Source of the DNA: Hymenobacter jeollabukensis
Lineage (GTDB): Bacteria > Bacteroidota > Bacteroidia > Cytophagales > Hymenobacteraceae
DNA length: 64,000 bases
Direction of reading: 5' to 3'
Assembly: GCF_005771675.1 (NCBI RefSeq)
Contig: NZ_VAJM01000010.1
Coordinates: 1 to 64,000, forward strand
A program made the position numbers and the translations under genes. Below the pieces are notes generated by a model that had not been told where the DNA came from, ran no database searches, and saw only the letters and a program-made list of their open reading frames with translations. Shown one piece after another: positions 1-64,000 of the stretch (positions within the stretch are counted from its first letter, which is position 1; each line of letters starts with the position of its first letter).

Positions 1-167
1 GCCACGCGGCGTGGATTCTTTGGGCCAACGTGACGCTCTGCCTCAACCGACTACCTTAATTCCCCAACAGGCTCTTACTAAGCACCGCCGCCATAGCCCA
101 GCAGCCCACCAAGCCCGCCGACCTGCGCGGCTACCTCGATATAGCCGCCCTACCGGGCCGCAAGTTT

Positions 168-911
168 GTGGTGGAATCGGAAGGCTCCCGCTACAAAGTG
201 CCACGGCGTACGGTGCTGGTGAATGTGAGCATGAGCCTGGCCGAGCTGCGCGACCAATACGGCGTGACCAGCCGTCTGCCGGTGCGCTACGACCGGGACT
301 CGCTGTTGCTGGTGTTTGCCGCCGTTGAAGGTGATTCCCCCCGAATGTTGTGGCAAGATTACGATGGGGCCCCTCTGCTCGACCCCAAGGCGTTTCTGGC
401 TAACTGTGTGGCCCGGCTTGATTTTTACAAGCATCAAGGCCACCCTCAGTACAACGACATCACGCGCTATACCAGCATCAAGCCGGTACTGACTTTGGGA
501 GGCCAGCGGCAAACCTTCACCGGGGCGCCTCTAACTGAATCATTTTTGGTATTGCCCGTGCCAGACCTGCTTTTTGGGCAAGCCGACAACGTGACCATCA
601 ACACCCTGGCCCCGGCTCTTGCCTCAGCACAACTTGATCAAGCAGTAGAAGCAGCTAGGCTCCTTTTCAACATAAACGATGGAATGTTCACGAGTGTGAT
701 GGCCTCCAAGCTGTTATTGGCGCGGCGGCAGAAGAGCCTCTATTACTATTGGACCTACCCCCCCGGTCTAATGGATGGTCCTAATTGGATGAATGGGGCA
801 GAAACATTCGTCTACCGGCCGGGTGTGGGCATTCTAACTGGAACATATAGCAGCTACACCGAGGTTGAAGGCCATGACTTTAAAGTCACCCGCCTGCGGC
901 GGCTCAAGTAA
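168..911 (+). CDS. Hypothetical exported protein, start codon uncertain
   Basis: Encodes about 247 residues that I do not recognise. The first usable start in this frame is GTG at 168, but coding-like sequence continues upstream in the same frame to a stop at 57-59, and the segment around 72-104 reads LLLSTAAIAQQ, which looks like the end of a signal peptide. There is no ATG/GTG/TTG in that stretch, so the true N-terminus is missing, starts in another frame (frameshift or sequencing error), or the gene is broken. The body is a mix of strand and helix with aromatic residues near the C-terminus (YYYWTYPPG, residues about 192-200), consistent with a secreted or periplasmic protein. It stands alone; a weak hairpin follows the stop. 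Function unknown. Confidence 0.6.
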   Translation: MVESEGSRYKVPRRTVLVNVSMSLAELRDQYGVTSRLPVRYDRDSLLLVFAAVEGDSPRMLWQDYDGAPLLDPKAFLANCVARLDFYKHQGHPQYNDITRYTSIKPVLTLGGQRQTFTGAPLTESFLVLPVPDLLFGQADNVTINTLAPALASAQLDQAVEAARLLFNINDGMFTSVMASKLLLARRQKSLYYYWTYPPGLMDGPNWMNGAETFVYRPGVGILTGTYSSYTEVEGHDFKVTRLRRLK

Positions 912-931
912 CGCAGGCTACGGCGGCAGCG

Positions 932-955
932 GGCTGCTCGTCAGGGCGAGTAGCC
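932..955 (+). terminator. Weak hairpin after first gene
   Basis: GGCTGCTCG and CGAGTAGCC pair (9 bp with one G-T wobble) around a short loop, 20 nt after the stop at 911. There is no T-run, so intrinsic termination is only possible, not shown. Confidence 0.3.
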
Positions 956-996
956 TGCTGCTCGTTTGTAAGGGCCGGTCCGTCGCATACGTGACT

Positions 997-1220
997 CTTG
1001 TCCGGACAAGCATGGCGTTGCTCAGTGACAAATGACTTCTTGTCCGGACAAGACAGCCTTTGCTCGTTGACAAATGGGCTCTTGTCCCGACAAGCGTGTC
1101 TTTGCTCAGTAGCAACGGGTGTCTTGTCGCGACAAGAGTGCCGTTGCTCGTTAGCAATTGGGTTCTTGTCCCGACAAGAAGGCTTCTGCTCGTGAACAAC
1201 TGCTGTCTTGTCCGGACAAG
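997..1220. repeat. Phased array of six 14-bp palindromes, exact 42-bp period
   Basis: Palindromes of form CTTGTCNNGACAAG begin at 997, 1039, 1081, 1123, 1165 and 1207, always 42 bp apart. The arms CTTGTC and GACAAG are identical in all six; only the central two bases vary (CG, CG, CC, GC, CC, CG). Halfway between, about 21 bp from each palindrome centre, lies a weaker dyad such as TTGCTCAGTAGCAA or TTGCTCGTTAGCAA (first five units); the 7-bp connectors on each side are variable. The dyads therefore repeat every 21 bp, two helical turns, and lie on one face of B-DNA. Conservation sits on the dyads and not on codon positions, which argues for a DNA- or RNA-level role, although 42 bp is also 14 codons so several frames stay open. 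It ends about 110 bp before the gene at 1329. It is not a CRISPR: units are too short and the intervals are related to each other. Confidence 0.9.
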
Positions 1221-1273
1221 AAGCCTATTGCACCGAAAAAGCTAATAAATCAGCGGGTTAGCTTGCTATTATC

Positions 1274-1297
1274 TGCCGATAATCCTATATATCGGCA
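1274..1297. promoter_or_regulatory. 8-bp-arm inverted repeat upstream of 1329 gene
   Basis: TGCCGATA (1274-1281) and TATCGGCA (1290-1297) form perfect arms around an 8-nt AT-rich loop, 31 bp before the ATG at 1329. It may be an operator or leader hairpin; the sequence alone does not decide. Confidence 0.4.
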
Positions 1298-1328
1298 ACC
1301 AATAACCATAACCCCAATTCTGCTTACC

Positions 1329-2063
1329 ATGATCAGTCACTTCCTCAACAATCCTTTCGCCAACTCGCAGCTGAGCCACCGCCGCTTCGCCCAGTACGCC
1401 CAGGTGCACCTGGAGCGCCTGCGGGCCAAAGACGCCCAGGACGCCCTGCTCGAACCCACCGAAACCGCGCTGAAAGCCCTACAGGAGGCCGTCAAGGCCA
1501 ACGCCACTTCCAAGGCCAAGGGCCAGGGCAAGCGCCTGAGCAACGACGCGGCCATGAAGAACCTGCTCAAGTTCATCTCCCGCAAAGCCGGCGTCATCGC
1601 CGATACCTTCAGCCAGGACGGCGCCGTGCGTGGCGAGGACACCCCCGGCTACCGCGCCTTCTACCCCCAGGGCGTGACCGAGTACCGCCGCGCCGGCAAG
1701 GACGGCCTCGAAACCCTGGCCGCCCGCTTCGCCAACGTGGCCGACGAGCATGCCGCCACCGTAGGCGCCAAGCTGGCCAAGGACGTGCGCGCCCTTCTCC
1801 AAGACGTGGCCGACTCGCGCCAGAGCCAGCTGCTGGAAAGCGGCACTACCAAGGACAGCAGCACCCAGGGCCAGCAGGAGCGCGTGGCCCTGGCCGAGCA
1901 GCTGTTCGTGAACCTGCTCACCCTGCTGCTGCGCCACAAAGCCCACCCCGAAGCCGCCGGCGACTATTTCAACCAGGGCCTGCTGGGCGCCCGCACCCAC
2001 GCCACCGCCGCCGAAAAGCAAGCCGCCGCCCTGCCCGGCGTGCCCGCCCTCGCTGTGAATTGA
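1329..2063 (+). CDS. Helical protein of unknown function downstream of palindrome array
   Basis: A 244-residue protein I do not recognise. The ATG at 1329 is chosen because upstream sequence in this frame runs into the palindrome array. No signal peptide or membrane segment is visible. Composition is Ala/Leu/Lys/Glu/Gln-rich and predicted almost entirely alpha-helical: N-terminal segment NPFANSQLSHRRFAQYAQ, helices about 20-75, a Gly/Pro-containing link about 95-115 (DTPGYRAFYPQG), helices about 118-210, and a conserved-looking DYFNQGLLG near 217. Lys/Arg-rich stretches (residues 55-70) could contact nucleic acid, but there is no recognisable DNA-binding fold. Its only close neighbour is the phased palindrome array, which suggests either regulation by the array or a functional pairing with it. 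Function unknown. Confidence 0.8.
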   Translation: MISHFLNNPFANSQLSHRRFAQYAQVHLERLRAKDAQDALLEPTETALKALQEAVKANATSKAKGQGKRLSNDAAMKNLLKFISRKAGVIADTFSQDGAVRGEDTPGYRAFYPQGVTEYRRAGKDGLETLAARFANVADEHAATVGAKLAKDVRALLQDVADSRQSQLLESGTTKDSSTQGQQERVALAEQLFVNLLTLLLRHKAHPEAAGDYFNQGLLGARTHATAAEKQAAALPGVPALAVN

Positions 2064-2082
2064 TATTCGTAGGAATAGCAAT

Positions 2083-2218
2083 AACAGAACGTCATTCCGA
2101 GCGAAGCCGAGGAATCTCGCGTGCTGATGTCCAATAGCATATTTCTCGTTGAACGAGAAGTTTACTATCTGGCTAAACACGAGAGATTCCTCGACAAGCT
2201 CGGAATGACGTTCTGTTT
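2083..2218. repeat. Inverted-repeat element, family A
   Basis: Left end AACAGAACGTCATTCCGAGC and right end GCTCGGAATGACGTTCTGTT are complementary; the arms continue through GAGGAATCTCGCGTG against CACGAGAGATTCCTC with a few mismatches. The about 135-bp palindromic unit carries no gene. Similar units occur at 5242, 6846, 7970 and 45413. Confidence 0.8.
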
Positions 2219-2244
2219 ATACTATAGCCGTTGTAGCGACTCCG

Positions 2245-2862
2245 TTACCACCGCCAGGTGCGCGCCACGCGGGGCTTGTTCGGGCTGCCGATGCCCTTGG
2301 TCAGCTCGCGCTGCTTCAGGGCCCAGCGGAACGGGTGGCCGCTGCGCAGGGCGCGGATGGCCAGCTCGGCGCAGGCCACGGCGTCGGAGAGGCTGTCGTG
2401 GTGATTCAGGGTGAGGCCGAAGTGCGCAGCCAGATTGTTGAGGCGGTAGGAATCCAGGCCGGGGTGGCTGGCGCGCATCAGCTTCACCGAGCACAGGCTG
2501 TGGAAATCGGGCACCGGCACGGCGTAGGCGCGCAGGGAGTGTTCGAGCACGCTCACGTCGAAGGGCGCGTTGTGGGCCACCACCAGCTGCCCCTCGATGA
2601 AGGGGTGCAGCACCGGCCACAGCTCGGGCAGGGGCGCGGCCGTGAGCACCTGCTGCAGCGAAATGCCGTGCACGCGCTGATTCATGGGCGCCATGCGCAG
2701 CTCCACCGGCCGGATCAGGTATTGGTGGGTATCCACGATCTGGCCGCCCTGCACCCGCACCAAGCCGATGGAACAGGCGCTGTCGCGCCGCTCGGTGGCC
2801 GTTTCGAAGTCGATGGCGGTGAAGTTGACCTCGTGCAGGTCCTGGAGGATGCGTTGCGGCAT
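2245..2862 (-). CDS. 3'-5' exonuclease, DnaQ/DEDDh family
   Basis: A 205-residue DEDDh exonuclease related to DNA polymerase III epsilon, removing nucleotides from 3' ends in a divalent-metal reaction. Exo I is visible as FTAIDFETA (Asp18, Glu20), Exo II as HNAPFD (Asp102) and Exo III as HDSLSDA (His155, Asp160), so all five catalytic residues are present. The length fits the stand-alone Bacteroidota exonucleases of this family; there is no extra BRCT or GIY-YIG domain. The C-terminal 25 residues are basic. Whether it proofreads for PolC-type polymerase or acts in repair or RNA trimming cannot be told from sequence. It is transcribed alone, between a family A and a family D repeat element. 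On the coding strand TACCTTGC (revcomp of 2885-2892) resembles a -7 box. Confidence 0.85.
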   Translation of the reverse strand: MPQRILQDLHEVNFTAIDFETATERRDSACSIGLVRVQGGQIVDTHQYLIRPVELRMAPMNQRVHGISLQQVLTAAPLPELWPVLHPFIEGQLVVAHNAPFDVSVLEHSLRAYAVPVPDFHSLCSVKLMRASHPGLDSYRLNNLAAHFGLTLNHHDSLSDAVACAELAIRALRSGHPFRWALKQRELTKGIGSPNKPRVARTWRW

Positions 2863-2911
2863 GGCGGGCAGGGGCTAAAGACCCGCAAGGTACGACGCCG
2901 CAAGGCAGGGC

Positions 2912-3054
2912 TGTAGCGCGAACGTTCAGTTCGCGTATTCCGGAACGACCCGCAACGGGTGCCGTGACAGGTTCGCGTATTCCGGAACGACCAGCACCGC
3001 CGGCGCCGGCAACGACGCCCGCTCCGGGCTGCGCGAACTAATAGTTTGCGCTAC
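2912..3054. repeat. Inverted-repeat element, family D, with 42-bp-spaced direct repeats
   Basis: The ends GTAGCGCGAAC (from about 2912) and GTTTGCGCTAC (to 3054) are inverted copies with one mismatch. Inside, the string GTTCGCGTATTCCGGAACGA occurs twice, at 2929 and 2971, exactly 42 bp apart. The right end touches the stop of the TPR gene at 3056. No gene inside. Confidence 0.65.
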
Positions 3055-3055
3055 C

Positions 3056-4333
3056 TTACTTTTTCAGCTTGTGCGTCTTCAGGTAGGCCTTGGCCTCCTT
3101 CTGGTTGGCCGATTTGTTGTCGGCAATGTCGGCCACTTCGGTGTAATAGCGGCGGGCTTCCTTGATGTCACCAGCCTTATCGGCCATGCGGGCCAGGTTG
3201 AGGTTGGCGTAGAGGTAGAAACCGCCGCGGGTGTCCTCGGTGCTTTCCGAAAACACGATGCAGCGCTGGTAGTAGTCCTTGGCCTTGGCCTGGTCCTTAT
3301 ACTTATTCTGCATCAGCCAGCCCAGGAAATAGGTGGCGTAGCGCCCGCTGATGCCCTCGTAGCCGGGCATGCCGCGGTTGATTTTGTCGAGGATTTCGCG
3401 GCTCACCCGCTCGCACTCCTTGAACTCGCCCTCGTTGAAGCTCAGCAGGGCGTAGAAGCGCTGGAAGTAGCCGTTGTCGGGGTATTTGCCCGCCAGGTTG
3501 CGCGCAATGGGCATGGCCTGCACCGGGTTGCCTTCCTCGTTGTTGAGGATGCGCATCAGGAATACCTTGGCCTCGGGGCCCACGTACACGCCGTTGTCGG
3601 CTACGTTGCGCAGCTGCTGCAGGCCCTTCTGCTTGTCGCCCTTGGGGAAGAGCAGCAGCACCGGCTTGAGCAGCGGGTAGTTGTCGGGAATCCAGACGGC
3701 GTAGTAGTTGAACAGCGCCTGCCCGAACAGGAACTCGGGGCTCAGGCCGTTGGCTTCCTGGCTTAGCTCCAGGTACTTCAGGGCCCGCCGGGCGCTGACG
3801 GTGGCCTTGGGCCAGCTGCCGCGCTCGGCCTGCAGGCGGCCGGCAAAGCCGTAGGCGGCGGAGAGGAAAAAGCAGGCTTCGTAATTCTTGCTGTCCTTCT
3901 CGTACAGGGCTTCGGCCTTGGCAATGGTCGTGTCCATGTAGGCGTAGAAGGGCTTGTCGTACAGCTTGGTCTGCACGTTGGTCGGCACGATTTTCCACCA
4001 GGTGCTCAGGCCCATCAGGAAGTAGGGCATGGGGTGGTTGGGGTAGCGCCGCCGCAGCGAGCGAAATTGCCGCTCGGCCTTGTCATACTTGAAGTTGTAG
4101 AGGTTCTGCACGGCCCCGTCCAGCTCAGTGGCAATGTCCTGGTTGAGCAGCAGCCAGCCCTTGGTATCCACCGCACCGGGCGCCACGTCGACGTTGTCGA
4201 GGGTCACGTCGCGGATGGGTTTGGGAGTGCGGGTGGTATCAGGCGTTTGGGCCTGCGCGCCGCCGGCTAGCAGCCACAAACCGAGCAGCAGCCCGATGCA
4301 GTTGCCGGGGAAAAGGCGACGGAGACGGTTCAT
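3056..4333 (-). CDS. Secreted tetratricopeptide-repeat protein
   Basis: 425 residues from the ATG at 4333, chosen because it gives a classic signal peptide (basic MNRLRR, hydrophobic LLLGLWLLAGG, AQAQ cleavage region). The mature part is helical repeats: an A-F-Y-K-D-AE-QF pattern at about 65-100 (NFKYDKAERQFRSLRRRYP), then further TPR-like pairs through 375, ending with a repeat around YYTEVADIADNKS. It probably sits in the periplasm or on the outer membrane as a protein-binding scaffold; no catalytic motif is present. It is the sort of TPR protein common in Bacteroidota, and partner and role are unknown. Monocistronic: more than 300 bp separate it from the membrane protein gene upstream. 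The interval 4334-4662 holds its leader and nothing else I can identify. Confidence 0.8.
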   Translation of the reverse strand: MNRLRRLFPGNCIGLLLGLWLLAGGAQAQTPDTTRTPKPIRDVTLDNVDVAPGAVDTKGWLLLNQDIATELDGAVQNLYNFKYDKAERQFRSLRRRYPNHPMPYFLMGLSTWWKIVPTNVQTKLYDKPFYAYMDTTIAKAEALYEKDSKNYEACFFLSAAYGFAGRLQAERGSWPKATVSARRALKYLELSQEANGLSPEFLFGQALFNYYAVWIPDNYPLLKPVLLLFPKGDKQKGLQQLRNVADNGVYVGPEAKVFLMRILNNEEGNPVQAMPIARNLAGKYPDNGYFQRFYALLSFNEGEFKECERVSREILDKINRGMPGYEGISGRYATYFLGWLMQNKYKDQAKAKDYYQRCIVFSESTEDTRGGFYLYANLNLARMADKAGDIKEARRYYTEVADIADNKSANQKEAKAYLKTHKLKK

Positions 4334-4662
4334 CAGGTTCAAAATAGGATTCTGCCGGCGGGTAATGACTGTTCTCGTACGTAAAGCTACGCGTTCAGGT
4401 GCAGTTCGGCGCAGGCGAATTTGCAGCGGGCCGCCGAGCGGCGGCCCGCCGGCCCACACCCCCAAGGGGCCAAACGGCATCAATGCCAGCGGGTAGCCTC
4501 TGATTGCTGTCCATAAGCTTGCTCGCGGGGGCGAAGTTTCGATTCAGACTTATTCAAGCCCGGTGGCAAGGATAAGTTATTAGTAATATGTGGTTTACTG
4601 GTCCTGTTTTTTGTACTTCCTGTCGTTGAGCACGGCTGCCGATTGGGTTGATTACGGGCTAC

Positions 4663-5214
4663 TTATGGATGCGCCAGCCGGTCGGCGGCCAGCTCGCCCA
4701 CGCGCTCCAGCGGCTTGCCGGTAAACTGCGCAATCTGCTCCGCCACGGCCAGATCCTTGCCCTTGGCCAGCCCTTCGCCGATGACCAGCCGCCCGCGGGC
4801 GGGCGCGGCCACGTAGAGCAGGTAGCCGCAGAAATGGTCCTCCGTATCGTGCACGGCCTCCAGCACCACCCGGCTGATGTCGTCGAAGGAGCAGAACGGG
4901 GCCTCGTCGTTGCGGCGCACCACGCCGTGGCTGCGGTCGAAGATGATCCGGTCGCGGGTGAGCAGCTGCCGGCGCAGGCGGCGCAGCAGGCCGGCCAGCA
5001 GCACCAGCACCACCGCGCCCAGGCCCACGGCCCCGAGGCTGAGGTAGTCGGGCGCGGGCTCGCGCAGCAGCGTCACGAACTCGACCAGCAGGCAAGCGGC
5101 GGCCAGCAGCAGGGCTAGGCCCAGCCACAGCATGTCGCGCCGCAGGGACTTCTTGGTGCGCCCGATGGCCAGCACCGATTCCGGCCCGGCCAGCACTTTG
5201 AGGCGACGAATCAT
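4663..5214 (-). CDS. Small two-TM membrane protein, unknown function
   Basis: 183 residues. The N-terminus is basic and cytoplasmic (MIRRLKVLAGPESVLAIGRTKK), followed by two hydrophobic segments at about 29-48 and 57-78, then a soluble C-terminal domain of about 100 residues. That domain begins RQLLTRDRIIFDRSHGVVRRNDEAPFCSF, a strand-rich pattern reminiscent of bacterial PH-like domains that follow paired TM helices, but I cannot assign a family with certainty. It is flanked by non-coding sequence on one side and a family A element on the other, so it is transcribed alone. Function unknown. Confidence 0.7.
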   Translation of the reverse strand: MIRRLKVLAGPESVLAIGRTKKSLRRDMLWLGLALLLAAACLLVEFVTLLREPAPDYLSLGAVGLGAVVLVLLAGLLRRLRRQLLTRDRIIFDRSHGVVRRNDEAPFCSFDDISRVVLEAVHDTEDHFCGYLLYVAAPARGRLVIGEGLAKGKDLAVAEQIAQFTGKPLERVGELAADRLAHP

Positions 5215-5241
5215 GGGGAGGAATTATTGAGTACCATTAAG

Positions 5242-5354
5242 AACGTCATGCCGAGCGCAGCCGAGGCATCTCGCGTGCTGACGCCCGATAGTAAATTCTG
5301 TTCAACGAGCAGATTACTATCGAGCAAGATGTCTCGGCTGCGCTCGACATGACG
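5242..5354. repeat. Inverted-repeat element, family A
   Basis: CGTCATGCCGAGCGCAGCCG at the left pairs with CGGCTGCGCTCGACATGACG at the right (one mismatch); arms continue through GAGGCATCTCGC against GCAAGATGTCTC. It fills the gap between the membrane protein gene and the 3' end of the DUF6986 gene. Confidence 0.8.
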
Positions 5355-5375
5355 AATAGGAATTCCTGCTGTACT

Positions 5376-6812
5376 CTAGGCCGGCTGCTGGCGGCGGCCC
5401 TGCAGGATGCGGTAGAACGAGCGGGACTGAATTTCCTCGGTGGTCAGGCCGGTAGCCAGCACTTCCTCCTCGGTGATGGCGCCGCAGTTGAGGGCGCGCA
5501 GGAAGAAGTTGAGCAAGCCCTGCCCGGTGGCCGCGTCGTCGAAAATGTCGCCGGTGAGGGTACTGATGGCGGCGCGCTCCACGAAGGTTTTCAGGCGGTG
5601 CAGCGCATCCGAGTAGCTGCTCAGGAAGAAGGTGTAAGTGGCCGCGTAGCGCATCGGCAGCTGGGCCGGGTTCAGGTCCCAGCCCTGGTAGAGTCCGTTG
5701 ATGAGCGAGTGAGTGGTGTGCGCGAAGCCCTGTCGCCAGGCGTTGTGCACTGATTCGCGGTTTTCGCGCAACTGCTCGTAGGTCAGCGCCTCCCCGCGGT
5801 GGGGGCCGATGGGCATCACGTTGGTGGCCCCGTCGGAGAGGAAGATGCCGGTGCCGCCCAGCGCCACCTTGGTCATGTGGTGGGCAAAGTCGCAGACGGG
5901 GTGAGCCATGGTCTGGTAGCGCGCCGTGATGCCGGCCGAGGCCGTGTAGTCGTAGGTGCCGAAGTGGGCGGCAATGCAGCGGCCCTCGCTGGCGCGGATG
6001 ATGCGCATCAGCGGGTTGCGGCCCTCCTCGTCCATGATGATCTGGGTGGCCTCGACCATCGTTTCCATACGCAGGGTGCCGGCGGGCAGGCCGTTGGCTT
6101 GCTCCAGCAGCTCAAACAGGCGCACCATGGTGGTCATCTGCTCGGGGATGGTCACCTTGGGCAGCATCACCACGAAGTTCGGGGGCAGCTGCCCGCCGGT
6201 TTCCTGTAGCAGCGTGGTCAGGAAGATGTCGAGGGTGCGCACGCCGCGCTGCTTCAGGTCCTCGGTGAAGGGCTTGATGCGGATGCCGATAAAGGGCGAC
6301 ACGGTGAGCTGCTGCATGCCCTTGGCCAGCTCCTTGGCGGCCTGCACGGCGGTGGCGTCCTCTTCGTCGTCGGGGCGGTTGCCGAAGCCGTCCTCGAAGT
6401 CGATGCGGAAGTCTTCGACGGCCTCGGTCCGCAGCTTGCGCAACACTTTGTTGTAGACCGAATACGCCAGCCAGGCGTGCTCCTTTTTGCGTTCCGCCTC
6501 GCTCATCGCGTCGAGGCGGGCGGTGAGGTCGGCCACCTCGGCGGCCAGGGTGGGCAGGTGCTCGTGACCTTCGAGGCGCAGCACCCGGGCCAGCTCGACG
6601 AAGTTGGGCGCGTAGGTCTGCAGGCTGTTGAGGGCAATGTCGCCCATGCGCTGGCAGGTGTCGGCCTTGAAGAGGTTGGCCCCGCCGTAGACGGTGTGCA
6701 CCGGCTGCCGGTCGGGCCGGTCGCCGGGGTAGGTGCGCTGAAATTTCAGGTTGGCGGTGCCAAGCTGCTCCAGCAGCTGGTTTTTATCGGATTCGGGCAG
6801 GCTGAGGTGCAT
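5376..6812 (-). CDS. DUF6986 aldolase-like protein (HpcH/HpaI superfamily)
   Basis: 478 residues, last gene of the urate/allantoin cluster. The sequence resembles the DUF6986 family, TIM-barrel proteins related to HpcH/HpaI aldolases, citrate lyase beta and malate-synthase-like C-C lyases. Visible features are RQPVHTVYGGA near residue 35-46, FRIDFEDGFG near 139 (acidic metal-binding segment), GIRIKPF near 176, VVMLPKVTIPEQM near 216, and the acid-rich METMVEATQ near 250. The reaction is not established for this family. Position next to purine-ring degradation genes suggests it acts on the C2 product (ureidoglycolate or glyoxylate), for example condensing or cleaving glyoxylate; this is inference. 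It is separated from uraH by a family A repeat, so co-transcription is likely but not certain. Confidence 0.75.
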   Translation of the reverse strand: MHLSLPESDKNQLLEQLGTANLKFQRTYPGDRPDRQPVHTVYGGANLFKADTCQRMGDIALNSLQTYAPNFVELARVLRLEGHEHLPTLAAEVADLTARLDAMSEAERKKEHAWLAYSVYNKVLRKLRTEAVEDFRIDFEDGFGNRPDDEEDATAVQAAKELAKGMQQLTVSPFIGIRIKPFTEDLKQRGVRTLDIFLTTLLQETGGQLPPNFVVMLPKVTIPEQMTTMVRLFELLEQANGLPAGTLRMETMVEATQIIMDEEGRNPLMRIIRASEGRCIAAHFGTYDYTASAGITARYQTMAHPVCDFAHHMTKVALGGTGIFLSDGATNVMPIGPHRGEALTYEQLRENRESVHNAWRQGFAHTTHSLINGLYQGWDLNPAQLPMRYAATYTFFLSSYSDALHRLKTFVERAAISTLTGDIFDDAATGQGLLNFFLRALNCGAITEEEVLATGLTTEEIQSRSFYRILQGRRQQPA

Positions 6813-6845
6813 GTGGGAAGGAGCTGGGAATTAGGCAAAACTGCC

Positions 6846-6974
6846 CGTCATGTCGAGCGAAGTCGAGACATCTCGCGCGCTAACATCTGATAGTAATCAA
6901 CTCAACGAGATGAATGCTATTCGGCGAGATTCTTCGACTCTGCTTGATGCGCAGAATGCTCTGAATGACGTTCT
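6846..6974. repeat. Inverted-repeat element, family A (asymmetric subtype)
   Basis: Left end CGTCATGTCGAGCGAAGTCG; right end CTGAATGACGTTC preceded by CTTGATGCGCAGAATGCT. The right part matches the element at 7970-8101 better than it matches its own left arm, so these two form a subtype. Confidence 0.7.
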
Positions 6975-7007
6975 TTTTGCGCTGTATGACGGGCGAAAGA
7001 ACTTGAA

Positions 7008-7349
7008 TCAGCTGCCGCGGTAGGTGCTGTAGCCGTAGGCATTCAGCAGCAGCGGCACGTGGTAGTGCGAGGCGTCGGAGACGGTGAAGACGATTTCGAC
7101 GTAGGGGTAGAAGGTCGTGGCGTTGGTGCGCTCGAAGTACTCCTGGGTGAAGAATTTCAGCTTGTAGGGGCCCACCGGCAGGCGCATGGTGGGGGAGAGC
7201 AGGTCCGGAACGCGGCCATCCTGGTTGGTCACGCCGCGGGTCATTTCCAGCCACCCGTCGCCGGGCAGCGGGGTGTAGAGCACCACCGTCACGTCGGCGG
7301 CGGGGCGGCCCTTGGTGGTATCGAGAATGTGGGTGGTAAGCTGACTCAT
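7008..7349 (-). CDS. uraH: 5-Hydroxyisourate hydrolase
   Basis: 113 residues of the transthyretin-related family. The enzyme opens 5-hydroxyisourate, the product of urate oxidation, to 2-oxo-4-hydroxy-4-carboxy-5-ureidoimidazoline (OHCU). The two family signatures are present: N-terminal LTTHILDTTKGRPA with catalytic His7, and the C-terminal tetrapeptide YRGS that forms the tunnel of the tetramer; HYHVPLLLN supplies a second active-site histidine. There is no signal peptide, so it is cytoplasmic. It lies between uraD and the DUF6986 gene, in the order expected for a urate pathway operon. The 89-bp gap to uraD is filled by a heptad-built repeat. Confidence 0.95.
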   Translation of the reverse strand: MSQLTTHILDTTKGRPAADVTVVLYTPLPGDGWLEMTRGVTNQDGRVPDLLSPTMRLPVGPYKLKFFTQEYFERTNATTFYPYVEIVFTVSDASHYHVPLLLNAYGYSTYRGS

Positions 7350-7449
7350 GTTTGGTGCTTGGTGCTTAGTGCCTGGTGCTTAGTGTTTGGTGAGTAGAGT
7401 GCTGGCAGCAGAACGACCTAAGCACTACGCACCAGATACTAGGCACTAA
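7350..7449. repeat. Heptad-built inverted repeat spanning uraH start and uraD stop
   Basis: Starting next to the uraH ATG the sequence runs in 7-bp steps (TTGGTGC, TTGGTGC, TTAGTGC, CTGGTGC, TTAGTGT, TTGGTGA), and the other end, around CTAAGCACTACGCACCAG and TAGGCACTAAG, is its complement. The right arm includes the uraD stop codon (7439-7441) and the last sense codons, so the repeat has written the end of that gene. Confidence 0.75.
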
Positions 7450-7945
7450 GAAGTTTTTCCAGCCGCAGCCGGGTGATTTTGCGCTGTTCGTCGGCGGCAA
7501 GGATGATTTCGTCGTCGGCGTCGTTGAGCAGGCGGGCCTGCAGGATGTGCAGCATGTCCTCGGCCGATTTGCCCGAGGCCGATACGATGAAGATGTAGCC
7601 GAATTTCTGCTCGTACGCCGCGTTGCCCTCGGCCAGGGCTTGCAGGGTATCTTCGGAAGCCTGGCGCACGGCGCCCTGCTCACCCTCGGCCCAGGCGCTG
7701 GTGCTGGCGAATTTCTCGCGCAGCGCGTTCAGGTCGCCGATTTTGGGGTGGTGGGTAAAGGCTTCGCGGTAGTCGTCGGGGCCGAGGTTGTTCCAGATGC
7801 TATCGGCGTGGTCGAGCAGGGTTTCTTTGTCCGAGGCCGGGAAAACGTCGAGCATCTGCTCCACCCAGCGCGAGGCGCCGCAGCATTTGCGCAGCGCCTC
7901 GGCCAGGGCCGGCCGGTCGAGGTGGTTGAGTTCGTCGAGAGTCAT
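7439..7945 (-). CDS. uraD: OHCU decarboxylase
   Basis: 168 residues of the OHCU decarboxylase family, which converts 2-oxo-4-hydroxy-4-carboxy-5-ureidoimidazoline stereospecifically to S-allantoin with release of CO2. It is an all-helical cytoplasmic enzyme. The signature FTHHPKIGD around residues 63-71 carries the catalytic His (His66 of HHP), with SASGKSAEDML near 125-135 and the C-terminal NDADDEIILAADEQRKIT region typical of the family. Length is normal. The last codons and stop lie inside the heptad-built repeat shared with uraH, so the final two or three residues may be a by-product of that insertion. A family A repeat separates it from allE. Confidence 0.93.
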   Translation of the reverse strand: MTLDELNHLDRPALAEALRKCCGASRWVEQMLDVFPASDKETLLDHADSIWNNLGPDDYREAFTHHPKIGDLNALREKFASTSAWAEGEQGAVRQASEDTLQALAEGNAAYEQKFGYIFIVSASGKSAEDMLHILQARLLNDADDEIILAADEQRKITRLRLEKLLSA

Positions 7946-7967
7946 GGTAGGATAGTTGAACGTCGTA

Positions 7968-8101
7968 TCTGAACGTCATGTCGAGCTTGTCGAGACATCT
8001 CGCGTGCTGACGCAGGGAGTGCCCAACGATTGGAATTACTATCGAGCGAGATGTCTCGGTCCCTTGCTTGATGCGCAACATGCTCAGGATGACGTTCTGT
8101 T
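7968..8101. repeat. Inverted-repeat element, family A (asymmetric subtype)
   Basis: Left end GAACGTCATGTCGAGCTTGT, right end CAGGATGACGTTCTGTT. Shares GCTTGATGCGCA and the following right-end sequence with the element at 6846-6974. Fills the allE-uraD gap. Confidence 0.75.
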
Positions 8102-8108
8102 TTATCCG

Positions 8109-8855
8109 CTACACCGTTGTTGGAAAGCGGTTCACGTTTTTGTAGTAGATGTACACCGAGGGCTCCTGGCCCATGGCCGTGGCCCACTGCTGGCAGTAGG
8201 GCGCCATCCAGATGGAGTCGCCCTTTTTCACCGGGTACCACTGCTGGTCGAGCATGTAAATGGCCTGGCCCTGCAAATACATCAGCCCGTGCTCCATGAT
8301 GTGGGTTTCGACCATGGGCAGGTGGCCGCCGGTGCCGTAGGTGAAGATGTTTACGGCCATGTCGAAGCCCAGCTCGTTGGGCAGCAGCTCCTGAATGCGC
8401 AGGGCCTCGTCGTTCATGTAGACGGGCGCCTTGCTCAAGTCCCGCTCGCCGAAGTACACGCCCGGCGCGTCGTGGCCTGCCAGCGGCTCGTACACTTTGT
8501 GAAAAGTTAGTACCTGCGTGCCTTCGGTGGGCTGCTCGAAGCGGTATTCCTGCCCGGTGGGCACGTACACGTACTGGCCCTCAGCCAAAGTGCGCGTCTG
8601 TCCGTCGACGGTGACCTGCACCTGCCCGCCGACCACGTAGAAGAAAATCTGGCTGGCTTCGGTGCGGCCCAGCAGCTGCCCGCCCTCGCGCAGGGTAATG
8701 AGCGTCTGGCAGAGGCGGGCGCCCATCTGCTCGTTGATGATGACGTTGACGGTGCAGTTGGTCCAGCCCGGCACGTTGCTGTTGATGTAGCCATCGGGGG
8801 CAATGATGGCGTGGTTGCGCTTGACGACGGACCGGGTAAGGGCGGAAATTTCCAT
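8109..8855 (-). CDS. allE: (S)-ureidoglycine aminohydrolase, bicupin
   Basis: 248 residues with two cupin domains (about 45-125 and 165-240). The enzyme removes ammonia from S-ureidoglycine, the product of allantoate hydrolysis, giving S-ureidoglycolate; it needs manganese. The N-terminal half has APDGYINSNVPGW and the strand-turn pattern GGQLLGRTEASQIFFYVVGG; the C-terminal half holds the likely metal site, GGHLPMVETHIMEHGLMYL (Glu and His ligands) and GDSIWMAPYCQQW. These match the AllE/YlbA family closely. It is cytoplasmic. Its position between allC and uraD fits the pathway; 131 bp separate it from allC. Confidence 0.93.
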   Translation of the reverse strand: MEISALTRSVVKRNHAIIAPDGYINSNVPGWTNCTVNVIINEQMGARLCQTLITLREGGQLLGRTEASQIFFYVVGGQVQVTVDGQTRTLAEGQYVYVPTGQEYRFEQPTEGTQVLTFHKVYEPLAGHDAPGVYFGERDLSKAPVYMNDEALRIQELLPNELGFDMAVNIFTYGTGGHLPMVETHIMEHGLMYLQGQAIYMLDQQWYPVKKGDSIWMAPYCQQWATAMGQEPSVYIYYKNVNRFPTTV

Positions 8856-8986
8856 GGAAGGCGTGAGGTGGGAAAGGAGCAGGCGGCCAGTACAAAGCCC
8901 GGCCGCGGGTTCGGAATAAGGGAAAAACAGCCCGCTTACCGTGGCGGCAGCGCCCGAGCAACGGGGACGAATGACAAGTAAGCGGT

Positions 8987-10228
8987 TTAGCCGGCAGAAA
9001 TCAGCCCGGCCAGAAATTGCTCGGCCACCTGCAGGGCCGCGGCCAGGTCAGCGGGCTCCACGTTTTCGAGCGGGTTGTGGCTGATGCCGCGGTAGCAGCG
9101 CACGAAGAGCATGGTAGCCGGTGCCACCTGCGACACCGGCACCGCGTCGTGCCCGGCCCCGCTGACCAGCTCGATGACCGGGTAGCCCGCTGCGGCTACG
9201 GCCTCGCGCAGCCCGGCGTTCAGGGCCACGTCGCAGCTGACGGGGGCGGTTTGCTGCACCAGCTGCCAGTCGAGGGTGAGGCCGCGGCGGGTGGCCTGGG
9301 CTTCGGCCTGCTGGCGCAGCTGCTCGTAGGCGGCGGCCAGCTCGGCTTCGTCGGGGCTGCGCAGGTCGAGGCTGCAGACGACCTCGCCGGGAATCACGTT
9401 GCTGGCCGCGTGGGGCACCTGCAGCTTGCCCACGGTGGCCACCAGGCTGCGGCCGTGGGCGCGGGCAAACTGCTCGGCCAGGAGCACAAACTCGGCGGCG
9501 CCGGCCAGCGCGTCCTGGCGCATGGTCATCGGCACGGTGCCGGCGTGGCCGGCCATGCCCCGAAACGTCAGCTCCACCCGCCGCTGCCCGGCAATGGCCG
9601 TGACGACGGCCACCGGCACCTGCTGCTCCCAGAGCACTGGTCCCTGCTCGATGTGCGCCTCGAAGTAGCCCTGCCACTCGACGGCGGGCAGCACGTCGGC
9701 GGCCAGCTGGGTGGGGTTGCCGCCCATGGTGGTAATGGCCTCGGCCAGCGAAATGCCGGCGGCATCGGTGCGGCCGAGCAGGTCGGGCTCGAAGGCGCCG
9801 GTCAGCACTTTGGAGCCCAGGTAGGTGGTGTGAAACCGCACGCCCTCCTCGTCACTGAACGCCAGCAGCTCCAGGTGAAACGGCAGTTCGGCGCGGCGGG
9901 CGGCCAGCTGTTCCAGCAAATCCAGCCCCAGCAGCACGCCCAGCGGCCCGTCGAAGCGGCCGGCATTCACCACCGTGTCGATGTGCGAGCCAATGACGAA
10001 CGTCTTGGCCCCAGGCCGGGCGCTGGCCAGCCGCCCGCGCAGGTTGCCGATGTTGTCGACGCGCACCTCCAGGCCAGCCTGCTGCATCCACTGCTGCACC
10101 AAGTCGCGTCCCTGCACGAAAGCCGGGGTACCGAAGGTGCGCGTAACCACGCCCGCTTCCTCGCTGATGGCGGCCAATTGCTCGATGCGGCGCATGAGCT
10201 GCGCCGCGCGTTCCGGATAGTTGCTCAT
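8987..10228 (-). CDS. allC: Allantoate amidohydrolase, M20 family
   Basis: 413 residues of the M20D-type Zn/Mn-dependent amidohydrolases. It hydrolyses allantoate to S-ureidoglycine, CO2 and ammonia. Metal ligands are visible: GSHIDTVVNAGRFDGPLG (His82 and Asp93), FSDEEGVRF (Glu127/128), EAHIEQGP (His about 193) and GISHNPLENV near the C-terminus. The dimerisation domain is the insert at about 210-325 beginning GMAGHAGTVPMTMRQDAL. The family also includes N-carbamoyl-amino-acid hydrolases, but the pathway context (allB 6 bp upstream, allE next) makes allantoate the expected substrate. Cytoplasmic; tightly linked to allB and likely co-transcribed. Confidence 0.9.
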   Translation of the reverse strand: MSNYPERAAQLMRRIEQLAAISEEAGVVTRTFGTPAFVQGRDLVQQWMQQAGLEVRVDNIGNLRGRLASARPGAKTFVIGSHIDTVVNAGRFDGPLGVLLGLDLLEQLAARRAELPFHLELLAFSDEEGVRFHTTYLGSKVLTGAFEPDLLGRTDAAGISLAEAITTMGGNPTQLAADVLPAVEWQGYFEAHIEQGPVLWEQQVPVAVVTAIAGQRRVELTFRGMAGHAGTVPMTMRQDALAGAAEFVLLAEQFARAHGRSLVATVGKLQVPHAASNVIPGEVVCSLDLRSPDEAELAAAYEQLRQQAEAQATRRGLTLDWQLVQQTAPVSCDVALNAGLREAVAAAGYPVIELVSGAGHDAVPVSQVAPATMLFVRCYRGISHNPLENVEPADLAAALQVAEQFLAGLISAG

Positions 10229-10234
10229 GAGCGG

Positions 10235-11569
10235 CTAGCGGGTAAGAATCTGGCCCAGGTTGAGCCGCACAAAGTCGGGCCGCTGGTAGGCCAGCGCGCC
10301 GGCCAGGTAGGTCTGCTCCACCACGCCGCGCAGCGTCTCGCCCACGTAGGGCGACACCTTGTGGCGGTGGTGCAGCCCGGCTTCGGTCACGGTAAACGTC
10401 GCGTCGGCGTCGAGCACCAGCAGGTCGGCGTCGTAGCCCGCTTCGAGGCGGCCCTTGCGCCCAGCCTGGCCGATGAGCTTCGCCGGGTTTTCGCTCAGCC
10501 AGCGGGCCAGGTCCGATAAAGTAGCGCCGCGCCGCTGGGCGGCCGTCCAGAGCGCGGGCAGGGCCAGCTGCAGCGAGGCAATGCCGCCCCAGGCCGTGGT
10601 GAAGTCGCCCGTGTCGATTTGCTTGAGCGCGGGCGGGGCGGGGGAGTGGTCGGTGGCCACGAAGTCGATGAGGCCGGCCTGCAGGGCTTGCCAGAGCTGC
10701 TCGTTGTTGGCCCGCTCGCGGATGGGCGGGGCGCACTTGTAGCGCGTCTGGCCGTCGGGCAGGTCCTCGGCGTTGAAAAACAAGTAGTGCTGCCCGGTTT
10801 CCACCGTCAGCGGCAGGCCCTCGGCTTTGGCCGCCGCTATCTGGGCCAGCGAGTCGGCGGAGGAAAGGTGCACGATGTGCGTGGGGCAGCCGGTGTCGCG
10901 GCACAGCCGGATCATCAGCGCCACGGCCTCGTCTTCCCAGTGTTTGGGGCGCGAGGCGAGGTAGTTCGGGTAGGAGCGTTTGTCGCCCTGCTTCCAGGTA
11001 TCGTTGTCCTCGCTCAGCTCGCAGTGCACCAGCAGCGGCACCCCGTGGCGGGCCAGCCGGGGCATGACGGCGCGCAGGTCGGCTTCGGTGGCGTTGGGAA
11101 AGTCGTCGATGCCGGAGTGCGTGAGGAAAGCCTTGAAGCCGAGCACGCCGCGGGCCAGCAGCGGCTCCACCTCGGCCGCGTTGCCGGGCACGATGCCGCC
11201 CCAGAAGCCGCAGTTGACGTGCAGCTTACCGGCGGTGGCGGCCAGCTTCTGCTCGAAGTTGGCCACCGAGGTCGTGACCGGGCTGGAGTTCAGCGGCATG
11301 TCGACCAGCGTGGTCAGGCCGCCGGCCAGCGCGGCGCGGGTGCCCGTGTCGAAGCCCTCCCAGTCGGTGCGGCCGGGCTCGTTCAGGTGCACGTGCGGGT
11401 CGATGACGCCCGGCAGCACGGCCCGCTCCCCGACATCCGTGACGGGGCCGCCGACGGGCTCGTGTTCGGGCAGCACGGCGGCAATCCGGCCGCCTTCGAT
11501 GCGCACCACACCGGGCCGAATACCGGCCGGGGTGACAATTTTTTTACTTTTTATTGCGAAATCTGGCAT
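10235..11569 (-). CDS. allB: Allantoinase
   Basis: 444 residues of the cyclic amidohydrolase superfamily. It opens allantoin to allantoate using a binuclear metal centre. All ligand motifs can be read: DPHVHLNEPG (His59, His61), GFKAFL (Lys146, the carbamylated lysine), LVHCE (His182), HIVHLSS (His234) and VATDHSP (Asp307). The remaining residues, including PLNSSPVTTS at about 92-101, fit allantoinase rather than dihydropyrimidinase. It is the first gene of the leftward operon allB-allC-allE-uraD-uraH-DUF6986 and faces puuD across a 449-bp gap that contains a family C repeat. Regulation is not evident; no regulator of the pathway is encoded in the window. Confidence 0.93.
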   Translation of the reverse strand: MPDFAIKSKKIVTPAGIRPGVVRIEGGRIAAVLPEHEPVGGPVTDVGERAVLPGVIDPHVHLNEPGRTDWEGFDTGTRAALAGGLTTLVDMPLNSSPVTTSVANFEQKLAATAGKLHVNCGFWGGIVPGNAAEVEPLLARGVLGFKAFLTHSGIDDFPNATEADLRAVMPRLARHGVPLLVHCELSEDNDTWKQGDKRSYPNYLASRPKHWEDEAVALMIRLCRDTGCPTHIVHLSSADSLAQIAAAKAEGLPLTVETGQHYLFFNAEDLPDGQTRYKCAPPIRERANNEQLWQALQAGLIDFVATDHSPAPPALKQIDTGDFTTAWGGIASLQLALPALWTAAQRRGATLSDLARWLSENPAKLIGQAGRKGRLEAGYDADLLVLDADATFTVTEAGLHHRHKVSPYVGETLRGVVEQTYLAGALAYQRPDFVRLNLGQILTR

Positions 11570-11751
11570 GAAGGCAGGCGTACTGTGCTACAAAATGAGA
11601 ATATTTCAAACACGAAGCACTGCCTCCCGGCGGTTCTTCGCCCGGAAAAGTTGAAAATGAGCCGCGCGGCTAGCCAACGTGCTGACTGCTAGCTTATATG
11701 CTTCTGTCTTGATGACGGTGCCCGACCAGTAAGTCCGTGCTGTTCAAACGC

Positions 11752-11905
11752 TCTCATCTTGAGCGCAGCCGAAGAACCTTCCTCGCACCCTGCACTGAAG
11801 GTTAAATCCTGGTGATGACGTTCTGACGAAAGGGCGTTGGTGGCTGCGCTTCTCGGTTGGTGCAGGATGCAAGAAAGGTCCTTCGGCTACGCTTCGGGAT
11901 GACAA
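11752..11905. repeat. Inverted-repeat element, family C
   Basis: TCATCTTGAGCGCAGCCGAA at the left is complementary, with mismatches, to TTCGGCTACGCTTCGGGATGA at the right. Inner parts CTTCCTCGCACCCTGCA and TGCAGGATGCAAGAAAGG also pair. It lies in the allB/puuD divergent gap; 11570-11750 and 11906-12018 hold only presumed leaders. Confidence 0.65.
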
Positions 11906-11948
11906 ACGTCCTCGTAACTTCCTGAACCGGTTCGCTTTGTTTCTCGCA

Positions 11949-11965
11949 GGCACCGCTTCGGTGCC
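11949..11965 (+). promoter_or_regulatory. Short leader hairpin before puuD
   Basis: GGCACCG and CGGTGCC flank a CTT loop about 54 nt before the puuD ATG. It could be a leader structure or chance in GC-rich DNA. Confidence 0.25.
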
Positions 11966-12018
11966 CGAATTTCTCTCAGTACCAGGTTCTGCCACGTCAG
12001 GGCCAAGCTTACGCGTTT

Positions 12019-13425
12019 ATGGTTTCCCTTCTCGTTTTGGTGGTTGTGCTGGCGGTGTTCCTGGTTGTCATCGGCGTCAGCGCGTTTTTGCACCGGCTGG
12101 CCCGGGGCCACAGCCGCGGCGGCGCCCTTGGTGAGGGCGGCCTGACCATGCAGGGCTTCGCCTACGCCCTCACGGTGCTGGCCGTGCTTTTTCTGCTCGC
12201 CGTGGGCTACAACTTCGCCGCCGGCTCGGCCTACGAGGGGCACCTGATGGAATGGCTCAACATCGTGGTGCGGCTGATGCACGTGACCTTCGGCATTGCC
12301 TGGATCGGGGCCTCGTTCTACTTCGTGTTCCTGGAAAACGCCCTGAACCGCACCGACAACGTGCGCGAGGAGCTGGCCGGCAACCTCTGGGCGGTGCACG
12401 GCGGCGGCTTCTACTACCTGGAGAAGTACAAGCTCGCGCCCAAGGAAATACCCAAGGCCCTGCACTGGTTTAAGTACGAGGCCTACTTTACCTGGCTGAC
12501 CGGCTTCAGCCTGCTGTGCGTGGTGTACTATTTCAACCCTTCGGCCATGCTCATCGACCCGCAGGTGCTCGATATCAGCCCGATGGCCGGGGTGGGCATT
12601 GGTATTGGCTCCTTCGTGGTGGCCTGGATTATCTACCACCTACTCTGCCGCACGCCGCTGGTCAAAAACGGCCCGCTGATGGCCGTGCTGGGCTTTCTGA
12701 TCTGCACCGCCTTTGCCTGGTTCTACTGCCAGGTGTTCAGCGCCCGGGCCGCTTACCTGCACTTCGGGGCCATGCTCGGCACACTGATGGTCGGCAACGT
12801 GTTTTTCATCATCATTCCGGCCCAGAAAGCCATGGTGAAGGCCGCCACCGAGGGCCTGCCGCTGAACCCCGAGCTGGGCAAGCACGCCGGGCTGCGCTCC
12901 TTGCACAACAACTACTTCACCCTGCCGGTGCTCTTCGTGATGGTCAGCAACCACTTCCCGAGCACCTTCGGCCACAGCTACCCCTGGCTGGTGCTGGCCG
13001 CTATTGCCTTGGGCACGGCCGGCATCAAGCACTGGCTGAACCTGCGCGAAAAGCACCAGGCCACCGGCATCGTCTTCCCGCTGGCGGCCGGGCTGCTGTT
13101 GGCCGTGGCCTTCGTGACGGCACCCAAAACCGACGCCGGGGCGGCGGCCAACTGCACGCCCAACGTGTCGATAGCCCAGGTGCAGGGCATCGTGCAGCAG
13201 CGCTGCCTCCGCTGCCACTCCGCCTCGCCCACCGACGACGTGTTCAAGTCGCCGCCGAACGGAGTGGTCTACGACTCGCCCGCGGACATCATCCGGCTCA
13301 AGGACAAGATCATGCAGCGCGTGGTCGTCACCAAGACCATGCCCCAGAACAACAAAACCGGCATGACCCAGGAGGAGCGCGACCTGATCCGCTGCTGGAT
13401 CGAGCAGGGCGCGAAGGCGGAGTAA
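12019..13425 (+). CDS. puuD: Membrane urate oxidase with C-terminal cytochrome c (PuuD)
   Basis: 468 residues, an integral membrane protein with about eight hydrophobic helices (residues 5-380) followed by a soluble c-type cytochrome domain. It oxidises urate to 5-hydroxyisourate and passes electrons to its own heme and the respiratory chain, with no need for hydrogen peroxide-forming uricase. The heme motif is CLRCH (Cys396, Cys399, His400), and KTMPQNNKTGMTQEER near 438-453 resembles the loop with the distal Met ligand. Core motifs include HVTFGIAWIGASFYFVFLEN near 92-110. It is divergent from allB and supplies the first step for the adjacent operon. No xanthine dehydrogenase or soluble uricase is encoded nearby, so urate is either imported or made elsewhere. 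Convergent with the next gene, 5 bp apart. Confidence 0.92.
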   Translation: MVSLLVLVVVLAVFLVVIGVSAFLHRLARGHSRGGALGEGGLTMQGFAYALTVLAVLFLLAVGYNFAAGSAYEGHLMEWLNIVVRLMHVTFGIAWIGASFYFVFLENALNRTDNVREELAGNLWAVHGGGFYYLEKYKLAPKEIPKALHWFKYEAYFTWLTGFSLLCVVYYFNPSAMLIDPQVLDISPMAGVGIGIGSFVVAWIIYHLLCRTPLVKNGPLMAVLGFLICTAFAWFYCQVFSARAAYLHFGAMLGTLMVGNVFFIIIPAQKAMVKAATEGLPLNPELGKHAGLRSLHNNYFTLPVLFVMVSNHFPSTFGHSYPWLVLAAIALGTAGIKHWLNLREKHQATGIVFPLAAGLLLAVAFVTAPKTDAGAAANCTPNVSIAQVQGIVQQRCLRCHSASPTDDVFKSPPNGVVYDSPADIIRLKDKIMQRVVVTKTMPQNNKTGMTQEERDLIRCWIEQGAKAE

Positions 13426-13430
13426 ACGGG

Positions 13431-14339
13431 CTAGCGGCGGCGCACTAGGGTGTAGTTCAGGCGGGCGGGCTGCAGATTGATGTGCTCCGCGTCGGGGCGC
13501 ACGGCGTAAAGGCGCAGGGTGTCGCGGCTGAGGCGGTAGGCCAGGGTGCGCTGCTGGGCGGAGTAGGGGTTGAACAGCACCGTGTTTAGGTTGCTTTCCG
13601 GCCCGATGAAGTCGATGTTGACGTCGTAGGAATGAAAGGGCGGCAGGCCCGTCACGCGGCCGTCGGCGGCCAGCAGTACCTGCACGGGGCGACCCACCGA
13701 GTCGCGGCCGGCGTACTGGCCCGCCAGCACGGCCTGGCGCACGGCGCGTTCCAGGCCCTGGTTCAGGGCGGGCTCGTCGGGCGTGTTGGTCGGGCGGAAG
13801 CGGATGCGGCGGTAGGGCACCGACTGGCGCAGGCGGTTTTGCAGGTCGTACTTATCGAGGCGGAGCACGGTGTCGCCGGCCTGCAGGCCGTAGCTCAGCT
13901 CGTAGCGGCTGCCTTCGTCGTTGTAGTCGACGTAGCTGACGGGCAGGGACTGGGCGCGGCGGCCGGGGCGCAGGTACACCTGCAGCGCGCCGCCCTCGTG
14001 GTTGTTCAGGATGGCGTCGAAGGCCACGCTGTCGGCGCGGGGGCGGCTCACGTCGATGGCAAAGGCCGTAATGTCGGCTGCGGCGGGCGTCCGGGCCACG
14101 GCCTGGGGCGAGCGGGTGCGCGTCAGGGCGTCGAGGTAAGCGGCTTTCACCCACACCCCGTTGATGAGCGGGCTGACCTGCCGGGCCAGCCTGGTCGGCG
14201 CCATGGCGGGCGTCGGGGCAGTGGCCGCCGTGGTATCGGCGGAAGCTTCGGTGGTGGGGTTGCGTTCGGAATCGGGCTGGCCGGTTTGGCAGGCGGCCAG
14301 GCCCGCGAGGGCCGCCAGGGCAACTAAGGGAAGGCGCAT
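13431..14339 (-). CDS. Lipoprotein of unknown function
   Basis: 302 residues with a lipoprotein signal: MRLPLVALAALAGLAACQ, Cys17 as the lipidation site. After a Thr/Ala/Pro linker to about residue 50 comes a domain of about 250 residues, mainly beta-strand, with motifs PLINGVWVKAAYLDAL near 57-72 and a terminal strand of ARLNYTLVRRR. The start NGVWVKAAYLDAL recalls heat-resistance or META-like lipocalin domains, but I cannot place the family. It probably sits in the outer membrane facing the periplasm. It runs opposite to puuD and 97 bp from the GH20 gene upstream, so it could be co-transcribed with it. Function unknown. Confidence 0.75.
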   Translation of the reverse strand: MRLPLVALAALAGLAACQTGQPDSERNPTTEASADTTAATAPTPAMAPTRLARQVSPLINGVWVKAAYLDALTRTRSPQAVARTPAAADITAFAIDVSRPRADSVAFDAILNNHEGGALQVYLRPGRRAQSLPVSYVDYNDEGSRYELSYGLQAGDTVLRLDKYDLQNRLRQSVPYRRIRFRPTNTPDEPALNQGLERAVRQAVLAGQYAGRDSVGRPVQVLLAADGRVTGLPPFHSYDVNIDFIGPESNLNTVLFNPYSAQQRTLAYRLSRDTLRLYAVRPDAEHINLQPARLNYTLVRRR

Positions 14340-14436
14340 AACAGGGAAGGAGTGGGCACGTCGGCCGCCGCAAGCTACGGCCGGCGCGGGGTTTCCGTTC
14401 GATGGCCAGCCCGGTTGGCCCTGGCAACGACTGTCA

Positions 14437-16500
14437 TTACGGCTGCGTCCATACCAGTTTGTCCAGCTTGGTGGCCAGGGCCAGCTCGGCCTGTCCGGCG
14501 GGCTTTTTCGCCGCTTCTATCTGCTGCTGCGCGGCCGTCAGCCACTCCGCCGAGGCCGGCTGGCCCTTCTCCAGCTGCTCCAGCCGCTGCAGCAGCAGGG
14601 TCGAAACCACCGTGAGCTGGGCAGAGAGCGGGGCGTACTCGCGCAGGTCGGGGTTGAGCTGCAGCAGCGGCTGCACGCGGGCGTCGTTCTGCTGCCAGGT
14701 TTTCAGCTGCTGGCGCAAATAAGCCAGCTGCCGCTGCGTGGCGGGCGTGCGAGGCAGCTCGGTGAGCTTGGCCCGCGGCGCTTTCAGCAAGGAATCCAGC
14801 GTGGCGTGGAACACCCGCGCCGCCTCCGATTCTGCCGGTGCTGCGTCGACGAGGCGGTTCAGGGGCGTCTGCGGGGTGTAGGTGCGGCCCTGGAAGTGGC
14901 GCTTATACTCCTTCACCGGCTCCAGCACGGCGCCCAGCGTCTGCAGCGGCTCCACTTTCTGGCCGGCGGCCATCATAGTCAGGAGCTGCTGCGGGGCGCG
15001 GCGGTGCTGCAGGCCCAGGGTTTCCAGCTGGGCGGCCACCACCTGCAGGCGGCGGTACATGTCGGGCACGTCCGTCACCGTGCCCGGCGACCAAAGCCGC
15101 TCGGCCACGGCGGCGGCGCGGGGCCAGATGCGCGAATCGAGGACCACGGAATCGGCGTATTCGGCCCACATGGCTGCTTCGCCGCCGAGCACGCGCTTCT
15201 TTTCCTCGGCCGTCAGCGGGGCGTCGGCGGGCACGGGGTCGGGGGCGTAGTGCGAGGCAGCGGTCAGGTTCAGGTCGAGGTAGAAGCCGCTGGAGAGCAG
15301 GGCCGGGTGGCCGTCCTTCACGGCGGCGTAGAGCGACTTTTTACCCTGCCAGCTCTGGATAACGGCGTCGGGCGGCAGGCCGGGGCCCAGGATTTCGTCC
15401 CAGCCCACCATCTTCTTCTGATATTTGGTGAGCATGGCCAGCACCCGGCGGTTGAACTGCGTCTGTAGGGCGTGCTTGTCCACCGTGCCGTCGCGCTTCA
15501 CCATGCCGCCTGCGCGCATGTACTGGGCAATGCGCGGGTTGCGCCGCCACTGCCGCCCGTCATTTTCGTCGCCGCCGGCGTGGAAGTAGGGGTCCGGAAA
15601 CAGCGGCGTCAGCTCGGCCAGCAGCGAGTCGAGGAAGGTGTAGGTGGTTTCCCGGGTCGGGTCGAGGGCAATGTTGGAGAGGCGCCAGCTCTGGTAGGGC
15701 GGGTAAATGGTGTCGAGCGAGGCCAGGCGCGGGTAGGCCACCTGCCAGGCCGTGGTGTGGCCGGGCATGTCGAATTCGGGCACCACCCGAATGCCGCGGG
15801 CGGCGGCGTAGGCCAGCACGTCCTTGATCTGGGCCGCCGTGTAGAAGCCGGGCGTGGTGTTGCCGGCCCGGTGCAGGCGCGGAAATACCTTGCTTTCCAC
15901 CCGAAACGCCTGGTCGTCGGAGAGGTGCCAGTGCAGCACGTTCAGCTTCACCGCCGCCATGCCGTCGAGGTTGCGCTTTATCGCCGCCACCGGCATGAAG
16001 TGCCGGGCTGCGTCGATGAGCAGGCCGCGCCACACGAAGCGGGGCTGGTCCTGGATTTCCACTTCGGGGAAGTAATAGCTGCCGCCTTCGGAGGTGAACA
16101 GCTGCTCCAGCGTAGCCAGGGCCCGCAGCGCACCCAGGCTGGTGGGCGCATCAATGGCCACGCCGGTAGGCGTCACGCGCAGGCTGTAGCGTTCCTCGTC
16201 GAAGCTTTCCATGCGGCCCGGCTTGCCGTAGCGGATTTGCAGCAGCGGCGCTTTGGCGTCGGGGCGGGAGTGGGCGGCCCGCTGACCCAGCCGGGCCAGC
16301 AGCCGCTCGGCCGCCGGGCGCACGGCCGGGTCGTCGCCCGGCTCCAGGCGCAGGCGCAGCGGGGCTTTCCAGTACAGCCGGGCCCGGCCCCAACTCAGCT
16401 GAGTCGGCACGGGCATCAGCTGGCGGGTATCGGGGCGGGCGGCAGGCTGGGCAAAAACGGCCAGCGGCAAAGCCAGCAGCAGGAAAAGCAAACGAAGCAT
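14437..16500 (-). CDS. Beta-N-acetylhexosaminidase, glycoside hydrolase family 20
   Basis: 687 residues with a Sec signal peptide (LRLLFLLLALPLAVFAQ). It cleaves terminal N-acetylglucosamine or N-acetylgalactosamine by substrate-assisted catalysis. Domain order: GH20b at about 30-150, then the catalytic TIM barrel at about 155-480 with HWHLSDDQAFR (190-200), PEFDMPGHT (241-249) and the catalytic pair HAGGDEND (Asp311-Glu312). A C-terminal extension of about 180 residues (500-687), helical with repeated leucines, is of unknown role. Length is in the upper range for the family. Likely periplasmic or surface-located, taking part in chitin, peptidoglycan or glycan use. No polysaccharide-utilisation SusC/D pair is nearby. 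Confidence 0.92.
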   Translation of the reverse strand: MLRLLFLLLALPLAVFAQPAARPDTRQLMPVPTQLSWGRARLYWKAPLRLRLEPGDDPAVRPAAERLLARLGQRAAHSRPDAKAPLLQIRYGKPGRMESFDEERYSLRVTPTGVAIDAPTSLGALRALATLEQLFTSEGGSYYFPEVEIQDQPRFVWRGLLIDAARHFMPVAAIKRNLDGMAAVKLNVLHWHLSDDQAFRVESKVFPRLHRAGNTTPGFYTAAQIKDVLAYAAARGIRVVPEFDMPGHTTAWQVAYPRLASLDTIYPPYQSWRLSNIALDPTRETTYTFLDSLLAELTPLFPDPYFHAGGDENDGRQWRRNPRIAQYMRAGGMVKRDGTVDKHALQTQFNRRVLAMLTKYQKKMVGWDEILGPGLPPDAVIQSWQGKKSLYAAVKDGHPALLSSGFYLDLNLTAASHYAPDPVPADAPLTAEEKKRVLGGEAAMWAEYADSVVLDSRIWPRAAAVAERLWSPGTVTDVPDMYRRLQVVAAQLETLGLQHRRAPQQLLTMMAAGQKVEPLQTLGAVLEPVKEYKRHFQGRTYTPQTPLNRLVDAAPAESEAARVFHATLDSLLKAPRAKLTELPRTPATQRQLAYLRQQLKTWQQNDARVQPLLQLNPDLREYAPLSAQLTVVSTLLLQRLEQLEKGQPASAEWLTAAQQQIEAAKKPAGQAELALATKLDKLVWTQP

Positions 16501-16639
16501 GGGGCGAGTTTACGGGGAAAACGGCGGCCCGGGCACCCGAGCCGCGGCCCGGCGGGCTGCAAACTTCGGTCCGGGGCGCCGAGGCCGCTGAATTTTGGAA
16601 TAATTTGCCGGGCCATTCTCACGGCTTATTCCCTCGTTG

Positions 16640-18457
16640 ATGCCCCTGCGTAAGTCTCCGTCGTTCTGGGCGCTGCTGTTCAGCATCACGTTCTTGCTGG
16701 GCACGGCCTTCTCGCCGCCCTGGCCGCAGCCCGCGGTGCCCAATGTGCTGACCTGGGACGCCTCGGGCTACTACCTGTACCTGCCGGCCACCTTCATCTA
16801 CCAGGATTTGAAGGAAGTAACCTTCCTGCCGGAAATTACCCGCCAGTACAGCCCCGACCCCTACCAGAACCAGGTATTCCGCGACTCGCTCAGCGGCCAC
16901 CAGGTGATGAAGTACTCGATGGGCCTGGCCGTGCAAAGTCTGCCCTTCTTCGCCGCCGGCCACCTGGCGGCCAAGGCCCTGAACTACCCCACCGACGGCT
17001 TTTCGCCCCCTTACCAGGTAGCCATCCTGCTCGGCGGCGAGCTGGTGGCCGTGCTGGGGCTGCTGCTGACCTGGCTGGCGCTGCGCCGCCGCTTCGGCGA
17101 GTGGCCCACGGCCCTCACGCTCGTCATCATCGTGCTGGGCTCGAACTACCTAAACTACGCCGCCTTCGCCCCGGGCATGACGCATAGCTGGCTGTTCACG
17201 CTTTACGCCGCGTTGCTGCTGCTCACGCCCGCGTTTTACCGCCGCCCCACCTTGGGCAAGGCCCTGGGTATTGGTCTGGTGTGCGGGCTGATGGCGCTGA
17301 CGCGCCCCACCGAAATTCTGGCGGTGCTGCTGCCGCTGCTCTGGGGCCTGCGCCCGGGGCGGGCGGCTCTGGCGGAGCGCATGGCGTTCTGGCGGCAGCA
17401 CTGGCCCAAGCTCCTGGCGGCCGTGCTAATAGTGGCCGCCGTCGGCAGCCTGCAGCTGTTCTACTGGCACTACGTGACGGGCCGCTGGCTGGTGTACAGC
17501 TACCAGGACCAGGGCTTCGACTGGCTGAACCCGTACGGCCTCTACCTGGGGCTGCTGGGTTACCGCAGCGGCTGGCTGATTTACTCCCCGCTGATGCTGA
17601 CGGCGGTACTCGGCTTCGCCGCGCTGCGTCGTCGCGCACCAGCTGCGTTCTGGCCCATGCTGGTATTCAGCGTGCTCTTCGTCTACGTAACCTTCGCCTG
17701 GAACGTGCCCTACGGCGGCCTCGGCGCCCGCGCCCTGATTCAGAGCTATGCCGTGCTGGCCTGGCCGATGGCGGCGGGCCTGGGCTGGGTGCTGGCGCGG
17801 CGCTGGCGTACGGCGGCCTACTCGGTCTTCCTGCTGCTGGGCATCTACTTCAACTTCTGGATAACCTACGAGAGCTATGCCGGCAACCACCTCATGGTGA
17901 GCGAGGGCGGCGGCATGACCTGGCAATACCTGCGCCGGGCCGCGGGCCGCCGCGAGGTGGCCCCCGATGCGCGCTGGCTGCTCGACAACGGCGACCAAGT
18001 GCTTGACGACACCGAACGCCGGAACGTGCGCGAGCTGTGGCGCCACGACTTCGAGCAGGACACCACGGCGGGCTGCGGCCGCCCCGCCCTGCAGGGCCGC
18101 TGCTCCCTGCCGCTCGATGCCGAGCACCCGCGCAGCATCGTGTACCGCGTGCCCATCGACCCCAGGCAGGTGCGGTGGGTGCGCGTAAAGGCCCAGGCGC
18201 AGGTCAGCGGCCCGCGCGGCTACATCGACAAGATGGACCGCCTGATCGTGCGCTACTGCCGCGGCGAGGAGGTGCTCAAGCAAAAGGACATCCGCCTGCA
18301 ACGGGCGCTGGAAGAAGGCTGGCCCCGCGAAATCTACCTCGATCTGAAAGGCCCCCGCGGCGAGGACTACGACAACGTCACCTTCCACTTTGAGCACTTC
18401 GGCAGCGGCCAGCGCCTGCTGCTCGACGACGTGCGCGTAGAAGCGTTTGAGAAGTGA
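16640..18457 (+). CDS. Polytopic membrane protein, GT-C glycosyltransferase-like
   Basis: 605 residues from the ATG at 16640. Residues 1-400 have roughly ten to eleven membrane helices; the first periplasmic loop holds TWDASGYYLYLPATFIYQDL with an Asp in the position of the GT-C (family 39/ArnT-like) catalytic DD/DxD loop, which suggests a lipid-phosphate-sugar-dependent glycosyltransferase. Residues 400-605 form a soluble tail, probably periplasmic and strand-rich, ending GQRLLLDDVRVEAFEK like a carbohydrate-binding jelly roll. I see the topology and the loop; the enzymatic assignment is inference. Divergent from the GH20 gene across a 139-bp gap. AAT AATTTG upstream at about 16602 is a poor -7 match. 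Confidence 0.7.
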   Translation: MPLRKSPSFWALLFSITFLLGTAFSPPWPQPAVPNVLTWDASGYYLYLPATFIYQDLKEVTFLPEITRQYSPDPYQNQVFRDSLSGHQVMKYSMGLAVQSLPFFAAGHLAAKALNYPTDGFSPPYQVAILLGGELVAVLGLLLTWLALRRRFGEWPTALTLVIIVLGSNYLNYAAFAPGMTHSWLFTLYAALLLLTPAFYRRPTLGKALGIGLVCGLMALTRPTEILAVLLPLLWGLRPGRAALAERMAFWRQHWPKLLAAVLIVAAVGSLQLFYWHYVTGRWLVYSYQDQGFDWLNPYGLYLGLLGYRSGWLIYSPLMLTAVLGFAALRRRAPAAFWPMLVFSVLFVYVTFAWNVPYGGLGARALIQSYAVLAWPMAAGLGWVLARRWRTAAYSVFLLLGIYFNFWITYESYAGNHLMVSEGGGMTWQYLRRAAGRREVAPDARWLLDNGDQVLDDTERRNVRELWRHDFEQDTTAGCGRPALQGRCSLPLDAEHPRSIVYRVPIDPRQVRWVRVKAQAQVSGPRGYIDKMDRLIVRYCRGEEVLKQKDIRLQRALEEGWPREIYLDLKGPRGEDYDNVTFHFEHFGSGQRLLLDDVRVEAFEK

Positions 18458-18493
18458 GCCGACGGCACTGGCAGCAGCCAACGGCGCGGGTAG

Positions 18494-18669
18494 CAGTCAT
18501 TGCGAGGCGGAGCCGAAGCAATCTTTCCCCTCGCGGCACTACGGTAGCACAAGCACCGCCCGAAACGAGCATCTGCCGGTTCGGGCGGTGCCGTTTTCGG
18601 TTGGTGCCAGTTGTGGCGTTTCTGCTACTAGAGGAAGGATTGCTTCGTCATTCTTCCTCGCAATGACTG
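18494..18669. repeat. Inverted-repeat element, family B
   Basis: Ends CAGTCATTGCGAGG and CCTCGCAATGACTG are perfectly complementary; arms continue with GAAGCAATCTTTCC against GGAAGGATTGCTTC. An internal hairpin CACCGCCCGAA / TTCGGGCGGTG followed by CCGTTTTCGG is shared with the element at 54943-55168. It fills the convergent gap before the DUF58 gene. Confidence 0.85.
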
Positions 18670-18680
18670 CCGCTGAGTCG

Positions 18681-20051
18681 TCAAATCAGCCCGCGGGCCT
18701 TGAATTCCAGGTAGCGGTTGATGGTGTTGGCCGTCAGGTGCTGCGGCGCGGTGAGCAAGGCCTGAATGCCGTAGCGCTGCAGCTCCAGCACCATGCGGCG
18801 CTTGTCCTGGCTGAACTTGTCGGCCACGGTCTGCTCGTACAGCTCCTCGGTGGTTTCGGCGGGCTTGTCGAGCACCTGCTGCAGCTCGGTGTTTTCGAAG
18901 AACACCACCAGCAGCAGGTGGCGGGCGGCCAAGCGGCGCAGGTAGGGCAGCTGGCGCTGCAGGCCGTGCAGGCTCTCGAAGTTGGTGAAGAGCACCAGCA
19001 GGCTGCGCTGCTTGATCTGCCGCTGCACCAGCGCCGCCAGCCGCTCGTAGTCCGACTCCAGAAAGCGCGTCTGCTGGCGGTAGAGCACTTCGAGCAGGCG
19101 CGGTAGCTGCCCGCGGCGGCGGTCGGCGGCCACCACGTCGCCGGGCTCGTGGGCGAAGGTGATAAGGCCAGCCCGGTCGTGCTTGATCAGGGCGATGTTG
19201 CTGAGCACCAGCGCGGCGTTGATGGCGTAGTCGAGCAGGGCCAGGCCGGCGAAGGGCATGCGCATCACCCGGCCCTTGTCGATGACGCAGTACACCTGCT
19301 GGGCCCGCTCGTCCTCGAAGTGGTTGACCAGCAGCGCCTCGCCCTGGCCGGGGCGGCGGGCCGTGGCCTTCCAGTTGATGGCCCGCGGGTCGTCGCCGAG
19401 GGCGTAGGGACGGATGTGGTCGAACTCCAGGCTCTGCCCGATGCGGCGGATGCGCTTCACGCCCACCTCCGTCAGCCGGTTCGATACGGCCAGCAGCTCG
19501 TAGCGCCGCATCTGCAGAAACGAGGGGTACACGGCCACCGTCTGGTCCTGCTCGCCGAAGCGGTAGCGGCGCTGCACCAGTCCCAGCGGCGAGCGGACGA
19601 GCACGTTGGTCTGCCCGAACACGTACTCACCGCGGCGCGTGGGGCGCAGCTGGTAGTGCAGCGTGGTGGTGTGCCCGGCGCCCAGCCGCACCGGAAACAG
19701 CAGGTCGCGGCGCTGAAACTGCACCGGCACGTCGTCGACCACGTCGAGCCGGGCCGGAAACGGGTAGCGGTTTTCGAGCACCACCTGGATGTCGTTGTCG
19801 TCGCCGTTGGAGAGGCGCTGGCCCAGCAGGCGGCGCGCAAACACCCCGCCGCCCCGGCCCAGCCCAAACAGCAGCCCGGCATCGAGCAGGGTGAGCAGGG
19901 CCAGCAGCAGCGTGAGCACCTGCGCCGGCACCAGCAGCACCGGCCAGAAGTGCGCCACTGCCAGCAGCACGACCACGGCCGCCAGCGTCACGAACAGGCG
20001 CGGCGGCAGCAGCAGGGCGCGGAAAAATTCTCGGAGAGAAGAGGCAAACAT
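18681..20051 (-). CDS. DUF58 domain protein
   Basis: 456 residues. Two membrane helices near the N-terminus (about 17-62) are followed by a beta-rich region and the DUF58 core. The family signature RPYALGDDPRAINWKATARR lies at about 213-232, followed by a von Willebrand A-like fold (CVIDKGRVMRMPF, LLVLFTNFES). DUF58 proteins are almost always encoded beside a MoxR AAA+ ATPase and are thought to be its membrane partners; some act in cell-envelope stress or in assembly of other complexes. Here it is the last gene of a leftward run that starts with the SpoIIM-like gene at 26346. A 162-bp gap with a hairpin separates it from the moxR-type gene. Confidence 0.9.
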   Translation of the reverse strand: MFASSLREFFRALLLPPRLFVTLAAVVVLLAVAHFWPVLLVPAQVLTLLLALLTLLDAGLLFGLGRGGGVFARRLLGQRLSNGDDNDIQVVLENRYPFPARLDVVDDVPVQFQRRDLLFPVRLGAGHTTTLHYQLRPTRRGEYVFGQTNVLVRSPLGLVQRRYRFGEQDQTVAVYPSFLQMRRYELLAVSNRLTEVGVKRIRRIGQSLEFDHIRPYALGDDPRAINWKATARRPGQGEALLVNHFEDERAQQVYCVIDKGRVMRMPFAGLALLDYAINAALVLSNIALIKHDRAGLITFAHEPGDVVAADRRRGQLPRLLEVLYRQQTRFLESDYERLAALVQRQIKQRSLLVLFTNFESLHGLQRQLPYLRRLAARHLLLVVFFENTELQQVLDKPAETTEELYEQTVADKFSQDKRRMVLELQRYGIQALLTAPQHLTANTINRYLEFKARGLI

Positions 20052-20172
20052 AAGTAACGCGAGCAGTCAGTTCGCGAAAAGCAGAACAGTGGAAGAAGCC
20101 CGTTTTCAGGCCAATTGGAGTGCGACCTGATGAGGAACTGCTGGCCGCCGGCATTAGCAGTCCGCAACGATA

Positions 20173-20204
20173 GTGGCAGTACGACTTTGGAGCCGTACTG
20201 CCAC
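20173..20204 (-). terminator. Hairpin between moxR-type and DUF58 genes
   Basis: GTGGCAGTACG and CGTACTGCCAC pair perfectly (11 bp) around a 10-nt loop, 10 nt beyond the stop of the MoxR gene. There is no T-run; it may attenuate or process the operon message rather than end it. Confidence 0.45.
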
Positions 20205-20213
20205 GTCAGGCAG

Positions 20214-21257
<1,044 letters not shown>

Positions 21258-21449
21258 GCGAAAAAAGCGGGGCCTGCAGCAGCAGTAGAAAGCGTCAGGC
21301 TATTCAGGCGAAAGAAAGAGTAGTCAGTGTAAGCTTGGCAAAACAAGCGGGGCATTGTCGGTCAGCCGTGGCAACGGTAAGCTAGCCGGCAGCGCAGTCG
21401 AATCGGCTACAAAATCCGCGTAATTCGTCAAATCCGCAGGAATCCGTGG

Positions 21450-22685
21450 TTAGCCTTCGGCCCGCTGGCGAAAGTCAGTGAGCATTTCGTGCAGGCGATG
21501 CAGCTCGGCTTCGGTCACTTGCTCGGCGTCGAGGTAGCCGTGCAGGCGGGCCAGCAGCGTGGTCACTTCGGCCTCGGGCACGCCGGTGCGCAGGCTTAGC
21601 CGGTGCGGGTAGCTCCCGTCGATGCCGGCGGGCACGGGCTCCTGGAAACGGGTGCGCAGGTAGTCGAAGAACAGGCGGATGCGCAGGGCGGCCAGCGGCT
21701 GGTGGTTGCGGCCCTGGCGGTAGAGGCCGGCCACGGTGCGCGCAAACTGCAGGCTGGTATTGGGCAGGGGCCGCAGCGTGGGCACCGGCCGCTGCCGCCG
21801 CCGTGCCCCGAGCAGGGCAAACAGCACGCCGCCAATCAGCAAACCGTACCAGGCCCAGGCCAGCGCCGGGCTGCTCAGTACCACCCGCAGCAGCGACTCG
21901 CCGCCGCCGCGGCCCTGCTTGTAGAACTCGTCCCAGAGCACCCGGCCCTTGGGCAGGTACGACAGCGCCCCTTCGGCAAAGCGCACGTTGCGGCCGTAGA
22001 GCAGGCCGTAGTTGCTCAGCAGGGCCGGCGCGGTGCACAGCAGCAACTGGCCCCGGCCCACCGGCAGGCGCACCAGCACCGGGCGGCGGCGCTGGTCGGC
22101 GGCCAGCACCACGGCCGCGGCCCGGCGCTGCAGGGAATCCTTGCCCTCGAACACCAGGCGGCCCAGCGAGTCGCGCTGAAAGCTGCTGCCGGCCACGCGC
22201 TGCGGCACGCCGGCCACCCGCCCGCGCAGCACCGGGGCCGTAAGGTAGCAGCGTACCGTGTCGCGCAGGCCGTTCAGGGCGAAGTCGTCGTCGAGCAGGG
22301 GCAGGCGCCAGAGGCTGTCGGCGCTGGCGCCCAGGCTGATCTGGTCGGCGGCCAGCCAGACGGTGCCGCCGCGCTGCATGTAGCGGTGCAAGGCGCGGGC
22401 GTCGGCGGGGCCCGGCCGGAAGCTGCTCTGCAGGAAAAAGTACGTGGCGGGCACGGCGGCCGAGTCTTGCAGCACCTCGTAGGGCGAGAGGCGGGTGGCG
22501 CGCAGCGGGGCCGCGGTCAGCGTGGGCAGCAGCCGGTAGAGGGCGTAAGTGTCGAGCGGGTTTTTGTGGTCGTTGCGGTACGTGGGCGTCCAGTCGAGCT
22601 GCTTGGGCGCGGCCAGCAGCACCAGCACCCACACCACGGTGAGGGCCCCGAGCACCGTCAGGGGCCAGCGGAGGGAGCGGAGCAT
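21450..22685 (-). CDS. DUF4350 domain membrane protein
   Basis: 411 residues from the ATG at 22685, which overlaps the stop of the preceding gene (TGATG), implying translational coupling. An N-terminal membrane helix (residues 9-27) precedes a DUF4350-type domain (about 35-225: DHKNPLDTYALYRLLP, GGTVWLAADQISLG), a GATase-like or ThuA-like fold proposed to bind ligand. A second helix (about 270-290, AWAWYGLLIGGVLFALLG) returns to the cytoplasm, ending in a helical tail. DUF4350 proteins occur in MoxR clusters with no known activity. It lies between the DUF4129 gene and the MoxR gene. Confidence 0.8.
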   Translation of the reverse strand: MLRSLRWPLTVLGALTVVWVLVLLAAPKQLDWTPTYRNDHKNPLDTYALYRLLPTLTAAPLRATRLSPYEVLQDSAAVPATYFFLQSSFRPGPADARALHRYMQRGGTVWLAADQISLGASADSLWRLPLLDDDFALNGLRDTVRCYLTAPVLRGRVAGVPQRVAGSSFQRDSLGRLVFEGKDSLQRRAAAVVLAADQRRRPVLVRLPVGRGQLLLCTAPALLSNYGLLYGRNVRFAEGALSYLPKGRVLWDEFYKQGRGGGESLLRVVLSSPALAWAWYGLLIGGVLFALLGARRRQRPVPTLRPLPNTSLQFARTVAGLYRQGRNHQPLAALRIRLFFDYLRTRFQEPVPAGIDGSYPHRLSLRTGVPEAEVTTLLARLHGYLDAEQVTEAELHRLHEMLTDFRQRAEG

Positions 22686-23476
22686 CAGGCGGCGTGGTTG
22701 CGGGTGGTGAGGGTGGTCAGGAAGGCCCGGCGTTCGGCCTGTACCTGCGCGTATTGCTCCCGGCTCAGCGCAAACTCGCCGTACCACACGTACTCAAACT
22801 GCCAGGTCAGCGCCCCGAAAGCCGGGGCCAGGGCGGGGCCGCGCTGGCGCAGCTCGGCGTCGTAGTGGTGGTTGGTTTTCTGCGGCTGCCAGTCGATGAG
22901 GGCGCGGTCGGTGAGCTGCTTGAGCACCAGCAGGTAGCCCAGGCGGGTAGCCAGGCGCCACTGGCCAGCCTCTTCGGCCGCGCGCAGGCGGTCGGGCAGG
23001 GTTTCCTCGTGCACGTCGTCGGCCTCCAGGGCGTAGGGCACCGGCACGCGGCGGCCCCGGCCGCGCAGCCACTCGCCGGGCTTCAGGCCCAGCAGCTGCA
23101 GCACCACCAGCACCAGGGCGCCCACGGCCAGGGCGTAGAACAGAATCTTCCAGTAGATGCCGCTTTCGGGCGAGAAAACCACCCTGAAAATGCGCCGCAG
23201 CAGCTGCTGAAACCAGCGCAGCACCGGGTTGTCGGGCGGCGGGTCCTGGCGGTATTGCAGGTCGTCGTCGGCGCGCAGGCGCTGCAGCTCGGCGGCGCTG
23301 AAGCGGCGCACGGCGGCAGGCGCGGGGCCGGGCGGCAGCACCGCCGGGGCCCGTTGCGTGGTTTTGGGCCGGGCTTTCTGCGCCGAAGCGGGCAGCGGGG
23401 CTGCGGCCAGCAGCAGCAGCGCCAGCAGCCCGCCCGCCGTGCGGCGGCCCGAAAAGCGGAAACGGAGCAAGGGCAT
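22685..23476 (-). CDS. DUF4129 domain membrane protein
   Basis: 263 residues from the ATG at 23476. A signal-like segment (GGLLALLLLAAAPLPASAQ) is followed by a periplasmic stretch, a membrane helix at about 108-130 (ILFYALAVGALVLVVLQLLGL) and a cytoplasmic domain. The domain has the DUF4129 pattern: EETLPDRLRAAEEAGQWRLA at about 155-175, LGYLLVLKQLTDRALIDW, then FEYVWYGEFALSREQY. The family is a common companion of MoxR/DUF58 and of transglutaminase-like proteins; its function is unproven. Start and stop codons overlap those of both neighbours by one base, so the three genes are translated as a unit. Confidence 0.82.
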   Translation of the reverse strand: MPLLRFRFSGRRTAGGLLALLLLAAAPLPASAQKARPKTTQRAPAVLPPGPAPAAVRRFSAAELQRLRADDDLQYRQDPPPDNPVLRWFQQLLRRIFRVVFSPESGIYWKILFYALAVGALVLVVLQLLGLKPGEWLRGRGRRVPVPYALEADDVHEETLPDRLRAAEEAGQWRLATRLGYLLVLKQLTDRALIDWQPQKTNHHYDAELRQRGPALAPAFGALTWQFEYVWYGEFALSREQYAQVQAERRAFLTTLTTRNHAA

Positions 23477-24462
23477 CAGAGGGCTTGGTCGCCGTAGCTG
23501 GGGCGGAACAGGGCGTCGTCGGGGCCAGCGGGGCCGCTGGGGCTGCCGGGGCCCTCGGGCGCCTGGCCCAGCTGCTCGGCGCGCCACTGCAGGCTCACAT
23601 GGTCGCGGCGCTCCACCAGGTTGAAGTACTGAAACATCAGCAGCACGTAAATGATGGGCGTGAGCAGCAGGTTGATGCTGATCTGCACGGCCTGGGCCAC
23701 TATTACCGTGGACATGACCGCCTCGCCGTCCGCCGATTTTGCGCCGAACAGGGCCGTAACAATCGTGAGCACGGCGCCCAGGCCGGCCGCGAGCATCCAC
23801 ATGGCAATGCTGGCCACGATGTAGAGCCCGAAAGTCGACCACCACTTGCCCCGGATCAGCTGCAGGCAGCGGCTGAGGGTGCTGCCCAGGTCGGCTTCCT
23901 CGAACACCACCACGCAGGGCAGCAGCAGCACCGCAATGCTCAGGTAAATGCCCGGCAGTATGAGCAGCACGTACCCGATCATGACGAACACGCCCGCCAC
24001 GATGGAGTAGCCAATCAGGGGCAGCAGGTAGCGCTTGCCCTCGTCCCAGGCCTCGCCGGCGCTGATGGTAGCCGTGGGGTCGGACTGGTACATGCGCCGC
24101 TTCACGAAGCCGTAGAGCATGGCGTACTGCACCAGCATGGCCGCCAGCACCAGCACCACCAGGCCAAAGATGGCCGGCGACATCAGGGCCAGGCTGATGG
24201 AGTTGCCCTGGCCCAGCTGCCCGTAAGCCTGGCCGGACCGGAAGTTGCGGCCGAACAAAATCATCAGCGTCGCCAGCGGTACGATGGCCACCAGCAGCGG
24301 CAGCAGCATGACGCGGTAGAGGTTGCCGCCGTGCCGGCGCAGAAAGACCGAGGTAGCCTCGAACTTCTGGCCGAAGTCGCGCAGGCGGTAGTAGTCCTGG
24401 GGCGTGGCGAAGGTGCGCTGCGCGTCGGACTGGTAAGCGAAAGGGGGCGTAGGAGTGGCCAT
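23476..24462 (-). CDS. Polytopic membrane protein (paralogue of next gene)
   Basis: 328 residues. N-terminal cytoplasmic part contains PQDYYRLRDFGQKFEATSVF, then about six membrane helices (about 50-70, 90-120, 150-185, 205-235, 250-280) and a Gly/Pro-rich tail. The same N-terminal motif and topology occur in the protein encoded at 24493-25326, so the two are paralogues. The fold resembles the membrane domain (GPDPase-type or DUF4013-like) found in other multi-helix proteins of unknown role. ILLILPGIYLSIAVLLLPCVVVFEEA is a conserved helix in both (split here as LPGIYLSIAVLLLP and VVVFEEA). One-base overlap with the DUF4129 gene. Function unknown. Confidence 0.75.
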   Translation of the reverse strand: MATPTPPFAYQSDAQRTFATPQDYYRLRDFGQKFEATSVFLRRHGGNLYRVMLLPLLVAIVPLATLMILFGRNFRSGQAYGQLGQGNSISLALMSPAIFGLVVLVLAAMLVQYAMLYGFVKRRMYQSDPTATISAGEAWDEGKRYLLPLIGYSIVAGVFVMIGYVLLILPGIYLSIAVLLLPCVVVFEEADLGSTLSRCLQLIRGKWWSTFGLYIVASIAMWMLAAGLGAVLTIVTALFGAKSADGEAVMSTVIVAQAVQISINLLLTPIIYVLLMFQYFNLVERRDHVSLQWRAEQLGQAPEGPGSPSGPAGPDDALFRPSYGDQAL

Positions 24463-24492
24463 GCGCGAATGAAAATCCAGGTGAAAAAGCAG

Positions 24493-25326
24493 TTACAGCG
24501 GCCGCTCGTCGTCGGGCGCGTAGCGGTAGTCGTTGCTGGCGGCCGGGGCCGGGGCTGCCTCGCCCAGCTGGGCGGCGCGCCACTCCAGGCCCGGGCTTTC
24601 CTTGGCTTCCACGATGCTGAAGTAATTGAAGGCCAGCAGCACGTTCATCACCGGGTTCAGGAAGAACATGGCCGCGGCCGTAAACAGCGAGAAGGGAATG
24701 CCGATGAGGTGGTTGTCGGGGTTCGACACCATAAAGTAGCCCAGCGCCATGGCCGGTACGAACAGCAGGCCCAGGAACAGGACACCATAGACCAGGGCCA
24801 GGGCAAACGAGGACCACCAGTAGCCCTTAATCAAATCGAAGCAGCGCGAAATGCCGCCTTCTTCTTCCAGAAACACCACCGAGGGCAGCAGCATGAGGGC
24901 CACGGCCACGTAAATGCCGGGCAGCAACAATAAAATGGATGCGAACAAAGCAATGAAACCTCCGACGATGGTTTTGCCGAAATACGTGCCGGTATTGCTG
25001 GTGGCTTCCCACACATCGGCCACCGTCAGCTCGCGCCCGGGCGTCTGATAGTGCTGAATACGCAGGCGCAGAAAGCCGAAGGTGATGCCCGTGCCCACGA
25101 CGAGGGCCACGCGCTGGCAGATGCCGCCGACAAAGCCGATGGCGGTTTCGTTGCCGGTAGCGTAGCCAGCCGCCTCAACGATGAGGCCCAGCAGCAGCCA
25201 GGGGCCGGTGTAGCGCAGCAGCGCGGCGGTGGCCTCCCACTTCTGGCCGAAGTCGCGGGTCCGGTAAAAGTCAGCCGGCTGGCTGAAGGCGGTGGCGTCC
25301 GCCAAAACGGTAGTAGAGGTGTTCAT
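24493..25326 (-). CDS. Polytopic membrane protein (paralogue of 23476-24462)
   Basis: 277 residues with five to six membrane helices. It shares with its neighbour the opening PADFYRTRDFGQKWEAT, the helix LLLLPGIYVAVALMLLPSV followed by FLEEE, and the ending FNYFSIVEAKESPGLEWRA near the C-terminus. The duplication is tandem, 30 bp apart, and old, since overall identity is modest. It lies in the leftward MoxR cluster between the SpoIIM-like gene and its paralogue, so a role in the same membrane complex is likely. No catalytic motif visible. Confidence 0.75.
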   Translation of the reverse strand: MNTSTTVLADATAFSQPADFYRTRDFGQKWEATAALLRYTGPWLLLGLIVEAAGYATGNETAIGFVGGICQRVALVVGTGITFGFLRLRIQHYQTPGRELTVADVWEATSNTGTYFGKTIVGGFIALFASILLLLPGIYVAVALMLLPSVVFLEEEGGISRCFDLIKGYWWSSFALALVYGVLFLGLLFVPAMALGYFMVSNPDNHLIGIPFSLFTAAAMFFLNPVMNVLLAFNYFSIVEAKESPGLEWRAAQLGEAAPAPAASNDYRYAPDDERPL

Positions 25327-25356
25327 GAATAGGCAATGGAATAAGGAGAAGCAGTA

Positions 25357-26346
25357 TCAAGGAGCTTCGGCGTCGGCGTCGGGCAGCACGAAGCCAGTGC
25401 GCCGGGCGCGGTGGTGCAGCAGCCACGGATACACCACGAAGTAGCCCACAATCAGCACCAGCGACAGGACGATAACCGGCGCGCTGATGCCCACCGGGTG
25501 GCGCGGGGCCAGGCGCGTGACGAAGCCTTCGAGGAAGGCGGCCAGCACGATGAGCGGCACCAGCCCGGCCATCAGTTTCATGGCGTCCTGGGCGCCGCGG
25601 CGCAGGGCCTCGCCGCGGGGGTAGCTGCCCGGAAACAGCAGGCTGCTGCCGAGCACCAGCCCGGCCCCGGCCGCCAGCACGATGCAGCTGATTTCGATGG
25701 TGCCGTGCAGCCAGATGGCCAGCGAAGCCCGCAGCCCCACGCCCTGGGCGATGAAAAAGTACTGGAAGCTGCCCACCATCACCGCGTTGCGAAACAGCAG
25801 GTAGAGCGTGCCCAGCCCGGCCGTGGCGCCCAGCGCGAAGGTGGCCAGCGCCACGCGCACGTTGTTGTAGGCAATGAAGAGGAACATCTCGACCTCGGGC
25901 GCGGTGCCGTACACGTCGGTGGGGCGGCCGCGGCGGATGTTTTCCAGGGTCATGTTCACGTACCCGTCGCCGAGCACCAGGCGCACGAAGGCGTCGTCTT
26001 CGGCGGCCGACAGCGCGCCCAGGCCCGCAAACAGCAGAAACAGCACCAGCGAGGTGAGCAGCGGCTTCCAGTGCCGGGCCACCAGCAGGGGCAGCTCCGT
26101 CAGCCAGAAGTAGCCGAAGCCGCGGCGCCGGGCCGTCGGGCGACGGTACAGCTGCTCGTGGAAGCGGCTGGCCAGCTGGTTCAGGTGCTGGGTGACTGGC
26201 GCCGTTGGGTAGAAGGTGCGGGCGTAGGCCAGGTCGTCGGTGAGGGCCACGAAACGGGCGGCCAGTTCCTCGGGCGTGGCCGCCGGCTGGTGTTCGTAAG
26301 AATGCCACCGCTCCTGGTTGCGGCGGATGAATACAACTTCGCGCAT
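25357..26346 (-). CDS. Stage II sporulation protein M-like (DUF95) membrane protein
   Basis: 329 residues from the ATG at 26346 (MREVVFIRRNQERW), a start typical of Bacteroidota members; an in-frame ATG six codons upstream is less likely. A cytoplasmic helical N-terminal half (1-95) contains YARTFYPTAPVTQHLNQLA, then five or so membrane helices. The SpoIIM signature region VEMFLFIAYNNVRVALATFA (about 158-177) and the following FALGATAGLGTLYLLFRNAV are clear. In Bacillus SpoIIM is part of a cell-wall hydrolase complex at the septum; this organism does not show sporulation genes, so the role must differ. First gene of the leftward MoxR cluster, divergent from the RDD gene. Confidence 0.85.
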   Translation of the reverse strand: MREVVFIRRNQERWHSYEHQPAATPEELAARFVALTDDLAYARTFYPTAPVTQHLNQLASRFHEQLYRRPTARRRGFGYFWLTELPLLVARHWKPLLTSLVLFLLFAGLGALSAAEDDAFVRLVLGDGYVNMTLENIRRGRPTDVYGTAPEVEMFLFIAYNNVRVALATFALGATAGLGTLYLLFRNAVMVGSFQYFFIAQGVGLRASLAIWLHGTIEISCIVLAAGAGLVLGSSLLFPGSYPRGEALRRGAQDAMKLMAGLVPLIVLAAFLEGFVTRLAPRHPVGISAPVIVLSLVLIVGYFVVYPWLLHHRARRTGFVLPDADAEAP

Positions 26347-26397
26347 AAAGAACCGCCCGATCAACGGAATCGGGCGTAGAACGTGCCCGGAAGATGA

Positions 26398-26405
26398 TAC
26401 TTTTG
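26398..26405 (+). promoter_or_regulatory. -7 box TACTTTTG upstream of RDD gene
   Basis: Matches the Bacteroidota -7 consensus TAnnTTTG exactly, 31 nt before the ATG at 26437, implying a leader of about 25 nt. No good -33 element is seen. Confidence 0.5.
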
Positions 26406-26436
26406 GCGGTAGTATCCAACTATTTGCCGGCGCGGT

Positions 26437-27195
26437 ATGGCCCTGTTACGCATCCCCACTACCCAGAACGTCACCCTCGAATACGAAACCGCCTCCGTCG
26501 GGGAGCGGATTGCCGCCACCCTGCTCGACCTCGTGATTATGCTCGGCTGGGTCATTGCCTGGGTGCTCATCAACGTGTACCTGCTGCAACTGGATACCAA
26601 CGGCCCGGGCAATGGCAGCACGGCTTTTGTCATTTTCATCTTCGCGCTGGTGCTGTTGCCGCTGTTTCTGTACCACCTGCTGAGCGAGGTATTCTTCCAG
26701 GGCCAGAGCATCGGTAAGAAGGCCCTGAAGATTCGCGTCATCAGCCTGAACGGGGCCCCGCCGCGCTTCACCCAGTACCTGCTGCGCTGGGTGCTGCGCC
26801 TGGTCGATATCGACCTGATTTACGGGGTGGTGGCCATGGCCTGCATCCTGGGCAGCGGTCGGGGGCAGCGCCTCGGCGACATGGCCGCCGGCACCGCCGT
26901 GGTGCGCCTGAACCGCCGCTCCGTGGTGGCCGACAACGCCCTGTTCGGCGCCGACTACGACCCGCTGTACCGCGTGACTTACCCCGAAGTAGCCCAGCTG
27001 GCCGACCACGACGTGCGCCTGATTCAGGAGCTGGTCACGCAGAGCGAGCAGCGCGGCGCCTACCACATCCTGGCCGACGTGGCCCAGCGCGTGCGGCAAC
27101 TCACGGGCATTCAGACCCACCTGCCCGACCACGAGTTCCTGCTGGTGGTGCTGCGCGACTACGCCCACCTGGCCGGTCAGACGGCTGAGCGGTAA
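26437..27195 (+). CDS. RDD family membrane protein
   Basis: 252 residues. After LEYETASVGERIAATLLDLVI (split: the RDD motif region is SVGERIAATLLDL, residues 15-27) there are three membrane helices (about 28-47, 61-80, 108-145) and a long cytoplasmic helical tail (150-252). The segment QGQSIGKKALKIRVI (about 86-100) and RWVLRLVDIDLIYGVVAM are typical of RDD proteins, some of which are Na+/H+ antiporters or partners of other membrane proteins. It is divergent from the SpoIIM-like gene and is a regular member of the MoxR/DUF58/SpoIIM neighbourhood. Confidence 0.88.
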   Translation: MALLRIPTTQNVTLEYETASVGERIAATLLDLVIMLGWVIAWVLINVYLLQLDTNGPGNGSTAFVIFIFALVLLPLFLYHLLSEVFFQGQSIGKKALKIRVISLNGAPPRFTQYLLRWVLRLVDIDLIYGVVAMACILGSGRGQRLGDMAAGTAVVRLNRRSVVADNALFGADYDPLYRVTYPEVAQLADHDVRLIQELVTQSEQRGAYHILADVAQRVRQLTGIQTHLPDHEFLLVVLRDYAHLAGQTAER

Positions 27196-27312
27196 CCGCG
27201 GCAACAAGCTGAACCGTACCGCTCACCGGGTCGCCGGGCGTACCAACTTCCCCTCGCCGCCTGCGTATTGCCAAGGGCCGGGCCGGTAGCATTCCGCCCG
27301 GCTTCCCTTCCG

Positions 27313-27684
27313 ATGAACGACGAATCCAGCTTCCGCCAAAACCCCGACGAATTCCACGGCCTCGGCGCCGAGAAAACCGACGAAAACCTGCGCCGTGGCC
27401 AGCAGGCTGCCCAGCAGCATCCCGAAGCCGGCCAGACGGACCAGCCCTCCGCCGGTTATACCCACTCCCCGCAGTACGGCGAGTTTGGCCAGCCCGAAGG
27501 TGCCGCCACGGCTACCCCCGAAGGCTTCCAGCCGCGCTACGGCCAGGAAACCCCGCCCCAGGTCGATGACACCCACCACGGCGACGACCGGTTCCGTCAC
27601 AGCGGCACCCGCAACTGGGCCACCGACGAACCCGCCAACCCCCACCAGGCCAAGCCCGGCGAATGGTCGGATACCGAAGCCTAA
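27313..27684 (+). CDS. Small hydrophilic, probably disordered protein
   Basis: 123 residues rich in Gln, Glu, Asp, Pro, Gly and His, without hydrophobic core, signal peptide or cysteines; it starts MNDESSFRQNPDEFHGLGAE and ends GEWSDTEA. Such composition suggests an intrinsically disordered protein, perhaps a stress or desiccation protein; this is inference from composition only. The ATG at 27313 is chosen because the reading frame upstream is poorly coding. It stands alone 117 bp after the RDD gene and is followed by a strong bidirectional terminator. Confidence 0.65.
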   Translation: MNDESSFRQNPDEFHGLGAEKTDENLRRGQQAAQQHPEAGQTDQPSAGYTHSPQYGEFGQPEGAATATPEGFQPRYGQETPPQVDDTHHGDDRFRHSGTRNWATDEPANPHQAKPGEWSDTEA

Positions 27685-27724
27685 GCTCTCTTCAGCCAAC
27701 TTCAATGTTGGTTGTCGAAATCAT

Positions 27725-27774
27725 TGATCAACAAAAAGGCCCGCTGCAGTTGCAGCGGGCCTTTTTGTTGATCA
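27725..27774. terminator. Strong bidirectional intrinsic terminator
   Basis: A perfect inverted repeat with 24-bp arms and a 2-nt centre; the GC core GGCCCGCTGCA/TGCAGCGGGCC is flanked by A5 on one side and T5 on the other. It serves the convergent genes ending at 27684 (+) and 27790 (-). Confidence 0.95.
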
Positions 27775-27789
27775 AAACAGAGTAGGTGG

Positions 27790-30700
27790 CTATTCCTTGA
27801 CCACGCGCAGCACGGTGCTGCTGCCGTCGGGCAGCTGGGCGCGCACCAGGTAGAGGCCGGCCGGCAGCTTGGCCGATTCGCTCCAGCTGATGGTGTTGGC
27901 GCCGGCGCTGAGGCGGTCGGCCGGGCGGTTGAGCAGCAGGCGGCCCGCCACGTCGTAGATGCTGAACGTCACCTGGTTCATCGTCGCGGGCACCGTCAGG
28001 CTCAGGTGCAGGCCGGCCTCGCCGAAGGGGTTCGGCTGGGCCGAGAACTGCAGGGACTGCGCCAGGGCGCTTTGCTGGGCCGTGGTGGTGGCGGGCAGCA
28101 GGTAGGTCACAATGTTGCCGCTGCCAGCCAGGGCGTTGTTGCCGTCGCGCAGCTCCACGCGCTGGGTGCCGCCGCAGCCGTTGGATACCTTAATGTCATC
28201 GACAAACCAGCCCTCGAAGGAGCCGGGGCTGCCGGTGTCGGTGCGCACGCGGAAGCGCACCCGCAGCGGCTGACCGCTGAACGAGGTCAGGTTCAGTACC
28301 GAGCGGATGAAGTTGCTGCCCGTCACGCTGCGGCCCGAGAAGCAGGCTACGCCCGTGGTGCCCGTAGTCGAGGCGTCAAACGTGCTGTTGGGGCCGTTTT
28401 CGATGAAGTAAGGGGCAGCGTTGGTCCACGTCGCGCCGTTGTTGGTCGACAACTCCACCGAGCCGCCGTCGTAGCTGGCCTCGAAGTTGTAGAAGTGCAT
28501 GAACGAGAGCGAAGACAGGCCCGTGGGCGTGAATTGGGCCGACGTCAGCACGTAGTCCGTGGGCGTGGTGGGGGCCGATGCGGCCCACGAGCGGGTGGGG
28601 CTGCTGGCCATGGTGGTGCTGCTGACCCAGTTGGTGCTGCCGCTCAGCGCGGTGCTCACAAAGCCGCCCACGGTGTTGGCATCCCGGTCATCGTTGACGG
28701 GCAGCACCGGGGTGCAAGCCGCCGAAGCCACGGCCTGCGCCCGGAAGCGGAAGGTCTTCACCTGGCCCGGGGCAGTGAACTGAATGTTCGGGAAGGTCAC
28801 CGTGTTGCCGCTGAGCGTGGCGGCGGGCGTACTGCTCACGTACTGCATGCCGGTGGGCAGCTGGTCGGAGAGGGTGTAGGCCGCAGTGGGCACCGTGCAG
28901 TTGCAATTGAGTTGCAGGGCCACATCGAAGGTGTTGCCGGTCATCAGGGCGGTGGTTTTCTGCAGCGTGACGGGCGGCGGCATGTCGAAGGCGGCTACCT
29001 GGTCGGTGGCGCTGTTCGAGGAGCCCTGCACGGCGCTGTAGCCCATGCCGCGGGCGGCAAAGGCGCGCCAGATCGAGCAGTGGTACTGCCCGTTGTAGAG
29101 GAGAGAGTCGGCGGCCAGAATGGCGTCGCGCGCGTCGAGGAAGCCGGGCATGCAGGGCTGCATCTTCATGCCCTGCATCACCAGCTGCAGCGCGGCCACG
29201 TTGCCCCCGTTGCCGGCGCCGTTGTAGAGGTTACCGGTAATGCTGCCCTGTTGCTGAATCACGTTCCAAGTCATGTCCCAGAGCACGGCGCACCAGACTT
29301 CGCCGATGTCGTGCACCTCCGGTCTGACTGCCACCTGGGTGTAGGTGAGCGGGTTCACGCTCATGGAGGTGGAGTAAGGATAGCGGCGGATGCCGCCGCC
29401 CGCGTTGGTCTGGCCGACGGCGTAGGTACCCACGGAGCGGGCTATCGGCCCGTCGTTGACGGTGGCCGTACTCCAGTCGGTGTTGAGCATCAGCGAGAGG
29501 TAGTCGCTCCAGCCTTCCCCGCCCTGTTCGGCATTGCCGAGGCAGCTGGCGGCCGCAGGCCCGCCCGTCAGGCGGTTCGATACGCCGTGGCCGTACTCGT
29601 GCACCATGATGCCGCTGTCGAAGTCGCCGTCGAGCTGCGGGCCGGGCTTGGGCAGCGTCACCTGCACCCCGTCGCTGACGCGGGCGCTGATGAGGGCCCC
29701 ATCGGCCTGCGAAATCATCACGGCCGGGATGGTGATGGTGTTGTCGAGGCCGGTCATGACGGTGGGCGCGCCGGCCGAGTTATTCACCACGATAACGCCA
29801 ATGGCCCCGGCGAGCTGAGCATTCTTCACCCGGATGGTATAACCGCAAGTGCCGTTGCGGACAATCAGGGCAATTTTGCCGGCCAGCGAGGGGCCGCTGT
29901 GGTCCACGCAGCCGGTGTTGGTAGCCGGGCTGCTGCCCGCGTCTACGTACTGAGCCACCTGCCCCGATACGGGGCCCACGTTGACCAGCTTGTTGGCCGT
30001 GCTGAAGTTGCTTTCCCGCGAGGAGTACGAGCCGGCAATGGCGGCCGGCGTCGTCACCGAAATGGTGGGCGGGGCGGCGTTCCACAGGTACATCTGCATG
30101 CGGCCGCTGCCGCCATCGGGCGGGGTGCCGAAGTTGGCGTTGTTGGTGCCGGTACCGTCCTGGGCTTCGGCCAGCACGTGGTCGTTGCCATTGCCGCCGC
30201 GGCCGATGTTGTTTTTCTGGAAATTGCCGGCCACCTCGGTAAATCCGTACTGGTACAGTACATCGTGGATGATGTTGTTCCAGTAGAACAGGTTGGTAAC
30301 GGCGGCGTTGCGGTTCACCACCACCGAGGGCGCCTGCGTGAAATCGGGCGTGTAGCCGAAGGTGAGCGTGGTGCCGGTGGTGGTCGAGTTGGCGTAGTTG
30401 CCGGGGCCATTCAGGCGCGCCGCGTCGTCGTAGGCGGCCACGTTGTTGCCGCGGGTGTAGGCGTAGTCGGTAACGCCATCGTAGTGCCAGCCGTGGGTGG
30501 TGGCCGCGTTACCGGCGCCGGCGTTCAGCCACGGGTCGGTTACCGTCTGCAGGCCGCCGGTGCTGTTGGGGTTCAGCTTCGGGTAAGGCACCACGAAATA
30601 GGAGGCCGTGGCGGTGGCGGCGGGCAAGTAAGCCGCCGCGTACGGGCTGCGCGCCGCTGCTGCGGGAGCCACTGCCGTCGTAGCACAGGCGTCGGCGTTG

Positions 30701-31341
30701 GTTGGGGCGTGCTCTTCCACCGTCCAGTTGTCCTGGCTGATGACGGCCCCGCTGACCGCGTCCACCTGCACGTTCCACCAGTCGGGGCTGTTGAGCATGT
30801 CGATGTTCACGTTCCAGGCCAGGTGGGGTTGGCCGGCCCGATCGAGTACCCAAGCCAGGCTGGCCACGATGTCGCGCTTGGCTACTCCGGCCGCGGCGAA
30901 GACCTGCCGGGCCTCGGCGCCGCCTTCGTTGCGGAGCAGGGCCGGCTCGGCGCCGCCGGGCAGCACGTGGCGCACGGCCCGGCTTACCGCCCCGGCCGCC
31001 GATACGGTCGGCGTAGTCGACAGCGTGGCCAGCTGCTTCGTACCCACGAAGCTGCCCGCGTGGTGGGCGAGGCGCCCGCGCACGAAGGTCAGCGGCAGAA
31101 TGCGGTTGTACACCGGAATGCCCCGGTTCACCTGCTGCACGTACATGTGCTCCAGGCCGTTGGCTTCGCTGTAGGCGTCGGTAAGGCGGAAGTCGTCGAC
31201 ACCGATGCCGTTGCCGGCCCACTGGTAGCGCGTTTCGAGGGCGCGTTTAAGGGCGCTTTGGTTGGTTTGGGCCTGCAGGCTGGCGAACGGCAGCAGCAAG
31301 CCCAGGGCTGCCAGCGGCAGCAGAGTAGAAGTTTTCCTCAC
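27790..31341 (-). CDS. T9SS-exported M36 fungalysin-type metalloprotease
   Basis: 1183 residues. Signal peptide 1-25; FTP-type propeptide to about 200; M36 catalytic domain about 235-830 with zinc motif HEYGH (581-585) and downstream Glu in EQGGEGWSDY (about 609). A PA domain is inserted before the zinc motif (about 430-565, GKIALIVRNGTCGYTIRVKN region). After it come a beta-sandwich repeat region (about 830-910), a MAM- or CUB-like jelly roll (920-1090) and a C-terminal type IX sorting domain (about 1105-1183; SIYDVAGRLLLNRPADRL, SAKLPAGLYLVRAQLPDG, TVLRVVKE). It is an extracellular endopeptidase, secreted through the outer membrane and probably cleaved or anchored on the surface. Monocistronic. 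Confidence 0.94.
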   Translation of the reverse strand: MRKTSTLLPLAALGLLLPFASLQAQTNQSALKRALETRYQWAGNGIGVDDFRLTDAYSEANGLEHMYVQQVNRGIPVYNRILPLTFVRGRLAHHAGSFVGTKQLATLSTTPTVSAAGAVSRAVRHVLPGGAEPALLRNEGGAEARQVFAAAGVAKRDIVASLAWVLDRAGQPHLAWNVNIDMLNSPDWWNVQVDAVSGAVISQDNWTVEEHAPTNADACATTAVAPAAAARSPYAAAYLPAATATASYFVVPYPKLNPNSTGGLQTVTDPWLNAGAGNAATTHGWHYDGVTDYAYTRGNNVAAYDDAARLNGPGNYANSTTTGTTLTFGYTPDFTQAPSVVVNRNAAVTNLFYWNNIIHDVLYQYGFTEVAGNFQKNNIGRGGNGNDHVLAEAQDGTGTNNANFGTPPDGGSGRMQMYLWNAAPPTISVTTPAAIAGSYSSRESNFSTANKLVNVGPVSGQVAQYVDAGSSPATNTGCVDHSGPSLAGKIALIVRNGTCGYTIRVKNAQLAGAIGVIVVNNSAGAPTVMTGLDNTITIPAVMISQADGALISARVSDGVQVTLPKPGPQLDGDFDSGIMVHEYGHGVSNRLTGGPAAASCLGNAEQGGEGWSDYLSLMLNTDWSTATVNDGPIARSVGTYAVGQTNAGGGIRRYPYSTSMSVNPLTYTQVAVRPEVHDIGEVWCAVLWDMTWNVIQQQGSITGNLYNGAGNGGNVAALQLVMQGMKMQPCMPGFLDARDAILAADSLLYNGQYHCSIWRAFAARGMGYSAVQGSSNSATDQVAAFDMPPPVTLQKTTALMTGNTFDVALQLNCNCTVPTAAYTLSDQLPTGMQYVSSTPAATLSGNTVTFPNIQFTAPGQVKTFRFRAQAVASAACTPVLPVNDDRDANTVGGFVSTALSGSTNWVSSTTMASSPTRSWAASAPTTPTDYVLTSAQFTPTGLSSLSFMHFYNFEASYDGGSVELSTNNGATWTNAAPYFIENGPNSTFDASTTGTTGVACFSGRSVTGSNFIRSVLNLTSFSGQPLRVRFRVRTDTGSPGSFEGWFVDDIKVSNGCGGTQRVELRDGNNALAGSGNIVTYLLPATTTAQQSALAQSLQFSAQPNPFGEAGLHLSLTVPATMNQVTFSIYDVAGRLLLNRPADRLSAGANTISWSESAKLPAGLYLVRAQLPDGSSTVLRVVKE

Positions 31342-31482
31342 GGGCAGAACTTGATTCGGGAAAGAAAGGGCAAAATGGAAGCCGCGCGGGGCATACGGCC
31401 CGCTCGGTCCTTAAAAATACAACGTAGCAATGCTATAATCACTGCCGCGTTGGTGAAAATTACTGAGGAAGGAGTTGCCCGG

Positions 31483-31857
31483 CATTTAATATCTGCTCCG
31501 ATAAGTGCCTTCTATGATCAACTCGCCGCGGAAATGGCCGTAACCAGGCGCCGGCTGCGGAGGAGAACCAGCTTGCGCAGCAAGGCCAATGTGAAAGGTG
31601 CACATGGTGTAAAACATAGCCGCTACAGGCCGGCCCAGGCGACAGACTCCGCTCGATGAGAAAATCCCGGGGCTGGCCGTCGGGGGTGACGACAACCGTA
31701 ATCAGCACGCTGCCCTGGCACCGCTCATGCCGGGCCTGTACCGGGCAGCGCATGGTGCGGGCCATTTGCTCCAGGTCGTGACCCTGGCTGCCGCGCAGGC
31801 GCGGGGCGCGGGCCAGCCGCAACCGCTGCCAGCCACTCAATACGCACAATCATAGCT
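31483..31857 (-). pseudogene. Frameshifted fragment resembling a TonB C-terminal domain
   Basis: Reading leftwards, one frame encodes RTMRCPVQARHERCQGSVL then ITVVVTPDGQPRDFLIERSL, which looks like the start of an energy-transducer TonB C-terminal domain. Near 31638 the sense shifts to another frame that gives AAMFYTMCTFHIGLAAQAG and ends FRGELIIEGTYRSRY before a stop. A third frame supplies the only ATG (31857, MIVRIEW). At least two frame changes would be needed for an intact gene, so I read this as decayed. The assignment to TonB is tentative. The 590-bp gap 31342-31933 otherwise holds only the protease leader. Confidence 0.4.
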
Positions 31858-31933
31858 CGGCGAAAATAGCAAGCGGCGCGGAAGCACGGCCCGTTGGCCC
31901 GCCTCCGCGCCGCTTGTCAGTCAATAGCCGCGC

Positions 31934-33655
31934 TTAACCGGCCGTGTGCTGCAGCTTGTTTTTGCGGCCGACGCGGCCGCCGGTGCGGTCTTCGCCCTGG
32001 GCCAGCAGCTCGTCGTCGCGGTCGGTTTTCTTCACCCAGCTCACCGAGTAGAGGTCCTTGCGCCGGTCGCGCAGGTTGCGCACGGCCCCCGAGGTGTTCA
32101 GGTCCTTGAGCAAATCCAGGTCGAGGTCGGCAATCAGGGTCATCTCGGTGTTCGGGGTGGCCTCGGCCACGATGGCGTCGTGGGGGAAGGCGAAGTCGGA
32201 GGGGCTGAACACCGCGCTCTGCGAGTACTGAATGTCCATGTTCTCCACGCGCGGCAGGTTGCCCACCGAGCCGGTAATGGCCACGTAGCACTCGTTTTCG
32301 ATGGCGCGGGCCTGGGCGCAGAGGCGCACGCGCTGGTAGGCGTTCTTGGTGTCGGTCCAGAACGGCACGAACAGAATCTTCATGCCCTCGTCGGAGAGCA
32401 TGCGCGAGAGTTCCGGGAATTCCACGTCGTAGCAGATCAGGATGCCGATTTTGCCGAAGTCGGTGTCGAAGCAGGCCAGCTTGTTGCCGCCGCGCATGCC
32501 CCAGTAACTGGCTTCGTCGGGCGTCACGTGCAGCTTGTACTGCTCGTCCACGGTGCCGTCGCGGCGGCAGAGGTAGGCCACGTTGTGCAGCTTGCCGTCG
32601 GTGTAGAGTGGCATGGAGCCGGCCACGATGTTGATGTTGTAGCTCACGGCCAGCTCCATGAACTTGGCCTTCAAGGGCTCGGTGAAGGCGGCCATGGCGC
32701 GGATAGCCACCGAGGGCGAATCCTCGTTGGTCAGGGCCATCAGCGGGGCGTTGAAGAACTCCGGGAACATCACGCAGTCGGCCTTGTAGCCCGACACGGT
32801 ATCGACGAAGAACTCAATCTGCTGGAATAAATCCTCCAGGCTCTTGGTGCCCCGCATCTGCCACTGCACGATGCCGATGCGCACGTTGGACTTCTGGTTG
32901 CCGATCAGGCGCTCCGAATCCTCGTCGTAGTACACGTTGATCCACTCCAGCAGGGTGGCGTAGGCCTTGGAGTCGCCGTCGTAAGGCAGGTAGCCGCGGA
33001 TGAGCTTGCGGACGTAGAAGTCGTTGGCCAGCTGGAAGGTGAGGATGGGGTCGGTCAGTTCCTTGTTGCGCACCATCTCCACGTACTTCTGCGGCGTCAT
33101 TTCCTGGGCGTACTGGGCGTAGCCGGGAATGCGCCCGCCGGCCACCATGGCGCGCAGGTTCAGGCTCTCGCACAGCTCCTTGCGCGCGTCGTAGAGGCGG
33201 CGGCCCAGGCGCAGGTTGCGGTACTGCGGGTCCACGAACACGTCGACGCCGTAGAGGGTGTCGCCGTCGGGGTTGTGGGTGTTGAACTTGCCGTTGCCGG
33301 TAATCTTGGCGTAGGTGTGCCGGTCGCCGAAGTCGGAGTACTGCACGATGATAGCCAGGGCCGCGGCCACCACCCGGCCGTTGTCCTCGATGCAGATCTG
33401 GCCCTCGGGGAATTTCTTGAGCAGGTTGTTGTACTCGTCCTGCTCCCAGGCGCCCTCCATGTTGGAGTACACCTGGTCCATGATGACGCGCACGGCCTTG
33501 TAGTCGGAGCGGCGCAGGCTGCGCAGCACCAGCTTGTGGGCCGCCGAAGCCACCGAGGGCAGCGTGCCGTCCTCGCCGGGCGCGGTGCCGGTTTTCTTTT
33601 CTTTATCGGCCTTCTCCTTTTTCGAAGCGGCGGGTTTGGCGTTGGTAGCGGCCAT
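31934..33655 (-). CDS. GNAT acetyltransferase-carbon-nitrogen hydrolase fusion
   Basis: 573 residues from the ATG at 33655. A Lys/Ala-rich leader (1-35) is followed by a GNAT domain (about 40-190; VDVFVDPQYRNLRLGRRLYD is the acetyl-CoA-binding loop and helix) and a nitrilase-superfamily domain (about 225-500). The nitrilase Glu-Lys-Cys triad can be seen in MFPEFFN, YKLHVTPDEASYW and ILICYDVEFPE. This two-domain architecture is known across bacteria, but its substrate is not established; it may act on a small amide or on an acylated amine. Cytoplasmic. It stands alone; a good -7 box (33674-33681) gives a leader of about 12 nt. Confidence 0.92.
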   Translation of the reverse strand: MAATNAKPAASKKEKADKEKKTGTAPGEDGTLPSVASAAHKLVLRSLRRSDYKAVRVIMDQVYSNMEGAWEQDEYNNLLKKFPEGQICIEDNGRVVAAALAIIVQYSDFGDRHTYAKITGNGKFNTHNPDGDTLYGVDVFVDPQYRNLRLGRRLYDARKELCESLNLRAMVAGGRIPGYAQYAQEMTPQKYVEMVRNKELTDPILTFQLANDFYVRKLIRGYLPYDGDSKAYATLLEWINVYYDEDSERLIGNQKSNVRIGIVQWQMRGTKSLEDLFQQIEFFVDTVSGYKADCVMFPEFFNAPLMALTNEDSPSVAIRAMAAFTEPLKAKFMELAVSYNINIVAGSMPLYTDGKLHNVAYLCRRDGTVDEQYKLHVTPDEASYWGMRGGNKLACFDTDFGKIGILICYDVEFPELSRMLSDEGMKILFVPFWTDTKNAYQRVRLCAQARAIENECYVAITGSVGNLPRVENMDIQYSQSAVFSPSDFAFPHDAIVAEATPNTEMTLIADLDLDLLKDLNTSGAVRNLRDRRKDLYSVSWVKKTDRDDELLAQGEDRTGGRVGRKNKLQHTAG

Positions 33656-33673
33656 AGAAGTCAAAGATTTAAG

Positions 33674-33681
33674 CAAAATTA
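33674..33681 (-). promoter_or_regulatory. -7 box TAATTTTG for GNAT-nitrilase gene
   Basis: The complement of CAAAATTA matches TAnnTTTG exactly, 19 nt before the ATG at 33655. The very short leader fits other promoters in this window. Confidence 0.5.
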
Positions 33682-33742
33682 GCCGGAACCAGTCCGGCCG
33701 GGCCGGCTCGGGCCGGGTTCCAGGTCCTTAAACAGGTTTTCT

Positions 33743-34210
33743 ATGCGTCTGCGTTTCGTCGGAGCTATTTTGGTGGTGGCGCTGGATGGCGCGGCGGCCG
33801 TCGTAAGCCCCAACATGACTCCCAAACCCGATTTTCGGGCCACCGTGCAGCAGCACCTGGCCGCTATCCAGCAGCACGACTTGGCGGCCCTGCTCCGCAC
33901 CGTGACGGCCGGCGAGGCGTTGCCGCTGGTGCTGCCCAACGGCCAGCTGCTGCGCACCCGCCAGCAGTACGTCGACCTGCACAAGGAGTGGTTCGCGGAA
34001 ACCAACTGGGTGTTTACGCCCGAAATCATCACCTACACCGAAACGCCTGGCATGGCCAACGCGCTGGTGCGGGTGAAGATGGAGGACCTGGACGCCAAGG
34101 GCCAGCGCAGCAACGCCCGCTCCAACTACCTCACCCTCACCTTCGCCCAGGAAAAAGGTGAGTGGCGCCTGGTGTTCGATCAGAACACGCGCATCGTGGA
34201 AACGAAGTAA
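33743..34210 (+). CDS. NTF2-like (SnoaL/DUF4440-type) exported protein
   Basis: 155 residues with a short hydrophobic N-terminus (MRLRFVGAILVVALDGAAA) that may be a signal peptide. The rest fits the cone-shaped NTF2-like fold: helix FRATVQQHLAAIQQHDLAALL (split; residues 29-49), strand LLRTRQQYVDLHKEWF and the strands YLTLTFAQEKGEWRLVFDQ near 126-144. Such proteins include ketosteroid isomerase-like enzymes and many small binding proteins; no catalytic residue can be assigned here. It is divergent from the GNAT-nitrilase gene and converges on the next gene 18 bp away. Confidence 0.78.
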   Translation: MRLRFVGAILVVALDGAAAVVSPNMTPKPDFRATVQQHLAAIQQHDLAALLRTVTAGEALPLVLPNGQLLRTRQQYVDLHKEWFAETNWVFTPEIITYTETPGMANALVRVKMEDLDAKGQRSNARSNYLTLTFAQEKGEWRLVFDQNTRIVETK

Positions 34211-34228
34211 GCGCGCGGAACCGGCGGA

Positions 34229-35347
34229 TCAGTAGCGCACCACCTTGCCCACGGCCGTAGCGCCATCGGCCTGCCGCACGCGCAATAGTAGCGTGCCCTG
34301 CCAGGCGGCATTCAGCGGCAGCGCCGAAGCGCCTTTGGGCTGCTCGAAGCGACCCAGCAAGCGGCCCGTCAGGTCAGTTACCTCGACTTCGGCGGTGGCC
34401 GGCAGCTGCAGCTGCACGGCGGTGCCAGCCTCGGCGGCGGTGGGCCAGGCCGTCAGCGGAGCGGCGATTTTGCCCGCAGCGGCGGCCGTTGGCAGCTGGA
34501 TGCGGCGGTAAATGTCGCGGTACTCCACGTTGGTAATGACTTCCTGGCCGTTCACCACGTTGGTGGTGATGGTCAGGACCGGCACGTGAATGGTCTTGGC
34601 CAGCCACTTGTATTCCCGGCGCACCGGCAAGGTCAGGCCCTGGCCGGACGTGCCGCCCACGGCCAGGCTGTCGTGGTCTTCGATGCGCGTCACCACCCGC
34701 ACCGTCTGGAAGGTGCCGAAGGGCGTGGTGAGCGTGCCCCAGGCGTCGGGGCGGTTCACGCGCTTGCGGCGCTGCGAGAGGTAGCCGGTGCTGGCAATAA
34801 CCGCCGGCGTTTCAAAAAACGAGTTGCTGGAATCGGCGGGCGAGTTGTAGCTCAGCGGGAAGCGGTAAATCACGTCCTGCAGCGCCTGGCTTTGGTAGGT
34901 GACGGGCAGCCCAAAGCCGGTGACGGTGGCCCCGAAGCCCACCGAGCGGAAGTCGGCGTTCGAGAGGTTGTAGAACTCCACCGGGTCGGTAATCGGCAGG
35001 CCGGCGCCGAGGGCCGGCAGGGTCTGCGGCGACACCAGCGTGGCGCGGTTTACGCCGCCAAAGGGCCCAAATGCAAACTGCAGCGTCGTGGCGGTGGTGT
35101 TGATGTTGGCGTAGCGCTCCACCCGCTGGGCCGTGGGCGTGAGGGCGGCGTAGTTCCAGGTCTGGTTGGCGCCGCGGCGCGTGAGGGGCGGCGCCGAAGC
35201 GGGCAGCGCCGGGGCCGCCTGGCTGAGGCGCAGCGTGTCGCCGATAACGGGCAGGTCGGTGCGGTCGATGCTGGGCGAGGTCTGGGCCTGAGCCAGCGGC
35301 GCGGCGCCGAGCAGCAGGAAGGCAAGCGGGTAGAGGTTTGGGCGCAT
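34229..35347 (-). CDS. Secreted protein with T9SS sorting domain
   Basis: 372 residues from the ATG at 35347, giving a signal peptide MRPNLYPLAFLLLGAAPLAQ. The central 300 residues are beta-rich and not recognised: RRGANQTWNYAALTPTAQ at about 55-72 and VVTRIEDHDSLAVGG near 215. The end (about 295-372) has the type IX sorting pattern: VEVTDLTGRLLGRFEQPKG, LPLNAAWQGTLLLRVRQADG and a final GKVVRY. It is therefore probably exported across the outer membrane. Function unknown. TATCTTGC on the coding strand at about 35372-35379 resembles the -7 box seen before other genes here. Confidence 0.78.
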   Translation of the reverse strand: MRPNLYPLAFLLLGAAPLAQAQTSPSIDRTDLPVIGDTLRLSQAAPALPASAPPLTRRGANQTWNYAALTPTAQRVERYANINTTATTLQFAFGPFGGVNRATLVSPQTLPALGAGLPITDPVEFYNLSNADFRSVGFGATVTGFGLPVTYQSQALQDVIYRFPLSYNSPADSSNSFFETPAVIASTGYLSQRRKRVNRPDAWGTLTTPFGTFQTVRVVTRIEDHDSLAVGGTSGQGLTLPVRREYKWLAKTIHVPVLTITTNVVNGQEVITNVEYRDIYRRIQLPTAAAAGKIAAPLTAWPTAAEAGTAVQLQLPATAEVEVTDLTGRLLGRFEQPKGASALPLNAAWQGTLLLRVRQADGATAVGKVVRY

Positions 35348-35459
35348 AGGCGGCGAGGGGCGGTAAGGGCTCAGCAAGATACGCAGCGGCGCGGCGGCAC
35401 AAAAAAGCTCCGCGCGGCCGAAGCCACGCGGAGCCCTGCGCCCAAATCGGGCCGGAGTG

Positions 35460-36116
35460 CTATATGCTCATTTCGGGCACGCCGGCGGCCGGCACCACCA
35501 AGCGGCCCGCGGTGGCGGCCTGAATCTGCTCCACCGTGACGCCCGGGGCCCGCTCGCGCAGCACGAAGCCGTCGGGCGTCACATCGAGCACGGCCAGCTC
35601 GGTCACGATTTTCTTCACACAGCGCAGCCCGGTGATGGGCAGCGTACAGTCGGGGAGCAGCTTCGAGGAGCCGTCCTTGGCCACGTGCTGCATGGCCACG
35701 ATGATGTTCTTGGCCGAGGCCACCAAATCCATGGCGCCGCCCATGCCCTTCACCATCTTGCCCGGAATCTTCCAGTTGGCAATGTCGCCGCGCTCCGACA
35801 CTTCCATGGCCCCAAGGATGGTCAAATCCACGTGCTCCCCGCGAATCATGCCGAACGACTCGGCCGAGGAGAAGATGCTGGAGCCGGGCAGCGTGGTCAC
35901 CGTCTGCTTGCCGGCGTTGATCAGGTCCGGGTCCACTTCGGCTTCGGTGGGGAAAGGGCCCATGCCCAGCAGCCCGTTTTCGGACTGCAGCACCACGTTG
36001 ATGCCCTGCGGGATGTAGTTGGCCACCAGCGTGGGAATGCCGATGCCGAGGTTGACGTAGTAGCCGTCTTTTACTTCTTGCGCGATGCGCCGGGCAATGC
36101 CGTGTTTGTCAAGCAT
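35460..36116 (-). CDS. scoB: 3-Oxoacid CoA-transferase, subunit B
   Basis: 218 residues from the ATG at 36116. This is the B subunit of succinyl-CoA:3-ketoacid (or acetoacetate) CoA-transferase, which moves CoA between a dicarboxylic acyl-CoA and acetoacetate for ketone-body or short-chain-acid use. The catalytic glutamate is in [11 protein letters not shown] (Glu46), and [10 protein letters not shown] (22-31) and [19 protein letters not shown] are family signatures. The A subunit is at 37484-38185 on the same strand, but a serine-hydrolase gene lies between, which is unusual: these genes are normally adjacent. All three read leftwards with gaps of 20-30 bp, so they are probably one operon. 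Confidence 0.93.
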
Positions 36117-36136
36117 GAGGGTGGGAGCGTAGCGGG

Positions 36137-37453
36137 TTAGTTGGCCGCGGGGGCCGGGGAAGTTACGGCCGCGCGCACCTGCTGCTTGAACTTGGCGGGC
36201 AGGTCGCGGGCGGTGGTGTTGGGGTATTTCTGGGTGTAGAGCAGGGCCACCACCTTGCGCGTGGGGTCGACCCAGTAGGTGGTGCCGAAGATGCCGCCCC
36301 ACTCGTAGCTGCCTTCCGATAGCCCGGATTTTTCGGCGTTGGCGGCCGTCATGATGCTGAAGCCCAGGCCGAACTTGTTGCCGCCCTGCTCCAGCGCACC
36401 CATCTGGTTCGAGGTCATCAGGCGCACGGTGGCGGGCTGCAGCAGGCGGCGGCCGCCGTACTCGCCCCCGTTGAGCAGCATCTGCAGGAAGATGGCGTAG
36501 TCGTCGATGGTGGAGGAGAGGCCCGCCCCGCCCGAAAAGTAGGTACCGGCCTGCCTGGGGTAGTCCGGCATCATCGGGCCCATCACGCCGCCCGCGGGCG
36601 GCACCGGCACCAGCTTCTTGCTCTGCGGATCTTCGGTGTAGAGCCGGGCCAGCCGGTTGTGCCGGTCGGCGGGCAGGTAGAAGTAGGTGTCGCGCATGTT
36701 CAGCGGCTCGAACAGCCGCCGGCGCAGAAACTGGTCGAGCGGCTGTCCGCTGAGCACTTCGATCAGCCGGCCCACCACGTCCACGCTCAGCCCGTAGGTA
36801 AACTGTTCCCCGGGCTGGTGCAGCAGCGGCAGCCGGCCCAGCTGGTCCATCGAAGTAGCCAGCAGCCCCCCGGGCGTGCCGATACCGCTCGGAATGCCGG
36901 CTTTGGCGTAAATGGCGCGGGCCTCCTTGCTGCCGATAACCGGGTAGCCCAGGCCCGAGGTGTGGGTGAGCAACTGCCGGATGGTTATTTCCGACTTGGC
37001 CGGCACGGTGGTGTAGCTGCTGTCCTGGGGGTTGAACGAAGCCAGCACCTGCGGGTGGGCAAAGGCCGGCAGGTACTGGCTCACCGGGTCGTCGAGCTGA
37101 AACTTGCCCTCGTCGTAGAGCAGCATCAGGCCCGCGCTGGCCACGGCCTTGGTCTGCGAGGCAATGCGGAAAATGGCGTCGGGCCGCAGGGGCGTCTTGG
37201 CCGCCACGTCGTCGTAGCCGAAGGCTTTGCGGTAGATGATGCGGCCATCCTGCGCCACCAGGGCAATGGCGCCGGGCACCCGCTCGGTGCTCACGTACTC
37301 CTGCAGCAGCTGGTCGAGGCCGGGCAGCGGGCGGGGCCGCGCCGCCAGGGTGCGGGCAGCCGGGCGCGCCGCCGTGGCCGGGGCTGCCGTGTGGCAGCCC
37401 GCCGCGGGGCCCAGGCTCAAGGCGAGCAGCAGGAGGTAAGCAGCCGGTTTCAT
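36137..37453 (-). CDS. Serine hydrolase lipoprotein, class C beta-lactamase fold
   Basis: 438 residues with a lipoprotein signal ending LGPAAGC (Cys20), so it is anchored in an outer or inner membrane facing the periplasm. The fold is the beta-lactamase/D,D-peptidase (EstB-like) type: S-x-x-K motif SQTK (Ser99, Lys102) followed by the Tyr motif in FTYGLSVDV (Y-x-S in place of Y-x-N) and HTSGLGYP near 165. Members include esterases, D-aminopeptidases and penicillin-binding enzymes, rarely true beta-lactamases, so an esterase or lactonase activity is more likely than drug resistance. Placed between the two CoA-transferase subunit genes, which invites the idea that it supplies a hydroxy- or keto-acid from an ester; this is inference. 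Confidence 0.9.
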
Positions 37454-37483
37454 CGGGGGCAGGTGGGGCGGAAGCGGCGGCGC

Positions 37484-38185
37484 TTAGTTGGCGGCGCGCA
37501 CCGTGCGCTGCTCAATGCGCTTTTCGTAGTCTTTGCCCTGGAAAATGCGCTGCACGTAGATGCCGGGCGTATGAATCTGGTTGGGGTCCAGCTCGCCGGC
37601 GGGCACCAGCTCCTCCACCTCGGCCACCGTGATTTTGCCGGCCGTGGCCATCATCGGGTTGAAGTTGCGGGCCGTGCCTTTGTAGATCAGGTTGCCGGCC
37701 GTGTCGCCCTTCCAGGCTTTCACCAGGGCGTAATCGGCGTGCAGGGCGGTTTCCAGCAAGTACATCTTGCCGTTGAACTCGCGGCTTTCCTTGCCCTCGC
37801 CCACCTCGGTGCCGTAGCCGGCCGGGGTGAAGAAGGCCGGAATGCCCGCCCCGCCCGCGCGGCAGCGCTCGGCCAGGGTGCCCTGCGGAATCAGCTCCAC
37901 TTCCAGCTCGCCCGAGAGCAGCTGCCGCTCGAATTCGGCGTTTTCGCCCACGTAGCTGGAAATCATCTTCTTCACCTGCCGCTGCTGCAGCAGCAGCCCA
38001 ATGCCAAAGTCGTCGACGCCGGCGTTGTTGGAAATGCAGGTCAGGTTGGTCACACCCAGGCGCAGAATTTCCTGAATGCTGTTTTCGGGAATGCCGCACA
38101 GGCCGAAGCCGCCGAGCATCAGCGTCATGCCGTCGGTGAGGCCCTGCAGCGCAGCCTGCGCGTCGGCCACTACTTTATTGATCAT
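37484..38185 (-). CDS. scoA: 3-Oxoacid CoA-transferase, subunit A
   Basis: 233 residues from the ATG at 38185. Partner of the B subunit at 35460-36116. Typical motifs are [13 protein letters not shown] (23-35, CoA-binding loop), [15 protein letters not shown] (47-61), [20 protein letters not shown] and [21 protein letters not shown] near 170-190. The subunit forms the heterotetramer with the B subunit and contains no catalytic glutamate itself. It is the first gene of the three-gene leftward operon with the serine hydrolase. TAACTTGC on the coding strand, just upstream at about 38212-38219, fits the TAnnTTGC pattern of other leaders here. Confidence 0.93.
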
Positions 38186-38337
38186 AGAAGAAAGGGGGGA
38201 ATTGGGCCGGCAAGTTATCAATCTGCCCGAAAGCAGGGCCCAGGTTCCCCGGCCTGAATACACGAAGGGGGTAGGGGCGCGACCTAACGCTGCTCACAGG
38301 ATAGCCGTATCAGCAACCACGACCGAACCGCCCGGCG

Positions 38338-39567
38338 TCAGGGCCGGGCAGCGGGCGGCTCGTAGTCGACGGGCAGCAGCTCCCCGATTTTCTCGAAGCT
38401 CCAGTAGCCTTCCGTATACACCGCCAGCGGGTCGAGCAGCTGCCCGGTGGGCGTGATTTCCACGGCCGGCCGCAGCAGGTGCAGCACCGAAATCTGCTGC
38501 TCGGGCCGGGGCGGCGGCTCGCCGAGGCGGTGGGGCAGGGTGTAGGCCGGGTCGGGCTTTTCGCGCTGGTAAGTCACCTGGGCTAGGTCGCGGAAGTGCA
38601 GCTGCACCGCCCGCCCGCCGGGACCGAGGCGGCGCAGGCTGTCGGCGGGCAGGGGGCGGGTGTAGAGGTAGGCGTATTGCGGCGGCTCGCGCAGCTGCCG
38701 CAGCAGCGAGTCGGCCGGGTGCCACACCTCATGGGCGTGGCGCTGACGCTCCAGGCGCAGCAAGGAATCGGCGCGCGCCCAGCGCCGGTTAGGCACGCGG
38801 CGCAGGCGGTTGACCACGAAGCCTGCGTCGGCGAGCTGACCGGAGCGCACGCCGCGCAGAAAGTGGGTGAGCGAGCCGCGGTACGCCGCCAGGCGGTTGG
38901 CGGCGTACCGCGCCTGCTTGGCCGCGCTCTTGGTCGGCAGCTCCTCAAACACCGGCCAGGCGTAGTACGACAGCACTTGCTCGCGGAAATTGATCTGAAA
39001 ATGCAGCCCGTAAAACCGGATGCGGTAGCCCAGCGCCGCGTTGTCGACCTGCAGGTAGTCGTAGGCCTCGGCCGTCAGCTCGCCTGCCTGGGCGTCGAAC
39101 TCCACGCGCACGCCGTCGGGGTTGCGGATGCGGCACTGCCGGGAAAACGCGGTGTTGCCCAGAAACAGCTCAACGAAGCGCTGGTAATCCTCGGGCTTGT
39201 TGCGGTGCGGCCGGATGACCACGCCGGCCAGCTGCTGGCTCAGCGGCGCGGGCCGGAGCTGGACCACCACGGGCGTTTGCCCCACCGTCACATTCTGCCG
39301 CGCGAGGCGGTAGCCCAAATACGACACCACCAAGTCGTAATTGCCGGCGGGCACCCCCGACAGGCTGAAATGGCCCGCCTCATCGGTGGTGGCGCCGCGG
39401 GTGGTGTTGGCCAGAAACACGCTGGCAAAGGCCAGCGGCGCCTGCGTCACGGAGTCGCGCACCTCGCCGCTGATGGTAGCCTGGGCCCGCGCCGCGTGCG
39501 GCAGCCCTAGCGTGCCGAGCACCAGCAGCCGCGCCCAAAAAAGAAATCGGAGAAATAACCCGCGCAT
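38338..39567 (-). CDS. Carboxypeptidase-regulatory-like domain protein, paralogue 1
   Basis: 409 residues with a signal peptide (LVLGTLGLPHAARAQ). Residues 30-115 form a carboxypeptidase-D regulatory-like (transthyretin-like) beta sandwich: ISGEVRDSVTQAPLAFASVF and GNYDLVVSYLGYRLARQ. The remaining 290 residues form a domain shared with the protein at 39797-41050: LQVDNAALGYRI, YYAWPVFEELP, AANRLAAYRGSLTHFLRGV and the ending EGYWSFEKIGELLPVDY. Such proteins sit in the periplasm or outer membrane and are common in Bacteroidota, often beside TonB systems, but their role is not known. A -7 box lies only 8 nt before the ATG, so the message is nearly leaderless. Confidence 0.82.
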   Translation of the reverse strand: MRGLFLRFLFWARLLVLGTLGLPHAARAQATISGEVRDSVTQAPLAFASVFLANTTRGATTDEAGHFSLSGVPAGNYDLVVSYLGYRLARQNVTVGQTPVVVQLRPAPLSQQLAGVVIRPHRNKPEDYQRFVELFLGNTAFSRQCRIRNPDGVRVEFDAQAGELTAEAYDYLQVDNAALGYRIRFYGLHFQINFREQVLSYYAWPVFEELPTKSAAKQARYAANRLAAYRGSLTHFLRGVRSGQLADAGFVVNRLRRVPNRRWARADSLLRLERQRHAHEVWHPADSLLRQLREPPQYAYLYTRPLPADSLRRLGPGGRAVQLHFRDLAQVTYQREKPDPAYTLPHRLGEPPPRPEQQISVLHLLRPAVEITPTGQLLDPLAVYTEGYWSFEKIGELLPVDYEPPAARP

Positions 39568-39574
39568 AAGGGCT

Positions 39575-39582
39575 CAAACCTA
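39575..39582 (-). promoter_or_regulatory. -7 box TAGGTTTG, near-leaderless start
   Basis: Complement of CAAACCTA, an exact TAnnTTTG match ending 8 nt before the ATG at 39567. Transcription would begin close to the start codon. Confidence 0.5.
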
Positions 39583-39732
39583 CGGCCGTGGCATATTTAT
39601 CGGCAGTGCCTGCGCTTAAAAAAAGTAGCCGTTATAGCTGTTCTCCCGTCCGTGTATCATCCTTGTTCTTCCAAAGACCGGTCGGCCGGCTTTGGGAACT
39701 GCTCTAAGTAGAAATGAACAGCTGGCAAGCAA

Positions 39733-39775
39733 CGAAAAAGGCCGCCCGCTAAGCTTCAGCGGGCGGCCTTTTTCG
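39733..39775 (-). terminator. Intrinsic terminator after paralogue 2
   Basis: Perfect 18-bp arms with GC core GGCCGCCCGCT/AGCGGGCGGCC, loop of 7 nt, and A/T tracts on the outside. It lies just past the stop at 39797 and could act in both directions. Confidence 0.92.
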
Positions 39776-39796
39776 GGCGCGTAAGCGCCGCTGGAG

Positions 39797-41050
39797 CTAT
39801 TTGCTGCGTCCCGGCGTCGTGGCCGGCGCGGGCGTGGTGGGCACGTAGTCGAAGGGCAGAAACTCCCCGATTTTCTCGAAGCCCCAGTACTCGCCCACTG
39901 ATACGTCGAGCGGGTTCCGCAACGAGCCGTCGGCCTGAATTTCGGCCCGGTGGCGGTTCAGCCGCAGGCGCGACACCTCGCGCAGCGCGGGGTAAGTCGT
40001 GCGCGAGCCGCCCAGCGGCGACATGGCCCGCTTGTAGCGCGGGTCGGGCGCCTCGCCGAAGTAGGCCACCTGCAGCTCGCCCGAGAAGCGCAGGAACACG
40101 CGCTTGCCGTCGGCCGATACTTGGCGGATGCTGTCGATGGGCAGGGCGGTGGGGTTCAGGGTGGCGTACACCGGGCCCGAGCGGCTCCAGAGCGTGAGCG
40201 AGTCCTTTTCGGCGCGGGTCAGGTCGCTGCCGTCGGGGTGGCGCTCCAGCAGCATCTGGCGCAGGCTGTCGGTCTGGCCGAAGCGCTTGTTCACCGTCAC
40301 CTTGATCTGCTGGGCCATGAAGTTTTCGGTGCGCAGGCGGTTGCGGTACACGCTGCGCAGAAAGTGCATAAACGAGCCGTTGTAGGCCTTCAGGCGGTTG
40401 GCGGCCCACAGCTTCTGCTGGGCCTCGTCCTTGGGCTTCATTTCCTCGAACACCGGCTCGCCGTAGTACGACACGGCGCCGTCCTCGGGGTCGTAGCTGA
40501 ATTCTAGGCCGAAGTACTTCAGGCGGTAGCCCAGCGCGTCGTTATCCACCTGCAGATACTCCTTGGCGCGGGCCCGCAGCTGCTTGTCTTCCTCGTCGAA
40601 GAAGACGCGCACGGCCTCGGGGTTGCTCACGCGGCACTGCTCCGAAAATTGCGTGCCGCCCAAAAACAGCTCCGAAAACTGCTTGTACTCCTCCGGCTTG
40701 TTGGGTTCGGGCTTGATGACGACCTCGCCCAGGCTGTTGCCCACTGGCGAGAGCAGCAGGGTGAACTGCTGCGAGGGGCCGCTCATGGTCACGCTCTGCT
40801 TGGAGAGGCGGTAGCCCACGTAGGAGCACACCATGTCGTAGGTGCCGTTGGGCACCCGGCTGATTTCAAACTTGCCCTGGTCCGAGGTCGACGAGCCGAA
40901 GGTGGTATTGGCCAGAAACACGCTGGCAAAGGCCAGCGGCTCCTTGGTCAGCGAGTCGAGCACGACGCCCGTAAGCCGGTTCTGGGCCTGGGCCGCCGCG
41001 CCGACAAGCAGCAGGCAGCCCAGCAAAAACATCCGCAAAGAATTCTTCAT
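39797..41050 (-). CDS. Carboxypeptidase-regulatory-like domain protein, paralogue 2
   Basis: 417 residues with signal peptide (MFLLGCLLLVGAAAQAQ). Same architecture as the gene at 38338: regulatory-like sandwich at about 23-110 (LTGVVLDSLTKEPLAFASVF, GTYDMVCSYVGYRLSKQ) then the shared domain (YLQVDNDALGYRLKYFGLEF, YYGEPVFEEM, AANRLKAYNGSFMHFLRSVY, GEYWGFEKIGEFLPFDYVP). The two copies are separated by a terminator and so are independently expressed. It lies 30 bp after ribF on the same strand and may be read from the same promoter. Function unknown. Confidence 0.85.
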   Translation of the reverse strand: MKNSLRMFLLGCLLLVGAAAQAQNRLTGVVLDSLTKEPLAFASVFLANTTFGSSTSDQGKFEISRVPNGTYDMVCSYVGYRLSKQSVTMSGPSQQFTLLLSPVGNSLGEVVIKPEPNKPEEYKQFSELFLGGTQFSEQCRVSNPEAVRVFFDEEDKQLRARAKEYLQVDNDALGYRLKYFGLEFSYDPEDGAVSYYGEPVFEEMKPKDEAQQKLWAANRLKAYNGSFMHFLRSVYRNRLRTENFMAQQIKVTVNKRFGQTDSLRQMLLERHPDGSDLTRAEKDSLTLWSRSGPVYATLNPTALPIDSIRQVSADGKRVFLRFSGELQVAYFGEAPDPRYKRAMSPLGGSRTTYPALREVSRLRLNRHRAEIQADGSLRNPLDVSVGEYWGFEKIGEFLPFDYVPTTPAPATTPGRSK

Positions 41051-41080
41051 GCAAGGGTGGAATACAAAATCAGGGCCAGG

Positions 41081-42034
41081 CTACCCACCAACGAGGTGGG
41101 CCCGGGCCGCGTCGGCGTCCTTGGCCAGCTGGGCCTTCAGCGCGTCGAGGCCGTTGAACTTCTGCTCGTCGCGCAGGCGGGCCACAAACTGCACCGTCAG
41201 CGGCTGGTCGTACAGGTCGCCGTCGAAGTCGAGTAAGTGCGCCTCCACGGTTTCCTGCAGGCTGCCGCCCACCGTGGGCCGCACGCCGATGTTGAGCATG
41301 GCCGGGTACCGGGTGCCCGCCGCCGTGGTGGCCATGACGGCGTACACGCCGCGGCCCGGCACCAGCTTCAACGTTTCTTCGCAGCGAATATTGGCCGTGG
41401 GGTAGCCAATCGTGCGCCCGAGCTGCTGCCCGCGCACCACCGTGCCGGTGAAGGGGTAGTCGTAGCCGAGGTAGCGGGCGGCGGTGCCCACGTCGCCGGC
41501 CTCCAGGGCCCGACGGATGCGGGTGCTGCTCACGCCCACCGCGTCCACGTCCTCGCGCGGGATTTCCTCGACTTCCAGTCCGTACTCGGCCGCGTGCTGC
41601 TGCAGGTACTCGAAGCTGCCCTCCCGGTTTTTGCCGAAGCGGTGGTCGTAGCCGATGACGAGCTTGGCGGTGCCCACTTTCTCCAGCAGCAGCTCGCGGA
41701 TGTACTGCTCGGAGGTCCACCCCGCGAATTCGCGGGTGAACGGCACGATGAGCAGGTAATCCACCCCGTAGCCTTCGAGCTTCTCGATGCGCTCCTCCAG
41801 GGTGTTGAGCAGGTGCAGGGGCTTGGGGTCGGGGTGGGCGGGGGGCGGCGCCAGCACCAGGCGCGGGTGCGGCCAGTAGGTGATGACCACGCTCGGCCCG
41901 CCCGAGAGACGGGCCACTTCCTGCAGGCGCTGCAGAATCTTGTGGTGGCCCAGGTGCACCCCGTCGAAGGTGCCGCTGGTGACCACGGCGTTGTGGAGGC
42001 GCGGAAATTCGGCGGGGTCGCGGACTACTTGCAT
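41081..42034 (-). CDS. ribF: Bifunctional riboflavin kinase/FAD synthetase
   Basis: 317 residues from the ATG at 42034 (a GTG one codon earlier is less likely). Makes FMN from riboflavin and then FAD. The N-terminal adenylyltransferase domain has the HxGH-type loop GTFDGVHLGHHK (about 20-31) and GVSSTRIRRALEAG (about 164-177); the C-terminal kinase domain has GRTIGYPTANI (about 203-213), NIGVRPTVGG and the EAHLLDFDGDLYDQP segment. Length and order are standard. Upstream 42035-42486 holds the leader with TACTTTCG-like -7 sequence near 42145, a 30-bp repeat at 42251 and nothing else certain. Confidence 0.96.
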   Translation of the reverse strand: MQVVRDPAEFPRLHNAVVTSGTFDGVHLGHHKILQRLQEVARLSGGPSVVITYWPHPRLVLAPPPAHPDPKPLHLLNTLEERIEKLEGYGVDYLLIVPFTREFAGWTSEQYIRELLLEKVGTAKLVIGYDHRFGKNREGSFEYLQQHAAEYGLEVEEIPREDVDAVGVSSTRIRRALEAGDVGTAARYLGYDYPFTGTVVRGQQLGRTIGYPTANIRCEETLKLVPGRGVYAVMATTAAGTRYPAMLNIGVRPTVGGSLQETVEAHLLDFDGDLYDQPLTVQFVARLRDEQKFNGLDALKAQLAKDADAARAHLVGG

Positions 42035-42250
42035 CACTGATAGGAGCTGATTGCGCTGATGGGCTTGACGCCTTCCTCCGGTTACGCTGATTCAGACGAA
42101 CCGGTAGGCAGCTGACGGAAAAGCTGAATACGACTTCAGCGCCGCGAAAGTAGCCACACCCCCGGCAAAAGTCACGGCCGGCAGGCTGAAACGCTACCAG
42201 CTATCGGTTTTAAACGGGAGTAACGGAGTCAGTCAACAGCCTGCCGGTCG

Positions 42251-42280
42251 TTTAGCCGCGTAGCGGCGCCACGGCAATAG
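42251..42280. repeat. Left member of a 30-bp inverted repeat pair
   Basis: TTTAGCCGCGTAGCGGCGCC followed by ACGGCAATAG matches the complement of 43248-43277 at 26 of 30 positions. The pair encloses about 1 kb with one lipoprotein gene. Confidence 0.65.
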
Positions 42281-42322
42281 TCCCGGCAACGGATTATAAG
42301 CTGTTTGAGTTGAATTCGAGTC

Positions 42323-42427
42323 ATGCAAGATGTGGTCATACTGCCCAAACGAAAAGCTTATAGCTTAGACGTATCAGCACACGCTTGGCAGCGGTTGGAG
42401 CCGTTATTAGAACTTATGTATTCCTAA
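42323..42427 (+). other. Possible 34-codon reading frame, remnant?
   Basis: An ATG frame reading MQDVVILPKRKAYSLDVSA then HAWQRLEPLLELMYS. The WQRLEPLL segment recalls the start of IS5-type transposases, but the frame is too short to decide and may not be translated. Confidence 0.2.
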
Positions 42428-42486
42428 GAAGCGCTGGTTAATAGACCACACTGGCTTGGCGAAGAAAAGAAATAGCTTTGCCGCTA

Positions 42487-42972
42487 ATGGCGAAATACTT
42501 TCATTGCCTAGCGTTCCTGTTGGCACTGCTAGTGGGTTGCCGCAGTGAGCGGGTAGCGTTGCTGCCTCCGAAAGCCAGTGTGGCGAACTGCCCGCCACCA
42601 GCCGTAGCCCCACCTACTTCTTGGCTACCTGGGCAGGTTCACAGCCAGCCGCCCGCCCGGCTGACAAGCGTGCCCCTTCGCTCACTGAGGCAGCGAGTGA
42701 AACTAGCTGCCCTTGCCCGTTCCAGGACGCGTTTGCCGGGCTTGCCGCAGCTAGTAAAGCGCAGACCTATAGCAACATTTTCGCAGGCAACTGCCCGCCC
42801 AGCGGATAATTGGGATAAGCTTGGCAAATTTCTATTGTTCGTCCTCGTTGGCCTGGGGTTAGTGCTGGCCGGTTTAATTGTCGCCCTGGCTGCTTCTGGG
42901 CTGGTCGGTGGGCTGCTGGCGCTGGTGGGAGTGGCCATCGGCGTACTCGGAGGAGTGTTGTTTTTGCATTAG
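42487..42972 (+). CDS. Small lipoprotein with C-terminal membrane segment
   Basis: 161 residues from the ATG at 42487. Signal LAFLLALLVGC gives a lipidation Cys near residue 18. A basic, Pro-rich middle (about 25-110, many Arg/Lys) is followed by two closely spaced hydrophobic helices to the end (LFVLVGLGLVLAGLIVALA, GLLALVGVAIGVLGGVLFL). Such Hymenobacter-type lipoproteins are of unknown function. Codon use is more AT-rich than the neighbours and the gene lies inside a 30-bp inverted-repeat pair, both hints of acquisition. Monocistronic. Confidence 0.7.
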   Translation: MAKYFHCLAFLLALLVGCRSERVALLPPKASVANCPPPAVAPPTSWLPGQVHSQPPARLTSVPLRSLRQRVKLAALARSRTRLPGLPQLVKRRPIATFSQATARPADNWDKLGKFLLFVLVGLGLVLAGLIVALAASGLVGGLLALVGVAIGVLGGVLFLH

Positions 42973-43167
42973 CGCCATCTGTAGCTTGGCTCATATTTGT
43001 AAAATTCGTTGCCTGCCCGTCGCAGAGACGCGACCCTCCAGGTTTCCACGTTAATGCTGCTGACCCACAGTTAGGCAAGGCTGGGGCTTGAATGCTGACC
43101 CGCACCCTTCGTGTCTCGACGACGGGCGGGTGGCGTCTGCGGCTAACTTAACTTCTTGTAACGACCA

Positions 43168-43223
43168 AGCGCCGGAGGAGCGGCACCCTGACCACGCAGT
43201 CAGGGTGCCGCTCCTCCGGCGCT
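43168..43223. repeat. Perfect 25-bp-arm GC-rich hairpin
   Basis: AGCGCCGGAGGAGCGGCACC plus CTGAC at the left is exactly complementary to the right arm; the loop is CACGCA (43193-43198). It lies 62 nt past the truB stop without a T-run, so it is either an unusual terminator or a dispersed palindromic element. Confidence 0.7.
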
Positions 43224-43247
43224 CAAACCGTTCGGATAGCTCGGTTG

Positions 43248-43277
43248 CTATTGATGTAGCGCCGCTACGCGGCTGAA
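43248..43277. repeat. Right member of a 30-bp inverted repeat pair
   Basis: CTATTGATGTAGCGCCGCTA followed by CGCGGCTGAA; complement matches 42251-42280 at 26 of 30 positions. Ends 8 bp before the truB stop. Confidence 0.65.
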
Positions 43278-43284
43278 AAGCAAG

Positions 43285-44124
43285 TTATTCAGCCGGATCA
43301 GTTGTAGCCGCCTCTGCGGCCGGCGCGTCGGGCGTTGCCTGTTGCTGCTGGGCGTCGTAGTATTCCAGGCCCAGGCGGCGCTCCGGGCGCGGCATCCGTT
43401 CCCGGCGGGGCCGCTCGGTTTCGCCCTCGGGGCGCGGCGGGCGGCGGGCTTCGATGTCGGCCATGCTCAGCGCGTCTTCCAGGCGGTACTCGCCGATGCG
43501 GGTGCGCACCAGCCGGGTGAGGTGCGCGCCGCAGCCCAGCAGCTCGCCGAAGTCGCGGGCGAGGCTGCGGATGTAGGTGCCCTTGGAGCACACGATGCGG
43601 AAATGCACGTTCGGCCCGTCGATTTCGGGCAGCTCGAAGGCCTTGATGTCGACGGTTTTGCTTTTGATTTCGGCCGTGTCGCCGCGGCGGGCCACTTCGT
43701 AGGCCCGCTCGCCGTTCACCTTCACGGCCGAAAACAGCGGGGGCGTCTGCTCGATCAGACCGGTAAGCTGGGCGGCGGCGGCCAGCAGGTCTTCGCGGGT
43801 GAGGTGCTGCCAGGGCCGCTCCGCGTCGACGGCCGTTTCCAGGTCAAACGACGGAGTGGTCTGGCCCAGGCGGAACACGCCGGTGTACTCCTTTTCCTGG
43901 GCCTGAATCTGGTCGATGGTCTTGGTTTTCTTGCCCGTGCAGAGAATGAGCAGGCCGGTAGCCAGCGGGTCCAGCGTGCCGGCGTGGCCGATTTTGCGCG
44001 GTTTCAGGGCATACTTCACCTTCTTCACCACGTCGAAGGACGTCCAGCGCAGGGGCTTGTCGATGAGCAGCACTTCGCCCGGCTCCTGCTCGGGCTGGGG
44101 CGGCTTGCGGTTGGGCGCACTCAT
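43285..44124 (-). CDS. truB: tRNA pseudouridine(55) synthase
   Basis: 279 residues from the ATG at 44124. Converts uridine 55 of the tRNA T-loop to pseudouridine. The catalytic loop is GHAGTLDPLATGLL (nucleophile Asp52), with KEYTGVFRLGQTTPSFD (about 78-94) and CSKGTYIRSLARDFGE (about 173-188) also diagnostic. There is no full PUA domain; the end (220-279) is Arg/Pro/Ala-rich and likely disordered, which is usual for Bacteroidota TruB. The start overlaps the uppP stop (ATGA), so translation is coupled; ftsX-DUF3098-uppP-truB form one leftward operon. Confidence 0.96.
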   Translation of the reverse strand: MSAPNRKPPQPEQEPGEVLLIDKPLRWTSFDVVKKVKYALKPRKIGHAGTLDPLATGLLILCTGKKTKTIDQIQAQEKEYTGVFRLGQTTPSFDLETAVDAERPWQHLTREDLLAAAAQLTGLIEQTPPLFSAVKVNGERAYEVARRGDTAEIKSKTVDIKAFELPEIDGPNVHFRIVCSKGTYIRSLARDFGELLGCGAHLTRLVRTRIGEYRLEDALSMADIEARRPPRPEGETERPRRERMPRPERRLGLEYYDAQQQQATPDAPAAEAATTDPAE

Positions 44125-44927
44125 AGCAGTTCCAGCGGAATGTTCAGGGCCAGCAGCAGCAGCAGAATGCCGCCCACGATGATGCGGTAAATACCGAAGG
44201 CGCGGAAGCCGTAGCGGGCCACAAAGCCCACGAATAGCCGAATGGCCAGCAGCGCCACCACGAAAGCCACCACGTTGCCGAAGGCCAGCACTTTCAGCTG
44301 GTCCGCGTTGAGGGTGTGGCCTTCCTGAAAATAGTCGAGCAGATCCTTGGCGGCGGCGGCGGCCATGGTGGGCATGGCCAGGAAGAAGGCAAACTCGGCC
44401 GAGGCCCGGCGCGTCAGCTTCTGCGAAAGGCCGCCGATGATGGTAGCGGCCGAGCGGCTTACGCCCGGCACCACGGCAATGCACTGAAAGCAGCCGATGA
44501 TGAAGGCCTCGCGCCAGCCGGGGTTGGTGACGGGGTGGCCGCCTTCCTGCGGGTCTTCCTGCGGAAACAGCCGGTCGATGAACAGCAGCACGATGCCGCC
44601 CAGCAGCAGCGTCACGCCCACCGTCGTCACCGATTCCAGCAGCGCGTCGATGTACTTTTTCAGAAACGCGCCCACCACCACGATGGGCAGAAAGGCCACC
44701 AGCAGCTTCAGGTAGAAGTCGAAGCTCTGGAAAAAGCGCCGCCAGTACACCACCAGCACCGACAGGATGGCCCCGAGCTGGATGACCACCAGGTAGAGCT
44801 TGGTGAAGGCCGTGGGCGGAATGCCCAGCAGGGCCGAGGCAATAATCATGTGCCCGGTGCTCGACACGGGCAAAAACTCAGTCAGCCCCTCGACGATGGC
44901 CAGGAGCACGGCATGCCAGTAATTCAT
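44121..44927 (-). CDS. uppP: Undecaprenyl-diphosphatase
   Basis: 268 residues with about eight membrane helices. Removes a phosphate from undecaprenyl diphosphate to recycle the lipid carrier for peptidoglycan and surface glycan synthesis. Both active-site regions are present: EGLTEFLPVSSTGH (Glu13, Glu17, His26) and PGVSRSAATI (Ser/Arg near 150-160). Length is typical. Overexpression of this family raises bacitracin tolerance. In the cell it acts at the inner membrane, periplasmic side. It lies 10 bp after the DUF3098 gene and overlaps truB by four bases. Confidence 0.96.
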   Translation of the reverse strand: MNYWHAVLLAIVEGLTEFLPVSSTGHMIIASALLGIPPTAFTKLYLVVIQLGAILSVLVVYWRRFFQSFDFYLKLLVAFLPIVVVGAFLKKYIDALLESVTTVGVTLLLGGIVLLFIDRLFPQEDPQEGGHPVTNPGWREAFIIGCFQCIAVVPGVSRSAATIIGGLSQKLTRRASAEFAFFLAMPTMAAAAAKDLLDYFQEGHTLNADQLKVLAFGNVVAFVVALLAIRLFVGFVARYGFRAFGIYRIIVGGILLLLLALNIPLELL

Positions 44928-44937
44928 TCAGCAGGGC

Positions 44938-45261
44938 TTAGCGGCGCTGGTAGGTGGGCGGAGTGGCCGGGGCCACCGGCGCGGCGGGAGCCGTCGGGCC
45001 GGCCGGAGCTACGGGCGTGCCGGGTGTTGCTACCTGGCCAGCCACCGGGGCCGGGCCCGATTTGGCCATGATGGCGAAAAACTCTACCACGAAGCCAGCG
45101 GCCAGCAGCAGCGGGCCCAGCGTCAGGCCCAGAAATCCTTCGCCGTAATCAGCCCCGTCGAGGCTCATGGTGATGAAACCGGCGGCCAGCAGGGCCAGCC
45201 CGATAAACATCAGGCGGTAGTTGCGCGGCCCGAAGGCGAAGCGGGGAGAAGGCGTGGACAT
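44938..45261 (-). CDS. DUF3098 membrane protein
   Basis: 107 residues from the ATG at 45261 (a longer frame upstream is not coding). After FAFGPRNYRLMFIGLALLAA, with the DUF3098 start FxFGxxNY-like, there are two membrane helices (about 19-38 and 47-66) and a Pro/Ala/Thr-rich tail of about 35 residues. DUF3098 proteins are restricted largely to Bacteroidota and are found between ftsX and uppP, as here, suggesting a role in cell envelope growth; biochemical function unknown. Its own -7 box (45283-45290) and a repeat element separate it from ftsX. Confidence 0.88.
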   Translation of the reverse strand: MSTPSPRFAFGPRNYRLMFIGLALLAAGFITMSLDGADYGEGFLGLTLGPLLLAAGFVVEFFAIMAKSGPAPVAGQVATPGTPVAPAGPTAPAAPVAPATPPTYQRR

Positions 45262-45282
45262 AGAAACAGCAGTCGGAAAAAG

Positions 45283-45290
45283 CAAAGGTA
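45283..45290 (-). promoter_or_regulatory. -7 box TACCTTTG for DUF3098-uppP-truB
   Basis: Complement of CAAAGGTA, an exact TAnnTTTG match 22 nt before the ATG at 45261. Suggests an internal promoter in the ftsX operon. Confidence 0.5.
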
Positions 45291-45372
45291 AGCGGCCGGG
45301 GGCGGACGCCGCCGTTGACGCGCCAGATGAGCGCAAAGCAAAATTAGTTGCTTCAGCCTGGAAAGAACACGG

Positions 45373-45395
45373 TAGCGGGGCTGAAGTCCCCGCTA
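45373..45395. repeat. 8-bp-arm hairpin
   Basis: TAGCGGGG and CCCCGCTA with a 7-nt loop, between the family A repeat and the DUF3098 promoter. It could be a weak terminator for ftsX; no T-run. Confidence 0.35.
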
Positions 45396-45412
45396 AAACG
45401 TCCGAACGTCCT

Positions 45413-45511
45413 GTCGAGCGCAGCCGAGACATCTCGCCGGATAGTATTCCAATTGACTGGTTGCTACCTCACATCAGCACGCGAGATGTCTCGACAAGCT
45501 CGACATGACGG
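45413..45511. repeat. Inverted-repeat element, family A
   Basis: Left CGAACGTCCTGTCGAGCGCA, right CTCGACATGACGG, with GAGACATCTCGC pairing to GCGAGATGTCTC. It fills the gap after ftsX. Confidence 0.75.
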
Positions 45512-45545
45512 CCTGATAGCGTAAAGGCGCCTTTCGAGCAGTTCC

Positions 45546-46439
45546 CTAATACAACTCATCCAAGGACATGCGCAGGTACTTGCGCACGGCCCGGTAGGAG
45601 CTGAAAAAGCCGATGACGCCGCCCAGCACCAGCAGCACCAGCAGCACCGCGCCGATGAGCCGGTCGTCGCGCAGCAGGGCCAGCTCGTCGAATTCGTAGT
45701 AGGCGTATTGGAGCAGGGCCAGCAACAGCAGCCCGGCCAGGGCCCCGCTCAGGATGCCCTGCCAGGTGGCGCGGCGCAGGAAGGGCTTCTGGATAAACCA
45801 GGCCGTGGCGCCCACCAGCTGCATGGAGCGGATCAGGAAGCGCTGCGAGAACAGGGCCAGCTTGATGGTGTTGTTGATGAGCACGGCCACCACCAGTAGC
45901 AAAATCACCGCGAAGCCGAGCAGCACCAGGCTGATCTTGCGGATGTTCTGGTTGACGGAGGTAATGAGCGTCTGCGGGTAGGTCACCTCAAACACGCCCT
46001 GCTGCTGCTGCAAATCCTGGCTGATGCGCCGCAGTTGGCTGGAATCGGCAAACTCGGGGTTGAGCTTGAGGATGAACGCGTCGCGCAGCGGGTTGTCGCC
46101 GAGCAGGGCCACCGGGTCCTCGCCGGTGCGGTCGATGAACTGCTTCACGCCCTCTTCCTTCGAGAGAAAGCGCACCTGCGGCTGATCCTGGCGGTAGGCA
46201 ATGTAGGGCTTCTGGGCCAGTGTCCGCTGCAGGCGCAGCAGCTGCGTTTCGGGCAGGTTGCGCTCCAGGAACACCTGCACTTCCAGGTTTTCCTTCACTA
46301 CCCCCGAAATCTTGTGCGCGTGCACCAGCAGCAGCCCGAACAGGCCCACCACCAGCAGGGCCATGGTAATGCTGAACATCACCATGGTGTAGGGGTAGGA
46401 GCCAAGCTTCTTCTTGCGGGCGGGGCGGAACTGGGGCAT
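45546..46439 (-). CDS. ftsX: Cell division protein FtsX-like permease
   Basis: 297 residues. A basic N-terminus (ARKKKLGSYPY) and four membrane helices (about 20-42, 175-200, 225-250, 262-282) enclose a large extracytoplasmic domain at about 45-170, where partner proteins bind. FtsX pairs with ATPase FtsE to activate cell-wall hydrolases at division; in Bacteroidota ftsE is often encoded elsewhere, and none is in this window. Motifs: LEVQVFLERNLPETQ, FLSKEEGVKQF and SMQLVGATAWFIQKPFLRRA. Its gene opens the run to DUF3098, uppP and truB. Start ATG at 46439 is preceded by TACCTTTA (46446-46453), close to a -7 box. Confidence 0.92.
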   Translation of the reverse strand: MPQFRPARKKKLGSYPYTMVMFSITMALLVVGLFGLLLVHAHKISGVVKENLEVQVFLERNLPETQLLRLQRTLAQKPYIAYRQDQPQVRFLSKEEGVKQFIDRTGEDPVALLGDNPLRDAFILKLNPEFADSSQLRRISQDLQQQQGVFEVTYPQTLITSVNQNIRKISLVLLGFAVILLLVVAVLINNTIKLALFSQRFLIRSMQLVGATAWFIQKPFLRRATWQGILSGALAGLLLLALLQYAYYEFDELALLRDDRLIGAVLLVLLVLGGVIGFFSSYRAVRKYLRMSLDELY

Positions 46440-46457
46440 CGGAGGGTAAAGGTAAAT

Positions 46458-46567
46458 GGTGAACTAGTGAGATGGTGAAATAGTGAGTTTGAGGTTCTGG
46501 CTGCGCGGCCTGCGCGGTTCCGGCTGCCAGAACGAAACTCACTATTTCACCATCTCACTAGTTCACC
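46458..46567. repeat. Heptad-built inverted repeat between tamB and ftsX
   Basis: Perfect 33-bp arms: GGTGAACTAGTGAGATGGTG then AAATAGTGAGTTT at the left and its complement at the right. Arms are made of about 7-8 bp steps (GGTGAAC, TAGTGAG, ATGGTGA, AATAGTG). The right arm ends one base from the tamB stop codon. An inner 7-bp pair GTTCTGG/CCAGAAC extends the hairpin. Confidence 0.85.
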
Positions 46568-46568
46568 G

Positions 46569-49500
46569 TCAAAGGGCCGTGCGCGGGTCGTCGTCGATGA
46601 CGAGCTGCTCGCGGGCTTTGCGACGGGCCTGTTCGCGGCGGCGCAGGCGCTTACGGGCGAAGAGCTCGGTGAGGTTGTCGAACTGCTCGGTGTGCACCAC
46701 GGAGAGGCCGGCGCGGGCCTGGTTCTGCACGCCGATGTCGCGCGGGGTGGTTTCGTAGCGCAGCCGCACGCGGAACTTGCCGTCCTGGCGCAGGAAGTAC
46801 TCCAGCCCGATGTCGCCGATCAGCGAGGTCTGGGTGGGCGTGGCGTTGGGCCCAACGCCCGTGGTGTTGTTGCTGCTGATGCCGCCGAAGCGCGTCACGC
46901 GCAGCCGGCCCTGCAAGAGGCTGTAGCTCAGGCGCACCTGCAGGTTGCGCAGCTCCTCCTGGGTCACCCCGTCGAGGTTGAAGGCAATTTCCAGGTTCTG
47001 GTCGATCTGCGAGGTGAGCAGGCCCAGCTGGGTCGAGAGGATCTGGCCCAGGCTGTTCTGCACGGCATTGGTGCCGCTGGTCAGGGCCGCGTTGTTGAAG
47101 CCGCCGGGCTGGGTAAGCTGCCGGAACAGCAGCAGCGAAAATACCTGCCGGTTCAGCTCCTGTTCGTCGTTGCGAATGTTGGAGAGGAAGGAGGTCAGCG
47201 GGCCCTCTACCGACGAAGGCGCGTCGTTGAACTCCAGCCCGAGCTGAATGCGCGGCAGCAGCATGTCGCCGGTCAGGTGCATCACGGCCGTCACGCTGGC
47301 ATACACGTTGCCGACCTCGGTATCGGCGCTGGTCGTGCCTAGGATGGGGGCCAGCGAGGTGCGCTGGGTGTAGGCCGCCGTCACGTCCATCTGGCCCTGC
47401 ATCGGGTCACCGTTCCAGGTGAGCGTGCCGCCGGGTCGTACCTGAAACTCCTTGTTTACCAGTCCTTCCAGGGTGAAGTTGTAGGCTCCGCGCACCACTT
47501 CCAGCTGCCCGTACATGTTGAACTCGCCCCGGGTATCGATGTTCATGCGCAGCTGCCCGGTAGCCGAGCCGCGAATCACGTCGCCGGTGGTTTCGTCCAG
47601 AATCACCTCCATGTAGGCGTCGGGCGTCACGTCGAAAGTCGCGTTCAGGATGATGCCCGAGAGGTCCACCGGCGGCTTGGCGGCGGCCTGGGCGGCCTGC
47701 AGCGAGTCGGACAGGTTGCGGTTCACGAACTTGATGTAGCTGGCCTGCTGCACCGTGGTGGCATTGTCGAGCGGCAGCGAGAGGCGGGTGCCCGATTCGC
47801 TGCGGGCCCGCACGTTAATGACCAGGTTGTCGACGGGCCCGGTCACCGAGGCGTCGCCGGTGGCGTAGGCCGTGCCGAAGTACATGTCGTTCTGGCGGCG
47901 GGTGGTGTTGAGCACCTGCATGCGCCGGAAATTGGCCTTCAGGGCCAGGCGCATGTCGTTGAAGCCGTGGTGGTAAATCGAGCCGTCGAGCGTGCCCTGG
48001 TTGCCGAGCACATCGCGCAGCTTGATGTTGCGGAACACCATGCGGTCCTCGAAGAAGCGAATCTGGTCCTCGAAGGTGTAGGTGGTGTTCAGGTAGGCAA
48101 ACGTGAGCTGGCCCTTCGTCACGTCGACGGTGCCGCGCAGCGACGGGGCCGAGAAGGGCCCGGTGAGGCGCAGCGTGCCGCGGCCGGTGCCGCCGAGGTT
48201 GGTGAGCACGCCGGCCAGGAAGGGCTCGGCCAGCTTGATGGGCGCGTCGTTGAGCACGCCGGTCAGGTTCAGCTGGTCCTCAGGGGCGCCGGTGGGCGCG
48301 ATGGTGCCGGCCACGCTCAGCACGTTCTGCCCGTCGCGCACCACGGAGAGGTTGGTGCCCAGGCGGTTGGCCGTGTTGTCCCAGTTGGCCACGCCCGCCA
48401 CGTTGCCGATGAGCGTGTTGTCGAAAAACAGCGAATCCACCGTCAGCCGCGCCGCCGACACCAGCTGGCCGAACACCCCGCGCACGTCGCCGGTGGCATT
48501 TACCCGGCCGCGCATGTTCTGGTTGGTCAGCGGCGAGAGGGTGGCCAGCTCCAGGTCCTTCACCTCCAGGTGCAGGGTGCGCGTAGGGTCCTCCGATACC
48601 TCTCCGGTGGCCAGGATCTGCTGCCGGCCGTTCGAAAGCGAGAAGTTGGGCACCGTGATTTCGTGCCCGCCGCCGGCAATGACGATGGCGTTGTCCTGGG
48701 CAATGGTCCACTCGCGCCCGAGCAGGTTCACGCCCGACTGCCGGAACACGATTTGCACCGCGTTGGGCAGAAAATCCAGCGCCCCGTTGATCTGGGCGCG
48801 GTTGGTGGTGCCGGTTTGGGCCAGCGAGGAGGAGAAGTTGATTTTGTCCTGGTCCCACACGCCTTCCACGTAGAACTGCTCGGTGCGGCCCAGGCCCGGC
48901 AGGCGCTGCCGGGTGCTGGTCACGCTGGCCTGGGCCAGCACGTCGGGGGCATAGGGCAGCTTGGAGGTCAACAGGTCAAAGCTGACCTGCTCGGCCCGGA
49001 TGCTGTCGTAGCGCACGGCCTGGGCCGTGCCGGTAAGCTGCAGAATGGAGGTGGCCCCGTTGCGGAACGAGCCCTCCACGTGCGTCGAGTCGCTGATGCT
49101 GAGCTGGGGCACGAACACGTGCAGCAGCGGGTTGGGCCGCTTCAGGTCCAGCGTCAGGTTGATGTTGTAGTCGGGCGTGGCCTGGCGGCGCTTGCGGCGG
49201 TAGTAGGCCTCGGTGGCGCGGGCGTCGCCGGCGAAGTTCAGGCGGTATTCCTCGATGAGCTGCTCCACGTCGCGCAGCACTTGGGAGAACTGGTAGTTGC
49301 CGCGGGCCCGCAGGCGGAAGGCTTCCGAGCGCATGGCCAGCAGCCGCTCGCCCTCGCGGCGGGTGGCCAGGAGGTCGAGCGTATCGAGGTGTACCGAGCG
49401 GCCCTGCATGGTCAGGCGGGTATCGCGCAAATGGATGCGGCCCAGCAGCTCGTCCAGCGTCAGGCCCTGGAAGCGCACGTCGGCCTGGGTGCTCAGCACC

Positions 49501-51149
49501 AGCGGCTGGCTGGTGATGCCCAGGGCCCGCAGGTCGGCGCGGCGCACGTCGCCCACCAGGTCGAAGGCCTGCCGGCCGCGGCCCCAGTTCACGTTGCCCT
49601 CGCCGGTCATCTGCAGGTTCGGGTCGTTGATGCTGATGCGCCCGTCGAATTCCTGGCGCGTCACCCGGCCGTTGGTCACCTGGATGTTGCGGTAGCGGTA
49701 GCCCTTCACCCACACCGAGGCAATGTTGGCCGTGGCGTTGATGCGGGCCGCGTCGAGGTCGAAGCCCACGCCGGCGACTTTGCCGTTCACGGCCACGTCG
49801 CGGATAACCGATTCGTCGCCGAGCAGCTTGCCGAGCTGGAAGCCGGCGGTGCGCACGGTGCCCTCGTAGCTGGAGTTGCGCGGGTCGTTCTTGAACTTCA
49901 GGTTCACGTCGGCCATCACGTTGCCCAGGCGGGTGCGGAAGTCGCCGTTGGCCACGAAGTCGTTGTAGAAGCCCAGGAATTGGGCGCCGTTCAGGGTCAC
50001 AGTGCCCAGCCGCTGAAAGTAGGGCCACACCGCGGCGGGCAGTATCGGCTTCAGGTCCTTGGGGTTGACCACCGTGCCCGGCCGCAGGCGCAGCTCGGCA
50101 AAGGTCTCTTTCCACTCGGGCAGCCCCTGGGCCGTGATGTTGCCGATGATGTGGGTGCCGCCGTTGCTGTAGCGCAAATCCAGGTTTTTGGCCTGGAAGT
50201 CGCGCACGTAGCCCTTGGCCTCGCCCGAAAGGGCAATTTGCTCACCCCAGCCCCAGAGCTGCGGGGCGAAGAGGGCAATGTCGTCGGAGTACACCCGGCT
50301 GGGCTTGAGCCGCGCCGTCACCTTCACCGAGTCGTTGAAATCGGTGAAGTTCATGAAGTGCTGGTAGTCGAAGCGCACGTAATCGGAGAGCTGGCTGCGG
50401 CCCACGCGCAGGTTCAGCTTCTCGAACTGCCAGAACTTGCTGGCGTAGGTCATGTCGGCCGTCAGCTCGCGCAGCCGGGTTTTCGATGGCAGGTCGATGG
50501 CGCGCAGCCCGTCGACCTGGGCGTGAATCGTGTCGCCGCGAAACCAGATCTGCGAGAGGTCGGCGTACACGCTGTCGATGTACATGTGGGCGTAGTCCAT
50601 CGACTTGCCGTATTCGGGCACCCGCGGCTCGTCTTTGCGGTCGAGAACGAAGCGGGCGTTGTGCAGGGCCACGCGCTCCACCTTGAAGTCGAAGGGCTTG
50701 CTGACCTTGGTGGTGTCCGGCTCGCCGAGCAGGCGCTTGAAGGCCGTCAGAAACTCGTCGAGGTTGGTTTCCTGGTTGGGCGAGTTCGGGTAGGTCACCA
50801 GCTCGAAGCGCGGCTCCGTGAGGGTAACTTTGCTGAGGTAGAGCTTGTTGGGCGAAAAGACCGAGAAGGTGCTGACATCCGCTTCCAGCTCGCCGATGTA
50901 GAACAGGTTGCCGCCGCGCTTGTCGAGCACCTGCACCCGCTCCAGCACCACCTTGGTGAAGGGCCGGATGTCGACGCGGCCGATGCTGACGGGCTGCTCC
51001 AGCTTGTCGGAGAGTATTTCGGCCGCGCGCTGGGCCACCGCCGTCTGCACCGCCGGCACGCGCAGGGCCAGCACGGCCGCCCCGAGCAGCAGCGCCAGCA
51101 GCAGCACGAGCCCGAGCAGGACCTTCAGGATGACCTTTATAACTTGCAC
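46569..51149 (-). CDS. tamB: TamB-like translocation/assembly module protein
   Basis: 1526 residues if the GTG at 51149 is used (MQVIKVILKVLL); TTG at 51185 is the only other start in frame, and no ATG is available. One N-terminal membrane helix is followed by a very long run of beta-strands typical of AsmA/TamB bridge proteins, which span the periplasm as a hydrophobic groove and move lipids or help insert outer-membrane proteins. The C-terminal third contains the TamB (DUF490) domain, with GNVYASVTAVMHLTGDMLLP and RIQLGLEFNDAPSS near 1330-1370, and the tail ends in a basic helix RRREQARRKAREQLV. Divergent from tsaD, as in many Bacteroidota. Confidence 0.9.
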   Translation of the reverse strand: MQVIKVILKVLLGLVLLLALLLGAAVLALRVPAVQTAVAQRAAEILSDKLEQPVSIGRVDIRPFTKVVLERVQVLDKRGGNLFYIGELEADVSTFSVFSPNKLYLSKVTLTEPRFELVTYPNSPNQETNLDEFLTAFKRLLGEPDTTKVSKPFDFKVERVALHNARFVLDRKDEPRVPEYGKSMDYAHMYIDSVYADLSQIWFRGDTIHAQVDGLRAIDLPSKTRLRELTADMTYASKFWQFEKLNLRVGRSQLSDYVRFDYQHFMNFTDFNDSVKVTARLKPSRVYSDDIALFAPQLWGWGEQIALSGEAKGYVRDFQAKNLDLRYSNGGTHIIGNITAQGLPEWKETFAELRLRPGTVVNPKDLKPILPAAVWPYFQRLGTVTLNGAQFLGFYNDFVANGDFRTRLGNVMADVNLKFKNDPRNSSYEGTVRTAGFQLGKLLGDESVIRDVAVNGKVAGVGFDLDAARINATANIASVWVKGYRYRNIQVTNGRVTRQEFDGRISINDPNLQMTGEGNVNWGRGRQAFDLVGDVRRADLRALGITSQPLVLSTQADVRFQGLTLDELLGRIHLRDTRLTMQGRSVHLDTLDLLATRREGERLLAMRSEAFRLRARGNYQFSQVLRDVEQLIEEYRLNFAGDARATEAYYRRKRRQATPDYNINLTLDLKRPNPLLHVFVPQLSISDSTHVEGSFRNGATSILQLTGTAQAVRYDSIRAEQVSFDLLTSKLPYAPDVLAQASVTSTRQRLPGLGRTEQFYVEGVWDQDKINFSSSLAQTGTTNRAQINGALDFLPNAVQIVFRQSGVNLLGREWTIAQDNAIVIAGGGHEITVPNFSLSNGRQQILATGEVSEDPTRTLHLEVKDLELATLSPLTNQNMRGRVNATGDVRGVFGQLVSAARLTVDSLFFDNTLIGNVAGVANWDNTANRLGTNLSVVRDGQNVLSVAGTIAPTGAPEDQLNLTGVLNDAPIKLAEPFLAGVLTNLGGTGRGTLRLTGPFSAPSLRGTVDVTKGQLTFAYLNTTYTFEDQIRFFEDRMVFRNIKLRDVLGNQGTLDGSIYHHGFNDMRLALKANFRRMQVLNTTRRQNDMYFGTAYATGDASVTGPVDNLVINVRARSESGTRLSLPLDNATTVQQASYIKFVNRNLSDSLQAAQAAAKPPVDLSGIILNATFDVTPDAYMEVILDETTGDVIRGSATGQLRMNIDTRGEFNMYGQLEVVRGAYNFTLEGLVNKEFQVRPGGTLTWNGDPMQGQMDVTAAYTQRTSLAPILGTTSADTEVGNVYASVTAVMHLTGDMLLPRIQLGLEFNDAPSSVEGPLTSFLSNIRNDEQELNRQVFSLLLFRQLTQPGGFNNAALTSGTNAVQNSLGQILSTQLGLLTSQIDQNLEIAFNLDGVTQEELRNLQVRLSYSLLQGRLRVTRFGGISSNNTTGVGPNATPTQTSLIGDIGLEYFLRQDGKFRVRLRYETTPRDIGVQNQARAGLSVVHTEQFDNLTELFARKRLRRREQARRKAREQLVIDDDPRTAL

Positions 51150-51274
51150 GCTGGTTGGGGCGGAGGAAAAACGAGTCGGACGCAATACGCCCCGGCACGA
51201 AGACGTAAACGCCGCCGGGATGGATGCTTATACGCCCCGACCCAACGGATATTCTGCAAAAAAAGCTAATCTGT

Positions 51275-51440
51275 GTTAGACATGGGACTTTGAGACATGA
51301 GAAGCGAGATGGATGTCAGCAACGAAGCCGTTGAACGATACATCCGTTTTACATCTCATGTTGCAAACGCTCATGTCCAAAGAAGTGCGTGACGTCCGTC
51401 TCACTTCTCACTTCTCACTTCTCATGTCTAAACAAAGTCC
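51275..51440. repeat. Inverted duplication of the tsaD 5' end with CTCACTT steps
   Basis: The left arm (about 51277-51313, GACATGGGACTTTGAGACAT then GAGAAGCGAGATGG) is an inverted copy of the tsaD start region, whose complement reads ATGGGACTTTGTTTAGACAT then GAGAAGTGAGA. The right arm includes three CTCACTT-type heptads and runs into tsaD codons 1-8. Confidence 0.7.
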
Positions 51441-52440
51441 CATCATTCTGGCCATCGAGTCGTCGTGCGACGACACCGGGGCGGCCGTCATTGCCGGGGG
51501 CAATATTCTGGCCAACGTGGTGGCCTCCCAGCAGGTTCACGAGCAATTCGGCGGCGTGGTGCCCGAGCTGGCCTCCCGCGCCCACCAGCAGCATATCCTG
51601 CCGGTGGTGCAGGCCGCCCTCACCAAAGCCGGCATCAGTAAGGAAGACCTCGACGCGGTGGCCTTCACCCAGGGCCCCGGGCTGTTGGGCTCCCTGCTGG
51701 TCGGCAGCATGTTCGCCAAGAGCTTCGCGCTGGCCCTGAACAAGCCGCTGCTGGCCGTCAACCACATGCGGGCCCACATTCTGGCGCACTTCATCGAGGA
51801 GCCGCGGCCGGCCTTTCCCATCCTGTGTCTCACCGTCAGCGGCGGACACACCCAGCTGGTCATCGTGCGCAGCCCGATGGATATGGAAATCATCGGCCAG
51901 ACTCAGGACGACGCCGCCGGCGAAGCCTTCGACAAGACGGCCAAACTGCTGGGCCTGCCGTACCCCGGCGGCCCCCGCCTCGACAAGCTGGCCCAGCAGG
52001 GCGACCCGCTGCGCTTCCCGTTCCCGGTGAACCAGATGCCTGGCTACGACTTCAGCTTCAGCGGGGTGAAAACGGCCGTGATGTACTTCCTGCGCCAGCA
52101 GACCCAGCAGAACCCGAAGTTCATCGAGGAAAACCTGGCAGACCTCTGCGCCAGCATCCAGCACACCATTCTGCAGACGCTGATCCGCCAGCTGCGCCGC
52201 GCCGCCAAGGACTACGGCCTCACCAACATTGCCATTGCCGGCGGCGTGGCGGCCAACTCCGGCCTGCGCGCCGAGCTGCAGCGCCTCTCGCAGGAGCTGG
52301 GCTGGCAGGTGTTCATCCCCGCCTTCCAGTACTGCACCGACAACGCCGGCATGATTGCCATGACGGCGCACTTTCAGTACCAGGCCGGGGACTTTGCCGA
52401 TCAGCTGGCCAGCCCCGACCCGCGGCTGAAGCTGGTGTAG
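51424..52440 (+). CDS. tsaD: tRNA N6-adenosine threonylcarbamoyltransferase
   Basis: 338 residues from ATG 51424 (MSKQSPIILAIESSCDDTG). With TsaB and TsaE it transfers the threonylcarbamoyl group to A37 of tRNAs reading ANN codons. ASKHA fold. Metal ligands: NHMRAHILAH (His114, His118) and CTDNAGMIA near 302; the ATP loop LTVSGGHTQLV (about 136-146) and IAGGVAANSGLR (about 268-279) are present. An upstream in-frame ATG at 51373 exists but lies in repeat DNA, so 51424 is preferred. The ATG lies inside a CTCACTT-type repeat arm that may also affect its leader. Divergent from tamB. Confidence 0.97.
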   Translation: MSKQSPIILAIESSCDDTGAAVIAGGNILANVVASQQVHEQFGGVVPELASRAHQQHILPVVQAALTKAGISKEDLDAVAFTQGPGLLGSLLVGSMFAKSFALALNKPLLAVNHMRAHILAHFIEEPRPAFPILCLTVSGGHTQLVIVRSPMDMEIIGQTQDDAAGEAFDKTAKLLGLPYPGGPRLDKLAQQGDPLRFPFPVNQMPGYDFSFSGVKTAVMYFLRQQTQQNPKFIEENLADLCASIQHTILQTLIRQLRRAAKDYGLTNIAIAGGVAANSGLRAELQRLSQELGWQVFIPAFQYCTDNAGMIAMTAHFQYQAGDFADQLASPDPRLKLV

Positions 52441-52450
52441 GATTTATCAG

Positions 52451-52508
52451 AACGTCATGCGGAGCGCAGTCGAAGCATCTCTACCGCTTCGTGTGCTTTC
52501 GCATGACG
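52451..52508. repeat. Family A-like half element, left of Imm50-like gene
   Basis: CAGAACGTCATGCGGAGCGC and AGTCGAAGC are the complement of GCTTCGACTGCGCTCCGCAT and GACGTTCTG at 52962-52992. A short internal palindrome, GCGGAG...TTTCGCATGACG, closes it. Confidence 0.7.
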
Positions 52509-52523
52509 ATTTAGAATCAGTTT

Positions 52524-52928
52524 ATGGATAACACTTGGGAGGCCGCAATCAGGCAAATCGTTAATCATGAAATAGTCTACCATCACTTCGGGCATTGGCC
52601 GACTTTCCACGCAGCCGAGGTAACCAAAGTGATTTTTGAAACCCACACCACCGGCCGCTATTCGGTTACGGCCGTGTTGGAACCCGACAGGAATATACAC
52701 TACGTCGGTGGTACCCCGCCCGACCATCCTAAACCGTGTCGAATTGAGTTGCAGTTCACGGGCGTTCAGGAATGGTCATTTGCAAATTTTGGAGTGCAGA
52801 ATGCGCTGGAAGAATTGTGGTTTGAAGAGCGTGGCGGTGCCCTCGCGGCCTTCTTTGTGTCCTCGTCGGGTATGAAGGCCACCATTGTTGCAGATGAAGT
52901 CTTGGTGTTAAGTTTGGTTGTTTTGTAA
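52524..52928 (+). CDS. Imm50-like immunity protein, orphan
   Basis: 134 residues. The pattern HHFGHWPTFHAAEVTKVIFE near 20-39 is close to the Imm50 immunity family of polymorphic toxin systems (W-P-x-F-H-x-A-E-V), followed by strands YSVTAVLEPD and CRIELQFTGVQEWSFANFG, and a C-terminal strand region. Imm50 proteins would bind and block a partner toxin nuclease or other toxin. No toxin gene is found within the window, so it is an orphan. It is visibly more AT-rich than its neighbours and lies between two inverted repeat halves, so acquisition as a cassette is plausible. Assignment rests on the short motif and is moderate. Confidence 0.6.
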   Translation: MDNTWEAAIRQIVNHEIVYHHFGHWPTFHAAEVTKVIFETHTTGRYSVTAVLEPDRNIHYVGGTPPDHPKPCRIELQFTGVQEWSFANFGVQNALEELWFEERGGALAAFFVSSSGMKATIVADEVLVLSLVVL

Positions 52929-52954
52929 CTGAGGCATTCTGCTCCTTCACAAGG

Positions 52955-52992
52955 AAGCCGGGGCTTCGACTGCGCTCCGCATGACGTTCTGA
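52955..52992. repeat. Family A-like half element, right of Imm50-like gene
   Basis: GCTTCGACTGCGCTCCGCAT followed by GACGTTCTG is the complement of the left half at 52451. It ends immediately before the thioesterase ATG (52994). Confidence 0.7.
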
Positions 52993-52993
52993 T

Positions 52994-53401
52994 ATGACCA
53001 ACCCCTTCCGCCCCGGCGCCCAGCAAACCCACCGCTACACCGTCGTGCCCGCCGACTTCGCCACGTTCGAGGCCGGCGGCGAGCTGGTGCACCCGGTGCT
53101 GAGCACCTTCGCCCTGACGCGCGAAATGGAGTGGGCCGGGCGCCTGTTCGTGCTGCAAATGCGCGAGGCAGGGGAGGAGGGCATCGGTACGATGGTGGAG
53201 GTGCAGCACCACGCCCCGGCCTTCGAGGGCGAAACCGTGGTGCTGACTGCTACCTTTGCCGCCCTCAGTGGCCGCGAGCTGACCTGCACCGTAGAAGCCC
53301 GGGTGGGCGCGCGGCTGGTGGCCACCGGCCGCACCGGCCAGCGCATCGTGGATAAAGCCAGGCTCGAAGCCCGCTTTGCCGCCCTGCGCGCCGCCGACTG
53401 A
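52994..53401 (+). CDS. FlK-like hotdog thioesterase
   Basis: 135 residues of the hotdog-fold acyl-CoA thioesterase type. Sequence HPVLSTFALTREMEWAGR and VEVQHHAPAFEGE matches the fluoroacetyl-CoA thioesterase FlK family, and the candidate catalytic residues Thr38, Glu46 and His72 lie at the same spacing (8 and 26) as FlK Thr42, Glu50, His76. FlK hydrolyses fluoroacetyl-CoA; relatives act on other small acyl-CoAs, so the substrate here is not certain. Cytoplasmic, no signal peptide. It may be co-transcribed with smpB 84 bp downstream. Its start follows a repeat half immediately. Confidence 0.78.
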   Translation: MTNPFRPGAQQTHRYTVVPADFATFEAGGELVHPVLSTFALTREMEWAGRLFVLQMREAGEEGIGTMVEVQHHAPAFEGETVVLTATFAALSGRELTCTVEARVGARLVATGRTGQRIVDKARLEARFAALRAAD

Positions 53402-53485
53402 GCCCCGCCCCGTTATCTTACCCCGGGCAACGCCGGCCGTCCCGCCGCCCGCTGCTTTCTTTCCCCGCGACTCCCGACCTGAATC

Positions 53486-53956
53486 ATGGCTAAAGCCAAA
53501 GAAACCACCCCGCGCAGCATCAACATCCAGAACCGCCGCGCGGGCTACGAATACTCCTTCCTCGTCAAGTACACCGCCGGCATGGTGCTGGTGGGCACCG
53601 AAATCAAGAGCCTGCGCACCGGCAACGGCAACATCACCGACGGCTACTGCACCTTCGGGGCCGACGGCACCTTGTGGCTGCACGGCGTGACCATCGCCCA
53701 GTACACCCAGGGCACCTACAACAACCACGAGCCCACTCGGGCGCGCCAGCTGCTGCTCACCAAAAAGGAAATGCGCCAGCTGCAGGACAAAAGCCAGGAG
53801 CAGGGCCTAACCATCATTCCCTTGCGCATTTTCATCGGCGAGCGGGGCTTTGCAAAGGTGGAAATTGCCCTGGCCAAGGGCAAGAAGCTCTTCGACAAGC
53901 GCGAGGACATGAAAGCCCGCGACGCCAAGCGCGAGCTGGACCGGAACCAGTACTAG
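53486..53956 (+). CDS. smpB: SsrA-binding protein
   Basis: 156 residues. SmpB binds tmRNA and guides it to stalled ribosomes in trans-translation. Diagnostic parts: NRRAGYEYSFLVKYTAGMVL, GTEIKSLRTGNGNITDGYC (about 35-53), KKEMRQLQDKSQEQGLTIIP and the C-terminal KLFDKREDMKARDAKRELD, whose last helix enters the decoding site. Length is normal. Start ATG at 53486. The stop is followed at once by a heptad-type repeat. Confidence 0.97.
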   Translation: MAKAKETTPRSINIQNRRAGYEYSFLVKYTAGMVLVGTEIKSLRTGNGNITDGYCTFGADGTLWLHGVTIAQYTQGTYNNHEPTRARQLLLTKKEMRQLQDKSQEQGLTIIPLRIFIGERGFAKVEIALAKGKKLFDKREDMKARDAKRELDRNQY

Positions 53957-54123
53957 GCGAGCTGGTGACCTGGTGAAATGGGGCGTTTTGAACCGGATGT
54001 TTGGCGGGCTGCGTTTTAAGCGGGAGCTTCGCGTAATTATTCAAGTCGTGAACGGGCCGAAACGCCCGATTTGCACGTGGTGAACGACAACTCACCATTT
54101 CACCATCTCACTATTCCACCGTC
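53957..54123. repeat. Heptad-type inverted repeat between smpB and NlpC/P60 genes
   Basis: Left: GCGAGCTGGTGACCTGGTGA then AATGGGGCG; right: CACCATTTCACCATCTCACT then ATTCCACCGTC, complementary in part. The right border CACCGTC equals the border of the element at 46458-46567. It spans the whole gap, from the smpB stop to the next start. Confidence 0.7.
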
Positions 54124-54927
54124 TTGGACCACGGAATTTGCGCCCTGAGCGTCGTGCCGGTGCGCGCCGAACCTTCGGATAAAGCCGAAATCGTTACCCA
54201 GCTGGTGTTCGGCGACTGTTACACCGTGCTGCTCGTGCAGGGCAACTGGCAGCAGATCCGCACCGCGGCCGACAACTACGTGGGCTGGATGGACCCCAAG
54301 CAGCACCAGCCCGTATCGGCCGAGTACCTGGCGGCCTGGCAGGCCCAGGACCACCCGCGCAGCCTCGACGTGGTGCAGGTCGTGAGCCACGCCAAGGTGC
54401 GCGTGCCCATCACCCTGGGCGCCCGCCTGCCGTTTTTCGACGGCATGACCCTGCGCCTCGGCGACGACACTTACTTCTACAACGGCGCGGCCACCAACCC
54501 CGCCAACGGCCACGGCCTGCAGGGCCCCACCGACAAGCGCACCGCCCTGCTGCTCAAAGCCGGGCAGCTGTTTCTGAAAGCTCCCTACCTCTGGGGCGGC
54601 CGCACGCTCTTCGGCGTCGACTGCTCGGGCCTGATGCAGCAGCTCTACGGCCTCATCGGGGTGCAGCTCCCGCGCGACGCCCGCCAGCAAATCGACCACG
54701 GCCGCATCGTGCACTTCGTGGCCCAGACCCAGCCCGGCGACCTGGCCTTCTTCGACAACGCCGAGGGCAACATCACCCACGTGGGCATGCTGCTGGAGGA
54801 CCAGCAGATTCTGCACGCCAGCGGCGAAGTCCGCATCGACCCGCTCGACCACAACGGCATCTACAACCGCCAGCGGCAGAAATACACTCACAAGCTGCGC
54901 CTGATCAAGCGCCTGCTGCCCGAGTAG
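54124..54927 (+). CDS. NlpC/P60 family C40 peptidase
   Basis: 267 residues from a TTG at 54124; no ATG is available nearby, and residues MDHGICALSVVPVRAEPSDK match the normal start of Bacteroidota members, so TTG is accepted. Two SH3-like domains (about 5-55 and 85-130) precede the NlpC/P60 domain (about 145-265) with catalytic Cys167 in FGVDCSGLM, His219 in NITHVGML and His231 in ILHAS. It should hydrolyse D-gamma-glutamyl-diaminopimelate links in murein peptides. No signal peptide is visible, so it may act in the cytoplasm on recycled muropeptides. Repeat DNA borders the start. Confidence 0.9.
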   Translation: MDHGICALSVVPVRAEPSDKAEIVTQLVFGDCYTVLLVQGNWQQIRTAADNYVGWMDPKQHQPVSAEYLAAWQAQDHPRSLDVVQVVSHAKVRVPITLGARLPFFDGMTLRLGDDTYFYNGAATNPANGHGLQGPTDKRTALLLKAGQLFLKAPYLWGGRTLFGVDCSGLMQQLYGLIGVQLPRDARQQIDHGRIVHFVAQTQPGDLAFFDNAEGNITHVGMLLEDQQILHASGEVRIDPLDHNGIYNRQRQKYTHKLRLIKRLLPE

Positions 54928-54942
54928 CGGCGGTTCACCCTG

Positions 54943-55168
54943 CCGTCATTGCGAGCGAAGCGCGGCAACCGTAGGAAGGCGTAGCCAATCTTTCCTCCAG
55001 TAGCACAAACGGTACAATACCTGCTGACCGAAAACTACACCGCCCGAACCTGCAGAGGCCAGTTTCGGGCGGTGCCGTTTTCGGCTTCTGCCAGTTAGGC
55101 CGTCGTGCCGCGAGAGGAAGGATTGGCTACGCCTTCCTACGGTTGCCGCGCTTCGCTCGCAATGACGG
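54943..55168. repeat. Inverted-repeat element, family B, 48-bp perfect arms
   Basis: CCGTCATTGCGAGCGAAGCG at the left is matched exactly at the right for 48 bp, then continues with one mismatch. Internal hairpin ACCGCCCGAA / TTTCGGGCGGT and CCGTTTTCGG follow, as in 18494-18669, although the arms differ between the two copies. No gene in 54928-55305 otherwise. Confidence 0.9.
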
Positions 55169-55305
55169 CCGGTGCTACCGCTGGCTTGTGCCAGAGCCCC
55201 TCGGCCCGCTTCTCGATTTGAACCAAGCCCCTGCTGCCGTGGTTGCTAAATCAGCTGGAATCCCCTAGCTTACCGCTAGTTCCGGCCGTTTACACCACCG
55301 CCCGT

Positions 55306-55800
55306 ATGGATCAAAAAGTGCTTGTGCTCAATGGCGACTATACTGCCATTACCCTGTGCAGCGTACAGAAGGCCTTCGTGTTGCTTTACCTCGACAAAGC
55401 CGAGCTGATTGCCAACAAGGAAGGGGCTTTCCTGCGTACCGTCAGCATGGCGTACCCCAAACCCAGCATCATCAAGCTGCAGCGCTACGTGCGCGTGCCT
55501 TACAAGGGCATTGCCCTCAGCCGCCACAACATCATGAAGCGCGACGGATTCCAGTGCCAGTACTGCGGCTCGACCAAAAACCTCACCCTCGACCACGTGC
55601 TGCCCCGCAGCCGGGGCGGCGACTCCAGCTGGGGCAACCTGCTCACGGCCTGCGCCCGCTGCAACCACTCCAAGGGCCACCGCACCCCCGAAGAAGCCGG
55701 CCTCGTCGTCAGGCAGAAGCCCAGGAAGCCTACCCTCTCGAGTTTCCTCAAGCTCAGTGCCGGCAGCATCGACCAGACCTGGCACGCGTATCTAAACTGA
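55306..55800 (+). CDS. HNH endonuclease
   Basis: 164 residues from the ATG at 55306. N-terminal strand-helix region (KVLVLNGDYTAITLCSVQKA) then an HNH domain at about 80-125: CQYCG (Cys84, Cys87), TLDHVLPRSRGG (Asp96-His97), WGNLLTACARCN (Asn111, Cys116, Cys119) and NHSKGHRTPEEAG. The fold makes metal-dependent DNA cuts; the family to which this belongs is widespread in Bacteroidota and Cyanobacteria as a single copy without a methylase, so restriction is unlikely; a role in repair or recombination is possible. Ends in an intrinsic terminator. Confidence 0.92.
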   Translation: MDQKVLVLNGDYTAITLCSVQKAFVLLYLDKAELIANKEGAFLRTVSMAYPKPSIIKLQRYVRVPYKGIALSRHNIMKRDGFQCQYCGSTKNLTLDHVLPRSRGGDSSWGNLLTACARCNHSKGHRTPEEAGLVVRQKPRKPTLSSFLKLSAGSIDQTWHAYLN

Positions 55801-55834
55801 AAACCGGCGTAGCGTCAGCTGCTCCGGTTTTTTT
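55801..55834 (+). terminator. Intrinsic terminator after HNH gene
   Basis: AAACCGG and CCGGTTT pair around a 16-nt loop with a weaker AGC/GCT pair inside, followed by a T-run. It begins right after the stop codon. Confidence 0.8.
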
Positions 55835-55863
55835 GTGCGCTCAGGATTACGGACATTTCCAAC

Positions 55864-55905
55864 ACCAAACCGGCCCGACAGACATATCTGACGGGCCGGT
55901 TTGGT
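55864..55905 (-). terminator. Terminator hairpin for alpha/beta hydrolase
   Basis: ACCAAACCGGCCCG and CGGGCCGGTTTGGT form 14-bp perfect arms; CAGA/TCTG extends the stem inwards. It lies 16 nt beyond the stop at 55921. Confidence 0.8.
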
Positions 55906-55920
55906 TCAGTATGGGGCAGT

Positions 55921-56808
55921 TTACACCAGCGGCTCCCGCTCGGTGGTGGAGCGGTTGTCGCCGCCGAGGGCCGCGCCGTTACTGAAGTCCAGCAGGTCCT
56001 GGGTCAGGCGGTCCTTGGCGGTGATGAAGAGACCGTGCGGCTCGCCGTCGTAGCGGATGTAGGTGGCCTGGGGCAGCAGCTCGGCCGTCTTGTCGCCGCT
56101 GGATTTGATGGGCACGGTCTGGTCGTCGGTGCCGTGGATGATGAGCGTGGGCACCTTGATGCTGCGTACGTCCTGGCGGAAATCGGTGGAGCTGAATGCC
56201 TTGGCGCACTCCTCGGTGGCGTGCGGGGCGGCCGGCAGGCACAGCATCTGCATCCAGTCGAGGGTGGCCTGGCTGACGGGGTGGCTGATGACGCCCACGC
56301 CGTAGAACTGCTTGCCGAAGGTTTGCAGGAAGTCGGGGCGGTCCTTGCGCAGGCCCTCGATGATTTTGTCGAACTCCTTCTGCGGCACGCCGTCGGGGTT
56401 GTCGTCGGTTTTGAGCAGGTAGGGCGTCACGGCCGATACCAGGGCCACCCGGCTCACGCGGGCGCCGCCGTGGCGGCTCATGTAGCGGGCCACTTCGCCG
56501 CCGCCCATCGAAAAGCCCACCAGCGTCACGTTCTGTAGGTTCAGCCCGTCGAGGATGGCTTTCAGGTCGTCGGCCAGCACGTCGTAGTCGTAGCTGCCCC
56601 AGGGCTTGTCGGATTTGCCGAAGCCGCGCCGGTCGTAGGCAATGACGCGCTTGCCGTAGTGGGCCAGGCTGTGCGACTGATGCTCCCACATCTGGTGGTC
56701 GGCGGGCCAGCCGTGGATGAGCACCACCGGGTCGCCCTGGCCCCAGTCCTGGTAGAAGATATTGATGTCCTTGCCTTGGGCGTCCTGGCCCGCTTTGATA
56801 AAGCTCAT
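55921..56808 (-). CDS. Alpha/beta hydrolase, haloperoxidase-like
   Basis: 295 residues from the ATG at 56808. It belongs to the alpha/beta hydrolase fold, close to the cofactor-free haloperoxidase/esterase group. Oxyanion HGWP (32-35), nucleophile GFSMGG (Ser100), acid HGTDDQTVPI (about 235-244) and base GEPHGLF (His near 268) are all present. It acts in the cytoplasm on esters or similar substrates; perhydrolase activity is possible but unproven. The C-terminal tail (LGGDNRSTTEREPLV) is disordered. TACGTTCG on the coding strand near 56877-56884 resembles a -7 box. Monocistronic, with its own terminator. The 231-bp gap to 57040 shows nothing else. Confidence 0.92.
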   Translation of the reverse strand: MSFIKAGQDAQGKDINIFYQDWGQGDPVVLIHGWPADHQMWEHQSHSLAHYGKRVIAYDRRGFGKSDKPWGSYDYDVLADDLKAILDGLNLQNVTLVGFSMGGGEVARYMSRHGGARVSRVALVSAVTPYLLKTDDNPDGVPQKEFDKIIEGLRKDRPDFLQTFGKQFYGVGVISHPVSQATLDWMQMLCLPAAPHATEECAKAFSSTDFRQDVRSIKVPTLIIHGTDDQTVPIKSSGDKTAELLPQATYIRYDGEPHGLFITAKDRLTQDLLDFSNGAALGGDNRSTTEREPLV

Positions 56809-57039
56809 GGTGTGGTTGGTTGTGGTTGGATTTATACCAGGCATACTTGCAAATCCCGGCCGTGGTTTCGCGCCGCCGAACGTAGCAAAAAGGCCATATT
56901 GGCCAATCAGGCCACCAATTCCAGCTAAGCAGCGGTGAACGAAGCCGCGCGGCCGATAAATTTTTTGCGCCATGCTCCGTATAGCCCGACAGGAATGGTC
57001 GACGGGGCGTTGGCCGTTTAGTTGCCGCCATCCTTGCCT

Positions 57040-58272
57040 ATGAGCCTTCCCCGCCTTTTCCGCACCGCCCTGCTGCTGGCTTTGCTGACCGCCTGCAACT
57101 CCCGGCAGAACGACTCCGCCACCACCGACCCGACCGCGCCGCCCGCCACCACCCGCCCAGCCGCCGCCCCCGCCGATTCGCCCGGGGCCTGGTACCGGCA
57201 GTACCGCGGCCTGCTGCCCGGCGCCGCCGACAGCATCACGCTGCAGCTGCAGGCCTGGCCGCGCTTCACCAACGACTCGGAGTCGGCCGGGGTGACGGGC
57301 AGCTACGCCGGGCCCGACGGGCAGCCCTTCGACCTCAACGGCGACTACGGCATCCGCCACGCCCCCGATTCGCTGGTGCTCATCGACTACAACCCCGAGC
57401 ACCTGGCCGAAGGGGCGCAGAGCGGCCCGGTGTGGCGCCTGCACCGGCAGGGCCGGGAGCTGACGGGCACCGTGAACGGCCAGCCCGTGCGCCTGCGCGA
57501 AGCCCGGCCCCTGGGCAGCCTGCAGCTGATTTCGAAGTTCTACGCCGACTCGGTGGCCGCCTTTCCCAGCCGGGCCGGCTCGCCCCACGCCCAGCTGCGG
57601 CTGCTGGCCCTGCAGCCCGCGGGCCTGGCCACCGGCCTGCTGCGCGACAACCTGCTGCGCCACCTGCGCGGCGACACCCTCGAAAACCAGCCCGCCCCGG
57701 CCCTGGACGAGCTGTGGCAGCAGCGCTTGGCCGCCTACGCTAAGGATTACCGCCTCGACGCCGGGGAGCGGCAGCAGGACATGGCCGGCGACTCCTTGCC
57801 CGGCTACGCCCTGCGCTACGACGAGCAACAGCTGATGCACGTGTACTGGAATCAGGCCCCGCTGCTGAGCATCGGCTACTTCAGCTACGGCTACACCGGC
57901 GGCGCCCACGGCAGCTACGGTACCCGGGTGGTCAGCTACGACACCCGTACCGGCCGCCCGTTGCCCTACGAGGCCATCTTCCGGCCCGAAGCCAAACCTC
58001 AGCTGGTGGCCCTGCTCGACCGGGCCGCCCGCCGGCAGCTGCGTCTCGCCCCGAATGCCCCGCTCGAAGGCCCGCTGTTTGTGCCGCACCTGCCCGCTAC
58101 CCACAACGTGTACCTGACCAGCGGCGGGGCCGTGTTCGTGTACTCGCCCTACGAAATTGCCTCGTTCGCCCAGGGCGAAATCCGCCTGTTTCTGCCCTTC
58201 TCCGAGCTACGCCCCCTGCTACAGCCCGACCTGCCCGTAGGCACCGCCGCCGACATGGCCGGCCCGCAGTAG
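57040..58272 (+). CDS. DUF3298/DUF4163 lipoprotein
   Basis: 410 residues from the ATG at 57040, with lipoprotein signal LALLTAC. A Thr/Pro/Ala linker (to about 50) is followed by a beta-rich half (to about 200), then DUF3298 (RsiV-like): GYALRYDEQQLMHVYWN, GYFSYGYTGGAHGSYGTRVV at about 283-302, and YSPYEIASFAQGEIRLFLPF at about 375-394. In Bacillus RsiV this domain binds lysozyme; in Bacteroidota the role of the lipoproteins is unknown, though binding of a wall or glycan ligand is a fair guess. Periplasmic. A terminator follows. Divergent from the hydrolase gene. Confidence 0.87.
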   Translation: MSLPRLFRTALLLALLTACNSRQNDSATTDPTAPPATTRPAAAPADSPGAWYRQYRGLLPGAADSITLQLQAWPRFTNDSESAGVTGSYAGPDGQPFDLNGDYGIRHAPDSLVLIDYNPEHLAEGAQSGPVWRLHRQGRELTGTVNGQPVRLREARPLGSLQLISKFYADSVAAFPSRAGSPHAQLRLLALQPAGLATGLLRDNLLRHLRGDTLENQPAPALDELWQQRLAAYAKDYRLDAGERQQDMAGDSLPGYALRYDEQQLMHVYWNQAPLLSIGYFSYGYTGGAHGSYGTRVVSYDTRTGRPLPYEAIFRPEAKPQLVALLDRAARRQLRLAPNAPLEGPLFVPHLPATHNVYLTSGGAVFVYSPYEIASFAQGEIRLFLPFSELRPLLQPDLPVGTAADMAGPQ

Positions 58273-58289
58273 CCTGGGCCTGACGCTCG

Positions 58290-58336
58290 AACGGCCCCGC
58301 CGCCCTGGAATGCACCGGGTAGCGGGGCCGTTTTGG
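58290..58336 (+). terminator. Intrinsic terminator after DUF3298 gene
   Basis: AACGGCCCCGC and GCGGGGCCGTT (11 bp perfect) around a 21-nt loop, followed by a short T-stretch. Confidence 0.8.
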
Positions 58337-58371
58337 CTGCGCAAAGCTGCGGCAGCGGGGGAGGCAGCCGT

Positions 58372-58572
58372 TTAGTCTTCCGCTTCCAGGATAAACAGCT
58401 CCTCCACCGGCTTACCGAACAGCCGCGCTACTTTCAGTGCCAGCACCGTGGAAGGTACGTACTTGGCCTGTTCCATTGCGTTGACGGTCTGCCGGCTCAC
58501 GCCGATGCGGCGGGCTACGTCTTCCTGTGTGAGGCCCAGGGCCACGCGGGCCAGCTTCAGCTTATTCAGCAT
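58372..58572 (-). CDS. XRE-family HTH regulator, short
   Basis: 66 residues with one helix-turn-helix of the Cro/C1 type: LKLARVALGLTQEDVARRIG then VSRQTVNAMEQAKYVPSTVL, ending LFGKPVEELFILE. This kind of tiny regulator binds DNA as a dimer. The gene overlaps the start of its neighbour by 11 bp (58562-58572), so they are translationally coupled and likely function as a pair. In Bacteroidota and Firmicutes, an XRE of this size with a short multi-helix membrane protein is a common pair that controls each other or an unknown membrane response. Confidence 0.9.
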   Translation of the reverse strand: MLNKLKLARVALGLTQEDVARRIGVSRQTVNAMEQAKYVPSTVLALKVARLFGKPVEELFILEAED

Positions 58573-59035
58573 AGCGGGCGGCGCGGCTGGCGCGGTAGAG
58601 GGCGTAGTGAAAGCGCAGCAGAAACAGCACCAACGGCGTGAACATGCTGTAAACCATCAGGGTGAAAAACAGCTCGTCGTAGGTCAGCACCAGGGCCAGG
58701 GCCAGCAGGGCGTAGTTGACGTAGAGCGCCCAGAGCAGGGCGTCCAGGCGCAGGCGCATGATGAATTCATCCTCCTGCCGCTCGCGGGAGCAGGCGGCCA
58801 GCAGGGCGCCGGCTATGCAGAGCACGCCGCTCAGCTCGGGCAGAAAGTTGTGCAGCGTGGGCTTGCCCGCTTCCGCCAGCAGCGGACTTGGGTTGAGCAC
58901 TGCCGGGAGCTGCAGGGTCAGCGCCGCGGGTTTCCAGTCGAAGTGCAGGTAGAGCACGCCCAGCACCACGCCGGCCGCAAAAAGTACCCAGCCGACGGCC
59001 TTGTAGCGGTGCGGGAAGAGGAAGCGCGTATCCAT
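58562..59035 (-). CDS. Four-TM membrane protein paired with XRE regulator
   Basis: 157 residues from the ATG at 59035 (MDTRFLFPHRYKAVGW). Four membrane helices: about 14-31, 64-82, 101-119 and 125-145, with small loops; an Arg/Glu-rich loop (SRERQEDEFIMRLRLDAL) in the middle. No enzyme motif. It overlaps the XRE gene at 58372 by 11 bp and comes first in the operon. Sensing or antagonising the regulator at the membrane is the obvious guess, not shown. Function unknown. The gap to 59285 holds AT-rich sequence that may be its promoter. Confidence 0.78.
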   Translation of the reverse strand: MDTRFLFPHRYKAVGWVLFAAGVVLGVLYLHFDWKPAALTLQLPAVLNPSPLLAEAGKPTLHNFLPELSGVLCIAGALLAACSRERQEDEFIMRLRLDALLWALYVNYALLALALVLTYDELFFTLMVYSMFTPLVLFLLRFHYALYRASRAARYAE

Positions 59036-59252
59036 GATGGTCACGATTAAGGTACAGGGCAAGTGTAAACTTTGTTTTACATAAAGTCAAGTATTCTTTA
59101 CATGCGGTACACTGATTGTTGCTGCTGTTGGGAACGTGTCGGCGCCGGGCGGCGTATGGCATAGCTACCGGCTGGGCGTCGCCATGCGGCAGCTGAGCAA
59201 GATCAGCCGGGCAATCCGGCAGCCGCTCACGGCTTTAGCCGGCTTTGCGCCG

Positions 59253-59260
59253 TACCTTTG
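59253..59260 (+). promoter_or_regulatory. -7 box TACCTTTG for desaturase 1
   Basis: Exact TAnnTTTG match, 26 nt before the ATG at 59286. The surrounding CGTACCTTTGCCG has the form often seen upstream of genes in this group. Confidence 0.55.
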
Positions 59261-59285
59261 CCGACCATACCGTTTACCCACCCGC

Positions 59286-60362
59286 ATGTCCGTACCCAAG
59301 TTTGCCGCCGTCCGGCAGAAAGAGTCCTTTCACTACGAGCTGAAGCGCCGCGTCAACGAGTACTTCGAGCAGGCCGGCAAGGCCCCGACCGGCAACGCCA
59401 CGCTCTTCACCAAAGCGGCCCTGCTCACCGGCGCGCTGCTGTTTCTTTACGTCCACCTCGTGTTCTTCACGCCGCCCACCGCCTGGGCCATCCTGGAGTG
59501 CGTGCTGATGGGTGGGGTAGGGGCGGCCATCGGCTTCAACGTGATGCACGACGGGTCGCACGGCTCCTTCTCCAAGCACGAGTGGCTGAATCAGACCGCC
59601 GCCTTCACCCTGAACGTGTTCGGCGGCAACAGCTTTATGTGGAACATGAAGCACAACCTGATCCACCACATGTACACCAACATCGACGGGGTGGACGACG
59701 ACATCGACGCGCAGCCCTGGCTGCGCCTGAGCGAGACGCAGCCGCGCCGTGCCCTGCACCGCTACCAGCACCTGTACTTCTGGTTTCTCTACGCGCTGTT
59801 CTACTTGGCCTGGGTGGTGATGATGGACTACCAGAAATACTTCAAGGGCGCCATCGGCTCGGTGCCGCTCAAGAAGATGACCTGGCGCGACCAGCTCACG
59901 TTCTGGGGCTTCAAGGTGCTCTATCTGGCGCTGTTCGTGGCCCTGCCCATCTACACCGTCGGCTTCGTTTCCTGGGTGGTCGGCTTCCTGATTTTTGCCG
60001 CCGTGGCCGGCTTCTCGCTGAGCTTGGTGTTCCAGCTGGCTCACACCGTGGAGCCCGCCACCTTCCCCGTGCTCAACAAGGAAACCTACAGCATGGAAGA
60101 CGAGTGGGCCGTGCATCAGCTGAAGACCACCGCTAACTTCGCCACCAACAACAAGCTGGTAACCTGGCTGCTGGGCGGGCTGAACTTCCAGGTGGAGCAC
60201 CACCTGTTCCCGAAAATTTCGCACGTGCACTACCCGGCCATCAACAAGATTATCAAGCAGGCCTGCGCCGAATTCGACGTGGTCTACAACGAATTCCCGC
60301 GCATGCGCTCGGCCGTGCTGTCGCACGTGCTGTTCCTGCGCCAGCTGGGCCGCGCCGCGTAG
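59286..60362 (+). CDS. Acyl-CoA/acyl-lipid fatty-acid desaturase 1
   Basis: 358 residues, membrane-bound di-iron desaturase. Histidine boxes are HDGSH (88-92), HNLIHH (123-128) and QVEHH near 300, the last with Q in the first position as in front-end (delta-6-like) and linoleoyl-CoA desaturases. Helices at about 43-62, 68-88, 165-185 and 215-250. It introduces a double bond into a fatty acyl chain, with electrons from a ferredoxin or cytochrome b5-type donor that is not encoded nearby. A close paralogue lies at 61762, and the two differ most at the N-terminus. Likely regulated in response to cold or membrane state; the sequence shows no known operator. Followed by a terminator. Confidence 0.93.
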   Translation: MSVPKFAAVRQKESFHYELKRRVNEYFEQAGKAPTGNATLFTKAALLTGALLFLYVHLVFFTPPTAWAILECVLMGGVGAAIGFNVMHDGSHGSFSKHEWLNQTAAFTLNVFGGNSFMWNMKHNLIHHMYTNIDGVDDDIDAQPWLRLSETQPRRALHRYQHLYFWFLYALFYLAWVVMMDYQKYFKGAIGSVPLKKMTWRDQLTFWGFKVLYLALFVALPIYTVGFVSWVVGFLIFAAVAGFSLSLVFQLAHTVEPATFPVLNKETYSMEDEWAVHQLKTTANFATNNKLVTWLLGGLNFQVEHHLFPKISHVHYPAINKIIKQACAEFDVVYNEFPRMRSAVLSHVLFLRQLGRAA

Positions 60363-60385
60363 TCGCGTAGAATCTGGTTCGCTAT

Positions 60386-60434
60386 TAAAAAGCGTTGCCC
60401 TTGCCCGTTTCCGGAGCAGGGGCAGCGCTTTTTA
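60386..60434 (+). terminator. Intrinsic terminator after desaturase 1
   Basis: TAAAAAGCG with TGCCC on one side and GGGCA with GCGCTTTTTA on the other form an imperfect long stem ending in a T-run. Confidence 0.8.
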
Positions 60435-60632
60435 GTTGCCGTCGTCAGCCGAAAATTACTGCAACCGGGTAGCTGCTTTGTCCGCTGCCAATGCTGGCAA
60501 ACGGTTTCCGAGTGCCGGAGCTTGCAGCTTATTGCTGCGGCTACGGCCTGGTCGTCGTGAGGGTGACGGCCCGGCGGTAGCGTTGCGTTGTACAGCATTT
60601 TGTGGTTGTTTTATACTCAACCTCAGCGGTCC

Positions 60633-61082
60633 ATGTATACTCTTCCGTCCTCCCAACGGAAACGCAACGCCATCGTTCTATGGTCGCCCTTTTTGGTGCT
60701 GATGCTGGCGGGGCCCATCTGGATAGCGGCCCCTTTTGTGTTGGCGACTTATCTGTGGTACGTGCAGACCGAGTGGCTGCGCTGGTCGCTCAGGAAGACC
60801 CTGATTTATAATGCCGGCCTGGGGTTTTTCGCCAACTTCTCGGTAGTTGCCCTGGATTTTGTCGTCGGTAGTTCCGCCGACCAACACGGCGCGGGCATCC
60901 TGGTCCTGGCCTTTCTGTTCAACTTTCTCCTGGTGCTGGGCAAAAATCTGGACTTGGTTATCCGCAACCGGCAGCAGCAAGGCCTGGGCGGGCCTTTGCT
61001 GTATGTGGTCGTGCCGATGGCCGTAGTCGTGCTCGGCAGCCTGGGACTTGATCAGGCATTGCGGTGGCGGCAGGCGCTCTAG
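60633..61082 (+). CDS. Small four-TM membrane protein
   Basis: 149 residues from ATG 60633 (MYTLPSSQRKRNAIVLW). Four hydrophobic helices: about 14-42, 63-83, 91-110 and 126-142, with a basic loop (RNRQQQGLGG) between the third and fourth. No motif recognised. It lies between two desaturase genes on the same strand, but the first ends in a terminator and this gene has 270 bp upstream, so it is probably read alone. Function unknown. Confidence 0.65.
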   Translation: MYTLPSSQRKRNAIVLWSPFLVLMLAGPIWIAAPFVLATYLWYVQTEWLRWSLRKTLIYNAGLGFFANFSVVALDFVVGSSADQHGAGILVLAFLFNFLLVLGKNLDLVIRNRQQQGLGGPLLYVVVPMAVVVLGSLGLDQALRWRQAL

Positions 61083-61204
61083 GCGCCTACGCTCAAATCC
61101 TGGAAGCCTCTGCTTGACAGCTGGACAATAACCGTCTGACGACGGGGCAGTATTAAAAGTGGGAAGCCGGACGCCCGGTTCGGTTGTGCTACCCACTGTT
61201 CGCC

Positions 61205-61465
61205 ATGCTGACTCCTGATTCTACCGCCAACAACACCCAGCTCATCCGCTACCACCTCGCCCTGCCCGCCATGACCGACGACGCTGGCCTGGTAACCGTG
61301 CGGACGCTGCTGCAACAGCACCAGCTGCTCGTCGACCGCGTGGCGCCCGGCGAGGCCGTGGTGGCTTCGGCTACCGGCGCCGAGCCGGAGTGGCCCACCA
61401 TTAAAGACGCGCTGCAGGCAGCCGGCTTCCCCATCACCCACACGACCACCGTGGACGAAGGATAA
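61205..61465 (+). CDS. Small HMA-fold-like protein lacking the CxxC
   Basis: 86 residues from ATG 61205. The pattern IRYHLALPAMTDDAGLVTVR, then LLVDRVAPGEAVVAS and DALQAAGFPI fits a heavy-metal-associated (HMA) beta-alpha-beta fold, including the final A-G-F. The metal-binding Cys pair of that fold is replaced: where CxxC would stand the sequence is MTDDAG, so metal binding by the usual mode is excluded. Similar Cys-less versions occur as binding modules in Bacteroidota. Assignment is from pattern only. Lies between the membrane protein gene and desaturase 2, with 296 bp of non-coding DNA after it in which I see nothing further. Confidence 0.6.
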   Translation: MLTPDSTANNTQLIRYHLALPAMTDDAGLVTVRTLLQQHQLLVDRVAPGEAVVASATGAEPEWPTIKDALQAAGFPITHTTTVDEG

Positions 61466-61761
61466 CCGGCGCGGCCTGGCCGATAACTCCATGATACTTT
61501 CCGATGTTGACTTGTATTTCCGCCGGTAGTATTAAAAAATAGTTTTTCGCTATAAACCGGACTGTAAGGCTGGGCAGGCAGCTTTTCAAGCGGGGCCGTC
61601 GGAGCGGGCCGGCGCCGCTGAACCAGACGACCAGTCGCGCCGTTGGAATAAGCGTAACTCGCGGCAGAAACGCTGCCGCTGGAGCTGCGACCTATCGTCG
61701 GAGGGGTTCTTCGGCCCGGCTTCGGCGCCGTATGGCGGCCGGGGCGCATCATCCTTGCCGA

Positions 61762-62826
61762 ATGTCACTCCCCAAATTCGCCGCCTCGCGGTCCTTCCAC
61801 GCCGAGCTTAAACGCCGCATCAGTCTCCACTTCGAAGAAACGGGCAAATCCACCGCCGGTAGCTCGGGCCTGCTCTCCAAGGCCGTGCTGCTGGTGCTGG
61901 CCGGCGTAGCCCTGTATGTGCACCTGGTTTTTTTCACCCCGCCCGTGGCCCTGGCCCTGCTCGAAGCCGTGCTGCTCGGGGGCTTCATTGCCGCCATCGG
62001 TTTCAATGTGATGCACGACGGGGCCCACGGCTCCTTCTCGCGCCACAAGTGGCTGAACCACTTCGCCGCCTTCACCCTGAACGTGCTCGGCGGCTCGTCC
62101 TTCATGTGGAACATGAAGCACAACGTGGTGCACCACGCCTACACCAACATCGACGGCATCGACGACGACATCGACGTGCAGCCCTGGATGCGCCTGAGCA
62201 GCACCCAGAAGCGCTACCGCCTGCACCGCTTTCAGCACCTGTACTTCTGGTTTCTGTACTGCATGCTCTACATCTCCTGGATTTTCGTGATGGACTACCA
62301 GAAGTACTTCAAGCAGAAAGTCGGGAGCGTGGAGCTGAAGAAAATGGCCCTGAGCGACCATCTGGTGTTCTGGGGCTTCAAGGTGCTGAACCTGGTGACC
62401 TACGTGGCCCTGCCCATCTACATGCTCGGGTTTCTGCCCTGGCTGGTCGGTTTCGCCACCGTTACCTGCGTAGCCGGCTTCGTGCTGAGCCTGGTATTCC
62501 AATTGGCCCACACTGTGGAGCACACGGCCTTCCCCATGCCCAACGAGGCCACCCTCAAAATGGACGACGAGTGGGCCATTCACCAGATCAAGACCACGGC
62601 CAACTTCGCCACCCAGAACCGCGTCATCAGCTGGCTGGTGGGCGGGCTGAATTTCCAGGTGGAGCACCACCTGTTTCCCAAAATCTCGCACGTGCACTAC
62701 CCGGCCATCAACAAGATTATCAAGCAGGTGTGTCAGGAATTCGACGTGGCCTACAACGAATTTCCGCGCATGCGCTCGGCCGTGCTGTCGCACGTGCTGT
62801 TCCTGCGCCAGATGGGCCGGGCCTAG
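61762..62826 (+). CDS. Acyl-CoA/acyl-lipid fatty-acid desaturase 2
   Basis: 354 residues, paralogue of the gene at 59286. Boxes: HDGAH, HNVVHH and QVEHH with KISHVHYPAINKIIKQ after it, identical to paralogue 1 for the last 60 residues apart from a few changes. The two proteins are alike throughout, so the duplication is fairly recent or kept by conversion; the two intervening small genes were present or inserted later. Start ATG 61762 (MSLPKFAASRS). It may differ from paralogue 1 in chain-length or position preference. Terminator follows at 62851. Confidence 0.93.
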   Translation: MSLPKFAASRSFHAELKRRISLHFEETGKSTAGSSGLLSKAVLLVLAGVALYVHLVFFTPPVALALLEAVLLGGFIAAIGFNVMHDGAHGSFSRHKWLNHFAAFTLNVLGGSSFMWNMKHNVVHHAYTNIDGIDDDIDVQPWMRLSSTQKRYRLHRFQHLYFWFLYCMLYISWIFVMDYQKYFKQKVGSVELKKMALSDHLVFWGFKVLNLVTYVALPIYMLGFLPWLVGFATVTCVAGFVLSLVFQLAHTVEHTAFPMPNEATLKMDDEWAIHQIKTTANFATQNRVISWLVGGLNFQVEHHLFPKISHVHYPAINKIIKQVCQEFDVAYNEFPRMRSAVLSHVLFLRQMGRA

Positions 62827-62850
62827 CCTGCTTCGCATTCCCGATTACAG

Positions 62851-62879
62851 ACGGCCGGCGCTTGCGTCGGCCGTTTTTT
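62851..62879 (+). terminator. Intrinsic terminator after desaturase 2
   Basis: ACGGCCG and CGGCCGT pair around a 10-nt loop, followed by T6. Strong GC stem with U-tract. Confidence 0.9.
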
Positions 62880-62984
62880 GTGCCTGCCAGTCACATGGTT
62901 ATGTGGTGCCATTTGGTAGCGAAGAGAAAAGGAGTTGGGTTATTTTGCATGGGCGCCGGGCCCAAAACCGGCCGCCCTGCTGCC

Positions 62985-63794
62985 ATGGAGCAATCCTGCC
63001 ACTTGCCGCCCACTTCTCCGCTGCATGACACGCTACGCCAGTGCTGGCAACTGGACCGGCAGGCCGAAGCGCGGGCGCACGAAACCATCATTCCCAAGGG
63101 CCTGGTCGAAGTCATCTTCAACCTCAACGAGCGGGAGTCGGTGACGGCCCGCATTGGAACACAGGACTTTCAATTGCCGCGCTGCTTTCTGAGTGGCTTC
63201 CACTCCGTGCCCGTTCAGACGTGGATGCCCCGGCAGCACAGTCTTTTTGGTATGGTGCTGAATCCTACCGCCGTGGCCAGCATCTTCCGCCTGGAAGCCG
63301 CCGACTTCGTCAACCAGTGCCTGGACCTGACTCTGGTGCACGCCCCGCTGCTCGACCTCTGGCACCAACTGCTGGAAGCCGCCAGCTTTGCCGAGCGGGT
63401 GGCGCTGGTGCAGCGCTGGCTGCTGCCGCACCGGCCCGAGTTGACGGCCCAAGAACGGTTTCTGAACCACTACCTGAGCAGCCCCACCGCCCCGGCCCTG
63501 ACCGTGCCCGCCCTGGCCGACCAGCTGTGCTACTCGCCGCGCCACCTCACGCGCAAGCTGCAGGCCCTGACGGGCATGAACACCGAGCAGACCCTGCTCT
63601 ACCAGAAATACCAGCACGCCGTCGGGCTGATGCATGCCACCGAGCTGTCGTTGACGGAAATTGCCCACGCCTGCCAGTTCACCGACCAGGCCCACTTCAG
63701 CAAGACCTTCCGCGGCTTCACCCAGCTCGCGCCCCGCGAGTACCGTCGGCGCAAAAGCCACCTGCCCGGCCACCTGTTCGCGGACGTGGCGTAG
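62985..63794 (+). CDS. AraC-family transcriptional regulator
   Basis: 269 residues from ATG 62985; a much longer open frame upstream runs antisense-style through the desaturase gene and is not coding. N-terminal DUF6597-like sensing domain (about 1-150: HETIIPKGLVEVIFNLNE, FLSGFHSVPVQTWM) and a C-terminal AraC double helix-turn-helix (about 165-260: TVPALADQLCYSPRHLTRKL, then LTEIAHACQFTDQAHFSKTF and PREYRRRK). It probably activates the gene that follows, starting at 63875, in reply to a small ligand. It is not obviously linked to the desaturases. Confidence 0.92.
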   Translation: MEQSCHLPPTSPLHDTLRQCWQLDRQAEARAHETIIPKGLVEVIFNLNERESVTARIGTQDFQLPRCFLSGFHSVPVQTWMPRQHSLFGMVLNPTAVASIFRLEAADFVNQCLDLTLVHAPLLDLWHQLLEAASFAERVALVQRWLLPHRPELTAQERFLNHYLSSPTAPALTVPALADQLCYSPRHLTRKLQALTGMNTEQTLLYQKYQHAVGLMHATELSLTEIAHACQFTDQAHFSKTFRGFTQLAPREYRRRKSHLPGHLFADVA

Positions 63795-63837
63795 GGCGAA
63801 TGTCCGTTACGTACAAGTAGCCGGGTGGCCCGCGCCG

Positions 63838-63872
63838 GACCTTTGTGGTACATCAACCAACTCCCACAAAGG
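63838..63872 (+). promoter_or_regulatory. Possible promoter and dyad before last gene
   Basis: GACCTTTG (63838-63845) is one base from the TAnnTTTG box. CCTTTGTGG (63840-63848) and CCACAAAGG (63864-63872) form perfect 9-bp arms with a 15-nt loop, right before the ATG at 63875; an operator or leader hairpin is possible. Confidence 0.45.
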
Positions 63873-63874
63873 CT

Positions 63875-64000
63875 ATGAAAACCAACCTGCCCACGCTCCC
63901 CAGCCCGACTTATCCCCACACCATCGAGAATGGCCTGGGCGAAAAGCTCACTTTCCTGCGCCTGCAGCCCGAGCCCGACGGGGACCGGCTGCTGGTCGAA
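63875..64000 (+). CDS. Start of a cupin-like protein (partial)
   Basis: Only the first 42 codons are in the window: MKTNLPTLPSPTYPHTIENG then LGEKLTFLRLQPEPDGDRLL. The beginning resembles small cupin proteins encoded next to AraC regulators (IENGLGEKLTF with an early beta-strand), but the metal-binding boxes lie beyond the end. Downstream of the AraC gene by 80 bp and after a possible -7 box. The last in-frame codon reaches base 64000. Confidence 0.5.
   Translation, partial: MKTNLPTLPSPTYPHTIENGLGEKLTFLRLQPEPDGDRLLVE

Follow-up and report, generated by a model that had tools for sequence, protein, structure and literature searches.

The DUF6986 protein that closes the uric acid operon of Hymenobacter jeollabukensis is proposed to be a divalent-metal (Mg)-dependent ureidoglycolate lyase on the malyl-CoA lyase fold, with a probability of about 0.5. 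Its substrate, its reaction and the roles of individual residues are proposed from four computed properties: the fold, the conserved residues, the association with uricolytic genes and the rarity of the known lyase AllA. A sequence-only reading of this DNA had suggested a ureidoglycolate-cleaving or malate-synthase-like enzyme. The enzyme class implied there is supported by fold, catalytic residues and gene context; sequence does not separate the two reactions.

The DUF6986 gene and its operon

The window is the whole stretch of DNA analysed (64,000 nucleotides). The minus-strand reading frame at 5376-6812 starts with ATG, encodes 478 amino acids and is a real gene for a full-length DUF6986 member. 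Its match to PF22484 (643.5 bits, E 1.7e-193) joins residues 19-469 to positions 3-408 of the 408-position profile, far above the curated 27-bit threshold; this full-length match and the conservation of the family rule out a pseudogene or chance reading frame. Pfam assigns DUF6986 no function, and a literature search found no paper containing the term "DUF6986". To our knowledge, no activity is known for any DUF6986 protein. The genes concerned are:

5376..6812, minus strand: DUF6986 protein, candidate ureidoglycolate lyase or malate-synthase-like enzyme (PF22484, 643.5 bits)
7008..7349, minus strand: uraH, hydroxyisourate hydrolase (TIGR02962, 137.1 bits, cut-off 87.45)
7439..7945, minus strand: uraD, OHCU decarboxylase (TIGR03180, 168.7 bits, cut-off 139.4)
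8109..8855, minus strand: allE, (S)-ureidoglycine aminohydrolase, which makes ureidoglycolate (TIGR03214, 291.9 bits, cut-off 200)
8987..10228, minus strand: allantoate amidohydrolase (AAH), M20 family (NF006775, 496.8 bits, cut-off 479)
10235..11569, minus strand: allB, allantoinase (TIGR03178, 558.6 bits, cut-off 357.85)
12019..13425, plus strand: divergent gene for a PuuD-like urate oxidase (PF06181, 413.3 bits)

The sequence-only reading had an HpcH/HpaI-superfamily DUF6986 protein closing the operon, and this is borne out: six genes run in one direction (allB-AAH-allE-uraD-uraH-DUF6986), DUF6986 at the end, with the urate oxidase gene divergent. The accompanying remark that no lyase or glyoxylate enzyme lies nearby holds for the window at the tblastn sensitivity used. 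Whole-window searches turned up no gene for AllA, Gcl, Hyi, GlxR, AllD or urease alpha at E 1e-4, nor one for malate synthase or malyl-CoA lyase at E 1; the queries gave a single match, a weak one of malyl-CoA lyase to the DUF6986 frame itself (E 0.65). Elsewhere in the genome are a malate synthase A (G000:C23) and a urease (G000:C9). The AAH gene is the genome's only TIGR01879 match (E <= 1e-40).

The HpcH_HpaI match is sub-threshold (22.5 bits, cut-off 25), and the malate synthase TIM-barrel profile PF01274 gives 16.6 bits against a cut-off of 26.4; other DUF6986 members reach 26.6-34.2 bits. The AllA profile PF04115 has no match to the protein at E 0.01, the NCBIfam scan returned no family at E 0.01, so that no lyase equivalog model matched, and phmmer with the single window sequence against the PDB gave a chance match only.

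Fold and catalytic residues

The AlphaFold2 (AF2) model has a pLDDT of 89.9, with a partly poor lid (residues 421-423 below 50), and predicts the TIM barrel and C-terminal lid of the CitE-like/malyl-CoA lyase/malate synthase superfamily. The best structural match is malyl-CoA lyase (4l9y_A; Z 27.3, 2.3 A over 291 residues, model residues 22-442). Foldseek places malate synthase A first among its PDB matches, to which the VIA-align rows are a second look, and the fold also matches CLYBL and CitE. Malyl-CoA lyase also heads the profile search (E 3.5e-4); for malate synthase A, comparing the two profiles yields only a local 72-column match (probability 10.9).

Eight residues (D138, E140, D141, R178, E254, D288, D425 and D426) are invariant in all 47 aligned DUF6986 members. 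They correspond to the catalytic set of the superfamily, as described in PMC3832036, and their retention in every row supports the enzyme class. By hhalign, E254 and D288 pair with the Mg2+ ligands Glu157 and Asp184 of Chloroflexus malyl-CoA lyase, and both are also kept in 14/14 rows of alignment A1. D138-x-E140-D141 forms the D/N-x-E-D motif and R178 the strand-end arginine (Arg92/Arg76) in 47/47 rows; hhalign did not extend to this part, and the residues from 138 to 141 and R178 were mapped by motif and strand position. The lid aspartate (Asp299/Asp318; Asp631 in malate synthase G, MSG) has its counterpart in the D425-D426 pair of the 47 rows; motif spacing points to D426 as the catalytic residue, and hhalign pairs D425. 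Five actinobacterial plasmid rows keep D425 and have Glu at 426. The C-terminal FDDAAT is spaced like MEDAAT of malate synthase A (MSA) and MEDRAT of E. coli MSG, which holds the catalytic Asp631.

Asn331 was considered as a reader of the ureido group and set aside, remaining a lead only: actinobacterial plasmid rows vary here (Asn, Ile, Gln, Leu, Ala), including a Nocardia row with allantoicase. The position is Thr in the four ethylmalonyl-CoA-type members described below and Asn in 41/41 of the others, a count that omits L021 and L022.

Association with uricolytic genes

Absence of any association with allantoin genes had been named as grounds for abandoning the proposal; a strong association was found. 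The samples were 58 relatives, 247 Bacteroidota genomes, 80 DUF6986 loci and sets of 49 and 62 genomes with DUF6986. They overlap (G001/L035, G028/L036, G046/L060 and G111/L110 share DNA), and the 62 include one genome twice, as G111 and G345. Of the 58 relatives, 13 have AllB over its cut-off, and DUF6986 is present in these 13 and no others; in one of them (G035) it is a pseudogene left in fragments, so 12 carry it in full. Among the Bacteroidota genomes, all 10 AllB matches of at least 459 bits fall in DUF6986 genomes. Across many phyla, core uricolytic genes lie within the flanks at 68/80 loci, and at 62/80 uraD or uraH is on the same strand no more than 900 bp away.

The allantoate step is served by allantoicase at 40 of the 80 loci, by AAH/AllE at 18 and by both at one, with neither seen at 21. 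Both routes lead to ureidoglycolate, and they alternate while DUF6986 stays constant, which supports a role at the ureidoglycolate step. Loci without a core purine gene count against a lyase: there are 12 of 80, and at two of these, L091 and L103, the flanks span the full 10 kb. The Nonomuraea plasmid locus likewise shows no core purine gene. In the Gammaproteobacteria sample, 75/369 genomes match DUF6986, 48 over the cut-off, and full-length members occur only in Ketobacter; the other matches look like HpcH/CitE cross-matches.

Known enzymes of ureidoglycolate and glyoxylate

Uricolytic bacteria with DUF6986 appear mostly to lack a known enzyme for the ureidoglycolate step. AllA (PF04115, E <= 0.001) was found in 4/49 genomes (one strong, one divergent and two marginal matches), a count that covers DUF6986-bearing genomes. 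The strong case is Ketobacter (182 bits), where AllA sits in an allantoicase-uraD-uraH-AllA cluster and DUF6986 in another operon. The Acidobacteriota genome G336 carries a purine-operon DUF6986 (L098) together with a full-length, divergent homologue of AllA (58.7 bits; 27% identical across 152 of 160 residues), which speaks against the lyase reading.

With a threshold of 121 bits, which drops matches of 19-34 bits, malate synthase occurs in 19/49 DUF6986 genomes (congeners included), is absent from 30/49, and is found in 10/12 relatives with full DUF6986 (one copy broken by a stop). Without that threshold, 24/49 genomes score over the profile cut-off and 40/49 at E 0.001; the extra matches are DUF6986 genes themselves in G315 and G343, by coordinates, and probably in the remainder. 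The rarity of AllA and the patchiness of malate synthase favour a lyase, as does the coexistence of malate synthase with DUF6986, in the window's genome too.

True glyoxylate carboligase (Gcl) was over its cut-off in 0/62 genomes, and this enzyme was rejected as the glyoxylate sink. Four Gcl-profile matches near 345 bits are taken as probable acetolactate-synthase relatives, as is a 190-bit tblastn match at L088. With no true Gcl, and no malate synthase in 30/49 genomes, glyoxylate would lack a known sink if DUF6986 were only a lyase. As a urea sink, urease alpha (at least 186 bits) occurs in 6/12 relatives with full DUF6986 versus 5/46 others (Fisher p 0.006, uncorrected for kinship); G028 (49 bits, two stops) and the marginal matches in G038, G039, G053 and G057 fall below this threshold. 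Urease lies about 8 kb from allB at L179 and adjoins DUF6986 on a Gordonia plasmid. This enrichment and proximity are counted for the lyase.

The ethylmalonyl-CoA-type clade

Four DUF6986 members sit in ethylmalonyl-CoA-type operons, where they precede methylsuccinyl-CoA dehydrogenase (608 bits to 8ciw in L105), with a relative of beta-methylmalyl-CoA dehydratase, a B12 mutase (L105, L113) and MeaB (L105). The tree puts them among purine-operon members: the fork joining them to Acidobacteriota rows has support 89/86, and their place among the remaining rows is weak, in a midpoint-rooted tree whose deep forks are weak and which has long rows (e.g. L022, L031, L034). Their catalytic residues are unchanged, and together with the operon context this implies acyl-CoA/glyoxylate chemistry for these four; of the two reactions in the sequence-only proposal, the operons favour glyoxylate/acyl-CoA chemistry and make it a strong rival to the lyase. 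Six of their nine changes at conserved positions fall in active-site loops, which suggests a substrate differing from that of other members.

Proposed mechanism

As a lyase, DUF6986 would have taken over the step from (S)-ureidoglycolate to glyoxylate and urea. Ureidoglycolate, HO-CH(COO-)-NH-CO-NH2, is an aza-analogue of malyl-CoA, HO-CH(COO-)-CH2-CO-SCoA, and one machinery could therefore act on both. E254 and D288 would hold Mg2+, and E140 and D141 its waters; the metal would bind ureidoglycolate via carboxylate and hydroxyl, and R178, positioned by D138, may help to deprotonate the hydroxyl. The C-N bond would then break, paralleling the C-C cleavage of malyl-CoA by its lyase, and the lid aspartate (D425 or D426) may protonate the leaving urea.

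Several observations weigh against this scheme. Other enzymes of this fold family carry out C-C chemistry with CoA esters as substrates, and DUF6986 retains the lid with its Asp. Some DUF6986 members exceed the malate synthase Pfam cut-off (at most 34.2 bits, versus 26.4). Ureidoglycolate also decays spontaneously to glyoxylate and urea, according to PMC3793230, and a lyase may therefore be dispensable.

Alternative reactions

DUF6986 may instead be a pathway-dedicated malate synthase, or another acyl-CoA/glyoxylate condensing enzyme, converting glyoxylate and acetyl-CoA to malate and CoA while ureidoglycolate decays spontaneously or through an unrecognised enzyme; we consider this possible and hold it tentatively. 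Yeast offers a precedent, DAL7 being a malate synthase in the DAL cluster. Foldseek's first match and the spacing of FDDAAT agree with it, as do the members that pass PF01274, even though the window protein itself falls under that cut-off. The lack of malate synthase in 30/49 genomes and of true Gcl in all 62 also counts for it, yet 19/49 genomes and 10/12 relatives already have a malate synthase. Spontaneous decay, documented in PMC3793230, would remove the need for a lyase. AllA would, however, be expected alongside a malate synthase at times, and the matches amount to a strong one in Ketobacter alone and a divergent one in a single Acidobacteriota genome. The small clade upstream of ethylmalonyl-CoA-type genes fits condensation, although its altered active-site loops suggest another substrate. 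No aceA match was found at any of the 80 loci, which also led to rejection of a general glyoxylate-cycle malate synthase.

DUF6986 is unlikely to act as other HpcH/HpaI enzymes do, joining glyoxylate to a different carbon acid (e.g. pyruvate) or splitting a different hydroxy acid derived from glyoxylate. The sub-threshold HpcH_HpaI match, the CLYBL and CitE fold matches and the promiscuity ascribed to malyl-CoA lyase in PMC3832036 are consistent with such a role; no recurrent product-using gene was recognised among the annotated clusters, a subset of all clusters.

A bifunctional enzyme, which we regard as improbable, would cleave ureidoglycolate and condense the Mg-bound glyoxylate with acetyl-CoA to malyl-CoA or malate, leaving the toxic aldehyde unreleased. 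It would unite a C-N lyase and a C-C synthase in one active site and would jointly explain the absent lyase, the absent glyoxylate sink and the ethylmalonyl-CoA-type clade.

Ureidoglycolate amidohydrolase (UAH) and AAH belong to the same M20 family, and an M20 member (E 1e-40) occurs in 28/62 genomes, sometimes away from the operon (G146, G237 and several allantoicase-route genomes); a promiscuous AAH or separate UAH acting on ureidoglycolate, with DUF6986 as accessory, is nevertheless very improbable, given that 34/62 genomes lack an AAH-family M20 member at this threshold, that the window's genome has no second one, which counts against the route there, and that the DUF6986 catalytic residues are all invariant, unlike those of a non-enzymatic protein.

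Significance and comparison with known systems

If DUF6986 is a ureidoglycolate lyase, a domain of unassigned function in Bacteroidota, Acidobacteriota, Actinomycetota and several other phyla would gain one, a non-orthologous enzyme would close the gap in the last part of aerobic uric acid degradation, and a C-C-bond superfamily would have acquired a C-N lyase by way of a malyl-CoA isostere.

AllA/DAL3 (EC 4.3.2.3, PF04115) would share the reaction and the pathway place with DUF6986, but its family is unrelated; AllA is nickel-dependent according to PMC3793230. The malyl-CoA/beta-methylmalyl-CoA lyases (R. sphaeroides 4L9Y, Methylobacterium extorquens 5UGR, Chloroflexus 4L7Z) share with the DUF6986 model the TIM barrel and C-terminal lid, the Glu/Asp Mg ligands, the D-x-E-D motif and the lid Asp. 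Identity is about 17%, and DUF6986 differs in extra helices between strands one and two (model residues 52-129), a mostly purine-operon context and the lack of an NCBIfam match. Malate synthases A and G have in common with it the superfamily and the xDxAT lid motif with the catalytic Asp, with Z 23.4 for MSA (3cv2_A) and about 21 for MSG; unlike them, the window protein is under the PF01274 cut-off and DUF6986 has no aceA nearby (80 loci), and a true malate synthase coexists in relatives. Malate synthases and malyl-CoA lyases reach different outcomes with near-identical catalytic residues, and DUF6986 thus offers a test of what sets specificity.

Proposed function and genomic setting of DUF6986

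The DUF6986 protein (PF22484) is a candidate ureidoglycolate-cleaving enzyme, a reading given a probability of about one half. It is the simplest account because the gene keeps a constant place in purine operons, two routes meet at ureidoglycolate, and AllA, the known ureidoglycolate lyase, is rare among its carriers. In the window, DUF6986 ends a co-directional run of six genes (allB, AAH, allE, uraD, uraH and DUF6986), all the others being identified by curated models (AAH, allantoate amidohydrolase).

5376-6812, minus strand: DUF6986 ORF, 478 aa (PF22484, 643.5 bits, nearly the whole profile)
12019-13425, divergent from the DUF6986 operon: urate oxidase of the PF06181 type (profile match)

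By tblastn, genes for AllA, Gcl (glyoxylate carboligase), Hyi, GlxR, AllD, urease, malate synthase and malyl-CoA lyase are absent from the 64-kb window. A REP/MITE-like repeat with the core TCGAGCGNAGNCGAGACATCTCG (at most 2 mismatches) lies on both sides of the DUF6986 gene (5251-5347 and 6853-6875) and recurs near 45.4 kb (45414-45436). Elsewhere, 36137-37453 encodes a PF00144 protein (beta-lactamase/serine hydrolase fold, 246.6 bits); membership of this broad family does not imply resistance.

Gene neighbourhoods across phyla

A species-genome scan with the DUF6986 alignment was followed by analysis of the best 80 loci among the matches listed; a profile check confirmed the cluster representatives. 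These 80 span Bacteroidota, Acidobacteriota, Chlorobiota, Ignavibacteriota, Balneolota, Spirochaetota, Melainabacteria and kin, SAR324, Neomarinimicrobiota, Myxococcota and Pseudomonadota. Of these, 68 carry one or more core uricolytic genes; tblastn counts were uraH 67, uraD 65, allB 54, urate oxidase 45, allantoicase 41, XDH 41, AAH 18 and allE 18. DUF6986 is retained while the allantoate step varies (allantoicase 40, AAH/AllE 18, both 1, neither seen 21). The 12 loci lacking a core uricolytic gene comprise four of ethylmalonyl-CoA type (L105, L106, L109, L113), two with XDH only (L058, L070), four shorter than 13 kb (L064, L096, L099, L107) and two with no purine gene despite full 10-kb flanks (L091, Spirochaetales; L103, Blastocatellia).

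Five actinobacterial plasmid records hold members 32-35% identical. DUF6986 adjoins a bifunctional allantoicase/ureidoglycine aminohydrolase in Tsukamurella, urease in Gordonia, an allantoicase homologue in Nocardia, and a polysaccharide-deacetylase-family protein and NCS1 symporter in Paenarthrobacter; no purine gene was seen in 17 kb of the Nonomuraea locus. Oxamate carbamoyltransferase acts on a product of ureidoglycolate, and in a SAR324 locus (L101, 5946-9656) DUF6986 directly follows its genes allG/fdrA/allH.

A PF03571 (M49)-like 560-aa protein recurs close to DUF6986 in Acidobacteriota-type loci (L103:11459-13144, L108:12227-13918), and a Uma2-family protein comes next in L096 (6659-7219). 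Proteins of ~430-550 aa in a Gammaproteobacteria sample (L149-L153) score ~65 bits to DUF6986 over the barrel and carry a lid-like ADRAT/ADRAS motif; they may form a separate HpcH/HpaI subfamily (of these, the scan covered L149).

Co-occurrence with AllB and natural loss

The same 13 of 58 relatives carry DUF6986 and AllB over its cut-off (chance 3e-13 on the assumption of independent genomes, which these are not). One of the 13 (G035) retains XDH, urate oxidase, allB, AAH, allE, uraD and uraH, and its DUF6986 is a pseudogene without the barrel. Here the final step has been lost naturally from an otherwise intact uricolytic operon.

L178 (G035:C1:1884500-1902500), 9996-10462: DUF6986 pseudogene, same-family genome, N- and C-terminal parts left

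Of 247 Bacteroidota genomes drawn evenly, 12 carry DUF6986 above its cut-off, and all 10 AllB matches of at least 459 bits fall within 10 of these. Four further AllB matches (G126, G107, G088, G171), at 367-371 bits just above cut-off and without DUF6986, may be other amidohydrolases. Two genomes of the draw have DUF6986 without AllB (G293, G211); both members are divergent, with no core uricolytic gene in ~20 kb around them, and two guanine-deaminase-like genes lie in that region of G293.

Fold and active site

The ORF has matches to the HpcH_HpaI and malate-synthase TIM-barrel models that stay below cut-off; the superfamily placement of the sequence-only reading fits the predicted structure. 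The AlphaFold2 model (47 aligned members) has pLDDT 89.9 and pTM 0.88, lid residues 421-423 being below 50. The top Foldseek match was malate synthase A (MSA), ahead of CitE-like proteins and the haloarchaeal malate synthase; VIA-align placed R. sphaeroides malyl-CoA lyase on top (Z 27.3, 2.3 A, 291 residues), followed by CLYBL (26.6), haloarchaeal malate synthase (25.0), MSA (23.4) and malate synthase G (MSG, about 21). A profile search of PDB sequences gave malyl-CoA lyases (E 3.5e-4 and 0.013) and MSG (0.022), along with Bridging integrator 2 (E 0.01), an evident chance match.

Conserved across the superfamily are a Glu and an Asp that bind Mg, a Glu-Asp pair that holds its waters, an Arg together with the Asp (or Asn) that orients it, and an Asp in the lid, replaced by Glu in one thioesterase group (PMC3832036). 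Their counterparts here, E254, D288, E140, D141, R178, D138 and D425/D426, are invariant in 47 of 47 rows. Against a malyl-CoA lyase alignment, hhalign covers E254, D288 and the stretch around the lid Asp; R178 and the D-x-E-D motif were assigned by motif. For the lid Asp, the xDxAT spacing (MSG Asp631, MSA) points to D426, and hhalign pairs the malyl-CoA lyase Asp with D425.

Known pathway enzymes and the malate synthase alternative

AllA (PF04115, E 0.001) was not found in 45 of the 49 genomes of DUF6986 loci (from 50 of the best 80, L049 left out), the E. coli AllA query had no tblastn match in 91 loci, and none occurs in the six Hymenobacter genomes covered by the PF04115 search. The four PF04115 matches are in Ketobacter (182.3 bits), an acidobacterium (G336, 58.7) and two SAR324 genomes (29.5, 28.2). 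The Ketobacter AllA gene shares its cluster with homologues of allantoicase, uraD, uraH and guanine deaminase, and DUF6986 sits apart, within an operon of ethylmalonyl-CoA type. G336 runs counter to this pattern: its DUF6986 adjoins a purine operon (L098), and the same genome has a full-length AllA homologue, 27% identical to E. coli AllA.

The main rival, a malate synthase dedicated to the pathway, is given a lower but appreciable probability. It accords with the fold, the ethylmalonyl-CoA-type clade and the PF01274 scores of some members, as well as with the absence of true glyoxylate carboligase from all 62 genomes searched (one counted twice) and of malate synthase from 30 of 49, this enzyme being present at 121 bits or more in 19. 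Malate synthase occurs in 10 of 12 relatives with full DUF6986 (one copy, in G006, having an internal stop), in DUF6986-negative congeners too, and, as MSA, in the window's own genome together with urease. The G006 gene (G006:C41:256065-256798) is split by an internal TAG; DUF6986 there is intact.

The M20 hydantoinase/carbamoylase family was not found in 34 of the 62 genomes at E 1e-40; the operon AAH is the window genome's sole member at that threshold. Among relatives, urease alpha is intact in 6 of the 12 whose DUF6986 is full and in 5 of the 46 others (Fisher p 0.006, ignoring kinship).

The ethylmalonyl-CoA-type clade

In the midpoint-rooted tree, DUF6986 of Ketobacter L105, Accumulibacter L106, L109 and L113 joins Acidobacteriota rows (89/86), among purine-operon members. 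In each, DUF6986 is followed by genes for an acyl-CoA dehydrogenase and for a protein resembling mesaconyl-CoA hydratase. The L105 dehydrogenase matches methylsuccinyl-CoA dehydrogenase (608 bits to 8ciw); its hydratase-like gene matches beta-methylmalyl-CoA dehydratase more weakly (107 bits to 8hgn), an unnamed MaoC protein being best. Downstream, L105 and L113 have a B12 mutase that belongs to the methylmalonyl-CoA mutase family, and L105 has MeaB as well. From gene content, these operons are read as the ethylmalonyl-CoA pathway, a route in which acyl-CoA either gives off glyoxylate or takes it up. At E 0.001, DUF6986 is the sole HpcH/HpaI protein seen in Ketobacter, so it may be the beta-methylmalyl-CoA lyase there. 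A Chloroflexus-type malyl-CoA lyase lies near DUF6986 in two Accumulibacter loci (L106, L113); the L128 copy scores 685 bits to 6kin and 674.5 to 4l7z. All four genomes carry malate synthase.

The clade has 9 fixed changes at positions 90%-conserved elsewhere, 6 of them in barrel-mouth loops or lid as defined from the model's strands, vs 28 such changes, 5 in loops, in eight other clades combined (Fisher p 0.011). This fits a new substrate with the catalytic core unchanged but is no more than suggestive, because clades and loops were picked after the positions were seen.

Chemistry and comparison with known systems

By our own reasoning, ureidoglycolate cleavage is plausible chemistry because NH takes the place of the malyl-CoA CH2 that links hydroxy-acid and carbonyl. 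Ureidoglycolate is of no more than moderate stability and breaks down into glyoxylate and urea (PMC3793230).

The term 'DUF6986' was not found in any paper searched, and no title or abstract opening listed by searches on ureidoglycolate and its lyase, on allantoin with HpcH, or on malate synthase with allantoin and ureidoglycolate describes a DUF6986-type enzyme. The lyase reaction and the superfamily are already known; within the reach of these searches, their pairing would be new. AllA is a nickel enzyme (PMC3793230), whereas DUF6986, proposed to catalyse the same reaction, belongs to an unrelated family.
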